Part shown: piece by piece, positions 1 to 43,132 of the stretch
Position numbering within the stretch: position 1 is the stretch's first letter
Layout of the letters: each line of letters starts with the position of its first letter
IMG/VR virus record: IMGVR_UViG_3300035212_003103
Span: 1 to 43,132 of that record
Origin: a virus
DNA length: 43,132 nt
Direction: 5' to 3' (one strand)
Translations under genes and position numbers: made by a program
Notes under the pieces: generated by a model
What the model saw: the letters and a program-made list of their open reading frames with translations, nothing else
Told to the model about the DNA's origin: nothing
The model's database searches: none

Positions 1-2915
<2,915 letters not shown>

Positions 2916-2984
2916 AATTCCTCCTGTTGTATTTAGAAAAATAAATCACATAATAAAAATTATTTTTCAAATAAGACATTGATC

Positions 2985-3006
2985 TTTTCATCTATCTAGA
3001 TGAAAA
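2985..3006. repeat. Perfect inverted repeat before the UvsW-like gene
   Basis: Ten-base arms TTTTCATCTA (2985-2994) and TAGATGAAAA (2997-3006) are separated by two bases. The element lies between divergent genes, 20 bp before the helicase start. It could be an operator, or a hairpin in the 5' leader. A weak TTGATC (2979-2984), 17-bp gap, GAAAAT arrangement would put the palindrome in a promoter spacer; that part is speculative. Confidence 0.5.
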
Positions 3007-3026
3007 TGAATTTTTAGGAAAAGAAT

Positions 3027-4463
3027 ATGGAAAAAAACACACTTTTGGTCATTGAAAACGATTATTCGCAATTGATAACAACCGACCAAAATATAAAAGC
3101 TACTCTTTGGGATGCCTTAAGATTTCGTGAAAAAAATTATTTCAGAAGCAGATTGTATAAACAAAGGATTTGGGATGGTTACACTGAATTTTTTAAAAAA
3201 GAGACTGGGAGATTTCTTACAGGATTAATTCCTGAAATATCTGCTGCTTTGAAGCATTTTGGAATGGAATATGAAATTCAAGACAAAAGAACGAATACGA
3301 AATTTGAAATTGAAAATATAAATGAAAATTTTTTAAATCAATGGTTGCCTGAAAATTCCGAAAAAGTAACGCTTTATGATTATCAGGTTGATTTGATAAA
3401 CACATCAATCAAACAAAAAAGAGGCATTATATTTGCCCCAACAAGTGCTGGAAAGACCAATGTTCTTTTAGGGATTTTGAAATCACTTCCACCAAGAACA
3501 CCGACACTTGTTTTGCAGAATCGTATTGGTCTAGCAGAACAAAACTATTCTGAATTAAAAAAATGGAATTTTAGCAATCTTGGTAGACTTTGGGGAAAAT
3601 GCGTTGAGCCAAATATCATAACTGTGGCAAGCATTCAATCGGTAATGAAAATGGAAAAGGTTCTTCCAAAAATAAAATGTCTTATCGTTGATGAAATCCA
3701 TGACATGATGAGTAAAACTCCAATGGCGGTCTACAAGAAGCTTAAAGGTGCTGATATTAGAATTGCGATTAGTGCAACTCCATTCAAATTTGGAGAAAGA
3801 GATAAAGTACAAAAACATCAAGTAAAAGGATATTTTGGACCTGTTCTTAAAATAAAGTCTTCAGATGGTGGAGTATTAACAACGGCACAGCTTCAAGAAA
3901 GAGGCATTCTTTCTTCTAGCAAGTGTACATTTTATCCAATTAACGAACCTGCCATTCCTTATGATATTTATCTTGATGCTGTAACAAGAGGAGTTGCAGA
4001 AAACACATATTTCAATGATATTGTGACAAGATTAGCGAAAGGATGTACTGGAAGAACACTTATATTGGTTGATCGTGTTGCTCATGGAGACAAGTTGAGT
4101 CAAATGCTTAAAAATTCACTTTGGGTTCAAGGAAAAGATAATACAGAAACAAGAAAAGAAGTTGTATTGCAATTACAGCAGTCAAAAGAGACTGTGGTTG
4201 CAATTGCTACTCAGCAAATTTTCAACACAGGGATTAATGTGAAGGTACATAATCTTATCAATGCTGCTGGTGGTCAGGCAGATCATCAAATAATTCAAAG
4301 GATGGGTCGTGGTCTAAGAACGGCTAAAGATAAAAATGAATTAAATTATTACGATTTTATTTTCAATATAAATCCATATCTTTTGACTCATAGCAAAAGA
4401 AGAGTAAAAATACTAAAAGATCAAGGTCACGAAATAGAAATCAAAGATACGGTGGATATATGA
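3027..4463 (+). CDS. uvsW: UvsW-like superfamily 2 helicase
   Basis: 478 residues, close to the size of T4 UvsW. An N-terminal region of about 115 residues precedes the helicase core. Visible motifs: Walker A APTSAGKT (137-144), DEIH box (222-225), SAT (249-251) and motif VI QRMGRGLR near residue 430. The UvsW family unwinds branched DNA, regresses forks and clears R-loops during the switch to recombination-dependent replication. The start has an AGGA Shine-Dalgarno 9 nt upstream. The stop overlaps the next gene (ATGA), so the two are translationally coupled. Family placement rests on motif spacing and the N-terminal extension; another phage DEAH helicase is possible but less likely. Confidence 0.88.
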   Translation: MEKNTLLVIENDYSQLITTDQNIKATLWDALRFREKNYFRSRLYKQRIWDGYTEFFKKETGRFLTGLIPEISAALKHFGMEYEIQDKRTNTKFEIENINENFLNQWLPENSEKVTLYDYQVDLINTSIKQKRGIIFAPTSAGKTNVLLGILKSLPPRTPTLVLQNRIGLAEQNYSELKKWNFSNLGRLWGKCVEPNIITVASIQSVMKMEKVLPKIKCLIVDEIHDMMSKTPMAVYKKLKGADIRIAISATPFKFGERDKVQKHQVKGYFGPVLKIKSSDGGVLTTAQLQERGILSSSKCTFYPINEPAIPYDIYLDAVTRGVAENTYFNDIVTRLAKGCTGRTLILVDRVAHGDKLSQMLKNSLWVQGKDNTETRKEVVLQLQQSKETVVAIATQQIFNTGINVKVHNLINAAGGQADHQIIQRMGRGLRTAKDKNELNYYDFIFNINPYLLTHSKRRVKILKDQGHEIEIKDTVDI

Positions 4464-4771
4464 TAATTCCTGAGTTTGACAAAGAATTTTACACAACGCA
4501 AGTCGAGCAAATGTGTACAAGATATGAAAAAATATTTAAGATTTGGAAATTGAATTGGATAAAATTTTACAATTTTGTTTCTTCCAAATTAAACAATAGC
4601 ACTTATAGAATATGGATATTCCTGTTTGGTTTGGAACCAATAATTAAAAGTTGTAATTTTAAACCAAGCAAAAAAGAAAAATTGGATTTCTTACAGGAAA
4701 ATTCCAAAAAAAGAATTTATCAAATAATAAAGGATGATGAAAAGATAAAATTCTTTCTAAAAAACATATAG
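4460..4771 (+). CDS. Small basic protein of unknown function
   Basis: 103 residues, Lys- and aromatic-rich (KIWKLNWIKFYNF near the middle), with no recognised domain. Its ATG overlaps the stop of the UvsW-like gene by 4 bp and it is followed 7 bp later by a PD-(D/E)XK-like nuclease gene. A DNA-metabolism accessory role is therefore plausible but unproven. I do not recognise a family. Confidence 0.65.
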   Translation: MIIPEFDKEFYTTQVEQMCTRYEKIFKIWKLNWIKFYNFVSSKLNNSTYRIWIFLFGLEPIIKSCNFKPSKKEKLDFLQENSKKRIYQIIKDDEKIKFFLKNI

Positions 4772-4778
4772 GTGTATC

Positions 4779-5261
4779 ATGTTAGAAGTCGGCATAACAA
4801 ATGATATGATTGTTCGGGCAAATAGAAAATCAATTGAAATGGGAAGAATAAAAAATTCAATTACTAGCGGATTAGGGAATATGGCTGGTTTTATTGGAGA
4901 GCAAGCAGCAAATGAAATAATCAAAGGGATTGTTGGCAATACTTATGATTACGATATTATTCAAGACAATATACTTTGGGATGTCAAGACAAAAAGATGT
5001 ACATCAAGACCAAAACCTCATTACGAATGCTCTGTGGCTGCATTTAACATTCATCAAAAATGTACCAATTACGCATTTGTAAGACTTGAATTAAGAAATG
5101 ACCAGTGGAAAAAAGCTTATATTTTAGGTTGGCTTGAGAAAGAAGATTATTTCAAAAAGGCTAAATTTTTAAAACAGGGTGATTTTGATCCAGACAACAA
5201 TTTCATTGTAAAGTCTGATTGTTATAATGTTAAGATATCTGATTTAAATCCGTTCGAGTAA
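4779..5261 (+). CDS. PD-(D/E)XK-like nuclease
   Basis: 160 residues. A helical N-terminus with a candidate active-site Glu (GEQAAN, Glu41) is followed by DYDI (Asp57/Asp59) and a strand ending WDVKTKR, giving Asp68-x-Lys70 as the (D/E)XK element. HYECSV and FVRLEL after it resemble the later core strands of restriction-like nucleases. I infer a DNA cleavage role such as junction resolution or host DNA degradation. It sits directly downstream of the UvsW-like operon and converges with an HNH gene whose stop is adjacent. Confidence 0.6.
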   Translation: MLEVGITNDMIVRANRKSIEMGRIKNSITSGLGNMAGFIGEQAANEIIKGIVGNTYDYDIIQDNILWDVKTKRCTSRPKPHYECSVAAFNIHQKCTNYAFVRLELRNDQWKKAYILGWLEKEDYFKKAKFLKQGDFDPDNNFIVKSDCYNVKISDLNPFE

Positions 5262-5537
5262 CTATTCGAATTTTTCCTCACCATTTTCATCAACAAAATG
5301 TAAAACAATTCTTCCCAAAGTTGTTGTATATTTACGAAAAACTTTCATTCTTCCTGAGTGAATCTTTCTGTGACAAAGAACACAAACTGTTATCGTGTTC
5401 ATTTCGTGGTATTCGCCACCATCTTTTCCTTCAATTATTCTATGGACATCAAGCAATGAATAGTCATTCTGTTGACAAAAATAACATTTTTTATCAACTA
5501 ATTTTTTAATCTGTTTTTTACTGTATTTTTTGCTCAC
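5262..5537 (-). CDS. HNH endonuclease (small, free-standing)
   Basis: 91 residues. Two zinc-binding Cys pairs (CYFC at 18-21, CVLC at 52-55) bracket the HNH core: DVHRI (His32), MNTITV (Asn47) and CHRKIH (His56/His60). The protein is basic. Proteins like this act as homing endonucleases or as packaging-associated nickases. No intron is apparent nearby, so it looks like a free-standing nuclease. It converges with the upstream nuclease gene, the two stops abutting. Confidence 0.85.
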   Translation of the reverse strand: MSKKYSKKQIKKLVDKKCYFCQQNDYSLLDVHRIIEGKDGGEYHEMNTITVCVLCHRKIHSGRMKVFRKYTTTLGRIVLHFVDENGEEKFE

Positions 5538-5554
5538 ATAATATTGTAAGTTTT

Positions 5555-6328
5555 ATGGAGTTAAATTTCATAGATACAAATATGAATTTTCATAATTTTA
5601 TAGACTCTGGTTTGTCAAGGTATTCAGAATTTGAAAAACAGTTAAAAAACTGCAAAAAAGCAATTATTTCAAATATTGGAGATTCAGAAACCCCAATATA
5701 TCGTGCTACAATCAATCCAAACATAGATAGAAGCATTTACATCATAGGTTGTATTCACGGAAATGAAACCGCTGGAACTACTGGTATTTTAAATTTTATG
5801 CAAAAATCAAATATGCCAAAAAGCATAAGATTAGAAATAATTCCACTTCTTAATACATCTGGTTTTATAAAAAACACAAGAAACAATTCAAATGACACTG
5901 ATATTAATCGGGATTTTTGCAAGCCGACTCTTCAGCCAGAAACCGCAGCGATTATGAATTTATTGAAGAATGATAAGCCAGAATTATTATGGACTCTTCA
6001 CGAAGATGCATCATGTGACGATTTTTACTTATATTATTCAAATGAAGAAAAAATACATTTATGGAAAAAAATTGTTGATTTTGCAAGCAATTATTTTCCC
6101 ATAAGAAACAAAAAAATACATGGAGATGAATGCGACAATGGTTTGATTTCTCATCCATCTGAAGATAAAATCTCTATGCATCCAAAGCACAAGTGTTCGA
6201 TTGAAAACAAATTTCACAACATGGGGATAAACTATTTAACAACCGAAACCCCTTGCAATGCTAGTCTAGCAAAGAGAACCTTATGTAATAGAAAAATGTT
6301 AGAATTTCTATTTAAAAATTACGCCTAA
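5555..6328 (+). CDS. M14-type zinc carboxypeptidase / amidase-like protein
   Basis: 257 residues. The zinc-binding signature HGNE (His68, Glu71), the substrate-binding NRD (118-120), a third zinc ligand in TLHED (His149) and the catalytic Glu in TTETP (Glu231) appear in the order and spacing of the M14 family, closest in style to the AspA/AstE and MpaA-like branches. It probably removes an amino acid or acyl group from a small peptide or peptidoglycan fragment (inference). There is no signal peptide, so it should act in the cytoplasm unless released at lysis. The start has little Shine-Dalgarno character. Confidence 0.8.
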   Translation: MELNFIDTNMNFHNFIDSGLSRYSEFEKQLKNCKKAIISNIGDSETPIYRATINPNIDRSIYIIGCIHGNETAGTTGILNFMQKSNMPKSIRLEIIPLLNTSGFIKNTRNNSNDTDINRDFCKPTLQPETAAIMNLLKNDKPELLWTLHEDASCDDFYLYYSNEEKIHLWKKIVDFASNYFPIRNKKIHGDECDNGLISHPSEDKISMHPKHKCSIENKFHNMGINYLTTETPCNASLAKRTLCNRKMLEFLFKNYA

Positions 6329-6591
6329 TTGATCATATTGTTGATCAAATCAAGTATAGTTCCACTTTTTTCACCTTCTATTTTTTTCATTATTTCTTGT
6401 TGCTTTTTAGTTGGTAACAATTTAAAAATCTCCAAACTTTGCAATTTGCTTTTCAAATTGTCTATACTCAACGAATCGATAGTGGTTGAAATTCCCTTTT
6501 CGGAATCAAGATTCAATGCTGGTAAAATAACATTTTTGAAGTCTTCAAATTTTCTTTGTTTTGTTTCAGTCCAAATTTTATACGATATCAT
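6325..6591 (-). CDS. Conserved-looking small protein, unknown function
   Basis: 88 residues, with a Shine-Dalgarno AGGA 7 nt before ATG, which favours this strand over the overlapping plus-strand frame. Predicted largely helical (SLSIDNLKSKLQSLEIF, then TKKQQEIMKKIEG). It ends inside a 7-bp inverted repeat (6329-6335/6342-6348) that also lies at the 3' end of the M14 gene and may act as a weak bidirectional terminator. Function unknown. Confidence 0.65.
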   Translation of the reverse strand: MISYKIWTETKQRKFEDFKNVILPALNLDSEKGISTTIDSLSIDNLKSKLQSLEIFKLLPTKKQQEIMKKIEGEKSGTILDLINNMIN

Positions 6592-6631
6592 TTTTTTATC
6601 CTAATATTAATTTTCTATTCTATATATTATC

Positions 6632-7441
6632 ATGAGTAATTATAGTTATAACAAACATTTGAATTTTAAAGAATGGGCATCATTTGGTTTTGGTGAAAAA
6701 AAATTGCATGACCCAGAAGGTGGAACCAAAAAAATTACTGGTTATGGACCGATTGATATAATTCATTCGAGTAAGATTATATCTGAGATTTTAGATTCTC
6801 CTGCAATTGGTAATCTTAGATTAAATCAAAAATTTCAAAACTTAATTGAATGGGGTTCAGAGGTTGGGGCATTGCAATTGCAATTAACTCCACTTGGATC
6901 TTACAAAATAATTACCAGAAGAAAAATCGCAGATGCTACTGGCCATATTGATTGGATTTGCAAAAGAATATTTCCACTTGAAGAAGGCTATCATAACACC
7001 AGAGAAGAAGTATATGCTTCTGAAATTCATGATTATTTAACATCACTCAATGAAACCATGATTGATAAAGCAAAAACAGATTTCAATGGATTCAACAAAT
7101 TGTCTTTGAAATTGTTTGGGGCTGTAAGAAACACTTATCCATCATATTGTATGTTTCCAATTGGTATGCTGAAAAAAAACGAACACTATCACAAATACAT
7201 ATTTGAATTTCGTGGTCATGGAGTCGAATCTCCAACCTCTGGGAGAGCAGAACAATTCAATATAGATCTTTATTGGGATGCTAAAAAAGGATTGTTGAGA
7301 TGTTGGGGATATAATATAGATTCAACAACTAGACAGCATTCTTGGAAAGTTCAACCTTCAGAATGGGATGAAAATTTTGCCCCTACTCAAGAACCAAAGG
7401 AAATTATTGACGCAGTCGTAAAAATATTTATGACCTATTAA
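6632..7441 (+). CDS. Uncharacterised phage protein
   Basis: 269 residues, soluble, rich in aromatic residues, no signal peptide and no known catalytic motif. The N-terminus contains NFKEWASFGFGEKK, similar to short NFKEW/TFKEW elements in two other small genes of the window (starts at 35248 and 40232). I do not recognise a family. It is followed after 5 bp by the thioredoxin-fold gene, so cotranscription is likely. Confidence 0.65.
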   Translation: MSNYSYNKHLNFKEWASFGFGEKKLHDPEGGTKKITGYGPIDIIHSSKIISEILDSPAIGNLRLNQKFQNLIEWGSEVGALQLQLTPLGSYKIITRRKIADATGHIDWICKRIFPLEEGYHNTREEVYASEIHDYLTSLNETMIDKAKTDFNGFNKLSLKLFGAVRNTYPSYCMFPIGMLKKNEHYHKYIFEFRGHGVESPTSGRAEQFNIDLYWDAKKGLLRCWGYNIDSTTRQHSWKVQPSEWDENFAPTQEPKEIIDAVVKIFMTY

Positions 7442-7446
7442 AAAAT

Positions 7447-7899
7447 ATGAAAAACATTATAAACATATCCTTGGCTTCAATTTGTTTACTTTTAATTTTT
7501 TTGACAAACAAAAAAAATGAAAATGTATTGATCACAAAAGAAAATTACAATAAAGAAAAATTATATACAGCAGAACAAATAAATGATTACAAAGAGATTA
7601 TTTCTGCTGCTAACAATTCTAATCAAAAAATATTACTTGTATTCTTTTCAAAATGGTGTATTCCTTGTCAAAAAATGGAACATGAAGTATTCAGCACTTC
7701 AAAAATTAAAAATAAAATTAAACAAAAAGAATTATTGTATCTCACCATAGACATTGATCTTGATAAAAACAAAGAAATAGTTTCAAAATACAATGTTAAA
7801 GCAATACCTTTTTATGTAATCATAGACAAAAAAGAAAATATTGTAAAAAAAGATGAAGGATTTAAAAGTTCTAGAGAATTCAATAATTGGCTGGATTAA
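7447..7899 (+). CDS. Membrane-anchored or exported thioredoxin-fold protein
   Basis: 150 residues. A Lys-containing start and hydrophobic stretch (residues 5-20) form a signal anchor or signal peptide. The redox motif WCIPC lies at 70-74 and the conserved cis-Pro in KAIPF (Pro121). The overall layout matches the thioredoxin-like domains found in DsbD-type and other periplasmic disulfide proteins. It probably reduces or rearranges disulfides outside the cytoplasm. Two later genes in the window encode proteins that may need such chemistry (the CxxCH protein ending at 38815 and the Cys-rich RCC1 protein), but a link is only inference. Confidence 0.82.
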   Translation: MKNIINISLASICLLLIFLTNKKNENVLITKENYNKEKLYTAEQINDYKEIISAANNSNQKILLVFFSKWCIPCQKMEHEVFSTSKIKNKIKQKELLYLTIDIDLDKNKEIVSKYNVKAIPFYVIIDKKENIVKKDEGFKSSREFNNWLD

Positions 7900-7971
7900 A
7901 TTCAAATTAATTTTTCATCTTTTGATCAACAAACACATTCAGTCGTAAAACACTTTTAAAAATATAAAAAA

Positions 7972-8007
7972 ATGGTTTAAAATTACTTAATTTTAAGTCA
8001 AAACCAT
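7972..8007. repeat. Hairpin-forming inverted repeat
   Basis: Outer arms ATGGTTT (7972-7978) and AAACCAT (8001-8007) enclose a perfect inner stem TTAAAATT/AATTTTAA with an ACTT loop. It lies in the 159-bp gap after the thioredoxin-fold gene and before the methyltransferase operon. No U-tract follows, so it is not a standard terminator; it may be a leader structure or a 3'-end stabiliser. Confidence 0.45.
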
Positions 8008-8058
8008 GTTATATTTAAGAAGCAAAAAATGAAAAATTGCCAATAAAGGAATTGAAAA

Positions 8059-8370
8059 ATGGAAGATAATATTTTTGAAGAAAATCAAGTGGGCAAAACA
8101 GATGACTGGCGTGATGAATGGAAGGACATGCCAGAATTTGTTCAAAATAAACAAGAACCATATGCAAAAATTATCTTCCGTTTTGACAACGAAGAATCTT
8201 TACAAGATTTCGCAAAACTTATAGGGCAGAAACTAACAAACAAAACTAAAAGTGCTTGGTTCCCATTCAAGTCTCATTTTCAAAAAACAAAAATGAAATG
8301 GGTTGACTCAAATCAGCTTGAGTTTGATTTCAAACCAGAAATTGAAAAAGAAAGTAAAGAAAATGAATAA
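8059..8370 (+). CDS. Small acidic phage protein, first gene of a modification-type operon
   Basis: 103 residues, acidic ends and a compact core (PYAKIIFRFDNEESLQDFAKLIG, described here as residues about 31-55, then KSAWFPF). AAAGGA lies 9 nt before the ATG. Its 3' end overlaps the following methyltransferase start (ATGAATAA) and so is probably cotranslated. The core looks like a small alpha/beta fold, but I cannot name it. The operon context suggests a role with the methyltransferase and glycosyltransferase downstream. Confidence 0.7.
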   Translation: MEDNIFEENQVGKTDDWRDEWKDMPEFVQNKQEPYAKIIFRFDNEESLQDFAKLIGQKLTNKTKSAWFPFKSHFQKTKMKWVDSNQLEFDFKPEIEKESKENE

Positions 8371-9163
8371 TATTTTGCAGCACAATACGAAAGATACAAT
8401 AGAAGTTTTCATGAAAGTTGTTAATGATGTTTTAAATATTAACGATTTAAAAATCAAAGATATAATTATTCAAACCATAAAATATTTAAAAGGTGATAAA
8501 AATTTAAGAGAAGAATTAAGGGAAGGGCAAGAATTAGAATCAAGATGGTATAAATCTGTTGAAAATGGTAATCCCGACTATGGAGTTTATGACCATCCGT
8601 ATTATCTATCAGAACTAGTTGCGTGTTGGTCGATCTATTCCAAAGAATATATTAGAAATATAAATAAGCTTGGATTGTTCCCTGATAGTCCAAAAGTGAT
8701 TGTTGACTTAGGATGTGGAATAGGATTTTCAACCTTAGCATTAAAACAATTGTTTCCTAATGCAGAAGTATTTGGAACAAACTTAAAAAATACTATGCAA
8801 TTTTCTATTTGTAATAGCATAGCTGAAAAAAATGATTTTAAAATTGTTGAATCTATTTTAGATATTCCAAAAAATGTAGATATTGTTTTTGCAAGTGAAT
8901 ATTTTGAACATATAAATAATCCAATAAAACATTTATTCGATGTGGTTGAACATATGTCTCCGAAAAATTTATATGCTGCAAATTCGTTCAATACTAAAGC
9001 TATAGGTCACTTTCCATTCTATATTGTTGCAGATGAACTTATTGAGAATAAAAAGTTAGGTAGAGTTTTTGGTTCCGCAATGCGACTTCATGGATATGAA
9101 AAAATAAATACAAAATTATGGAACGCAAGACCAACATACTGGGAGAAAATAAACAATGAATAA
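8363..9163 (+). CDS. SAM-dependent methyltransferase (class I)
   Basis: 266 residues from ATG 8363; I prefer this start because it gives a 4-codon-scale overlap with the upstream stop, whereas a longer reading would lie wholly inside the upstream gene. Motif I DLGCGIGFS is at 115-123, followed by an acidic strand region and FASEYFEH, typical of class I methyltransferases. An N-terminal helical extension of about 110 residues is present. The next gene starts inside its 3' end. Substrate unknown; pairing with a TET-associated-type glycosyltransferase makes DNA-base or sugar methylation plausible. Confidence 0.82.
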   Translation: MNNILQHNTKDTIEVFMKVVNDVLNINDLKIKDIIIQTIKYLKGDKNLREELREGQELESRWYKSVENGNPDYGVYDHPYYLSELVACWSIYSKEYIRNINKLGLFPDSPKVIVDLGCGIGFSTLALKQLFPNAEVFGTNLKNTMQFSICNSIAEKNDFKIVESILDIPKNVDIVFASEYFEHINNPIKHLFDVVEHMSPKNLYAANSFNTKAIGHFPFYIVADELIENKKLGRVFGSAMRLHGYEKINTKLWNARPTYWEKINNE

Positions 9164-9986
9164 TCCCAAATATCCATTTTACATTATATCAAAAGGTAGA
9201 GGTAAATCTTGTTTAACGGCAAGAGAGCTTTTGAAGATTAATGTTCCTTTTCAATTAGTGATTGAGCCACAAGAAATAAATGATTATAAACACATTACAA
9301 AAAACATCCTTTTACTTCCATTTAGTAATTTGGGTCAAGGATCTATACCTGCAAGAAATTGGGTATGGGAACATTCTATTGCGGAAGGACATGAAAGACA
9401 TTGGATTTTAGATGATAATATAGAAGGTTTTCACAGATTAAATAGAAATGCAAAGCCAGTAGTTTCATCGGGAACAGTTTTTAAATGTGCGGAAGATTTT
9501 ACAGACAGATATGAGAATGTGGCGATAAGTGGATTTAACTATTATTCATTTTGTAAAACCACAGACAAAGTGCCACCATACTATCTAAACACAAGAATTT
9601 ACTCTTGTATACTGCTTAAAAATGATTTGCCTTATAGGTGGAGAGGTAGATATAACGAGGACACAGATTTAAGTTTAAGGGCTTTAAAAGATGGCTATTG
9701 TACGATATTGTTTAATGCTTTTCTCGCAGGAAAAGTTACAACAATGAGAATGAAAGGAGGAAATACAAATGAAATTTATAAAGAAACAGATAACAGAAAA
9801 GAATTTGCACAATCGTTAGTAGATCAGCATCCAGATGTTGCAAAGGTAACTTGGAAATTTGGCAGATGGCACCATCAAGTTAATTACAAGCCTTTTAAAA
9901 ATAATAAACTAATAAAAAAAGAAGGTTTGATAATACCAGATGGAATAAATAATTATGGAATGATATTGATTAACGAAAAAAAATAA
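9156..9986 (+). CDS. TET-associated/GREB1-type glycosyltransferase (TAGT-like)
   Basis: 276 residues. A GT-A-like fold is suggested by FYIISKGR at the N-terminus, the metal/nucleotide motif WILDDNI (83-89) and a later RYNEDTDLSL (165-174). This arrangement matches the TAGT family, proposed to glycosylate hydroxymethylated pyrimidines in phage DNA. GGGAGAAA precedes the ATG, and the gene overlaps the methyltransferase by 8 bp. I infer a role in DNA hypermodification, which protects from host restriction. A protein- or glycan-directed glycosyltransferase remains possible. No TET/JBP oxygenase is visible in this window. Confidence 0.7.
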   Translation: MNNPKYPFYIISKGRGKSCLTARELLKINVPFQLVIEPQEINDYKHITKNILLLPFSNLGQGSIPARNWVWEHSIAEGHERHWILDDNIEGFHRLNRNAKPVVSSGTVFKCAEDFTDRYENVAISGFNYYSFCKTTDKVPPYYLNTRIYSCILLKNDLPYRWRGRYNEDTDLSLRALKDGYCTILFNAFLAGKVTTMRMKGGNTNEIYKETDNRKEFAQSLVDQHPDVAKVTWKFGRWHHQVNYKPFKNNKLIKKEGLIIPDGINNYGMILINEKK

Positions 9987-9988
9987 AA

Positions 9989-10678
9989 TCATTCGATTTT
10001 TTGATTATTCCACATGCCTAAGAATTTATCTCTACCAGAAAAATAATGACTAATCCAATCTTTGGTTTTTCCATCAAATATAGGAACCCAAAGTCTTTCT
10101 ATGATGTATCCTTCTAATGGATTTTTTCGATTGCTCAAATATTTTATAAGATATTCATAAAAAACTTTTGATCTAAATTTTATATTATTTGTTGGAATTA
10201 CCATTAAAGAATTTCTTGTTTGTTCCAAATTCTTCATATATGAATCAAAAAAAAGATGATAATAAAAATTGAATACTGGTAATCCTATGGGGTGGACCTT
10301 TTCGATTGGCTCATAATAAAAAGTAATTTCATGCGAGCCAACTTTTTTAAAGTAAAATGGATCATTCGTATAATTATCCGATATCTTTAATTTGTCTAAA
10401 AATTCACTACAGTGATCAAATGGATTTGCCTGACAGAAAAGTATATTGTCATATGTAGATATCTCTTCATAATTGGCAATAATATGATGTAAATAAGTGT
10501 GTGATTCTCTACCAACATTTTTTAATTCTATGGTTTTGTATTTATGATACGAATTAGACGAATTGTTTTTTTCATAAATAACTATATCTTGAAATAAATG
10601 TTCAATTTTTTTAATCCAATCTATGGATTCTCCATATCTGGAAACTACTAATTGTTTTTTACTTTTTGAGTGTAGCAT
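9989..10678 (-). CDS. DUF3431-family protein
   Basis: 229 residues from ATG 10678, which lies one base after the preceding stop; a longer reading would overlap that gene. The VVSRY start, the NVGRESHTYLHHI block and the QANPFDH motif are typical of DUF3431, a family often found among glycosyltransferase-type genes. The exact reaction is not known to me. It converges with the TAGT-like gene and may belong to the same glycosylation theme. Confidence 0.72.
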   Translation of the reverse strand: MLHSKSKKQLVVSRYGESIDWIKKIEHLFQDIVIYEKNNSSNSYHKYKTIELKNVGRESHTYLHHIIANYEEISTYDNILFCQANPFDHCSEFLDKLKISDNYTNDPFYFKKVGSHEITFYYEPIEKVHPIGLPVFNFYYHLFFDSYMKNLEQTRNSLMVIPTNNIKFRSKVFYEYLIKYLSNRKNPLEGYIIERLWVPIFDGKTKDWISHYFSGRDKFLGMWNNQKIE

Positions 10679-10679
10679 T

Positions 10680-11381
10680 TCACTTGAATTCGTATTCAAA
10701 TTGTTTTTTAAAAAATTCCACCACATCCTCATCAATACCTTGTTTGTAAATGTTCAGATCGAAGTTTAACTTTTTCAAATCATCTTTGTTTATAATTTTT
10801 TCAATATATGGAGACAAGATAAGATAATAGGGTGATATTTTTCCAAAGTTAATCCATCTGTATAACTGTTTGCTTGATTCGTAGGCTCTGTACTGCTCAA
10901 TTGTTGGGCATACTCCGATGGACTTATCAATGAATTCTTTAGTTTTTTTAATAGCTTCATAGATTTTGGCGTTATAAATTTTAACTTCAGGCATTTTTGT
11001 TTTGAGTTGAGATACGGTGTCATATTTTTTCTTCCATAATTTCCATCGTTTCCAAGCTTTATCACCAACAAGACAATTGACATCTACGAGAGGATGTCCT
11101 TTTCCCATATTTATGTGTCTGAGAATATCTAATTGAGACTGAACATACAAACCATGATTAAATTCATCCAAAAGTCCTTGTGTCTCTCTTACAAGCTTAT
11201 AACAAACCTTAAATATTAAAGATTTTCTAGGATCTCCTTTTCGAAGATTTATGTGATTATAATTTGGAAATATTTTTCTACTTTTTTCAATCCATATCAA
11301 ACAGACCTTAAATGCCAATGATTCTAAGTTGTCCATTTTGTATTTTTCAATCATTTTTTCAACATCCTCATGATTGATCAT
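10680..11381 (-). CDS. Uncharacterised phage protein, helical and basic
   Basis: 233 residues, rich in Lys, Trp and Tyr, no signal peptide. Segments such as KAWKRWKLWKKKYD and IKKTKEFIDKSIG suggest long helices. AGGA lies about 13 nt before the ATG. Its stop is separated from the DUF3431 start by one base, indicating tight coupling. I do not recognise a family. Confidence 0.65.
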   Translation of the reverse strand: MINHEDVEKMIEKYKMDNLESLAFKVCLIWIEKSRKIFPNYNHINLRKGDPRKSLIFKVCYKLVRETQGLLDEFNHGLYVQSQLDILRHINMGKGHPLVDVNCLVGDKAWKRWKLWKKKYDTVSQLKTKMPEVKIYNAKIYEAIKKTKEFIDKSIGVCPTIEQYRAYESSKQLYRWINFGKISPYYLILSPYIEKIINKDDLKKLNFDLNIYKQGIDEDVVEFFKKQFEYEFK

Positions 11382-11436
11382 TTTAGCTTATTTTCCTTTT
11401 ATTCACAAGAGATCATGTTATTTAAACATAATATAT

Positions 11437-11465
11437 TTGTTTTTTTAATCAATTCATGTTATATT
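11437..11465 (+). promoter_or_regulatory. Sigma-70-like promoter candidate for the structured RNA
   Basis: TTGTTT (11437-11442), a 17-bp spacer, and TATATT (11460-11465). A start near 11472 would place the 5' end just before the first hairpin of the structured region. The AT-rich background makes chance matches common. Confidence 0.4.
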
Positions 11466-11471
11466 ATCTAC

Positions 11472-11940
11472 AACTTGTTACAGAACTATAAAAAACGAAG
11501 ATGGAAGCTTTCTCTTCCCCTCTAAATCTTAGTATGAAAGTATCCCAACTAAGAGATATTGGAAAAAAAACTTGGGTGGCCCATAGCGGGTAAGTCTTTG
11601 TAGTGAAAAATCACGAATGGTGCAACGAGAACCATTGTTACACCCGAATGTTAAGTAAGCCTTAGATTAGAAATAAATAGCCGACTTCTATTCTTGCAGA
11701 CAAGGGAATAGACTAACTAAGAGTTTTAAAACATAAATTGATACTAATTGATTTTGTAAATTGAATCTTTAAACATTGTAGTTTAAGGGTTTAACTTACT
11801 TTTTTATTGGATTGAATGAGGGAAGTTATGTTTAAACACAGAATATCTTATTCAATTATATATAATAAGCTTATTACACAATAATCTTTATATATAACAA
11901 TAAACAAAGCTAAGTCGGCACTCGGTTTAATGTAATTTAA
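11472..11940 (+). ncRNA. Candidate large structured noncoding RNA
   Basis: The 622-bp gap between genes (11382-12003) has no credible reading frame but many nested stems. Examples are GGAAG/CTTCC near 11503-11518, a perfect 7-bp TCTTAGT/ACTAAGA near 11527-11554, and an outer GGGTG/CACCC stem (about 11574 to 11645) enclosing CCC/GGG, GTGA/TCAC and ATGGT/ACCAT hairpins. Further stems are CTATTC/GAATAG (11687-11710), ATTGAATGAG/CTTATTCAAT (11811-11820/11847-11856), and a long-range GCCGACTT/AAGTCGGC pair (11680-11687 with 11912-11919). The last pair closes the 3' half as one domain. It does not match tmRNA, RNase P or SRP hallmarks that I know. Class comparison to GOLLD or ROOL RNAs, which phages carry, is a guess. 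Confidence 0.55.
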
Positions 11941-12003
11941 GATAAAATTTGTCTCAAATTATATTTGTTGCAATTTGCTATTGGATTTTGTATATTTGAG
12001 CTT

Positions 12004-13338
12004 ATGTCTAAAACTATTTCAAATTATATGCAGCTTATGGAAATGTTTTCTGATCTAGAATCCGAAAGCACATTATACATCTCCTACAATGATGATATTT
12101 TGGACTTTACCGACAAAAGCAAGCAAGATGCCTATAGGTTGGTAATATCGTCTAAAAAGGGCATTTATGAGATTCCTATGTCCAATCCATGGATGATGAA
12201 TCTTTTTAACAGGGCTGCATCAAAAACTATATTTTCAGGCAACAAGAAGATATTGACTTGGAATTGGAAAAATTTTGTTTCTTTTTGTTTTGGAAGATTC
12301 AAAATAAAATTTGAATTTTTTTGTTCAATTATCGATTTGAAGATTATTGAATCATTTTTTGGTTTACGACAAAAAAAGCCAGAAAATTTTAGCGAATGTT
12401 TAAGAAGGCTTAAATTTGTTTTGGATTCTGGGAAATGGCCACAATTACAATCCATTTACAAAAGTGTTTATTTACCGCTAATGTTAGATGTTATACCAGC
12501 ATTGGAATGTGTTGGGATATTAGATCAAGATAGGTTACATGCGTATTATGAGATAAATGGTCAAGAAAATGGTCGTTTGTTGTGTTTTAATGCATACACA
12601 AAGGGATATGTTCCTCATGTCATAACACCAGATCAGAAGCTCGAATTTAAGCCATTAGATTTTGATCAAGTATTTTTATACTTTGATTTTAAGAGCATGG
12701 AAGTAAAAGTACTTCAATGGTTGTCTAAAGATCCAGAACTACAAAAAGTCTGTGAAAGTTCTGATGTGTACAGTTCTGTATATGAACTTATAACAAAAAC
12801 ATCTTGCGATTCGGAAGATAAAAGAAATCTTTGTAAACGATTCTTTTTACCAATTTTTTATGGGATGGGCGTAAATGCCATATCTGAAAATTTAGGACTC
12901 CCAGTAAAGGCAGCAGAATCAATAGTAGAAAGGGTAAAGAGTACATTTTCTGTGGCATACTCATGGATTGAATCATTTCAGAATAAGGCAAAAGAAGAAC
13001 ATGCTGTTTGTGATATTTTTGGTAAAAAAAGAATATTTTTAGAAAAAGAATATAAGGCTAGAAACTTCGTAGTTCAATCTCCAGCAGCAATATTTTGTTT
13101 AGAAAAACTTATACAATTATACAAAAGCTTGAATGGTAAAGCTAAAATCGCTTATAATGTACATGATGGTTATATGCTTTATAGCACAAGAGATAATTTA
13201 AAGGATGTAATTTTAGAATCACAATCCGTTTTGCTTTCTAAAAGTCATTTGTTCCCAGATATGAATTTAAATATTTCGTGTTATGCGGGAAGAAAATTAT
13301 CAGAGCTAAAGAAAATTAACATTAACAAAAGAGAATAA
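12004..13338 (+). CDS. Divergent family A DNA polymerase
   Basis: 444 residues from ATG 12004. Motif A DFKSME (228-233), the O-helix pattern R274-x3-K278-x7-YG (286-287) and motif C VHDG (386-389) are all in order; the Glu usually following His-Asp is Gly here. A segment equivalent to the conserved RxxxNxxxQG stretch reads RNFVVQSPAA. The first 200 residues are in the place of a 3'-5' exonuclease domain, but I cannot find the DxE motif, so proofreading is probably lost. The protein is much shorter than T7 or E. coli Pol I. As the only polymerase in a T4-like replication block, it may be the replicative enzyme (inference). Confidence 0.85.
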   Translation: MSKTISNYMQLMEMFSDLESESTLYISYNDDILDFTDKSKQDAYRLVISSKKGIYEIPMSNPWMMNLFNRAASKTIFSGNKKILTWNWKNFVSFCFGRFKIKFEFFCSIIDLKIIESFFGLRQKKPENFSECLRRLKFVLDSGKWPQLQSIYKSVYLPLMLDVIPALECVGILDQDRLHAYYEINGQENGRLLCFNAYTKGYVPHVITPDQKLEFKPLDFDQVFLYFDFKSMEVKVLQWLSKDPELQKVCESSDVYSSVYELITKTSCDSEDKRNLCKRFFLPIFYGMGVNAISENLGLPVKAAESIVERVKSTFSVAYSWIESFQNKAKEEHAVCDIFGKKRIFLEKEYKARNFVVQSPAAIFCLEKLIQLYKSLNGKAKIAYNVHDGYMLYSTRDNLKDVILESQSVLLSKSHLFPDMNLNISCYAGRKLSELKKININKRE

Positions 13339-13339
13339 A

Positions 13340-13897
13340 ATGAAAAGTATTTGTCAGTCATTTCCGATCACATCTAAAGAATTTGACGAATTAAATAAAA
13401 GTTTTGGAAAGCTTTGTTATTATGCTGCTCATCAACTTCAAAAAAAGAATTGCAAAAATAATTACACTGATGATTTTGATGATATAAATCAAGAATTGCA
13501 ACTTTCAATTATTAGGGCTGGATCTTATTACAAAAGACAAATTTATATTGAGAAGTGTTTTGATAGCGTTTCTGATAAAAAATTCGATTTATTTATAGAA
13601 AAAATTATAAACAAATTAAAAGACTTGTGGCAAAATAGAACTCGCCATGGTGCTAATAGACAAAAGTTTGGAATGAAGCAAGAAATCATTCTAGATAAAA
13701 TTATTGAAAAATTTATTTCAAAAAGTAAAAGACCAAATAGAAATGCTGAACTTGAAATAGATACGAAATTTGCCACATACTGTAAGGCTATTGTTTGGAA
13801 TGGTCAAAAAAGTATGGGCAAAAAAATAACCAGAGAAAAGGCCATTCGATCTGGCCAAGTTTCTCTATCTGAATTTGATTATCTTAATGGCGAATAA
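13340..13897 (+). CDS. Conserved phage protein, possible late-sigma-like factor
   Basis: 185 residues; starts one base after the polymerase stop. The acidic DDFDDINQELQLSIIRAGSYY (residues about 44-64) followed by a basic, aromatic helix resembles sigma region 2 layout. A conserved-looking LWQNRTRHGANRQKFG block and a C-terminal GKKITREKAIRSG block follow. T4 late sigma gp55 happens to have the same length, but sequence similarity is not evident to me. It lacks a clear region 4. Sigma-like function is a weak inference; conserved phage protein is the safe call. Confidence 0.6.
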   Translation: MKSICQSFPITSKEFDELNKSFGKLCYYAAHQLQKKNCKNNYTDDFDDINQELQLSIIRAGSYYKRQIYIEKCFDSVSDKKFDLFIEKIINKLKDLWQNRTRHGANRQKFGMKQEIILDKIIEKFISKSKRPNRNAELEIDTKFATYCKAIVWNGQKSMGKKITREKAIRSGQVSLSEFDYLNGE

Positions 13898-13908
13898 ATA
13901 CAGTCAAT

Positions 13909-13988
13909 GGAGAGTGGGGTAATAGATTGTCGGGAACTTATACATTATAGATAATTTCAAATCCTAGTATTACAATCCTCCACTCTTT
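13909..13988. repeat. Long interrupted hairpin between genes
   Basis: Nested arms pair in register: AGAGTGG (13911-13917) with CCACTCT (13980-13986), GTAATA (13919-13924) with TATTAC (13968-13973), and GAACTTAT (13934-13941) with ATAATTTC (13951-13958, one mismatch). Total span is about 80 nt. It could be a small RNA, a transcript-end structure, or a DNA-level element. Confidence 0.5.
13927..13955 (+). promoter_or_regulatory. Sigma-70-like promoter candidate for the helicase gene
   Basis: TTGTCG (13927-13932), 17-bp spacer, GATAAT (13950-13955). It lies inside the long hairpin, and a terminator-like stem (13996-14024) would fall in the resulting leader, so attenuation is conceivable. Confidence 0.3.
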
Positions 13989-13995
13989 ATTTTTA

Positions 13996-14025
13996 AAAGC
14001 CCTATTTACTCGGTGTGGGTTTTTT
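13996..14025 (+). terminator. Probable intrinsic terminator / attenuator
   Basis: AAAGCCC and GGGTTTTTT can pair (one G-U) around a 14-nt loop, followed directly by a T-run. It lies after the 13340-13897 gene and 30 bp before the DnaB-like gene. The loop is large, so efficiency is uncertain. Confidence 0.5.
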
Positions 14026-14054
14026 GTTAGTTTCCTAAACAGGAGATAAACAAA

Positions 14055-15581
14055 ATGCGAGAGTTAACACCAGAAGAGCAAGACAAGTTAGAATCGCTCA
14101 CAGACCCAGATGTAATAAAGTCAAAATTTTCATGGGATGATACATTTCAAAGAAAGCTTCTTAGCATGTTGCTTGTGGATAAGCACATGCTAGTTCAAAG
14201 CATCGACAAGTTAAAGCCTACCTATTTCAGTAATGAAGCACATGTTATAATTTGCAAATTGCTTTTTTCTTTCTTTGAGAAATACAGAGAATGTCCAGAC
14301 ATAGATATTATTAGACAATCTTTAAGTGATCAGCTAAAAGATCGTGATAGATCGATTCAACTCTATCATATAGCTGAATTGGAAGCGATATATGACTATT
14401 ATGTTGCTGGGATTGAAACAAGAGAATACCTCTTAGATAAAGTTACTTATTTTGCAAAAGTTCAAGCAATCAAAGTTGCATTTCATGATTGTTTGCAAAA
14501 AATGTCAGAAGCTCCAGAAGACGAAAAGACATGGAGTTATGTTTACGAAAAAATGCGTGAGGCGATGAGTATAGATCGCAACTATGAGCCTGGTCTTGAA
14601 TATTTTTTAAATATCGAAGAGATGTTTAAAAGAATGGAAAATCGGTTTGAAGGAAAGGAAAGATATACATCATCTTTTGAGTCCATAGACAATGCTTTAA
14701 CTGGTGGTGGTTTATTTCATGGTCAGATTGGATCATGGATTGGTTTGCCTGGAACTGGCAAAAGCTTGGCATTGGTAAAGGCTGCTGTCGCAAATGTTTT
14801 ATTGGGTCATAAAGTTTTGTACTTAACGATGGAAATGGATGAGGTTGGAATTGCCCAAAGGTTTACTTCGCAATTCGCCAAAATAGATATAAATCTTTTG
14901 CGAACATCCAAAGAAGAGGTAAAAAGAACACTCGCTGAATTTTCTCAAGATAAAGAGGAGAAAAATCTATTAATTGTTAAGCAATTTGCTGGTGGCTCGA
15001 TAGATGTGAATGGTGTTAGGGCATTTTGCTCACAACTTGAAGTTAGGGGTTGGAAGCCAGGGCTTATAATAATAGATTATGTAGGTGAAATGAAAGATGA
15101 TCCTAATGTTAAGAAATACGAGAGTGCGTACAAAATATTGAGAGATCTTAGAGGATTTGGTGTCGAAAAGCAGCATTGTACTTTGACTTGTGTGCAACCA
15201 AATCAGACTGCCGCAAAGCTTGAAATTTCTCAGTATATTGATGAATCAAACATAGGAACATCTTTTGATCAGTTTAAGCCATTAGATGCATTTTGGTCTA
15301 TTAATCAGCAAACGATAGAAAAAGATGCAGAGGTTGGTCGTGGATTTGTGATAAAGCATCGAGATGGAAGATCCAGATTCCCGTTTAAAATGGGTTTTGA
15401 TTATAGCATGGGAACTTTGGATATATTTGAAATATCGAAGGATAGATATAAACAACTTTTGAGTTCTGTGCAGCAAAAAAGATCTGAGGACATTGAATTT
15501 GACACATACTCAGTAGATAAAAAAAAGAAACCTTTTAAGAAAAATGAAAACAATAGTGTAATAGAAGCAGATGAGGAATAA
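14055..15581 (+). CDS. dnaB: Replicative DNA helicase (DnaB/gp41-like)
   Basis: 508 residues, close to T4 gp41 and DnaB in size. An N-terminal helical domain (about 25-170) precedes a RecA-like core with Walker A GLPGTGKS (230-237), YLTMEM after it and Walker B LIIIDY (337-342). HRDGRSRFPF near residue 440 occupies the place of the arginine finger/C-terminal motifs. It would unwind the fork 5'-3' and recruit primase. AGGAGA lies 9 nt before ATG. The next gene starts one base after its stop. Confidence 0.92.
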   Translation: MRELTPEEQDKLESLTDPDVIKSKFSWDDTFQRKLLSMLLVDKHMLVQSIDKLKPTYFSNEAHVIICKLLFSFFEKYRECPDIDIIRQSLSDQLKDRDRSIQLYHIAELEAIYDYYVAGIETREYLLDKVTYFAKVQAIKVAFHDCLQKMSEAPEDEKTWSYVYEKMREAMSIDRNYEPGLEYFLNIEEMFKRMENRFEGKERYTSSFESIDNALTGGGLFHGQIGSWIGLPGTGKSLALVKAAVANVLLGHKVLYLTMEMDEVGIAQRFTSQFAKIDINLLRTSKEEVKRTLAEFSQDKEEKNLLIVKQFAGGSIDVNGVRAFCSQLEVRGWKPGLIIIDYVGEMKDDPNVKKYESAYKILRDLRGFGVEKQHCTLTCVQPNQTAAKLEISQYIDESNIGTSFDQFKPLDAFWSINQQTIEKDAEVGRGFVIKHRDGRSRFPFKMGFDYSMGTLDIFEISKDRYKQLLSSVQQKRSEDIEFDTYSVDKKKKPFKKNENNSVIEADEE

Positions 15582-15582
15582 C

Positions 15583-16065
15583 ATGGCAGAAGCACCAAAT
15601 GAAAAGATTGTTGTAAAAGTAAATAATAAAGATCTAGTTCTAGATCCAGACAATATGATTTTTAATGAATTTACTTTAAGCAATTATATGGATAGAGAGT
15701 ACGCTTGGATTGACTATTATGGAAAGCAATTAGAAATATCTAACAAAGAGCTTTCTATGGCAGAGCTTGCTTATGAAACAAAATTTAACGAGCTTTACAT
15801 ATCATTTAAAGACGAGGGCGGATCTGATGGTTATTGCAAAGCTAAAGCTCAATCAAATTCTGAATGCGTTAAGCTTTACGAGTACACTATCGACAGAAAA
15901 ACCACGGTAGGTCTCATAAAATCGCATTTAAAGGCGTGGGATAAAAATCATGACAATGCTCAAAATCGTGGCCATACTCTTAGAAAAGAATTAGATAAAT
16001 TGAATAGAGATATATACGAAAAGAAAGATGATGGTCTTTGTAATGCCGAAGATTTATTAAAGTAA
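15583..16065 (+). CDS. Conserved phage protein, possible UvsY-like mediator
   Basis: 160 residues from ATG 15583, chosen because GAGGAATAAC lies just upstream. The helical middle and C-terminal parts (MDREYAWIDYYGKQLEISNK; LKAWDKNHDNAQNRGHTLRK) resemble the layout of T4 UvsY-type recombination mediators. UvsX- and gp32-like partners are encoded 5-7 kb downstream. The link to UvsY is by layout and context only; another small structural or replication protein is possible. Confidence 0.6.
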   Translation: MAEAPNEKIVVKVNNKDLVLDPDNMIFNEFTLSNYMDREYAWIDYYGKQLEISNKELSMAELAYETKFNELYISFKDEGGSDGYCKAKAQSNSECVKLYEYTIDRKTTVGLIKSHLKAWDKNHDNAQNRGHTLRKELDKLNRDIYEKKDDGLCNAEDLLK

Positions 16066-16079
16066 AAAGCGGAGAAAAA

Positions 16080-16580
16080 ATGAAAAAAAATATTAGATGG
16101 GTTGTTAAGGATGATATTAAAGAAATTGCGGAGATAGAAAAAAATTGTTTTTCTCACCCTTGGAATGAAAAAGATTTTATAGAATGTTTAAGTGATAAAA
16201 ATAGGATATGTAAAGTTATAGAAGAAGAAAGTAAAGTTATTGGTTTTATGGTATACGAATTAAAAAACAAAAAATTCGAAATTTTAAATATCGGAATAAA
16301 GCCAGAACTTCAAAAAAAAGGCTATGGAAAAGTACTGGTTTCTCAATTAACCGATAAATTGCAAAATGGACATAGAACAGAAATAGATGTTTTAATTTGC
16401 GATAAATATTTAGAAGGTCATTTGTTTTTCAAAAAATTAGGATTTAAAGCCCTATGGATTGAAAAAGATTTCTTCTCAGAAAATAACGAAAAAAATGACG
16501 CTTATTTTTTTAACTATACAACAAAAAAAGAAATAATTCAAAAAGAAAGATGCATTTTGGAACAGAACGAAAAAGGATGA
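16080..16580 (+). CDS. GNAT-family N-acetyltransferase (RimI-like)
   Basis: 166 residues. N-terminal IRWVVKDDIKEIAEIEKNCF, the acetyl-CoA binding loop PELQKKGYGK (about residues 78-87) and FFKKLGFK (117-124) are standard GNAT features and resemble RimI. It would transfer an acetyl group to a protein N-terminus or small amine; the target is unknown. GGAGAAAA lies just upstream. The stop is 2 bp before the dCMP deaminase start. Confidence 0.82.
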   Translation: MKKNIRWVVKDDIKEIAEIEKNCFSHPWNEKDFIECLSDKNRICKVIEEESKVIGFMVYELKNKKFEILNIGIKPELQKKGYGKVLVSQLTDKLQNGHRTEIDVLICDKYLEGHLFFKKLGFKALWIEKDFFSENNEKNDAYFFNYTTKKEIIQKERCILEQNEKG

Positions 16581-16582
16581 TT

Positions 16583-17020
16583 ATGAATTGGAATTTAAGA
16601 TTTTTAAATTTAGCAAAACATGTTTCTGAGTGGAGCAAAGATCCATCCACACAAGTTGGTGCTGTTATTTTTGACGATAAAAACAGAATAGTATCAATTG
16701 GTTATAATGGTTTTCCAAAGAGCGTAGCCGATGATCCAAATAAATACGCTGATAGAAATATAAAATACAAAATGGTTGTACACGCTGAAATAAATGCAAT
16801 TTTATTTGCACAAAGAGATGTGTCTGGATGTTCCATAGCAACTTACCCTTTTATGCCATGTTCTAATTGTGCAAGTGTGATAATTCAATCTGGAATTAGC
16901 AATTGTATTGCTCCAAAAATTAAAGGCCAATTGGCAGAAAGATGGAGCGAATCATGTGAGCTTGCATCTAATATGTTTAGTGAAGCTGGAGTTGATTTGA
17001 TTTTATACGATTTTGATTAA
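16583..17020 (+). CDS. Deoxycytidylate deaminase
   Basis: 145 residues from ATG 16583, with AAAGG 6-10 nt upstream; earlier starts would lie inside the GNAT gene. HAEINA (68-73, zinc ligand His and catalytic Glu) and PCSNC (92-96) form the zinc site. DPSTQVGAV and GYNGFP are typical of dCMP deaminases. It converts dCMP to dUMP for dTMP synthesis, or for modified pyrimidine pathways in phages. No thymidylate synthase is seen in the window. Confidence 0.9.
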   Translation: MNWNLRFLNLAKHVSEWSKDPSTQVGAVIFDDKNRIVSIGYNGFPKSVADDPNKYADRNIKYKMVVHAEINAILFAQRDVSGCSIATYPFMPCSNCASVIIQSGISNCIAPKIKGQLAERWSESCELASNMFSEAGVDLILYDFD

Positions 17021-18021
17021 TCTATTAGCTCCCAAACACTTATTTTGTTTTCACTATCTTTTCCTTTTTCCAATAATAAACCTTCTTCAATTTCTTTTTG
17101 ATATATGTAAATTTGATCGTTTTTAATATTCCAAAGACCATAGAAAAAATTTTCTTCTCCGAATGCTGTAATGGTTTTGTTTTGATTTAAAAAAACAACA
17201 CCTATATCTTTTATTGCATTTCCTTCCTTAAGTTTTAGCCAAGCTTTTTTTGTTGTTGGTAAATTTGGAAATTTAAAAACATTTAAAATATTTTCTATTC
17301 CAATGTTGTAATAAATGTGATGAGTGTGATGAAATCTTTGTCCTAATAGGCTATGATCATAAATTCTATTGTCACCAGTCATGTAAGATGTTTTAACTGG
17401 GTGTATTTTCAATAATCTTAGGGCCAATCCAAGGCAATGATCACCCCAACCAGAAAGTAATTTTGTTCTATAATTAAAAACTTTTTTAACTATATTTGAA
17501 TTTATCATCATTTGCATTGTTTTATTATTTAAACAAGATATTTCCCATTCGTGTAATGGTCCTAAACCTCTTTTATACCAACAATTTTTTCCAATATATT
17601 CAGCAACTAAAAATTCTTCTTTTTGAAAATGATCTTGTATTTCCCCGCAAGCATATGTTGGAAATTCTTCATTGAAGTCATCATTCAATGAATCTATAAG
17701 ACCATCAACATTTGTTACTGAGTCTTCATCAATTGATATTAACCATTTGAAATTATCAACAGTATCTTGATCTAAATCTCTAAAATAACCATTTCTTTTA
17801 AATGATGGTTGATCATTTTCATAACGAACTATAGATATTTTTGTGTTTTCAGTTTGATATTTTTCTATGATATCTTCAGCAAAGCTATTTTCGTTTTTTG
17901 GACCAAGTAAGAATACACATTCTATTTTTTTAGATTTATTTTCTAAGCAATATTCTAAAAAATTTTCTAATCTTTTTTTACCTTTTTCTGTTGCCAAGAC
18001 AACAAATTTAGCATCATTCAT
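17017..18021 (-). CDS. GT-A-like glycosyltransferase
   Basis: 334 residues. A Rossmann-like N-terminus (FVVLATEKGKKR) is followed by WLISIDEDSV, where DED fits the DxD metal motif of GT-A enzymes. GPLHEWE and LSGWGDHCLGLAL after it recall Fringe-like (GT31) enzymes, in which a late acidic/His motif follows. The start lies 1 bp after the UDP-galactopyranose mutase stop, so both are one operon; a galactofuranosyl transferase is a reasonable inference. Acceptor unknown. Confidence 0.65.
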   Translation of the reverse strand: MNDAKFVVLATEKGKKRLENFLEYCLENKSKKIECVFLLGPKNENSFAEDIIEKYQTENTKISIVRYENDQPSFKRNGYFRDLDQDTVDNFKWLISIDEDSVTNVDGLIDSLNDDFNEEFPTYACGEIQDHFQKEEFLVAEYIGKNCWYKRGLGPLHEWEISCLNNKTMQMMINSNIVKKVFNYRTKLLSGWGDHCLGLALRLLKIHPVKTSYMTGDNRIYDHSLLGQRFHHTHHIYYNIGIENILNVFKFPNLPTTKKAWLKLKEGNAIKDIGVVFLNQNKTITAFGEENFFYGLWNIKNDQIYIYQKEIEEGLLLEKGKDSENKISVWELID

Positions 18022-18022
18022 T

Positions 18023-19141
18023 TTAAATCTCCAAAAATTTATTACATTTGCTTATTGCAGATGCCATAGTCGCATCTAGATCTAGGTACTTATATTCACC
18101 AAGTCTTCCACCAAATACTATATTTGATGATTTTATTGAATTGTATTTTTTATAAATATCTGAATTTTTTTCATTTCTAATAGGATAAAAAGGATCTGGG
18201 TTTTCTTTAAATGAAACTGGATGATCATAAGTTATTATGCTAATTTCTGATTCATTTTTTTTTGTATAATGCTTTGTTAATTCGCCATGTTTATAAAAAT
18301 GTTTGTGTTCTATTGATCTTATGTATGGAACATCTTCATCGGCATAATTTATAACGGCATTACCTTGAAAGTCGCCTTTGTATTCTTCTTTCGTAAATCT
18401 TAATGTGTTGTAATCAAGGTTACCAAATTCATAATCGTAGTATTCATCTATTGGGCCAGTATAGATTATGGTTTTTGCCATAGATGATAATTTATCTTTA
18501 TTTTTTATAAAATCAACATTCGTATCCACATCAATTCCATCAAGTAACTTTTTGACAAAATTTGTATACCCATTTTTGGGAATACCCTGATATTTTGTGG
18601 TGAAATAATTTTCATCATATGTCAGTCTGATTGGAAGTCTTTGAATTATCGATGTTGGTAATTCTTTTGGTTCTTTTAGCCATTGTTTTTTTGTATATCC
18701 ATAAAAAAACTTTTTGTATATTTCTTCTCCGACCATTGATAAAGCCCATTCTTCAAAGTTTTTGGGATTTTCAAATTTAATTTTCACATTTTCTAATTTC
18801 TCAATTGCTTCAGATGGTTTTTTTACGCCCCACAACTGATGCATGGTCATTAGATTGATTGGAAATGAATATATTGTTCCACCAGATAATACTTTTGGCC
18901 TATTGATAAATGGAATAAATTCTTCAAATTGATTTACAAAATTCCATATCTCAGAGCTATGAGTGTGAAAAATATGTGCGCCATAAGAGGAAACATAATA
19001 GTCTTGAAATGGCACATCATGGGCAGCACCAGCGATATGATCTTTCTTTTCAATTACTAAACATTTTTTGCCATGATCGGTAGCTCTTCTTGCGAAGGTA
19101 GATCCAAAAAAACCTGATCCAACTATAAGAAAGTCATACAT
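18023..19141 (-). CDS. glf: UDP-galactopyranose mutase
   Basis: 372 residues, the usual length. An N-terminal FAD-binding GSGFFGS (8-14) and IEKKDHIAG are followed by YGAHIFHT, and later by KQWLKEP, RLPIRLTYD, and C-terminal GRLGEYKYLDLDATM, all hallmarks of Glf. It isomerises UDP-galactopyranose to UDP-galactofuranose using reduced FAD. First gene of a two-gene minus-strand unit with a glycosyltransferase. A phage-borne copy implies that the phage changes a glycan (its own or the host's). Confidence 0.93.
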   Translation of the reverse strand: MYDFLIVGSGFFGSTFARRATDHGKKCLVIEKKDHIAGAAHDVPFQDYYVSSYGAHIFHTHSSEIWNFVNQFEEFIPFINRPKVLSGGTIYSFPINLMTMHQLWGVKKPSEAIEKLENVKIKFENPKNFEEWALSMVGEEIYKKFFYGYTKKQWLKEPKELPTSIIQRLPIRLTYDENYFTTKYQGIPKNGYTNFVKKLLDGIDVDTNVDFIKNKDKLSSMAKTIIYTGPIDEYYDYEFGNLDYNTLRFTKEEYKGDFQGNAVINYADEDVPYIRSIEHKHFYKHGELTKHYTKKNESEISIITYDHPVSFKENPDPFYPIRNEKNSDIYKKYNSIKSSNIVFGGRLGEYKYLDLDATMASAISKCNKFLEI

Positions 19142-19170
19142 ATTGTTGCCCTTTGTTTCTATATTATTTT

Positions 19171-19797
19171 ATGGTTAGAATAGAAACAATACAAAAAGAA
19201 TTATCAATTCTTTTAAATAAAAAGATTATAAACGGTAAGGTCTTATTACAAAATTGTAAATTTATAGATGAAAACTCAAGAAAAACGCCAGCATATGGAG
19301 ATTATATGTATGCTCCGTTTTATTATCATCTTGGTAAATTTGTAAAACCAAAAAATGTTTTTTCATGGAATTTTACTCTTGGTTTTTTGGAAAAATGTTT
19401 TTTCATGTCATGCAAAGAAACAGAAATATTTTTTTCATTTAGAAAAAAAGATGAAAATCTATATTTTTCTCCAAGGATGGGTTCTTATAATGTAAAAAAG
19501 TCTTTCAAGAAAGAATTTGATTTTTATCATGGTTCGATTCATGATGATGAAATAAACGATAAGATAACAAGCCAAAAGTGGGATTGTTTTTTTATTACTG
19601 ATGAAAATTCTTATGATGATTTGCTTTATTATTTAGATATTTCTTGGAAGAATATGGCTGATGGCGGGATCATTGTTGTTGAGTATATAAAAGATTTGAA
19701 AAAAATGAAAAATGCCTTTTATGCTTTTGCAGAAAGTGTAGAAAAAGAACCAATTATTTACAATACTAGATATGGCACAGGTATTTTACAAAAATAA
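19171..19797 (+). CDS. Divergent methyltransferase-like protein
   Basis: 208 residues from ATG 19171; the frame is open from a TTG at 19153 but ATG is preferred. The layout resembles a class I methyltransferase fold: YAPFYYHLGKF, then WDCFFITDE and a late strand NMADGGIIVVEYI. The Gly-rich SAM loop is not obvious (SWNFTLGFLEKC stands in its place), so activity is uncertain. It is divergent from glf, with the two starts 29 bp apart. Confidence 0.55.
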   Translation: MVRIETIQKELSILLNKKIINGKVLLQNCKFIDENSRKTPAYGDYMYAPFYYHLGKFVKPKNVFSWNFTLGFLEKCFFMSCKETEIFFSFRKKDENLYFSPRMGSYNVKKSFKKEFDFYHGSIHDDEINDKITSQKWDCFFITDENSYDDLLYYLDISWKNMADGGIIVVEYIKDLKKMKNAFYAFAESVEKEPIIYNTRYGTGILQK

Positions 19798-19827
19798 TAC
19801 TATATTAGAATAAATTATGAGGAATTT

Positions 19828-20580
19828 ATGGGCTACGAAGTAATTTATTCTTATCACGAAAAAGTTGATGGGAATTACAATAAAGATGAAGTTAAAACAA
19901 TCAAAAAAAAGGTTGGAGATCCATTCGAGGATGTACCTTTGGAAAAGCTTGCATCCGTTGTAATGGGGCAACTTGCTCGAAGAGATATATTTGTCGCTAG
20001 TGTAGAAGTATTTGAACTTAGCAAAAAACCAATTAGCTTTAGAGAATCTGATGGTGGCGTTGTGATAAAAAACAAAAAGTTCACATTTGATCACTCTGTG
20101 GGTTTTTCGGTTCAAGATTTGTCTGTAGCATGCGTAGGAAATTCGACTTATCCTCATGAACAAGTGGAGAAAATAGAACTTTATCCTCATGAACAAATAG
20201 AGAAAAGAGAAATTTATCCTCATGAGCAATTGGCAATTCAAAAGCAAACTGTGGTAAGGTCAAAAAAGCCAATCACAACAGTTGTTTTTTCCCCAGAATT
20301 GCCAATGCTACATGAAGTAAAGACAAAAGGATATAAACTAACAGTTGATAAAAAATACCCAGTTTATGCTAAATCTGGCTCTATTCAAGGTGAGATTTAT
20401 ACAATTATAGATGATATGTCTAAGGAAATAAAAATTAGCGACAAATATTTTATTCAAGCCCCAGTTGGCCTCATTGGTGACAATGAAGTTAATTTTTCAG
20501 AGACACAAAAAGATAGAGAAGGTGGAAAGCTTTTTTGGGGAAACGCATCACAAGAAAACATGCCAAACATTAGGAGATAG
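19828..20580 (+). CDS. Uncharacterised phage protein with three 11-residue repeats
   Basis: 250 residues. The N-terminal 100 residues look like a compact alpha/beta domain; the middle holds three tandem copies of YPHEQ(V/I/L)EKxE(L/I) (about residues 108-140); a beta-rich C-terminal domain follows (PVYAKSGSIQGEIYTIIDD). TGAGGAATTT leads into the ATG. It precedes the coiled-coil gene by 2 bp. No family recognised; function not assigned. Confidence 0.65.
   Translation: MGYEVIYSYHEKVDGNYNKDEVKTIKKKVGDPFEDVPLEKLASVVMGQLARRDIFVASVEVFELSKKPISFRESDGGVVIKNKKFTFDHSVGFSVQDLSVACVGNSTYPHEQVEKIELYPHEQIEKREIYPHEQLAIQKQTVVRSKKPITTVVFSPELPMLHEVKTKGYKLTVDKKYPVYAKSGSIQGEIYTIIDDMSKEIKISDKYFIQAPVGLIGDNEVNFSETQKDREGGKLFWGNASQENMPNIRR
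20149..20247 (+). repeat. Three tandem 33-bp coding repeats
   Basis: Units at 20149-20181, 20182-20214 and 20215-20247, each starting TATCCTCATGA, the third diverging in its second half. They are in frame and add whole 11-residue units, so copy number can change without a frameshift. Confidence 0.85.
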
Positions 20581-20582
20581 TT

Positions 20583-21014
20583 ATGAAAAAAAATGAAAAA
20601 ATTGCAAAGAAAAGAAAAGAACGAGAAAAAAAATCACATACAAAGGTTTTGCTTAGAAGGGAAGCTATAAGAAAAGAACGAAGGGAAATTGTTCGTCAAA
20701 ACCTTTTGGAAAAATCACTTAGTCCTAAAAAAACACCCATAGTTAACAATAGAGAGTTGCAATTGGATCAAGAAGCAAAAAAAACAGAAAAAATAAAAGA
20801 ACAATTATTGAAAAATCAAGAGATTTTAAAAGCTCTTGAAGAACAATACAATCAAGAGCAAGACATAAGAAAACAAATTAATGAGAATTTGGAATCTGAA
20901 GGCAATATGAGCTTGCAGGATAAATTATCTGCCATGCACAAAAGTGTCATCGATTCACAGGAAAAATTTCAAGATCCTGATGCACAAATAGTAATCGATT
21001 ACGAAAATAAATAA
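20583..21014 (+). CDS. Charged coiled-coil protein, unknown function
   Basis: 143 residues, first 45 very basic (KKRKEREKK, RREAIRKERREIVR), then long charged helices with heptad-like hydrophobic spacing (KIKEQLLKNQEILKALEEQY) and an acidic end. Such architecture fits a nucleic-acid-binding or scaffolding protein. It lies between the repeat-containing gene and the hairpin array upstream of gp32. Function unknown. Confidence 0.65.
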   Translation: MKKNEKIAKKRKEREKKSHTKVLLRREAIRKERREIVRQNLLEKSLSPKKTPIVNNRELQLDQEAKKTEKIKEQLLKNQEILKALEEQYNQEQDIRKQINENLESEGNMSLQDKLSAMHKSVIDSQEKFQDPDAQIVIDYENK

Positions 21015-21030
21015 ATTTATAAAATTAATC

Positions 21031-21059
21031 TTGCACAACATGATAGATACGATTATAAA
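21031..21059 (+). promoter_or_regulatory. Sigma-70-like promoter candidate for the gp32 gene
   Basis: TTGCAC (21031-21036), 17-bp spacer, TATAAA (21054-21059). Transcription would begin about 21066, within the first repeat unit, so all three hairpins would be in the gp32 mRNA leader. Confidence 0.4.
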
Positions 21060-21060
21060 T

Positions 21061-21177
21061 GACTAACTGAGAAGCATATCGTTTGTTTCTCGAATCATTG
21101 ACTAACTGGGCAATAAATGTTTTATTGCTCGAACCATTAACTAATTGAGTAGTGATTATTCATTACTCGAACCATCA
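21061..21177 (+). repeat. Three tandem 39-nt hairpin units (gp32 leader element)
   Basis: Units begin at 21061, 21100 and 21139. Each has a conserved GACTAACT-type left flank (AACTAATT in unit 3), a hairpin, and a conserved CGAAYCAT right flank. Stems differ completely in sequence but pair fully: GAGAAGCA/TGTTTCTC (one G-U, 7-nt loop), GGGCAATAAA/TTTATTGCTC (one G-U, 3-nt loop), GAGTAGTGA/TCATTACTC (one G-U, 4-nt loop). Conservation of pairing with changed bases indicates selection for RNA (or DNA) structure. The array ends 20 bp before the gp32 ATG. T4 gp32 represses its own mRNA through a leader structure, so an autoregulatory operator is the natural guess. Confidence 0.8.
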
Positions 21178-21196
21178 TTTAAAGGCAGGTGCTATC

Positions 21197-22210
21197 ATGG
21201 GTATCGATTACGAACCACTCGATCTTAACGAGTTAAAAAAAGAATCCAAACGAGTAAATTCAGAAAGCAACACGGGTCAAAACGAAGAGTACTTTGCAAA
21301 ATATGTACGACTTCCTGACCGTGATGGATTTGTTTTGATGCGTTTTTTGCCTAAGAGAAAAGGCCAAAAGTTGTATTGTGCGACAAGAATTCACACTTTA
21401 AATAATCCAACTACGAATCAGAAAAGAATATTCCATTGTCCTAAAACTCTTACCGATACTGATAGGGGTCCACAATGGCGTGGAGATTGCATTATTTGTA
21501 AGTACTATAGTGATTTATGGCAAAAATCTGAAGGACTGTCTGGCAAAGATCAAGAAGATATGCGTAACAGTGCTAGGGAGTTAAAGCCAGTTGAACGATA
21601 TTATTACAATGTTATCGTTAGATCGGAAGTAGATCCTAAAAATAAGTCTATAGTAGGAACAAATGTAGGGCCAAAAATTTATTCATGTGGCAAACAAGTT
21701 CATGCTAAGATTTTGAGAGCAATTCTTGGTGATGAGGCTGCTGGAGAAAAGGAATTAGGGGATATTACACATCCAACAACTGGTCGTGATTTTAGACTTG
21801 TTAAAAAAGTTGTTAAGAGTGGCAATAGAGAATATCCAAACTATGACTTTTCAAAGTTTGAAGAAGTTTCTTCTTCAGGCACCTCAGAAGAGCTTGAAAA
21901 ATGGCTAACAAGTTTACAAGACCTTCAGTCTCTTCGTATTATCAAATCTGGCGATGATATTAAGCATGCCTTGAGAGTTCATTGCGGAATGATAGTAGAA
22001 GGCCAACAAGATGATTCTTTAGATGAATTTCGTAATTCATCGGGATCTTCTTCTAGATCTAACTTAAGTTCTTCAAATGTAATTTCTGGTTCAGATACTA
22101 TTGATGAAGAAATTTTATCTGTCAAGAAAACTGCAAAGGTAGTTTCCAAAACGGATGATTCTGCATCTCTTGCTGATGATGACTTTTTGAAAGAATTAGA
22201 AGGTATTTAA
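21197..22210 (+). CDS. gp32: Single-stranded DNA-binding protein (gp32-like)
   Basis: 337 residues from ATG 21197 (CAGGTG upstream); a longer GTG start inside the third hairpin unit is rejected. Zinc-site residues His80, Cys81, Cys98 and Cys101 (FHCP, CIICK) match gp32 style. A Ser-rich linker (GSSSRSNLSSSN) and acidic tail ending DDDFLKELEGI follow, as expected for the protein-interaction tail. It coats ssDNA and coordinates the replisome and UvsX loading. A strong terminator follows at 22223. Confidence 0.9.
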   Translation: MGIDYEPLDLNELKKESKRVNSESNTGQNEEYFAKYVRLPDRDGFVLMRFLPKRKGQKLYCATRIHTLNNPTTNQKRIFHCPKTLTDTDRGPQWRGDCIICKYYSDLWQKSEGLSGKDQEDMRNSARELKPVERYYYNVIVRSEVDPKNKSIVGTNVGPKIYSCGKQVHAKILRAILGDEAAGEKELGDITHPTTGRDFRLVKKVVKSGNREYPNYDFSKFEEVSSSGTSEELEKWLTSLQDLQSLRIIKSGDDIKHALRVHCGMIVEGQQDDSLDEFRNSSGSSSRSNLSSSNVISGSDTIDEEILSVKKTAKVVSKTDDSASLADDDFLKELEGI

Positions 22211-22222
22211 TTCCCTGTCTTC

Positions 22223-22257
22223 AAATAGGTGGAGTCAGTGATTCCACCTATTTTTTT
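22223..22257 (+). terminator. Intrinsic terminator after gp32
   Basis: Perfect 11-bp stem AAATAGGTGGA/TCCACCTATTT (22223-22233/22243-22253) with a 9-nt loop and following T-run. Confidence 0.9.
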
Positions 22258-22292
22258 AAAAAAATAATTACATTTTTACCGAGGTGTTTAAC

Positions 22293-23495
22293 ATGGCCAA
22301 AAGAAAGGTCGATGATGATTCATTTTTTCAAGATTTAGCAAATCAAACTGGTGGCGATATTGTTGCCAAGATTGATAGTGTGAAGTATTTTGTTGATACT
22401 GGGAATCTTGCGATAAATTATATTTGTAGTGGAAAGTTTATGGGTGGTGGTATTCCGGGCGGAAAGCTAACTGAAATATATGGTCCTTCTTCGTCATCAA
22501 AATCATTGATAGGAACAAATATTTTATTTGGAAGTCAGAGACAGGATGGAATTGCAATTCTTGAGGATTGTGAAAATTCAGCTAATAAAGAATTTATTCA
22601 AAAGGCATCACATTGTGATCTTACTAAAATTGTGAGGCATACTCCTCAGAGTTTGGAAGATGTTTTTTTGAAGATGTATAAATCTATCGAATTTGTTCGT
22701 TCGAAAAGAAAAGACTGCCCTATTGCAATCGTCTACGATTCTATTGGCGTGAGTCCATCAGCTAGAGAGCTTAGAGAGGTCAAGCTTCCAGAGAATGCCT
22801 CAAAAGCTGATTTTAAACGCATTGTGGGTGGCAATGAACAGCCAGGTGAACGGGCTAAGATTTGTTCTAGAGAATTCCGTAAGCTTAATACTGTTATGGA
22901 AACCAATGATGCCACTGTTGTTATTTTGAATCAGACAAGATCCAAGATAGGTGTTCTTTATGGCAATCCAACCACAACTGCTGGCGGTGGTAACGCTTTA
23001 CCATTCTATGCTTCATGTAGATTAGAAACATCTACAATGAAGAAGATAGAATATAAAATCAGTGCAAAAAAAACCAAGATTCTTGGAATTAACATTCGTG
23101 TTAAAAATGTCAAGAATAAGACTCACACGCCATTTATTTCAACAGAAAACATTCAATTGCTTTTTGAACATGGAATAAATCCTGTTAGTGGCTTATTGTC
23201 TTGTTTGCTTGATGCGAATAGAATTGTGGCTAAAAGTGCTGGTAATTTTGTCATCGCAGATGCATTTTCCAATGGAGAAGAAGTAAAGTTCAAGGCTTCG
23301 CTTGATAAAAATGAAGTGCCACTTGAAATATTGCTTAAATATCCAAGTTTGGTGGATGCTACATCTGAGCAGGAGTTGGTTGATTATTTTGAGCCTTTTA
23401 AGGATGCAATGAACTTTAAGCTTGGTGCTGATGTCATCGAAACTGATGTATTGGGTTCAGATGATGACGATGTGATAGACGAAGAATTAGAATAA
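22293..23495 (+). CDS. uvsX: RecA-family recombinase (UvsX-like)
   Basis: 400 residues from ATG 22293, with GAGGTG 6-12 nt upstream. Walker A GPSSSSKS (64-71) has Ser where RecA has Gly, as in T4 UvsX (GPSKSFKS). A following YDSIGVS strand is the Walker B region, and NQTRSKIGVLYGNP fits loop L2. A C-terminal acidic tail (DDDDVIDEELE) is present. It forms filaments on ssDNA coated by gp32 and performs strand exchange. Terminators on both sides make this a monocistronic unit. Confidence 0.92.
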   Translation: MAKRKVDDDSFFQDLANQTGGDIVAKIDSVKYFVDTGNLAINYICSGKFMGGGIPGGKLTEIYGPSSSSKSLIGTNILFGSQRQDGIAILEDCENSANKEFIQKASHCDLTKIVRHTPQSLEDVFLKMYKSIEFVRSKRKDCPIAIVYDSIGVSPSARELREVKLPENASKADFKRIVGGNEQPGERAKICSREFRKLNTVMETNDATVVILNQTRSKIGVLYGNPTTTAGGGNALPFYASCRLETSTMKKIEYKISAKKTKILGINIRVKNVKNKTHTPFISTENIQLLFEHGINPVSGLLSCLLDANRIVAKSAGNFVIADAFSNGEEVKFKASLDKNEVPLEILLKYPSLVDATSEQELVDYFEPFKDAMNFKLGADVIETDVLGSDDDDVIDEELE

Positions 23496-23511
23496 TTTTA
23501 AATTTAACTTT

Positions 23512-23552
23512 AAAAGGGAATTACCTTTGATTTAGGTAATTCCTTTTTTTTT
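23512..23552 (+). terminator. Intrinsic terminator after uvsX
   Basis: GGAATTACC (23517-23525) and GGTAATTCC (23535-23543) form a perfect 9-bp stem, preceded by AAAA and followed by nine T. Confidence 0.92.
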
Positions 23553-23609
23553 GCCTTTACTTTGATGAATTAATCAATATTATTTGTCATACAAGTTAAG
23601 GAGTAGCTG

Positions 23610-24524
23610 ATGAGTTCTGTTAAATTGGGAAATACCAAGTCGTTTAAAAATTGGCAAAAATTTAAAATAACTAAATTAGACAGACTTTTTGAATTTAGTT
23701 TAAAAAAAAATTATGGTATTAAATTTTATCGTGACTTCACATTCGACAAAATAGAACAAGAAAATTTTAAAAAAAAATTAACAACACAAGAGCAAATGAA
23801 TCTTGTTAAAAGTGCCAAAAATGGCGATATAAAGGCTTGTGATAAACTTGTTTTTTCTTGTTATAAATTGATTTATTGGATGGGAAAAAAAATAAATATC
23901 CCTGTTGATTTAATGCCTGATTGCATTCAAGAAGGTGTTTTGGGTATTTATGAGGCAATAAATGGTTATGATGCAAGCAAGAATGTTAAATTTAGTTATT
24001 ATGTACTTTTTCATATTTATAAAAGAATTTATAAATACATATCTCACAATAGATATTTTGTTAAAGTTCCGACAAATGTTTATTCAAAATTGCAAAAAAT
24101 ATCAACTGTAATTTTTCAAACTCTTGCTTTTAATGATGTGAAAAATATTGAAAAAGAATTAGAAATTGAAAACATTAATGATTTTGGAACTTATCCTAAA
24201 AATCTACAAATGATTATCATAATGCTTAGAAGCATTCAATTGACAGAACAACTTAATCCTGTAATAGAAGATCCTTTGAGTAATTTTTGCGAAAAGGAAC
24301 ACATAAATCATTGTGTGGAATCTTTGCTAAAGCGATGCAATAAAAGGCAAAGATTTATTATTTGCATGAAATTTGGAATCAATTGTAAAAAAGAATATTA
24401 TTCGTTAAGACATATTGGGAAAAAATTAGGAATAACAAGAGAAAGAGTTAGACAAATTGTAGCTTCTATATTGATAAAGCTAAAAGATTTAATGGATGAA
24501 AATAAAGTTTTTCTATTAAAATAA
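23610..24524 (+). CDS. Sigma-70-family RNA polymerase sigma factor
   Basis: 304 residues, start preceded by AAGGAG. The region 2-like core reads DCIQEGVLGIYEAINGYD, then FSYYVLFHIYKRIYKYI (about 108-155), and the region 4 helix-turn-helix reads YSLRHIGKKLGITRERVRQI (about 269-288). RERVRQI is a strong -35 recognition signature. It would redirect host RNA polymerase to phage promoters. It is flanked by the uvsX terminator upstream and a convergent gene downstream. Confidence 0.92.
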   Translation: MSSVKLGNTKSFKNWQKFKITKLDRLFEFSLKKNYGIKFYRDFTFDKIEQENFKKKLTTQEQMNLVKSAKNGDIKACDKLVFSCYKLIYWMGKKINIPVDLMPDCIQEGVLGIYEAINGYDASKNVKFSYYVLFHIYKRIYKYISHNRYFVKVPTNVYSKLQKISTVIFQTLAFNDVKNIEKELEIENINDFGTYPKNLQMIIIMLRSIQLTEQLNPVIEDPLSNFCEKEHINHCVESLLKRCNKRQRFIICMKFGINCKKEYYSLRHIGKKLGITRERVRQIVASILIKLKDLMDENKVFLLK

Positions 24525-24531
24525 GAATTAT

Positions 24532-24963
24532 TTAATTTATTTTATACTTATTTTTATCGATTTTATTCAATGTAAACCCAATTTTTTTGATGTAATTCTT
24601 GGCTTTTTGTATTTGTGCAGATATTTCTTTTTCTTCCAATCCTTGTTTGCTAAATTCACATTTTATTTTGCTAATATCAATTGTTTTTTTGCTTTTTAGA
24701 TCTTTTATCATTTGTTCAAATATTTTGTTTGATTTTTTTTTTGCAATTTTTTCAATTTCTTTATAATCAAAATCTTCTTGTTTGCAATTGGTATCACAAA
24801 TATCATTAGCAAGTTCCTCTAATGATTTTATATTTTTGCAATTGGTTTCAACTAATGATAATTCTGCTTTAAATGTATTTGCAAACTCAATTAGTTGATC
24901 TAAATTGTTTTTGCTTGTAAGGAATTTTCTTTTGTCTTTTAATTTTACTAATAAACAATTCAT
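24532..24963 (-). CDS. Unknown small helical protein
   Basis: 143 residues, AGGAGA 6 nt before ATG, Lys-rich, mostly predicted helical. It ends with QIQKAKNYIKKIGFTLNKI, which suggests a small helical bundle or DNA-binding element. No family recognised. A TATAAATA sequence lies at 24989-24996 on the same strand, 26 bp before the start, but this may be chance in AT-rich DNA. Confidence 0.6.
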   Translation of the reverse strand: MNCLLVKLKDKRKFLTSKNNLDQLIEFANTFKAELSLVETNCKNIKSLEELANDICDTNCKQEDFDYKEIEKIAKKKSNKIFEQMIKDLKSKKTIDISKIKCEFSKQGLEEKEISAQIQKAKNYIKKIGFTLNKIDKNKYKIN

Positions 24964-25018
24964 CGTTATTCTCCTTTGGATAGAATATTATTTATAATTA
25001 TAAACGAGGGAACCAAGC

Positions 25019-26032
25019 GTGGACAATAACAGAAATTTAATATCATGTGATAGTTCAAGAAGATTTGGCGTTGAGATTGAATTGAACGCTTTCGATCTTA
25101 GGAATAGACCTTCTGGATATGAATTCGGAAACCTACCAGAAGGCATAGGATACATAGCAAATTTAGTACAAAAAACGGTTAAAAACAAAGTTGATATTCA
25201 TCGATGGCAAAATAATCACCACAATGACTCTTGGATATTAAAACCAGATAGTAGTTGTGGAATAGAAATATGCACACCAGTTTTAAAAGGTATGACTGGA
25301 ATCAAAAGTGTTTGCTCTGTCGTTAATTCATTTTCAACTGATAATTTTGTGCAAGCCGATTCAAGATGTTCTTTTCATATTCATGTTGATGTAAATGATT
25401 TGAAAAAAGATGATTTAGGTGCAATTATTTCGTGGTGGATTAAATGCGAAAATGTTTTTATGGATATAGTTCCAATTAAAAGAAGAAAAAGCAAATATTG
25501 CCAAATGTTGTCTTTTACATCGATTGTTGAAAGTGTTAAAAATGAAATGCATGATAGTGGATATTTAATTAATCAGCTTGGAAAGCATAAGTATTTTACT
25601 TTAAACACTTACCACATGGTTAACAGAAAAAGAAATACAATTGAATTTAGAATTATGGATTCATCATGTTGCATTAGTTATTTTAATGCTAAAAACTATA
25701 TTTTATTGATTTTACATTTTATAAAATGTTCGCTAGAAAGAAAATTGCCTTGTGATTATAAAGATGGTGATTCTTTTTCTAGTTATTCTTGGTTAACCAT
25801 TGAGGAGTTTTTACAATTTTTGCATTTAGACGATGATAAAAATTTATCTGAAGGCATGAAAGAGCTTAGATTTTGGCTATATATTAGGCTTCAACAGAAT
25901 ATTTCCAATGCTGATCGTGGAATTTTTGGTAGTGAATGTAAGTTCAATATGGAAAACACTTTAGATAAATTAAGATCATCAAATCATAATGTTTTTAATT
26001 GTGATTTTTTTCATGAGAAGTTTAAAAAATAA
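25019..26032 (+). CDS. Amidoligase-family (COOH-NH2 ligase) enzyme
   Basis: 337 residues starting with GTG, supported by GAGGG 8 nt upstream. RRFGVEIEL (14-22), DSSCGIEICTP (77-87), SFHIHVDV (118-125) and NTIEFRIMD (206-214) follow the family's order: glutamine-synthetase-like metal and substrate motifs. These enzymes join carboxylates and amines using ATP, in peptide tagging or small-molecule synthesis. Two unknown small genes follow. A DUF350 gene, a known partner of such ligases in bacteria, is present at 37865-38077. Confidence 0.8.
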   Translation: MDNNRNLISCDSSRRFGVEIELNAFDLRNRPSGYEFGNLPEGIGYIANLVQKTVKNKVDIHRWQNNHHNDSWILKPDSSCGIEICTPVLKGMTGIKSVCSVVNSFSTDNFVQADSRCSFHIHVDVNDLKKDDLGAIISWWIKCENVFMDIVPIKRRKSKYCQMLSFTSIVESVKNEMHDSGYLINQLGKHKYFTLNTYHMVNRKRNTIEFRIMDSSCCISYFNAKNYILLILHFIKCSLERKLPCDYKDGDSFSSYSWLTIEEFLQFLHLDDDKNLSEGMKELRFWLYIRLQQNISNADRGIFGSECKFNMENTLDKLRSSNHNVFNCDFFHEKFKK

Positions 26033-26068
26033 CAATACATAGAGTAGACATAGAAAAGGTAGAATAAT

Positions 26069-26539
26069 ATGTCAGATCATAGTAAAAATATCGATAAGTC
26101 AATAAAAGAACTAAAAAATTTAGCAAAAATTTTAGTTCCATACAACTATCCGATTTGCACTTTAAGTTTACAAAATGATGATCTTTTAATTTTTAAAACA
26201 AGAATTTTTATTGTAGATGGTTATTCTTTAATCGCACATTATCAAAGGTGTGATTATGGTAAATACTATTTAGATTTATTACAGCTTTATGGTGATTATA
26301 GTACATATTTACCATTGCCAGTAATTTGTAAATTTGCAAAAAGATTTCTTGGAAATAAAGAATTATCATTGGTAGAGACTTATAAAGAAAATCGAAAAAT
26401 TTACTGTTGGACTGTGTATTTAGACAAACAAGAAAGCGTAATCTCTAATCCATATAAAGATCAAGGTGATTGGAAGCATGGGTTTTATGATGATATGAAA
26501 TATTTCTATGTTCCTCCGAATAAAGTTTTTTTTATTTAA
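26069..26539 (+). CDS. Unknown protein next to the amidoligase
   Basis: 156 residues with AAGGTAG upstream. No signal peptide or known motif; contains GYSLIAHYQRCDYGKYYLDLLQ and a final aromatic segment WKHGFYDDMKYFYVPP. I do not recognise the family. Gene order amidoligase, this, next small gene suggests one operon and possibly a substrate or partner. Confidence 0.6.
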   Translation: MSDHSKNIDKSIKELKNLAKILVPYNYPICTLSLQNDDLLIFKTRIFIVDGYSLIAHYQRCDYGKYYLDLLQLYGDYSTYLPLPVICKFAKRFLGNKELSLVETYKENRKIYCWTVYLDKQESVISNPYKDQGDWKHGFYDDMKYFYVPPNKVFFI

Positions 26540-26561
26540 AATATTTTTATGCGAGGTTATT

Positions 26562-26861
26562 ATGAGTAAAAACAAAATACAGTGTTTAATTGTAGAGCAT
26601 TTATTGAAACATGGGCAAATAGAAATTTTTTTGCCAGATAATGTCACTTTAGAAATTGGGATAACACAAGAAAGCCAAAGTGGAAAATTTATAAAAAAAG
26701 ATAATTATTGTTGGGTTATGGCATCTCGTGACGATAGAACTGCTTGTCTAGATTCTTTTAATCTTGGGCTTAGATTTGCAGATGAAAAAAATGCGTTAAT
26801 TTTAGATGATAGTTTTATAAATCAAGATGGCGAACAAGTTAGGCGATTAGATGTAGTTTAA
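26562..26861 (+). CDS. Unknown small phage protein
   Basis: 99 residues from ATG 26562, chosen because GAGGTTATT precedes it. The first half is CLIVEHLLKHGQIEIFLPDNVTLEIGI, and WVMASRDDRTACLDSFNLGL follows. It appears to be a compact alpha/beta domain with no catalytic signature that I can name. Its stop overlaps the next convergent gene by 4 bp. Confidence 0.65.
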   Translation: MSKNKIQCLIVEHLLKHGQIEIFLPDNVTLEIGITQESQSGKFIKKDNYCWVMASRDDRTACLDSFNLGLRFADEKNALILDDSFINQDGEQVRRLDVV

Positions 26862-27217
26862 TTATAATTATATATATTGCCTAAAGTTTTTGAATGACTT
26901 AAAATACCATTAGATAGTAGGAACATTTCGGTTGTTCCTATGGCAACTTGTTCGTTTTGCAAAGGAACTAAAAAGTCGATCCAAATTATAAATCCATGTT
27001 CTGTATTTTGGAATCTTGAGATCATAATTTGTGTGCCTTTTTTTTTATAACTTGTGTTTGGAATAAGTTCAAAATTATGTTTGTTTTGTAACACAAGATC
27101 ATTTATTACTTTTATTAAATTGGAACCATCTAAAAAATGTGTCCATTTTGTGACAAGTAGTTCTTCAAATTTTTGTTTGTTAAATATATTTTTAATTTCC
27201 ATTTGAGGTTTATCCAT
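26858..27217 (-). CDS. Unknown small protein
   Basis: 119 residues. Neither the start used (27217) nor the second Met (27202) has a good Shine-Dalgarno, so the exact start is uncertain. The 5' end overlaps the divergent gene at 27216 by 2 bp. Content: LLVTKWTHFLDGSNLIKVINDLVLQ, then beta-rich IMISRFQ, FIIWIDFLVPL. Family not recognised. Confidence 0.5.
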   Translation of the reverse strand: MDKPQMEIKNIFNKQKFEELLVTKWTHFLDGSNLIKVINDLVLQNKHNFELIPNTSYKKKGTQIMISRFQNTEHGFIIWIDFLVPLQNEQVAIGTTEMFLLSNGILSHSKTLGNIYNYN

Positions 27218-27470
27218 GAAGAAGCAGGAACAGTTTTTAAAAGAGTATTTTTACAGGCTTTCTGATGAGAATTTAAAGGTTTTGCATAGTAGGCTTAACT
27301 TTAGATATTCTGGCGATCTTTCAGAAGTTCTTAATTATGTTTGTAATAATAAAGAAATGGATCGTTGGCTAGGAACAGCAAATTCTCCAAAAGATTTATA
27401 TGACATGTTAGATTTTATGCATGAGCATGTAAATAAAGAGTATAAAAAAAGATTTGAAATAAATAGATAG
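27216..27470 (+). CDS. Unknown small protein
   Basis: 84 residues, with GAGG upstream. Helical and rich in aromatic and charged residues (FYRLSDENLKVLHSRLNFRY; MLDFMHEHVNKEYKKRFE). Not recognised. A strong hairpin follows at 27481. Confidence 0.6.
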   Translation: MKKQEQFLKEYFYRLSDENLKVLHSRLNFRYSGDLSEVLNYVCNNKEMDRWLGTANSPKDLYDMLDFMHEHVNKEYKKRFEINR

Positions 27471-27480
27471 TAATTTTATT

Positions 27481-27524
27481 GTCACGATAATAGAGGACGA
27501 AAAAATAGCCTCTATTGTCGTGAC
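27481..27524. terminator. Strong 16-bp hairpin, probable terminator
   Basis: GTCACGATAATAGAGG (27481-27496) pairs with CCTCTATTGTCGTGAC (27509-27524), one G-U, 12-nt loop. T-rich sequence follows but not immediately, so it may also act as a leader or mRNA-stability structure for the HNH gene. Confidence 0.6.
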
Positions 27525-27554
27525 TGATTTATTTTAAATTTTTTGTGGAGGAAA

Positions 27555-28010
27555 ATGAGTCAAGGTGATTTATGGGCATGCAAAAAATGTAATACTACAG
27601 ATATTGATTTGCGGTACACTTCTGGGAAAATGCTAGTCTGCAAAGATTGTCAAAAATTTAAAAATTTAAAAAACAATTCTAATTTTAAAAGAAAACGAAA
27701 AAGAAACCCAGAAATTCTTATTTCAGAAGAAGAATTTTTAATATGGTTGAGAAACTCTGATAGACAATGCCATTATTGTGGACTTAAAGAAAAAGAAATT
27801 CATAAGTTCAAAATAAAATCTCAAATTGGCTTAGGTGTTGAGTCATTAGGCATTGACAGGATTGACAATTATGGCGACTATACATTAGATAATATTGCTC
27901 TTTGTTGCTTAATTTGCAATAAGATAAAAAGCAATTTCTTTTCTGAAAATGAAATGAAGTCTATAGGCACTGAAATTAATCACATTTGGAATAAAAGACT
28001 AGAGGAATAA
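27555..28010 (+). CDS. HNH-type endonuclease with N-terminal zinc finger
   Basis: 151 residues from ATG 27555 with GGAGG 4 nt upstream. The N-terminus has CKKC (residues 9-12) and CKDC (29-32). The nuclease region has CHYC, then LGIDRIDNYGDYTLDN, CCLICN and KIKSN. The usual first His of HNH is Asp-Arg here, as in the phage-type Asp variants. It ends directly at the ATG of the Hel308-like helicase, so coupling is likely. It could be a homing nuclease or nickase. Confidence 0.8.
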   Translation: MSQGDLWACKKCNTTDIDLRYTSGKMLVCKDCQKFKNLKNNSNFKRKRKRNPEILISEEEFLIWLRNSDRQCHYCGLKEKEIHKFKIKSQIGLGVESLGIDRIDNYGDYTLDNIALCCLICNKIKSNFFSENEMKSIGTEINHIWNKRLEE

Positions 28011-30035
28011 ATGCCACCAATTATCGAAATATTAGATCAAAATGATTTGGTAAATACAAATAAATATTCATTGGCATCTTGGGAATTTGAGAATTTCAAC
28101 CCAGTTCAAAGTAGGATATTTGAAATTTACGATAAAGATATAAATGTTTTAATTGCTGCCAAAACAAGTGCGGGAAAAACCGTTGTCGCAGAAATGTTTC
28201 TTGCTCACGAAATTAGAAAACGAGGTGGCAAAGGAATGTTTCTTGCTCCTCTTAGAGCATTAGCACAAGAAAAAATAGATCAATGGACAGACCCAAATTA
28301 CCATTTTCACGACATAAACATATCTATTTGCACAGGCGATTACCGAATTACACCAGCTAGACAGAAAGAATTAAATGAATCTAATTTGATAATAATGACT
28401 TCAGAAATGCTCAATCATAGGGCAAGAAATATAAATTCTGAGAAAAGTGATTATCTAAAAGATATCGGAACTTTAGTAATTGACGAATGTCATCTTTTGA
28501 CTGTTCCAGGCAGGGGAGAGCATCTTGAAGTTGGATTGATGAAATTTACGGAAATAAATCCAAATTGTAGAATTATTCTTTTATCTGCCACTATGCCAAA
28601 TGTTAATCAGATAGCAGAATGGCTATCATATTCACTCAACAAAAAAGAAACTTATGTTTTAAATTCAGAGTATAGGCCTGTTCCTTTGGGGCTACACTAT
28701 GAAAATTATGATGATGAGGCGTACACATACGATTCTGTGGAAAACAACAAAATAGAAAAAGCCATGGATATTGTGAATGATTATCCAGAAGATAAATTTC
28801 TTATATTTGCTCACACAAAAAGAACAGGTGAGCAAATGAAAAATGTTTTAAAGTCGAATAAAATTAGTGTTGAATTTCACAATGCCGATCTGAATAAAGA
28901 AAGTAGAATTGATCTCGAAAAAAGATTTAAAAATGGAAACGATTTAAGAGTAATAGTTGCAACTCCAACATTGGCTTGGGGCTGTAATCTCCCAGCAAGA
29001 AGGGTGATTATTCTTGGTGTGCATCGTGGAAAAGACGAAGTGGAAACATATAATGTCACACAAATGGTTGGTAGATCTGGAAGGTTGGGAATTGATCCAA
29101 GAGGGGATGCCTATGTGTTGTTGCCAAATTCAGAAGCCAAAAAATATAGAGATAGGTTGGGGATTCCTCAAAAAATAACTTCAAAGCTTATTGAAAATCC
29201 AAGAAATCTAGCCTTTCACTTGGTTAGCGAGATTCATCATGAATATATTGGAAATATCGAAGAAATTAAAATTTGGTATGAAAGATCTTTGGCTTATTTT
29301 CAAAATAGAAATTTAAATTCAACATATTTAAATGAATTGTTAGAAGAACTTATAAAAAAAGAAATAATATATGAAGAAGATGGTAAATTTGTTGCCTCAA
29401 GCATTGGAAAAATATCCAGTATATTTTATTTTTCTCCATTTGATGTTGCGGATTTAAGAAAAAACTTTTATTTTCTTTTTCTGAAAAAAAACCAAGAAAA
29501 TGACATTCATTTGGCTTGTGCGTTATCTAAGATCGACTCAAATAGAATCAACATTGTTAATTCTTCTGAAAAAAAAGAAATGCAAATGTTTGATCAGAAA
29601 TTACAAAGAGAACTTAAGGATGATTACAAGTATTTGACAGAGGGTGTTAAAAAATCTGTTTATTGTTACCACAATCTATTGAATGGGTACAATTCTACAG
29701 CATTGGCTGGATACCAAAGAGGGCTACAGTTAAATTTCGAAAGGATTGGGCAAATATTGTCGGTAATAGACTCAATGAGTGGAAAGTGGAAACAAGAGTC
29801 GTTTTTTAAAGATTTGCAAAAAAGAATAGCTTATGGGGTGCCAGCGTACCTAGTTGAATTATGTCAGCTTCCAAATATTGGAAAGGTGAGAGCTAAGAAA
29901 CTTTTTGACATGGGATTTAAAAATATTGAGTCTATTGCGGAAATGGATGACAAAAAGCTTAAGGGAATTTTGAATATGAAGGAAGAGTATATTACGGAAA
30001 TAAAAAAACAGGCAATGAAATTATCTTCTCTTTAA
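28011..30035 (+). CDS. Hel308/Ski2-like superfamily 2 helicase
   Basis: 674 residues. Walker A AKTSAGKT (50-57), LAPLRALAQEK, DECH (158-161), LSATMPN (191-197), FAHTKR, and QMVGRSGRLG (near 350) define a Ski2-type core. A C-terminal LPNIGKVRAKKLFDMGFKNI is a helix-hairpin-helix, as in Hel308. The family usually works on branched or stalled forks in archaea and eukaryotes. It would add a third fork-processing helicase beside the UvsW- and Dda-like proteins. It overlaps the convergent Cys-rich gene by 15 bp at the 3' end. Confidence 0.9.
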   Translation: MPPIIEILDQNDLVNTNKYSLASWEFENFNPVQSRIFEIYDKDINVLIAAKTSAGKTVVAEMFLAHEIRKRGGKGMFLAPLRALAQEKIDQWTDPNYHFHDINISICTGDYRITPARQKELNESNLIIMTSEMLNHRARNINSEKSDYLKDIGTLVIDECHLLTVPGRGEHLEVGLMKFTEINPNCRIILLSATMPNVNQIAEWLSYSLNKKETYVLNSEYRPVPLGLHYENYDDEAYTYDSVENNKIEKAMDIVNDYPEDKFLIFAHTKRTGEQMKNVLKSNKISVEFHNADLNKESRIDLEKRFKNGNDLRVIVATPTLAWGCNLPARRVIILGVHRGKDEVETYNVTQMVGRSGRLGIDPRGDAYVLLPNSEAKKYRDRLGIPQKITSKLIENPRNLAFHLVSEIHHEYIGNIEEIKIWYERSLAYFQNRNLNSTYLNELLEELIKKEIIYEEDGKFVASSIGKISSIFYFSPFDVADLRKNFYFLFLKKNQENDIHLACALSKIDSNRINIVNSSEKKEMQMFDQKLQRELKDDYKYLTEGVKKSVYCYHNLLNGYNSTALAGYQRGLQLNFERIGQILSVIDSMSGKWKQESFFKDLQKRIAYGVPAYLVELCQLPNIGKVRAKKLFDMGFKNIESIAEMDDKKLKGILNMKEEYITEIKKQAMKLSSL

Positions 30036-30725
30036 TCTTCGAATCTTTTCTTTAAGTTTAAATTTATTTAAATATGTTTTTGTTCCCTTTAAAATGTGAT
30101 TTGCTCTATAGAGAAGACTTCGCATAGAAGCTGGTATTGATGGACATGAGACATCTATAAGGCAAATAGAGCAACATGGGTTGGTTGAAACTAATTCTAC
30201 TGATATTCCACCACCATCTTCCACAAATGCACTTGATCCACCGCCATTTACTTTAACTACAAAAGAACAATCGCCACCACCGCTATAAGTCGCTGAAACT
30301 ATACCACCTCCAACCGCCCTAACTGCAAACGAACCGAGGAGTTCAAAACCACAAGCGGTAGTTGTAATTATGACATCAATTTTACTACAAGGTATTGAGC
30401 AGTTTTCTGCTAATGAAAAAACATATTCTTCATCATCATTATTATCTTTTTCTTCTTTGGTATTAAATTTGAAATCAAATGAAGGGAATGGAACAAGATT
30501 GTTTTCGTGCTTCACAGTCTCCCAATTGGCATCATCAATTTTGAATGCTGATGGTGGCGGCTCACATTTGCAACCTGCTGGAACCGGAACTGAATAACTT
30601 GTTCCTATTTCAAATGAAAATTTTATTGATGGACAATTTGGAGGCGGACATATTTTAGAACAAGGGCATCCGCACCCATCGCCTGGCACACCATTTACAA
30701 AATATCCACAGCATGGATTTGCCAT
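30021..30725 (-). CDS. Cys/Gly-rich protein, possible virion component
   Basis: 234 residues. Cys clusters occur at both ends (NPCCGY, CGCPCSKICPPPNCPS; NPCCSICLIDVSC), with a Gly-rich beta segment between (VRAVGGGIVSATYSGGGDC; VNGGGSSAFVEDGGG). The tail is basic (KLKEKIRRLKRR). Cys spacing could bind metals or form disulfides. It has no signal peptide. AAGGAT lies 11 nt upstream of the ATG. Surface or virion role is a guess. Confidence 0.6.
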   Translation of the reverse strand: MANPCCGYFVNGVPGDGCGCPCSKICPPPNCPSIKFSFEIGTSYSVPVPAGCKCEPPPSAFKIDDANWETVKHENNLVPFPSFDFKFNTKEEKDNNDDEEYVFSLAENCSIPCSKIDVIITTTACGFELLGSFAVRAVGGGIVSATYSGGGDCSFVVKVNGGGSSAFVEDGGGISVELVSTNPCCSICLIDVSCPSIPASMRSLLYRANHILKGTKTYLNKFKLKEKIRRLKRR

Positions 30726-30730
30726 CTAGA

Positions 30731-30991
30731 CTAATCCTTCTTGCCAAAAAAATTTTCTGGATATTCTATTTTTACAACACCATTGCCATTTACTGGTTTC
30801 CCATCTTTGTCTTCTGTCCACCATCTTACTTGTTGCACTTCAATTCCAAGTTCATCCATGTGACAACGATCATTTAGCTCTACTGGCATATGATACTCTT
30901 TTCCAGAGGCTAATATTGCAACTTTACATTCCTTTTTTTCAGAATTATAAAGGAGACAGTTTTTACAAATTGGTTCTATTTTTTTCTTCAT
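30731..30991 (-). CDS. Small Cys-containing protein
   Basis: 86 residues. ICKNCLLYNSEKKECK holds a CxxC-x(9)-C pattern, with another Cys in DRCHM, which could form a small metal site. C-terminal RWWTEDKDGKPVNGNG is polar. It precedes the Cys/Gly-rich gene by 5 bp, so they are likely expressed together. Unknown function. Confidence 0.65.
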   Translation of the reverse strand: MKKKIEPICKNCLLYNSEKKECKVAILASGKEYHMPVELNDRCHMDELGIEVQQVRWWTEDKDGKPVNGNGVVKIEYPENFFGKKD

Positions 30992-31102
30992 GGTATTTCT
31001 TATAAAATTATAAGTTTAATTATCATGGAAAAACAGATTGATTGGAAGATCAATTTGTGTTACAAATAGATTTATAAATAATTTCCTTAAAGGTAAGCAA
31101 TT

Positions 31103-31732
31103 ATGAGAATTGTAGGATTTGCTTCACAATTGGCCATGGGCAAGGATACTGCTGCTGATTATTTGGCAATGGAGCTAAATAGGGTGGATACGCTTGGGCA
31201 ATGGGAAAGATGCGGTTTTGCAGACGCTGTAAAAAATACTTTTTGCAATGCGTTTAATGTTGACCGAGCTTTTTTAGAGAAATGGAAAAGAATTGATGCT
31301 CCTCCACCAAATATGCTGATGAATATAAGAAAAGGATTACAATTCGTAGGTGATGGATTTAGGCAAATAGTAGAAGATATTTGGATCGACATTGCACTCA
31401 GAGACTCATCTAAACAGTTGATAATTTCTGATTGTAGGTATTACAATGAAGCTAAGAATATTAGGAAGAGAGAAGGAATTAATGTTCTTTTGTATCGCCC
31501 AAACTTTTTAAACAATGATCTAAATCCATCTGAAGCACAATTAAGGCCTTTGCTTGAATGGTGTGTGGCCACACAAAAAGAAGGCCCAATAAACAGCAAT
31601 GCCCCAAATGCACCAGAAGAAATTAAATATTATGATTATTTTCTTATAAATGATAAAGAAATAGTCGATCTTCATTATAAAATTAGAGATCAATTGATTC
31701 CTTTTATTGAGACAACATACAAATGTCAGTAA
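31103..31732 (+). CDS. Deoxynucleoside monophosphate kinase (gp1-like)
   Basis: 209 residues. The P-loop is of the phage dNMP-kinase type, GFASQLAMGKDTAADYL (5-21); IISDCRYYNEA after it supplies acidic residues near the phosphate site. It phosphorylates dNMPs, including modified dCMP in T4. AAAGG lies upstream and TATAAATA at 31073-31080 resembles a T4 late promoter (weak evidence in AT-rich DNA). It overlaps the next gene by 10 bp. Confidence 0.86.
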   Translation: MRIVGFASQLAMGKDTAADYLAMELNRVDTLGQWERCGFADAVKNTFCNAFNVDRAFLEKWKRIDAPPPNMLMNIRKGLQFVGDGFRQIVEDIWIDIALRDSSKQLIISDCRYYNEAKNIRKREGINVLLYRPNFLNNDLNPSEAQLRPLLEWCVATQKEGPINSNAPNAPEEIKYYDYFLINDKEIVDLHYKIRDQLIPFIETTYKCQ

Positions 31733-32091
31733 CTAATTACACATTACATCCAAATATTATTGTGGCAAAGGGTTGGGGGCATGAACAATGGATATGTAAT
31801 AATGAAAAATATTGTGGTAAAATTCTTTTTTTTAATCCAAAAAAGAAATGCTCTGTCCATTATCACGCTATAAAGGATGAGGTTTTATTTATTTTGGAAA
31901 ATGATATAGAAATGTTATATGGATGGGGCGGAGAAGAATTAAAGTCAATTATTTTAAAAGAAGGAATGTCTTTTCATGTTCCTACTGGCTTGAGACATCA
32001 AATGATTGCTGGAAAAAATGGAGCTAAAATTATAGAATTTTCTACGCATCATGAAGATAGTGATAGTATAAGAATAATTAAAGGCGATTAG
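31723..32091 (+). CDS. Cupin-domain protein
   Basis: 122 residues. The cupin core shows KCSVHYHAIKDEVLFIL (metal ligands HYH and Glu) and a second motif HVPTGLRHQM. The N-terminal KGWGHEQWI resembles mannose-6-phosphate isomerase-type cupins. A sugar-phosphate role would match the glycosyltransferase genes in the window, but other small-molecule roles are possible. Confidence 0.78.
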   Translation: MSVTNYTLHPNIIVAKGWGHEQWICNNEKYCGKILFFNPKKKCSVHYHAIKDEVLFILENDIEMLYGWGGEELKSIILKEGMSFHVPTGLRHQMIAGKNGAKIIEFSTHHEDSDSIRIIKGD

Positions 32092-32746
32092 AATCTCTCG
32101 CAGCTTTTTTTAATTTTCCTATCCCTACTTCAGTCATTACCATAAATGACCATCCTCTGGCTTCACAATATGATTGGCAAGCTGCCCATTTGGCATGATT
32201 TTTTGGAAGTTGTGTTTGGTTTGCTGGTTTTATTTCCCAAATTTCAACTCTTCCGTCACTAAAAAAAATACTTAGATCTGGATTGTATTCATGTCTATCT
32301 CCTTCAAAAATATAATCAACTTTGAATGGTTCGACATCATATTTTATAACTTCTAAAATAGATTCAAGACATTCATACACTTCACATTCATACCCACTAC
32401 GATAATGCATTTCTTTTTGATTTTTTCCCGATATAAAATATCCCTCTCTAAATTTTGGTTTTCTTTGCGTAACTTTACCAGTTTTATTGTTAATGTCTTT
32501 CCAAATAGTAGCTTTCATTTGGCCATTTTTTGGAATTTTTTCATCTTTGTGTTTTGATGCAAAGTGAGTTCTGATATCCCTTACAGGAGCTTTACAACGA
32601 CTGAGAGGGCAGACTACAAATTCTCTGCCCTCTTCATGAGATGTAATTATGTGATTTGAATATTCATCATAAATATCAAATCTTTTTCCGCATACGAAAC
32701 ATTGATAGTTTCTTTTTAAATCATTTTTTTGAAATGGTAATGTCAT
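32078..32746 (-). CDS. Two-zinc-finger protein fused to a TnsA-like nuclease
   Basis: 222 residues from ATG 32746; longer readings run into the RCC1 gene. Two C2H2-type fingers (Cys16, Cys19, His32, His37; Cys46, Cys51, His61, His66) are followed by a PD-(D/E)XK domain. That domain has SGYECEVYECLE (Glu near 120-122), YNPDLSI (Asp157) and EIKP (Glu171-x-Lys173). Its style matches the TnsA N-terminal and phage head-completion-type nucleases. It begins 5 bp after the RCC1 gene. A DNA-cutting role is likely; which DNA is unknown. Confidence 0.75.
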   Translation of the reverse strand: MTLPFQKNDLKRNYQCFVCGKRFDIYDEYSNHIITSHEEGREFVVCPLSRCKAPVRDIRTHFASKHKDEKIPKNGQMKATIWKDINNKTGKVTQRKPKFREGYFISGKNQKEMHYRSGYECEVYECLESILEVIKYDVEPFKVDYIFEGDRHEYNPDLSIFFSDGRVEIWEIKPANQTQLPKNHAKWAACQSYCEARGWSFMVMTEVGIGKLKKAARDSNRL

Positions 32747-32750
32747 AATG

Positions 32751-34241
32751 TTATGATGGTGTTGCACAAACTCCATTTGTGCATGCAAATCCATCTGGAC
32801 AAACATTACCACACTCTCCGCAATTGTCATTATCAGTAAGCAGATCGGAACAAACGCCACTGCATGCCGTTTCGCTTTCAAGGCAATCAAGAACGCATCT
32901 GTTATTCTCAAATCTGTAACCAGCGTCACAAACTATTTTCAGTACGGGATTGCTGGAATCAACATACAATTGTTTGAGTCGTATGGCTCTTGAACCAAAT
33001 TCCGTGAACTGATCTCCATGCCTGTAACTTTTGTTGTTGATTACTACTTCCTGAGCCTGTAGGTTCAAAATCAGATGCTCTAATGAGTCTGGATAAGGAG
33101 CCAGAGCTATTAGGCTTTCTGGTGTATATGTAACCACTTCGAATTTATAAGTCGGATGTACAAAATTGAACCTTGCTGGAGGATTACTAGTTATAGCCAT
33201 GGCGTGGTAAGAGCCACAATCCACATCTCCCCAATATTTTTCGCCACTTATCTGGACTGGTGATGATTTGTCTTCTGTCGTTCCATCTCCCAATTTACCA
33301 TTATAATTCTCTCCCCAAGTCCACATGGTCTTGTCGGTCTTAACAGCACAGGTAAAGTCTGATCCGCAGGAAACCTTCGACCAATTGCTTCCGTTTCCTA
33401 CCTGTATCGGGGAAGAAAAAGAATTTGTCTGTCCATTTCCTAATTGTCCATCTGAACCTTCGCCCCAAGCCCAAAGTGTTCCGTTCGTTTTTATCGCAGC
33501 CGTATGTGTGCCTCCGCAATCTACTTGCTTCCAGTTTGTTTCGTTCCCAATCTGTACTGGAGATGATCTATCATCTGTCGTTCCATCTCCCAATCGACCC
33601 AAGTAATTCTCTCCCCAAGCCCATAACGAGCCATCGGTCTTTATTGCTGCGGTGTGATTATAGCCATTAGCAACCTGCTTCCAAGTCGTTTGGTTGCCGA
33701 CTTGTACTGGCGAACTCCATACTCCTGTTTCTCCGTTCCCTACTTGTCCAGAAAGACCTTCGCCCCAAGACCAAAGCGTTCCATCGGTCTTTATTGCTGA
33801 AACGGTAAAAACACCACTCGAAACTTGCTTCCAAGTCGTTTGGTTGCCGACTTGTACTGGTGAAGATCTACCTGTTGTTGTTTCGTCTCCGAGTTCGCCA
33901 AACGAACCTTCGCCCCAAGACCATAGCGTTCCATCAGTCTTTATTGCTATTGTATGGAAACCACCACATGAAGACTGGCTCCAATTAGATTCTCCAATTT
34001 GTATCGGTAACGAGCTATTGTCGATGGTTCCATTTCCTAATTGTCCTGCATAATTGACACCCCAAGTCCATAGGGTGTTGTCTTTTTTGATGCCAACAGT
34101 ATGAAAAAGACCACTAAAAACGCTTCTCCAGTTGGAGTTGGAACCAGAGACTTGAACAGGAGACGATTTGTTTACTTCCGTTCCATCTCCTAATTGTCCT
34201 GCACTTCCCTCTCCCCATGCCCAAAGTTGATTATCTGCCAT
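32751..34241 (-). CDS. RCC1-repeat beta-propeller protein with Cys-rich tail
   Basis: 496 residues. Seven consecutive RCC1 repeats of about 49 residues (each with a LWxWGEG/LGDGT and SSPVQVG) cover residues 1-350, which predicts a complete seven-bladed propeller. A second domain of about 90 residues follows, then a Cys-rich tail (ETACSGVCSDLL, DNDNCGECGNVC, CTNGVC) of the type seen in bacterial surface proteins. No signal peptide is visible. The base composition is clearly GC-richer than neighbours. It is likely a virion or host-recognition protein, acquired horizontally (inference). Confidence 0.85.
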   Translation of the reverse strand: MADNQLWAWGEGSAGQLGDGTEVNKSSPVQVSGSNSNWRSVFSGLFHTVGIKKDNTLWTWGVNYAGQLGNGTIDNSSLPIQIGESNWSQSSCGGFHTIAIKTDGTLWSWGEGSFGELGDETTTGRSSPVQVGNQTTWKQVSSGVFTVSAIKTDGTLWSWGEGLSGQVGNGETGVWSSPVQVGNQTTWKQVANGYNHTAAIKTDGSLWAWGENYLGRLGDGTTDDRSSPVQIGNETNWKQVDCGGTHTAAIKTNGTLWAWGEGSDGQLGNGQTNSFSSPIQVGNGSNWSKVSCGSDFTCAVKTDKTMWTWGENYNGKLGDGTTEDKSSPVQISGEKYWGDVDCGSYHAMAITSNPPARFNFVHPTYKFEVVTYTPESLIALAPYPDSLEHLILNLQAQEVVINNKSYRHGDQFTEFGSRAIRLKQLYVDSSNPVLKIVCDAGYRFENNRCVLDCLESETACSGVCSDLLTDNDNCGECGNVCPDGFACTNGVCATPS

Positions 34242-34249
34242 TTTAACTC

Positions 34250-34834
34250 CTACTTAGTTTTTTTGAAAATACAGAACGGATAGTCTTCTTCACATATGTT
34301 GTTTTGATTGTCGAATTTAGGAACATTTATGATTGGTTTCTTGTTTTCAATAGATATCGCCTCGAATGAAGAGGCACAACTGACATCTGCGAATCTAAAG
34401 TTCGAATTGCATATAACGATACTTCCTTCGTCATTCAACTTACCAACCAGAGAAAGAACTGTTTCCTCGAATTTCGAGAAAGGATATACTTCTCCGCAGT
34501 TTTTCAGGTTTCTTGTTTTTGGGTAGCTGCAAAGGACAGTCATGCAGAATATGAAGTCGAAACCGCTATGGGCTTCAGTACTCGTGTCATAGATTGTTTT
34601 TTCGTTTGGGTTTCTTTTTTTTGCTATTTCCAATAGTTTTTCGTTGATGTCAACACCAACTATGGTGGCATCTGGGAAATAACTTCTGAGATCCGAGCAT
34701 TCGGTTCCGATAGAGCAGCCAAAAGACATTATTTTTACATTACCGTTCTTCATTTTGGAACAATAATCAAATATCTCTGGATACCTGTTTTTAAAGGTAA
34801 GTCCTATTCTTTGATGATACATAGAGTCTGCCAT
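34250..34834 (-). CDS. SAM-dependent methyltransferase-like protein
   Basis: 194 residues. MSFGCSIGTECSDLR (36-50) matches motif I, and VGVDINEKLLEIAKKR is the motif II acidic loop; DFIFCMTVLCS follows. AAGGAGA is upstream. It lies 8 bp before the RCC1 gene, so both are one unit, and has a similar, higher GC than flanks. The substrate could be a virion protein or a glycan (unknown). Confidence 0.8.
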   Translation of the reverse strand: MADSMYHQRIGLTFKNRYPEIFDYCSKMKNGNVKIMSFGCSIGTECSDLRSYFPDATIVGVDINEKLLEIAKKRNPNEKTIYDTSTEAHSGFDFIFCMTVLCSYPKTRNLKNCGEVYPFSKFEETVLSLVGKLNDEGSIVICNSNFRFADVSCASSFEAISIENKKPIINVPKFDNQNNICEEDYPFCIFKKTK

Positions 34835-34882
34835 GTTGTTCTCCTTGATTGATTCTTTTATATATATGCTATGATTATGAAT

Positions 34883-35248
34883 TTAGACATCTAATGGTTG
34901 CATATCAGACCCAATTACCATGGCTTTTTTCCACCAATTATCATCAAGAAGGTTATATTCTCCTTCTTCCAATTCTTCTGCTTCTTCTTTTGATATTAAA
35001 CTATCTGATATTCCATCAAGTCCGTTGTAGACAAAATACTTATTTCCGTGAGGAACTTTTGCAATAAACTTTGAACCTTGATTCATTACAGTATTGCTAA
35101 ACTTATCGATTGTTTTTGGATTTTTTTCAAAAAACATATCAACGCCAATAACTTTTTCTAAATTATCTCCAATTGGAACTGTTAGGTGTAAACTATCAGG
35201 AACCATAAAGGATGCCATTTCTTTTTTTAACCATTCTTTGAAATTCAT
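34883..35248 (-). CDS. Unknown protein with a capsid-targeting-like start
   Basis: 121 residues. The N-terminus MNFKEWLKKEMAS resembles the short targeting peptide of T4 internal proteins (MKTYQEFIAEA type). The rest is acidic near its end (SKEEAEELEEGEYNLLDD) with a globular middle. No known family and no good Shine-Dalgarno. Packaging in the capsid is a hypothesis. Confidence 0.6.
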   Translation of the reverse strand: MNFKEWLKKEMASFMVPDSLHLTVPIGDNLEKVIGVDMFFEKNPKTIDKFSNTVMNQGSKFIAKVPHGNKYFVYNGLDGISDSLISKEEAEELEEGEYNLLDDNWWKKAMVIGSDMQPLDV

Positions 35249-35346
35249 ATGTTATATATTTATTTTTATAGTATTTTTGGTCAATTTGTTTCCAACTATC
35301 TAATAATTATTTTTTTGAAAAGATTATATATTTTTGAGGTGAAATT

Positions 35347-35736
35347 ATGCCGTTGATTCAATGGATTATGCAGAACTTGAGTAAAAAATATATTATTCAA
35401 GGTTCTGGTGGTGTAATTATTTATGGCGATTCAATCGAATCATTTACTGAATATAAATTTAGCAAATTGGTTAAATTTAATATAGGATCAACTGGATACG
35501 ACTTAAATGGATATCCTTGGACAATAACTGGGGTTCATGTATCTTCTAACGATGAGATTACTTATTTTGCAAAAACTGGAAAAATAAACAGCAGTTTTAA
35601 AAATAGCAAAATTTTTGTAAATAGAAAAGAAATTAAAAATGATTGTGCAGATTGTTTATGTTCTTTGCAAAAATGCTTAGATAGACCAATTGAAAACTTA
35701 CCAACATATCAAGGCAAAAAAATTATAAAGGTTTAA
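35347..35736 (+). CDS. Unknown protein
   Basis: 129 residues with GAGGTGAAATT upstream. Beta-rich first half (YIIQGSGGVIIYGD; GYPWTITGVHVSS) and a Cys cluster CADCLCSLQKC near the C-terminus that may bind metal. Not recognised. The next gene begins one base after its stop. Confidence 0.65.
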   Translation: MPLIQWIMQNLSKKYIIQGSGGVIIYGDSIESFTEYKFSKLVKFNIGSTGYDLNGYPWTITGVHVSSNDEITYFAKTGKINSSFKNSKIFVNRKEIKNDCADCLCSLQKCLDRPIENLPTYQGKKIIKV

Positions 35737-35737
35737 A

Positions 35738-36079
35738 ATGATTTTTTATTACGATTGTAGTGGAACAGTAAATATTAGTGGCTGTTCAAGAATGGAAAAA
35801 AATATTTATATTTTCTATAAATGGGGAGAAAGATCCGTTGTTTACATAAAGCCAAAGGCAATAAAAGGAATATTAGAAAAGATAGCTGTTAAAAAAGTCA
35901 TATTAAATAACAAGAATAATAAATATATTCCAATTTATCAAGATTCATTAAATTCATTATATAATGAATCTGAACTTATTAGTGAATTAGAAGCTAGAAA
36001 TTATGCACAAGATTATATTGATAAACAAAAAGATATGTTTGGTAAATCAATTACTAATTGTATTGGAAATTCTATATGA
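35738..36079 (+). CDS. Unknown protein
   Basis: 113 residues, basic, beta-rich at the start (NIYIFYKWGERSVVYIKPKAI), then a helical end (ISELEARNYAQDYIDKQKD). It follows the preceding gene by one base and overlaps the convergent exonuclease by 8 bp. Not recognised. Confidence 0.65.
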   Translation: MIFYYDCSGTVNISGCSRMEKNIYIFYKWGERSVVYIKPKAIKGILEKIAVKKVILNNKNNKYIPIYQDSLNSLYNESELISELEARNYAQDYIDKQKDMFGKSITNCIGNSI

Positions 36080-36656
36080 TTTTGTATCTTACCAACTTTA
36101 TAATTTCCATTGCATCATCTAAAGCTGTATGGCTATCCCAATTGTATTTTTGCCCTGATTGTCTCTGATATCTTTTGACGCAAGTTTCTAAATCTGGTAA
36201 AGCATAGTCTTCATTTTCAAAATATAAAATTGCAGGATCAATAAATCGACTTCTAAAAATAATATTGTTCCAATTTTCTTGTTTTATTTTTTCTTTTAAG
36301 AACTGGTAATCAAAGCTGCCGAAATTTTTACCAGCTACATTTAAAGCTATTTTTCCATAACGATTTGGAGGAATATCATTATCTTGTAAAAAATTACCAA
36401 AGGCATACATTAAATCATCAATATAAATGCAATCATCTCCATTTTGTAATATTTTTTCAAATATTCTTTTGTGCATCACAACCGCTTGAGCGTCAAAATT
36501 ATATGTTCCTTCTTTTTTAATATACCTGTGAAACTTAGGTAAATTTTCAATCGGAACTTTTGCATTAGTATCATCTATTACAGCAGCAAATTCAATAATG
36601 TCATTAACCAAAGGGTTTATCCCAGTTGTTTCTATGTCTATTGATACATATTTCAT
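36072..36656 (-). CDS. DEDDh 3'-5' exonuclease (DnaQ-like)
   Basis: 194 residues. ExoI SIDIETTG (Asp7, Glu9), ExoII NFGSFDYQFL (Asp116) and ExoIII SHTALDDA (His176, Asp180/181) give a complete DEDDh site. It can degrade DNA or RNA from 3' ends, and could supply proofreading to the exonuclease-poor polymerase encoded at 12004 (inference only). Downstream of the Dda-like gene on the same strand. Confidence 0.88.
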   Translation of the reverse strand: MKYVSIDIETTGINPLVNDIIEFAAVIDDTNAKVPIENLPKFHRYIKKEGTYNFDAQAVVMHKRIFEKILQNGDDCIYIDDLMYAFGNFLQDNDIPPNRYGKIALNVAGKNFGSFDYQFLKEKIKQENWNNIIFRSRFIDPAILYFENEDYALPDLETCVKRYQRQSGQKYNWDSHTALDDAMEIIKLVRYKII

Positions 36657-36766
36657 GAAATTAACTTTCTTTAAAAAATAGAGGTGATGAAACTTAATCT
36701 CGTATGGAAAATTATAAAATTATTTTTAAACTTTACCACCATATCAATTTTATTTCAAATAAAATA

Positions 36767-37855
36767 TTAAAGATATGTTGGAACATAGTTTGATCTTGCT
36801 ACCCAAATAATGTTATGTTTAGCTCTGCTTGCTGCTGTATAGCACCATTTTTTGTGATCCCACTCATTACATTTTTCTTCATATACAATTACAGAGTCAA
36901 ATTCATCTCCTTGAGACTTATGTGCCGTTATTGCATAAGCATAGTCAAAAGGATTTTCTTCTTGATAAAATTTAAAATCACTTTTTTCTTTTCCCCATTG
37001 ATTTGGATCATAAAGAATATTTTTGAAATGTATTCCTTGTGAGACAAAATTGAATCTTTCTGCATTTTTATTGAGTTTGGTTACAACTCCTTGCATTCCA
37101 TTGAATAGTCCTTCTTTTTTTTTGTTTCGCAAGCATATAATCTTTTCATCTATCGCAACATAAGTGTAATTTATTTTTTTAAATTCTCTTACTTTTTCAT
37201 TTATGAAAATTCTAGTTTTATTAAAAGCACATATGATTTGGTCAACTTGGGCCAAATGCTTTTCTTTAATTGCAGATTCTTTTACAATTTGAACTTTATT
37301 ACTGCCTTTGAACGAAGTGCTTGGTAGTCCACTTCTTAAATGTTCCGCAAAATGAGCAATTTCACCAGCATTTCTGTGAACAGTTTCAAGCTTAAAATGT
37401 GGCTCTAGCATTAAGTTAAATTTTCCACCAATTGGTTCAAGCTGGCCATGATCACCAACATAGAGTATTGGAAGATTGTAGGTAAGTAAATCTTTATGTA
37501 TTTCTTCACTAACCATAGATGCTTCGTCTATGATAAATCCTTCACAATCGTCTAATTCAAAATTTGATTTTAAAACCCATTCAATAGTATCATCATTTGA
37601 ATTTTTAATTGGTTTATAAATCGTGCTGTGTATAGTGGAGGCTGATATGCCCTTATTTCTAAGAACATTAGTAGCCTTTCCAGTATAGGCACAGACTAAA
37701 AATTTTCTCTTTTTAGCTTTTAAAGCTTCTTGGATTGTGGCGACACATGTTGTTTTGCCCGTTCCAGCATAGCCACCCATACTTATAAAAGGATTTACAT
37801 CTAATTCTTTTAAAATGCTTCTTATGATATTTTTTTGCTCATCAGTTAATTGCAT
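36767..37855 (-). CDS. RecD/Dda-like superfamily 1B helicase
   Basis: 362 residues. Walker A GYAGTGKT (28-35), DEAS (110-113), GDHGQLEPI, TVHRN, AYAITAHKSQGDEFD and YTAASRAKH are in the order expected for Dda and RecD2 helicases. T4 Dda is of similar size and clears proteins and helps origin firing. It follows the DUF350 gene by 9 bp in a minus-strand operon and is separated from the exonuclease by 110 AT-rich bases. Confidence 0.9.
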   Translation of the reverse strand: MQLTDEQKNIIRSILKELDVNPFISMGGYAGTGKTTCVATIQEALKAKKRKFLVCAYTGKATNVLRNKGISASTIHSTIYKPIKNSNDDTIEWVLKSNFELDDCEGFIIDEASMVSEEIHKDLLTYNLPILYVGDHGQLEPIGGKFNLMLEPHFKLETVHRNAGEIAHFAEHLRSGLPSTSFKGSNKVQIVKESAIKEKHLAQVDQIICAFNKTRIFINEKVREFKKINYTYVAIDEKIICLRNKKKEGLFNGMQGVVTKLNKNAERFNFVSQGIHFKNILYDPNQWGKEKSDFKFYQEENPFDYAYAITAHKSQGDEFDSVIVYEEKCNEWDHKKWCYTAASRAKHNIIWVARSNYVPTYL

Positions 37856-37864
37856 TTTGGCTTT

Positions 37865-38077
37865 CTAATGAACGACAGACGATATTATCAAGGCTATGGA
37901 TATCAACAATGATGCAACTACAATGGCCACAGAAATATTTCCTTTGTTTAATTCTTCTGAAATATCGACTTTTTTAAGAAAAAAATCAAAAGAGAAATAA
38001 GAAACAAACAATAGAACCATTCCAATAAATCCAAACATTAAAGATCCTAAAGCACCAATTAAAAAGTTTTCAGGCAT
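37865..38077 (-). CDS. DUF350 membrane protein
   Basis: 70 residues from ATG 38077 (AAAGGAG 5 nt upstream). Two membrane spans (about 4-25 and 46-67), with FDFFLKKVDISEELNKGNIS between them, fit DUF350, in which a conserved (D/E)LNKGN-type loop precedes the second span. DUF350 genes often neighbour ATP-grasp or amidoligase-type ligases in bacteria; an amidoligase exists at 25019-26032, but not adjacent. Confidence 0.75.
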   Translation of the reverse strand: MPENFLIGALGSLMFGFIGMVLLFVSYFSFDFFLKKVDISEELNKGNISVAIVVASLLISIALIISSVVH

Positions 38078-38090
38078 GTCGTCTCCTTTT

Positions 38091-38441
38091 TTATGCGTAC
38101 AGCATTTTGGGTTCATCTGCAAAATCAATTATTTCAAAACCTAGTTTATATTCATTATGGGAATTAAGCAATCGAGGATAGGTCATAATTTCAATTTTCC
38201 AGTTTTTATTTTTAATATATTCAATATCGTCATCAGAAAGTGATATTGCTCCTTTTATCCATTCCTTTGGGAAATTTCTTTTTGCAAATTGTTTTGCAAT
38301 TTTTGCATCTTCGAAACAAATAACAGTGATGTTATCATTTTTATCTTTGTAAACTGTAATGGGTATCCATTTTTGTTGTTGGCATTCATTTTTCAGATCA
38401 TCACATTTGATCACACCGTCTGTATAAATGATTGCAATCAT
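38091..38441 (-). CDS. Unknown phage protein
   Basis: 116 residues. Short beta strands at the N-terminus (AIIYTDGVIKC; WIPITVYKDKN) and a helix-rich FEDAKIAKQFAKRNFPKEWI. No known motif. Its ATG overlaps the stop of the Cys-rich upstream gene by 4 bp. Function unknown. Confidence 0.65.
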   Translation of the reverse strand: MIAIIYTDGVIKCDDLKNECQQQKWIPITVYKDKNDNITVICFEDAKIAKQFAKRNFPKEWIKGAISLSDDDIEYIKNKNWKIEIMTYPRLLNSHNEYKLGFEIIDFADEPKMLYA

Positions 38442-38713
38442 TGGCCACTTTTTCCAATTATTTCATTTGTAGCGTGGAATTCACAACCTTGATGTTCATT
38501 TGTTAAAAGGCCACAACGATGACTTTTTTCATTTGTACAAACACCCCAATCATTGCCAATTTCTCCACTCAACTTTAAAAAATGACTACATTCTTGAGAG
38601 CAATCTCCAAATTGATTTTTTTCTTTATTTCCAAAAGGAGAAAAGTCTTCGTCTTTTTTATTCACAATTTTAAGCAAATGGCAATGTATGTAATTAAAAT
38701 CAGTTTTTGTCAT
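38438..38713 (-). CDS. Small Cys-rich metal-binding-like protein
   Basis: 91 residues. DCSQECSHFLKLSGEIGNDWGVC, then RCGLLTNEHQGCEFH, give a Cys/His pattern resembling bacterial DUF3027-type zinc domains (listed by partial motif only). It starts a minus-strand operon that continues to the Dda-like helicase gene. Upstream AAGGAC is a weak Shine-Dalgarno. Function unknown. Confidence 0.65.
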   Translation of the reverse strand: MTKTDFNYIHCHLLKIVNKKDEDFSPFGNKEKNQFGDCSQECSHFLKLSGEIGNDWGVCTNEKSHRCGLLTNEHQGCEFHATNEIIGKSGQ

Positions 38714-38771
38714 TTGAAGTCCTTAAAATAAAAATTGATTATATTTTAAAAATACAATTTACGCAAACAAA

Positions 38772-38803
38772 AAAACGCCCAACATGTTTTTGTTAGGCGT
38801 TTT
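38772..38803 (-). terminator. Intrinsic terminator for the CxxCH gene
   Basis: ACGCCcAACA and TGTTaGGCGT (38775-38784/38791-38800) pair with one mismatch and flanking A/T pairs. On the minus strand a run of T follows the stem. It lies just after the CxxCH gene stop (38815). Confidence 0.85.
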
Positions 38804-38814
38804 AAATTTAATCA

Positions 38815-39858
38815 TTAATCTAAAAATTTTACAATTTTATTTTTCAAAAAATCTTCTCGTATTTTTTCGCCTTGATAAAAGCCACCATATGATATGGAGC
38901 TTGGTTCGAATGGATGAAATGAAAATATTCCATCACTTCCTCTTACTCTTCCGTACCAATCACGGGCAAAGTCAAAATCATTGGCATGTTTCAATATCGA
39001 TTCATGGCATCGAATGCATGATTTGCTGTTTATCGCAATGGTTGCTGCACGATAATTCTTTGGAATAATATGGAATTCACTATCAGTTGTTGGAGCGTGG
39101 GAATCATTGTGCCACTCTTGTCCTAAAACATTGACAAATTTTTCTCGTAAAGCCTTTTTGACTAGGGCTTCTGGTATTGAATCCAAAGAAGTTGCCATAA
39201 CATCACCTTGGAATATTTGATGTGATTGCACGATTCTTTGATCGTGATAATAAACTTGAATGCCATCAGCCCTACAGAAATTCGCAAATTCTTTAAGTGT
39301 TGAGAATGGACGATAAACGCTAATTCTCCAATCACTATTTTCTTTAGTTCTTAGACGAACTTCAAATGTATAATACTTTTCTTTATAGTACATTTGTAGA
39401 ACTTCTCCAACAATTGTATTAGTTGGAAACGACCAAATATAAGAAGGTCTCCTATCACCAGACAAATATTTTCTAGTTATTTCAATTTGTCGATCTGGTG
39501 GAAGCAAAATGAATTTAAATGAAGTGAAATTAGATTCTGAGACATTTTCTGTTCCAGCAGGTTTTCCCCATGGAAATTCAACATTTGGATTTCCGAATTT
39601 TTCTTGGGGTTTTGCTGCGGAAATATTGTATGTTGGGGAATGAATTCCTGACAATTGACTGGTCCAATCTTGATATGCAGATGGAATTTCTTTGTCGGTG
39701 TATATCAATAACTTTGAATTATTTTTTATCTTATTCAAAATAAGATCTTTGCTATCAGGAATATGAGAGGCAAGAATATCATGTTTTTCTTGAGACAATA
39801 ATTTATATGAATCTTGTTGTGAAAATGCCAAAATACATCCTGCAATTAACGAAAACAT
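38815..39858 (-). CDS. Exported CxxCH (cytochrome c-like) protein
   Basis: 347 residues from ATG 39858, preferred because AAAGGA lies 7 nt upstream; a TTG at 39891 would add 11 residues with two basic residues and make a better signal peptide, so the start is open. The hydrophobic N-terminus (MFSLIAGCILAF) is an export signal. One heme-c motif CIRCH lies at 281-285. The rest is long, polar and globular, with no other recognised domain. Covalent heme attachment by the host cytochrome maturation system is expected if it is periplasmic. A phage gene of this type is unusual. Confidence 0.72.
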   Translation of the reverse strand: MFSLIAGCILAFSQQDSYKLLSQEKHDILASHIPDSKDLILNKIKNNSKLLIYTDKEIPSAYQDWTSQLSGIHSPTYNISAAKPQEKFGNPNVEFPWGKPAGTENVSESNFTSFKFILLPPDRQIEITRKYLSGDRRPSYIWSFPTNTIVGEVLQMYYKEKYYTFEVRLRTKENSDWRISVYRPFSTLKEFANFCRADGIQVYYHDQRIVQSHQIFQGDVMATSLDSIPEALVKKALREKFVNVLGQEWHNDSHAPTTDSEFHIIPKNYRAATIAINSKSCIRCHESILKHANDFDFARDWYGRVRGSDGIFSFHPFEPSSISYGGFYQGEKIREDFLKNKIVKFLD

Positions 39859-39864
39859 AAGAAT

Positions 39865-39926
39865 ATCCTTTATGCGAGAAAATATCGCCAAATGCGATAA
39901 TACAGTAGCAATATAGCATAAAGGAT
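39865..39926 (-). promoter_or_regulatory. Nested inverted repeats overlapping the ribosome binding site
   Basis: ATCCTTTATGC (39865-39875) and GCATAAAGGAT (39916-39926) are perfect 11-bp arms, enclosing TATCGC/GCGATA (39883-39888/39894-39899). On the mRNA the arm holds the AAAGGA Shine-Dalgarno of the CxxCH gene, so the stem would hide the ribosome binding site. A DNA operator is an alternative, especially as a TATAAT lies at the outer arm edge. Confidence 0.55.
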
Positions 39927-39977
39927 TATACTAAACAATATGTGAATTATAATTTAAAAGTTAACAAATTGGTCAAT

Positions 39978-40232
39978 TTAGGCGTTTAGGGAAATCCACT
40001 CTTTGAAAGTTAATTTTGCAAAAATGCTAAGTTGTCTTTCTGGATCTTGTAATATTTTTTTAACTTCTTTTTCTCCATCGGCACTTGTGATTCTCTTCCA
40101 TGCCTTTTCTCTGGTATTGCGTGAAAACTTCTTGAATGATTTTTCTAAGCCAGAAGCGATATCGATAATTGCTTTTTGTAAGTTAGTGTCAACTTTACTT
40201 GATGATTTCTTAGTTTCTTTAGGCTTTGCCAT
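39978..40232 (-). CDS. Unknown small basic protein
   Basis: 84 residues. Basic N-terminus (MAKPKETKKSSSKVD), helical middle and C-terminal KLTFKEWISLNA, similar to NFKEW starts of other genes in the window. It overlaps the upstream gene by 14 bp. Not recognised. Confidence 0.6.
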   Translation of the reverse strand: MAKPKETKKSSSKVDTNLQKAIIDIASGLEKSFKKFSRNTREKAWKRITSADGEKEVKKILQDPERQLSIFAKLTFKEWISLNA

Positions 40233-40887
40233 ATCTTTCCTTTGCTTTTGGGCCTCGTTCTTTTGTTTTTATATATAAAGCGAAAGAACGATTTCCGATT
40301 TTTAAATCTTCTTCTGGTGTTATTTCTTTGTAAATTAAAGAAAGCTTGGAGTTTTTACCTTCGTAGGAAATCATATCTTTTAATTTTGGAAGAACTGAAT
40401 TTATAAATGTGGAACTACCAGTTAATCTTACTCCGTCTTTGTTATATGTAGATCCTTTATATTTATATGGTATTGGATTGGCCAAAATTGGACTTTCTTT
40501 ATTATCGACTTCTTTTGATAGATTTTTCCAATAGTTCAATACTTCTTTTTTTTTACCACTCCACATTTTTGGTTTTTCTTCTGTAGGAATTTCTTCTTGG
40601 CCTTGTTTTATTTCTTCTGGGGATGTTACTTGCTGCGGTTGCGGTTGCGGTTGCTGCTGTTGTTCTTGTTCTTGAAAATCTCTTAATTTGCAATAATTTA
40701 AAAACGATTCATTTGGAATGCCTGATTTTTTGTATTTTGTTTTTTTGATGGATCTCTCGCCATTTCTTGCTTTTTTAATTTGCTTTGATGAAAGCTGATC
40801 GCTACAAGCACCGACAATTTGATAGTTATCGGTGTCTTTGCAAGGGCCAATATATGGAGCAAATCCAAATGATTCGTTTTTTATCAT
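40219..40887 (-). CDS. Unknown protein with Gln/Pro-rich linker
   Basis: 222 residues. N-terminal half is basic and Ser-rich (GERSIKKTKYKKSG), a Gln/Pro linker (about 72-87) follows, and a C-terminal domain (about 100-215) contains MISYEGKNSKLSLIYKEI and a basic end. The linker suggests two independent domains. No family recognised; no clear Shine-Dalgarno. Confidence 0.65.
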   Translation of the reverse strand: MIKNESFGFAPYIGPCKDTDNYQIVGACSDQLSSKQIKKARNGERSIKKTKYKKSGIPNESFLNYCKLRDFQEQEQQQQPQPQPQQVTSPEEIKQGQEEIPTEEKPKMWSGKKKEVLNYWKNLSKEVDNKESPILANPIPYKYKGSTYNKDGVRLTGSSTFINSVLPKLKDMISYEGKNSKLSLIYKEITPEEDLKIGNRSFALYIKTKERGPKAKERYGKA

Positions 40888-40962
40888 AAGTTATTTAGTT
40901 GTTTACATTTTCAAAAAATTCTGTTAATTTTTAATTACACTAATTTTTTGATAAGGAAATTT

Positions 40963-41214
40963 ATGTTAACAAATTTAAACTTAAATAATTATGAAAATTA
41001 TTCAGATGAGGATTTGCAAATATTTGCCAATGTTGTAAACGCTTTTCTTTATGCCGAAAAACTTAAAAGAAAAGGCATCATAGAAGGTGGTCCTAAAATC
41101 GATAGAAAGTCTTTTTCTCATTTGTTAGAATTTTGTGACGAAAGAGGCATAAAACCAATAAAAGAAGAAAGTAAATTGATGCAATATTTAGAGGTTATAA
41201 ATAGTAAGCTTTAA
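40963..41214 (+). CDS. Unknown small helical protein
   Basis: 83 residues from ATG 40963 (AAGGAAATTT upstream). A helical N-terminal half (NLNNYENYSDEDLQIFANVV) and a basic HLLEFCDERGIKPIK. Not recognised. It precedes the Pro/Gly-rich gene by 14 bp. Confidence 0.65.
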   Translation: MLTNLNLNNYENYSDEDLQIFANVVNAFLYAEKLKRKGIIEGGPKIDRKSFSHLLEFCDERGIKPIKEESKLMQYLEVINSKL

Positions 41215-41228
41215 TCATACATATTAGC

Positions 41229-41516
41229 ATGAGAACATTTGTTAATTATGTTAAATTCAAATTAAATGAAGATGCACCAGCACCTCCACCTGCTGGTGGG
41301 CCTCCTGCTGGCGGATCTCCTCCAATGGGTGGGCCTCCTCCAATGGGCGGACCTCCAATGGGTGGGCCTCCTCCAATGGGCGGACCTCCAATGGGTGGGC
41401 CTCCGATGGGTGGTGGTGCTGGAGGAACACAAACTCCACCAGCAACTAAAATTAAATCTAGTAATGTCTGGGACGCACTTAAAAAATTATTTAATCCTAA
41501 AGAAAGCAAAAAATAA
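41229..41516 (+). CDS. Pro/Gly-rich protein with a T4 capsid-targeting-like start
   Basis: 95 residues. MRTFVNYVKFKLNED resembles the T4 internal-protein targeting peptide (MKTYQEFIAEA). A GGPPMGGPP repeat covers about 25-67. C-terminal NVWDALKKLFNPKESKK is amphipathic. The repeat is low complexity and no catalytic function is expected. Capsid packaging is an inference. Confidence 0.6.
   Translation: MRTFVNYVKFKLNEDAPAPPPAGGPPAGGSPPMGGPPPMGGPPMGGPPPMGGPPMGGPPMGGGAGGTQTPPATKIKSSNVWDALKKLFNPKESKK
41290..41415 (+). repeat. Pro/Gly coding repeats
   Basis: Repeated units such as CCTCCAATGGGTGGG (variants of CCTCCAATGGGCGGA) encode PPMGG/PPPMGG. Slippage-prone, in-frame. Confidence 0.85.
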
Positions 41517-41578
41517 TACAGTCATAAGGCTTGATAATTCTTCAAATATAGTTTAATTTATATTTTTTGGAGGAGATC

Positions 41579-42637
41579 ATGTCAACAGTTCTTATATTTA
41601 CAGACATTCATATCAATCCGCACAAAAGATCACAAGAAAGACTTAAGGATTGTTTGCAAGTTTTAGACTGGGTTTTCGAAACAGCAAAAAATGAAAAAAT
41701 AAAAACAATATTATTTGGTGGCGATCTTTTTCATGATCGTCAAAAAATAGATGTATACACATATCAGAAAACTTTTGAGATATTGATGAAATGGTTGCCA
41801 ACCAATCAATTTCATTTGTATCTTGTTTTGGGAAATCATGATTTGTGGTTTAACGAACAGACATCTATCAGTAGTGTAATGCCATTTTCTTCTTTGCCAA
41901 ATATTACGATCATAGATCAACCAACCAGAATGAAAATAGAAAATTCATATTGGGATTTGATTCCATTTACTCATGATCCAATTAAAGCGATTGAAAGTCT
42001 TAAAAAAGAAGATGGAAGTTTCCAATACGCTCTTGGTCATTTGGCTGTTGATGGTGCTATTTTGCATGGAAGTTCAGTGGCAGATGTTGCGATAGAGCAT
42101 GATGGAGAGATGGTGAAAATAGGAGCAAATATATTTTCTAATTACCAAAAGGTTTTCTTGGGGCATTATCACTGTCAGCAAATCTTAGAACCAAACATTG
42201 AATATATTGGATCTCCGTTACAATTATCATTTGGAGAAGCATTTCAAGATAAACACATCATTGCGTTTGATTGTGATAACGCTAAAATAAAATATATAAC
42301 AAATAACTTTTCTCCAAAACATCTTGTTTTAAGAGCAGATGAAATTGATAAATATGATTTGTCTAAAAATTTTGTTAGAGTTATTGTAGAAAGCTTATCT
42401 GGTGCCGATCTAATTGATATGAGGAAAGAAATATCTAAGGATAAAGATTTGGGATCTTTGGAAATTAGACAGCAAAAAAGAAACATAGAAAAACAATTGA
42501 TCGATGATGCTAAGTCTATTTTGTTCAAAGAAGAAGAAATGATTGAGCAATATGTTGATTTAGTTGGTACTAATGGTTTGGATAAGGAAAAGCTTGTGAA
42601 AATTGGGAAATTAATTTGCGAACAGGAGATCAAATGA
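41579..42637 (+). CDS. gp47: SbcD/Mre11-like nuclease (gp47-like)
   Basis: 352 residues from ATG 41579, with GGAGGAG 4 nt upstream. Metallophosphoesterase motifs: FTDIHINPH (7-15; Asp9, His11), GGDLFHD (47-53), LGNHDLWF (84-91), then a distal LGHYHCQQ. In T4, gp47 pairs with the ATPase gp46 to process DNA ends for recombination. The expected gp46 does not follow directly; instead a glycosyltransferase-like gene overlaps its stop. gp46 may lie outside the window. Confidence 0.9.
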   Translation: MSTVLIFTDIHINPHKRSQERLKDCLQVLDWVFETAKNEKIKTILFGGDLFHDRQKIDVYTYQKTFEILMKWLPTNQFHLYLVLGNHDLWFNEQTSISSVMPFSSLPNITIIDQPTRMKIENSYWDLIPFTHDPIKAIESLKKEDGSFQYALGHLAVDGAILHGSSVADVAIEHDGEMVKIGANIFSNYQKVFLGHYHCQQILEPNIEYIGSPLQLSFGEAFQDKHIIAFDCDNAKIKYITNNFSPKHLVLRADEIDKYDLSKNFVRVIVESLSGADLIDMRKEISKDKDLGSLEIRQQKRNIEKQLIDDAKSILFKEEEMIEQYVDLVGTNGLDKEKLVKIGKLICEQEIK

Positions 42638-43132
42638 AGCAATATCTTGTTACTGCGTGTGATGAAACTTATTTCGATATGTTTGGAGTACCTTGGATTT
42701 CGTCTATGCTTGAAATAAGTAATTTCAAAGGAACGGTAATTCTTATTGCTTTCGGATTTAAAAATAAAGTAATTATTGATAAATTAGAAAATAATAACAT
42801 AAACATAATTCATACACAAAATATCTTAAAGAAAAGATCTTTCGTATATGAAAAAATTTCTGAAATACAAAATCAAAATTTAGGGCAATATGCGTATTTT
42901 GATTTTGATGGATATTTTAATTGCGACATAAATCCAATTTTTGAATTAATGGAAGATTCTATCTTTTTGAGGACAGAAAATAATAATGATGGATTTGTGT
43001 GTGGTGATAACAAAGCTTGGGATAAATTTGCTAAATTTCAAAGCTTAGAAAGATTTTGTGGATTTGATCCATCAATCGAATATTTCAGACTTGCTGAAAA
43101 CGACATTAAATTTATTCCCAACAAATGGAATT
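42634..43132 (+). CDS. Glycosyltransferase-like protein (partial)
   Basis: Starts ATG 42634 overlapping the gp47-like stop by 4 bp and runs off the right edge after 166 residues. The N-terminal YLVTACDETYFDMF and AYFDFDGYFNCD (DxD-type motif) fit GT-A glycosyltransferases. Acceptor unknown. Position inside a nuclease operon is unusual. Confidence 0.6.
   Translation, partial: MKQYLVTACDETYFDMFGVPWISSMLEISNFKGTVILIAFGFKNKVIIDKLENNNINIIHTQNILKKRSFVYEKISEIQNQNLGQYAYFDFDGYFNCDINPIFELMEDSIFLRTENNNDGFVCGDNKAWDKFAKFQSLERFCGFDPSIEYFRLAENDIKFIPNKWN

Follow-up and report, generated by a model that had tools for sequence, protein, structure and literature searches.

The leader of a phage gp32 gene was found to carry three tandem hairpins set in conserved flanks, and we lean slightly towards the prediction that this leader is an autogenous translational operator of gp32 in which a hairpin and a single-stranded motif have been multiplied. 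The array lies in a virus record of 43,132 bases (IMGVR_UViG_3300035212_003103), the whole of which is called the window here, and the leader extends between the end of the upstream open reading frame (ORF) at 21014 and the gp32 ATG at 21197. The order along the putative operator is promoter-like site, hairpins with UAACU, ribosome site, gene and terminator-like hairpin. The features below were read from the sequence, the units also from fold and alignment, and the gene from its database matches.

21018..21036, + strand: extended -35 region TATAAAATTAATCTTGCAC of the predicted gp32 promoter
21031-21036, + strand: -35 box TTGCAC
21054..21059, + strand: -10 element TATAAA, 17 nt past TTGCAC
21060..21098, + strand: unit 1 (39 nt), with flank TGACTAACT, hairpin 21069-21091 (8 bp, 7-nt loop) and flank GAATCAT
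21099..21137, + strand: unit 2 (39 nt), with flank TGACTAACT, hairpin 21108-21130 (10 bp, 3-nt loop) and flank GAACCAT
21138..21175, + strand: unit 3 (38 nt), with flank TAACTAATT, hairpin 21147-21168 (9 bp, 4-nt loop) and flank GAACCAT
21176..21196, + strand: stretch between unit 3 and the ATG, with one UUUAAA (21178-21183) and the Shine-Dalgarno-like AAAGGCAGG (21181-21189)
21197..22210, + strand: gp32-like single-stranded DNA-binding protein gene (Pfam PF08804, E 2.8e-10; PHROG 224, E 3.6e-18)
22223..22253, + strand: terminator-like hairpin (14 bp, then TTTT) in the gp32/uvsX gap, absent from the consensus scan output

Predicted promoter and leader of the gp32 gene

The Pfam and PHROG matches bear out the identity that a preliminary description, made from the sequence, had given the gene. 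When the sequence was re-read, its coordinates and its TTGCAC-17-TATAAA arrangement also proved right, and the array does lie in the gp32 leader, ending 21 nt 5' of the ATG. The promoter consensus scan requires T as the final base of the -10 element, and the TATAAA of the window is therefore absent from its output. Judged by eye, the spacer is also 17 nt long in the related leaders L007, L024, L028, L075 and L077, and 18 nt long in L006. From the -10 element, transcription is predicted to start near 21066, a few nucleotides 5' of hairpin 1, the stem of which starts at 21069; part of the left flank of unit 1 is 5' of this predicted start. The consensus scan gave no intrinsic terminator in the window leader, and positions 21182-21190 had a mean pairing probability of 0.38 in the predicted ensemble.

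Within the window, TATAAAATTAATCTTGCAC was the sole match at up to three mismatches, and the form found in relatives, ATAAATTAATCTTG, had exactly one perfect match per record in 7 of the 12 records searched. The 17-mer TTTATAAATTAATCTTG, present in the promoter of one subgroup, had exact matches in 25 virus contigs of IMG/VR, with gp32 downstream in 17 of them. This extended promoter motif is very conserved (window 21018-21036, L006, L007, L024, L028, L075 and L077); it is longer than an ordinary -35 box and is perhaps an activator site.

Three tandem hairpin units

The units are arranged head to tail, each with the flank ACTAAYT, a stem-loop with a GRG/CUC base and the flank GAAYCAT. Their stem arms (21069-21076/21084-21091, 21108-21117/21121-21130 and 21147-21155/21160-21168) leave two linkers between stems, both of 16 nt (21092-21107 and 21131-21146). 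The leader contains copies of TAACT (UAACU in the mRNA) at 21064, 21103 and 21138, all in unit flanks. UAACU thus precedes every hairpin and is present in both linkers, which indicates that hairpin and motif were multiplied together in the window phage.

The three tandem hairpins of 8, 10 and 9 bp in the preliminary description were confirmed. Hairpins were counted if they had a stem of at least 8 bp, a loop of 3-8 nt, at most two G-U pairs and at least two G-C pairs; three such hairpins occurred in none of 3000 dinucleotide shuffles of the 182-nt leader and in 2 of 716 window stretches taken at 60-nt steps, both of which overlap the gp32 leader. The fold of 21060-21210 had a free energy of -39.6 kcal/mol (z = -3.7; 0 of 200 shuffles as stable) and consisted of the three hairpins, each 1-2 bp longer at its foot. 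Mean pairing probabilities in the ensemble of the predicted transcript were 0.88-0.99 for the arms and 0.24 and 0.15 for the linkers, the ranges for hairpin 3 and linker 2 being off by one base. All three units had been given as 39 nt long, which holds for units 1 and 2; unit 3 is 38 nt.

Identity between units was 9-11 of 12 positions in the left flank and 9-10 of 10 in the right flank, and 6-9 of 16-17 in the stem-loop core. Over eight pairs counted from the base, pairs 1, 3 and 5 are invariant (G-C, G-C and A-U); pairs 2 and 6 vary in a single arm, and both partners differ in pairs 4, 7 and 8. The stems had been called fully co-varying; the inner pairs do covary, but those near the base are almost fixed and the stems are partly alike. 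Arms paired in register at 24 of 24 positions, compared with 19 and 20 for the two all-arm swaps, and, owing to the common stem base, arms from different units can also pair with each other, at 5 to 8 of 8 positions. Pairing between arms of units 2 and 3 was considered as an alternative, at -7.6 kcal/mol versus -9.8 and -12.3 kcal/mol for the local hairpins; a switch is therefore possible but not favoured. A simple scan of the next 16-21 nt found no convincing H-type pseudoknot in the window units, the loop-to-downstream helix being 2-3 bp and never longer than 3 bp; in two L028 units, this helix had 4-5 bp by the same kind of scan.

Tandem units in a second lineage

The tandem array is rare. 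It was found in the window phage (its own record and four contigs with an identical 182-nt leader) and in one two-copy lineage of three contigs, L028 and its relatives L075 and L076 (gp32 89% identical), which carry two tandem hairpins at the same place. Other relatives have a single hairpin that differs in sequence, or lack one. The L028 and L075 units align with those of the window as ACNAAYTGRG, stem, loop, stem, YCGAAY; L075 unit 1 has a single C-U mismatch within its stem. In the alignment of all seven units, 95.2% of the pair cells are standard pairs, even with one row shifted by a gap that acts against the structure, and both partners change in five of the nine pairs. None of 500 shuffles matched the covariation score of 0.630, which fell to at most 0.18 when the partner was slid, and the number of pairs changed on both sides was reached in 18 of 500 shuffles.

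In the sequences searched, a covariance model built from the seven units, R1, gave strong matches only before gp32. It refinds its training leaders by construction, L028 unit 1 and L075 unit 2 having no separate matches, and beyond those leaders no match reached an E-value under 0.08, whether in the window with 48 loci, in 12 records or in 16 further loci. Its match at the single-hairpin gp32 leader L009 (15.3 bits, E 2.1) is at chance level. A search for a tandem-CGAA pattern behind the promoter returned 10 stretches, seven of which belong to the window phage or the L028/L075 lineage; the other three (L097-L099) are chance-like. The check proposed in the preliminary description, a covariance-model search of related phages, therefore recovered the same kind of element before gp32, and only there among the sequences searched. 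Neither loss of stem pairing nor absence from the gp32 leaders of all relatives, the two outcomes named beforehand as evidence against the idea, was observed.

Under RNA rules, the window hairpins have free energies of -9.7, -9.8 and -12.3 kcal/mol as mRNA, compared with -4.5, -5.9 and -6.8 kcal/mol for the complement. The sense is also favoured in the four L028/L075 hairpins, slightly in L075 unit 1, and in the single hairpins of L006, L024 and L077, whereas the leaders L007 and L009, each with one hairpin, have the more stable fold in the complement (-14.0 and -15.6 versus -11.8 and -14.2 kcal/mol). The 55 core cells with letters include eight G-U and no A-C, so that the wobble pairs are on the mRNA sense strand. 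Under DNA rules, the advantage of the sense strand in the window hairpins is smaller. The sense stability and the presence of G-U without A-C favour mRNA as the acting form of the tandem units. Together with the conserved flanks and the compensated inner stems, this preference supports the earlier proposal of selection for structure.

gp32 leaders across the group

Loci were collected from IMG/VR and comprised 68 gp32 loci, two more near L028 and at least 19 found by profile (80 of 160 relatives). The 88 leaders, from which L070 (a match at a contig end, without leader) and L071-L074 (repeat copies of contigs already known) were left out, formed 36 clusters at 85% identity. An uninterrupted hairpin of at least 7 bp between -85 and -12 was present in 15 of the 36 gp32 clusters versus 52 of 200 leaders of other genes at the same loci, which include terminators of preceding genes (p 0.046; the cluster p-values given here and below are too optimistic because the clusters are related). 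Interrupted stems were seen in the predicted folds of other clusters, for example L017, L032, L043 and L049. Folding z-scores below -2 were obtained for 14 of 36 gp32 clusters versus 31 of 201 other leaders (Mann-Whitney p 0.011), and over all gp32 clusters the sense folded better than the antisense (p 0.006). As hairpins are only weakly more frequent than in other leaders, a hairpin alone is weak evidence.

The sequence-motif signal (ACUUU and UAACU) in gp32 leaders is stronger than the hairpin signal. Within the last 45 nt, ACTTT occurred in 23 of 36 gp32 clusters versus 14 of 205 other leaders (p 7.6e-14) and TAACT in 17 of 36 versus 13 of 205 (p 6.9e-9); the uvsX leaders at the same 36 loci had ACTTT in three cases and TAACT in none. 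TTAA[AC] was found in 18 of 36 gp32 leaders and 38 of 205 controls, the dominant motifs being ACTTT and TAACT. The window leader itself has no ACTTT, and no TAACT among its last 45 nt. A direct repeat, TTTTGTGTAAC, is present between hairpin and ribosome site in five copies in L077 and two in L078 (within 110 nt of the gp32 ATG), as expected for a putative repeated binding site in these related leaders.

Changes that keep a pair by substitution on both sides were found in two single-hairpin groups, L007/L009 and L027/L031, and the 16 changes at paired sites within clusters comprised two double, seven one-sided and seven pair-breaking changes. In five more distant leaders (L164-L168) inspected by eye, hairpins follow a promoter-like site in L164 and L166, and L167 and L168 have no clear ones. 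A still separate, more distant set of at least 12 further loci, their newness judged by contig name (80 of 212 relatives), lies outside the 36 clusters (L171-L182); L181 was dropped as too short. The 11 readable leaders, nine of them distinct, contained no such hairpin, no TAACT and one ACTTT, indicating that hairpin and motif are not general in the wider family.

Gene neighbourhood and relatives of the phage

A hairpin of at least 7 bp lies within 95 nt 3' of gp32 in 32 of the 36 clusters (a T-run was not required), so gp32 is probably its own transcription unit. Downstream of the terminator-like hairpin in the window are a UvsX-like recombinase and a sigma factor. Other ORFs match DNA helicases, including Dda-like and DnaB-like ones, a Holliday-junction branch-migration helicase and an SbcD-like nuclease. 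The ORF at 9156-9986 matches a beta-glucosyl-HMC-alpha-glucosyltransferase, pointing to possible modification of the phage DNA with glucosylated bases. The helicases, nuclease and glucosyltransferase, together with gp32 and UvsX, make the phage T4-like in gene content.

DNA polymerase and polymerase-exonuclease matches fall on separate ORFs (11965-13338 and 36072-36656), possibly a split polymerase. The small charged ORF upstream of gp32 (20583-21014) had no Pfam or PHROG match. From position 1 to beyond 1400, the window contains long arrays with an 18-nt period; a 300-nt reference had 84 matches in them at 18-nt spacing, interrupted near 700-1100. These arrays probably encode a six-residue protein repeat.

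The gp32 protein matched 63 records in the phage collection, the best being an uncultured 595-kb phage at 36.3% identity; none of the others among the best 40 of the 63 exceeded 29.6%. No near relative was found in this collection, and a DNA similarity search of the phage records gave no match. A pattern search of genome contigs returned 34 matches, with no relative among them.

A predicted gp32 operator and its alternatives

In the operator that we favour, an mRNA probably encoding gp32 alone would begin a few nucleotides 5' of hairpin 1. When in excess over the available single-stranded DNA, gp32 would occupy the unpaired linkers that separate the hairpins and extend from there across the ribosome site, so that its own translation would stop. 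In this scheme, each loading site would be delimited by hairpins, which would also prevent the linkers from pairing; an increase from one to three copies of hairpin and linker would give gp32 more places to load and could sharpen or shift the threshold. Binding, cooperativity and repression by gp32 at the window leader are inferred. A more specific version is possible, although we would sooner doubt it than assert it: a pseudoknot-free modular operator with predicted hairpin-bounded loading sites of 16 nt, in which the number of modules (one to three hairpins; two and five repeats in L078 and L077) evolves and sets the level at which gp32 production stops. A 16-nt site has room for about two gp32 monomers.

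The main rival of the autogenous operator is that the hairpins protect the mRNA 5' end or serve as processing sites, blocking 5'-end-dependent decay without gp32 binding. Their site at the predicted transcript start, the largely free stem sequence and the presence of a hairpin in part of the relatives are all consistent with such a role. By itself, however, protection does not account for flanks conserved in sequence in two lineages, for three copies where one might suffice or for a single-strand motif enriched at gp32, and we regard it as rather unlikely. Since the hairpins of an operator may also shield the mRNA 5' end, the two roles are compatible and both may act.

That the units are sites of another RNA-binding regulator, of phage or host, which reads flank and hairpin together, appears improbable. 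The frame ACNAAYTGRG ... YCGAAY round variable stems would suit a protein that reads stem base and flank, but several genes should carry the sites of a general regulator, and in the records searched, which are mostly fragments, strong matches stand only before gp32.

An element acting as folded single-stranded DNA, either as a replication or recombination site or in the manner of STAXI near ssb, is very improbable. The window hairpins can form on both DNA strands, and a DNA role has been considered for STAXI, a set of tandem structures near genes including ssb (PMC2864571); the wobble pairs, however, are on the mRNA sense, the element lies directly 3' of the promoter-like site, and there is no Rfam match at gathering score. 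A functionless tandem duplication, which would fit the rarity of the tandem form and the likeness of the flanks between window units, is just as hard to credit, because decay would break pairs whereas the diverged cores are fully paired, and because two lineages carry tandem units. We also considered, and set aside, integron attC sites, type III antitoxin repeats and put-like antiterminators.

Comparison with known systems

Rfam gave no family at gathering score over the whole window; RAGATH-30, seen when 20950-21300 was searched, had an E-value of 0.48 and was far under its gathering score. Bacterial and phage mRNAs, for example ompA, can carry 5'-terminal stabilising hairpins, which resemble the present ones in lying near the mRNA 5' end (here a predicted start). 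Such hairpins are not known to form arrays with sequence-conserved linkers.

The preliminary description knew of no element of this form. No tandem-hairpin gp32 leader was found described in the literature searched (titles and starts of abstracts, mostly of papers outside subscription), but two systems are close in kind: the T4 and RB69 operators (PMC535899) and STAXI (PMC2864571). STAXI, the nearest tandem element near ssb genes in that literature, occurs near ssb, topoisomerase, antirestriction and integrase genes and was considered likelier to act as RNA than as DNA (PMC2864571). Both arrays consist of two or three tandem structured units near a gene for a single-strand-binding protein. STAXI units are pseudoknots, often with UUCG loops, whereas the window has plain hairpins directly before gp32; a simple scan found no repeated pseudoknot of the STAXI kind in the window units.

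In T4 and RB69, gp32 represses its own mRNA through a folded 5' element and a less structured, repeat-bearing stretch (PMC535899); in the T4 model, gp32 nucleates on the 5' pseudoknot and spreads over the UUAAA stretch to the ribosome site (PMC535899, PMC3014915). PMC535899 describes as unclear how gp32 recognises its message among other nucleic acids, and it leaves open leader binding and autorepression by gp32 from T4-like phages apparently lacking the pseudoknot; PMC3014915 calls for more study. The leaders compared here form a natural series with zero, one, two or three hairpins and varied single-strand repeats before homologous gp32 genes, by which the roles of folded element and linker become separately testable. 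Like the T4, T2 and RB69 operators, the window element is a gp32-family leader with a folded 5' element followed by short single-strand motifs up to the ribosome site. In place of their 5' pseudoknot of about 28 nt, which a simple scan did not find in the window units, there are plain hairpins with conserved flanks, three in the window and two in L028/L075, and in place of UUAAA repeats there are UAACU flanks (ACUUU-type motifs in relatives), the UUAAA-type content over the window ribosome site being the single UUUAAA at 21178-21183.
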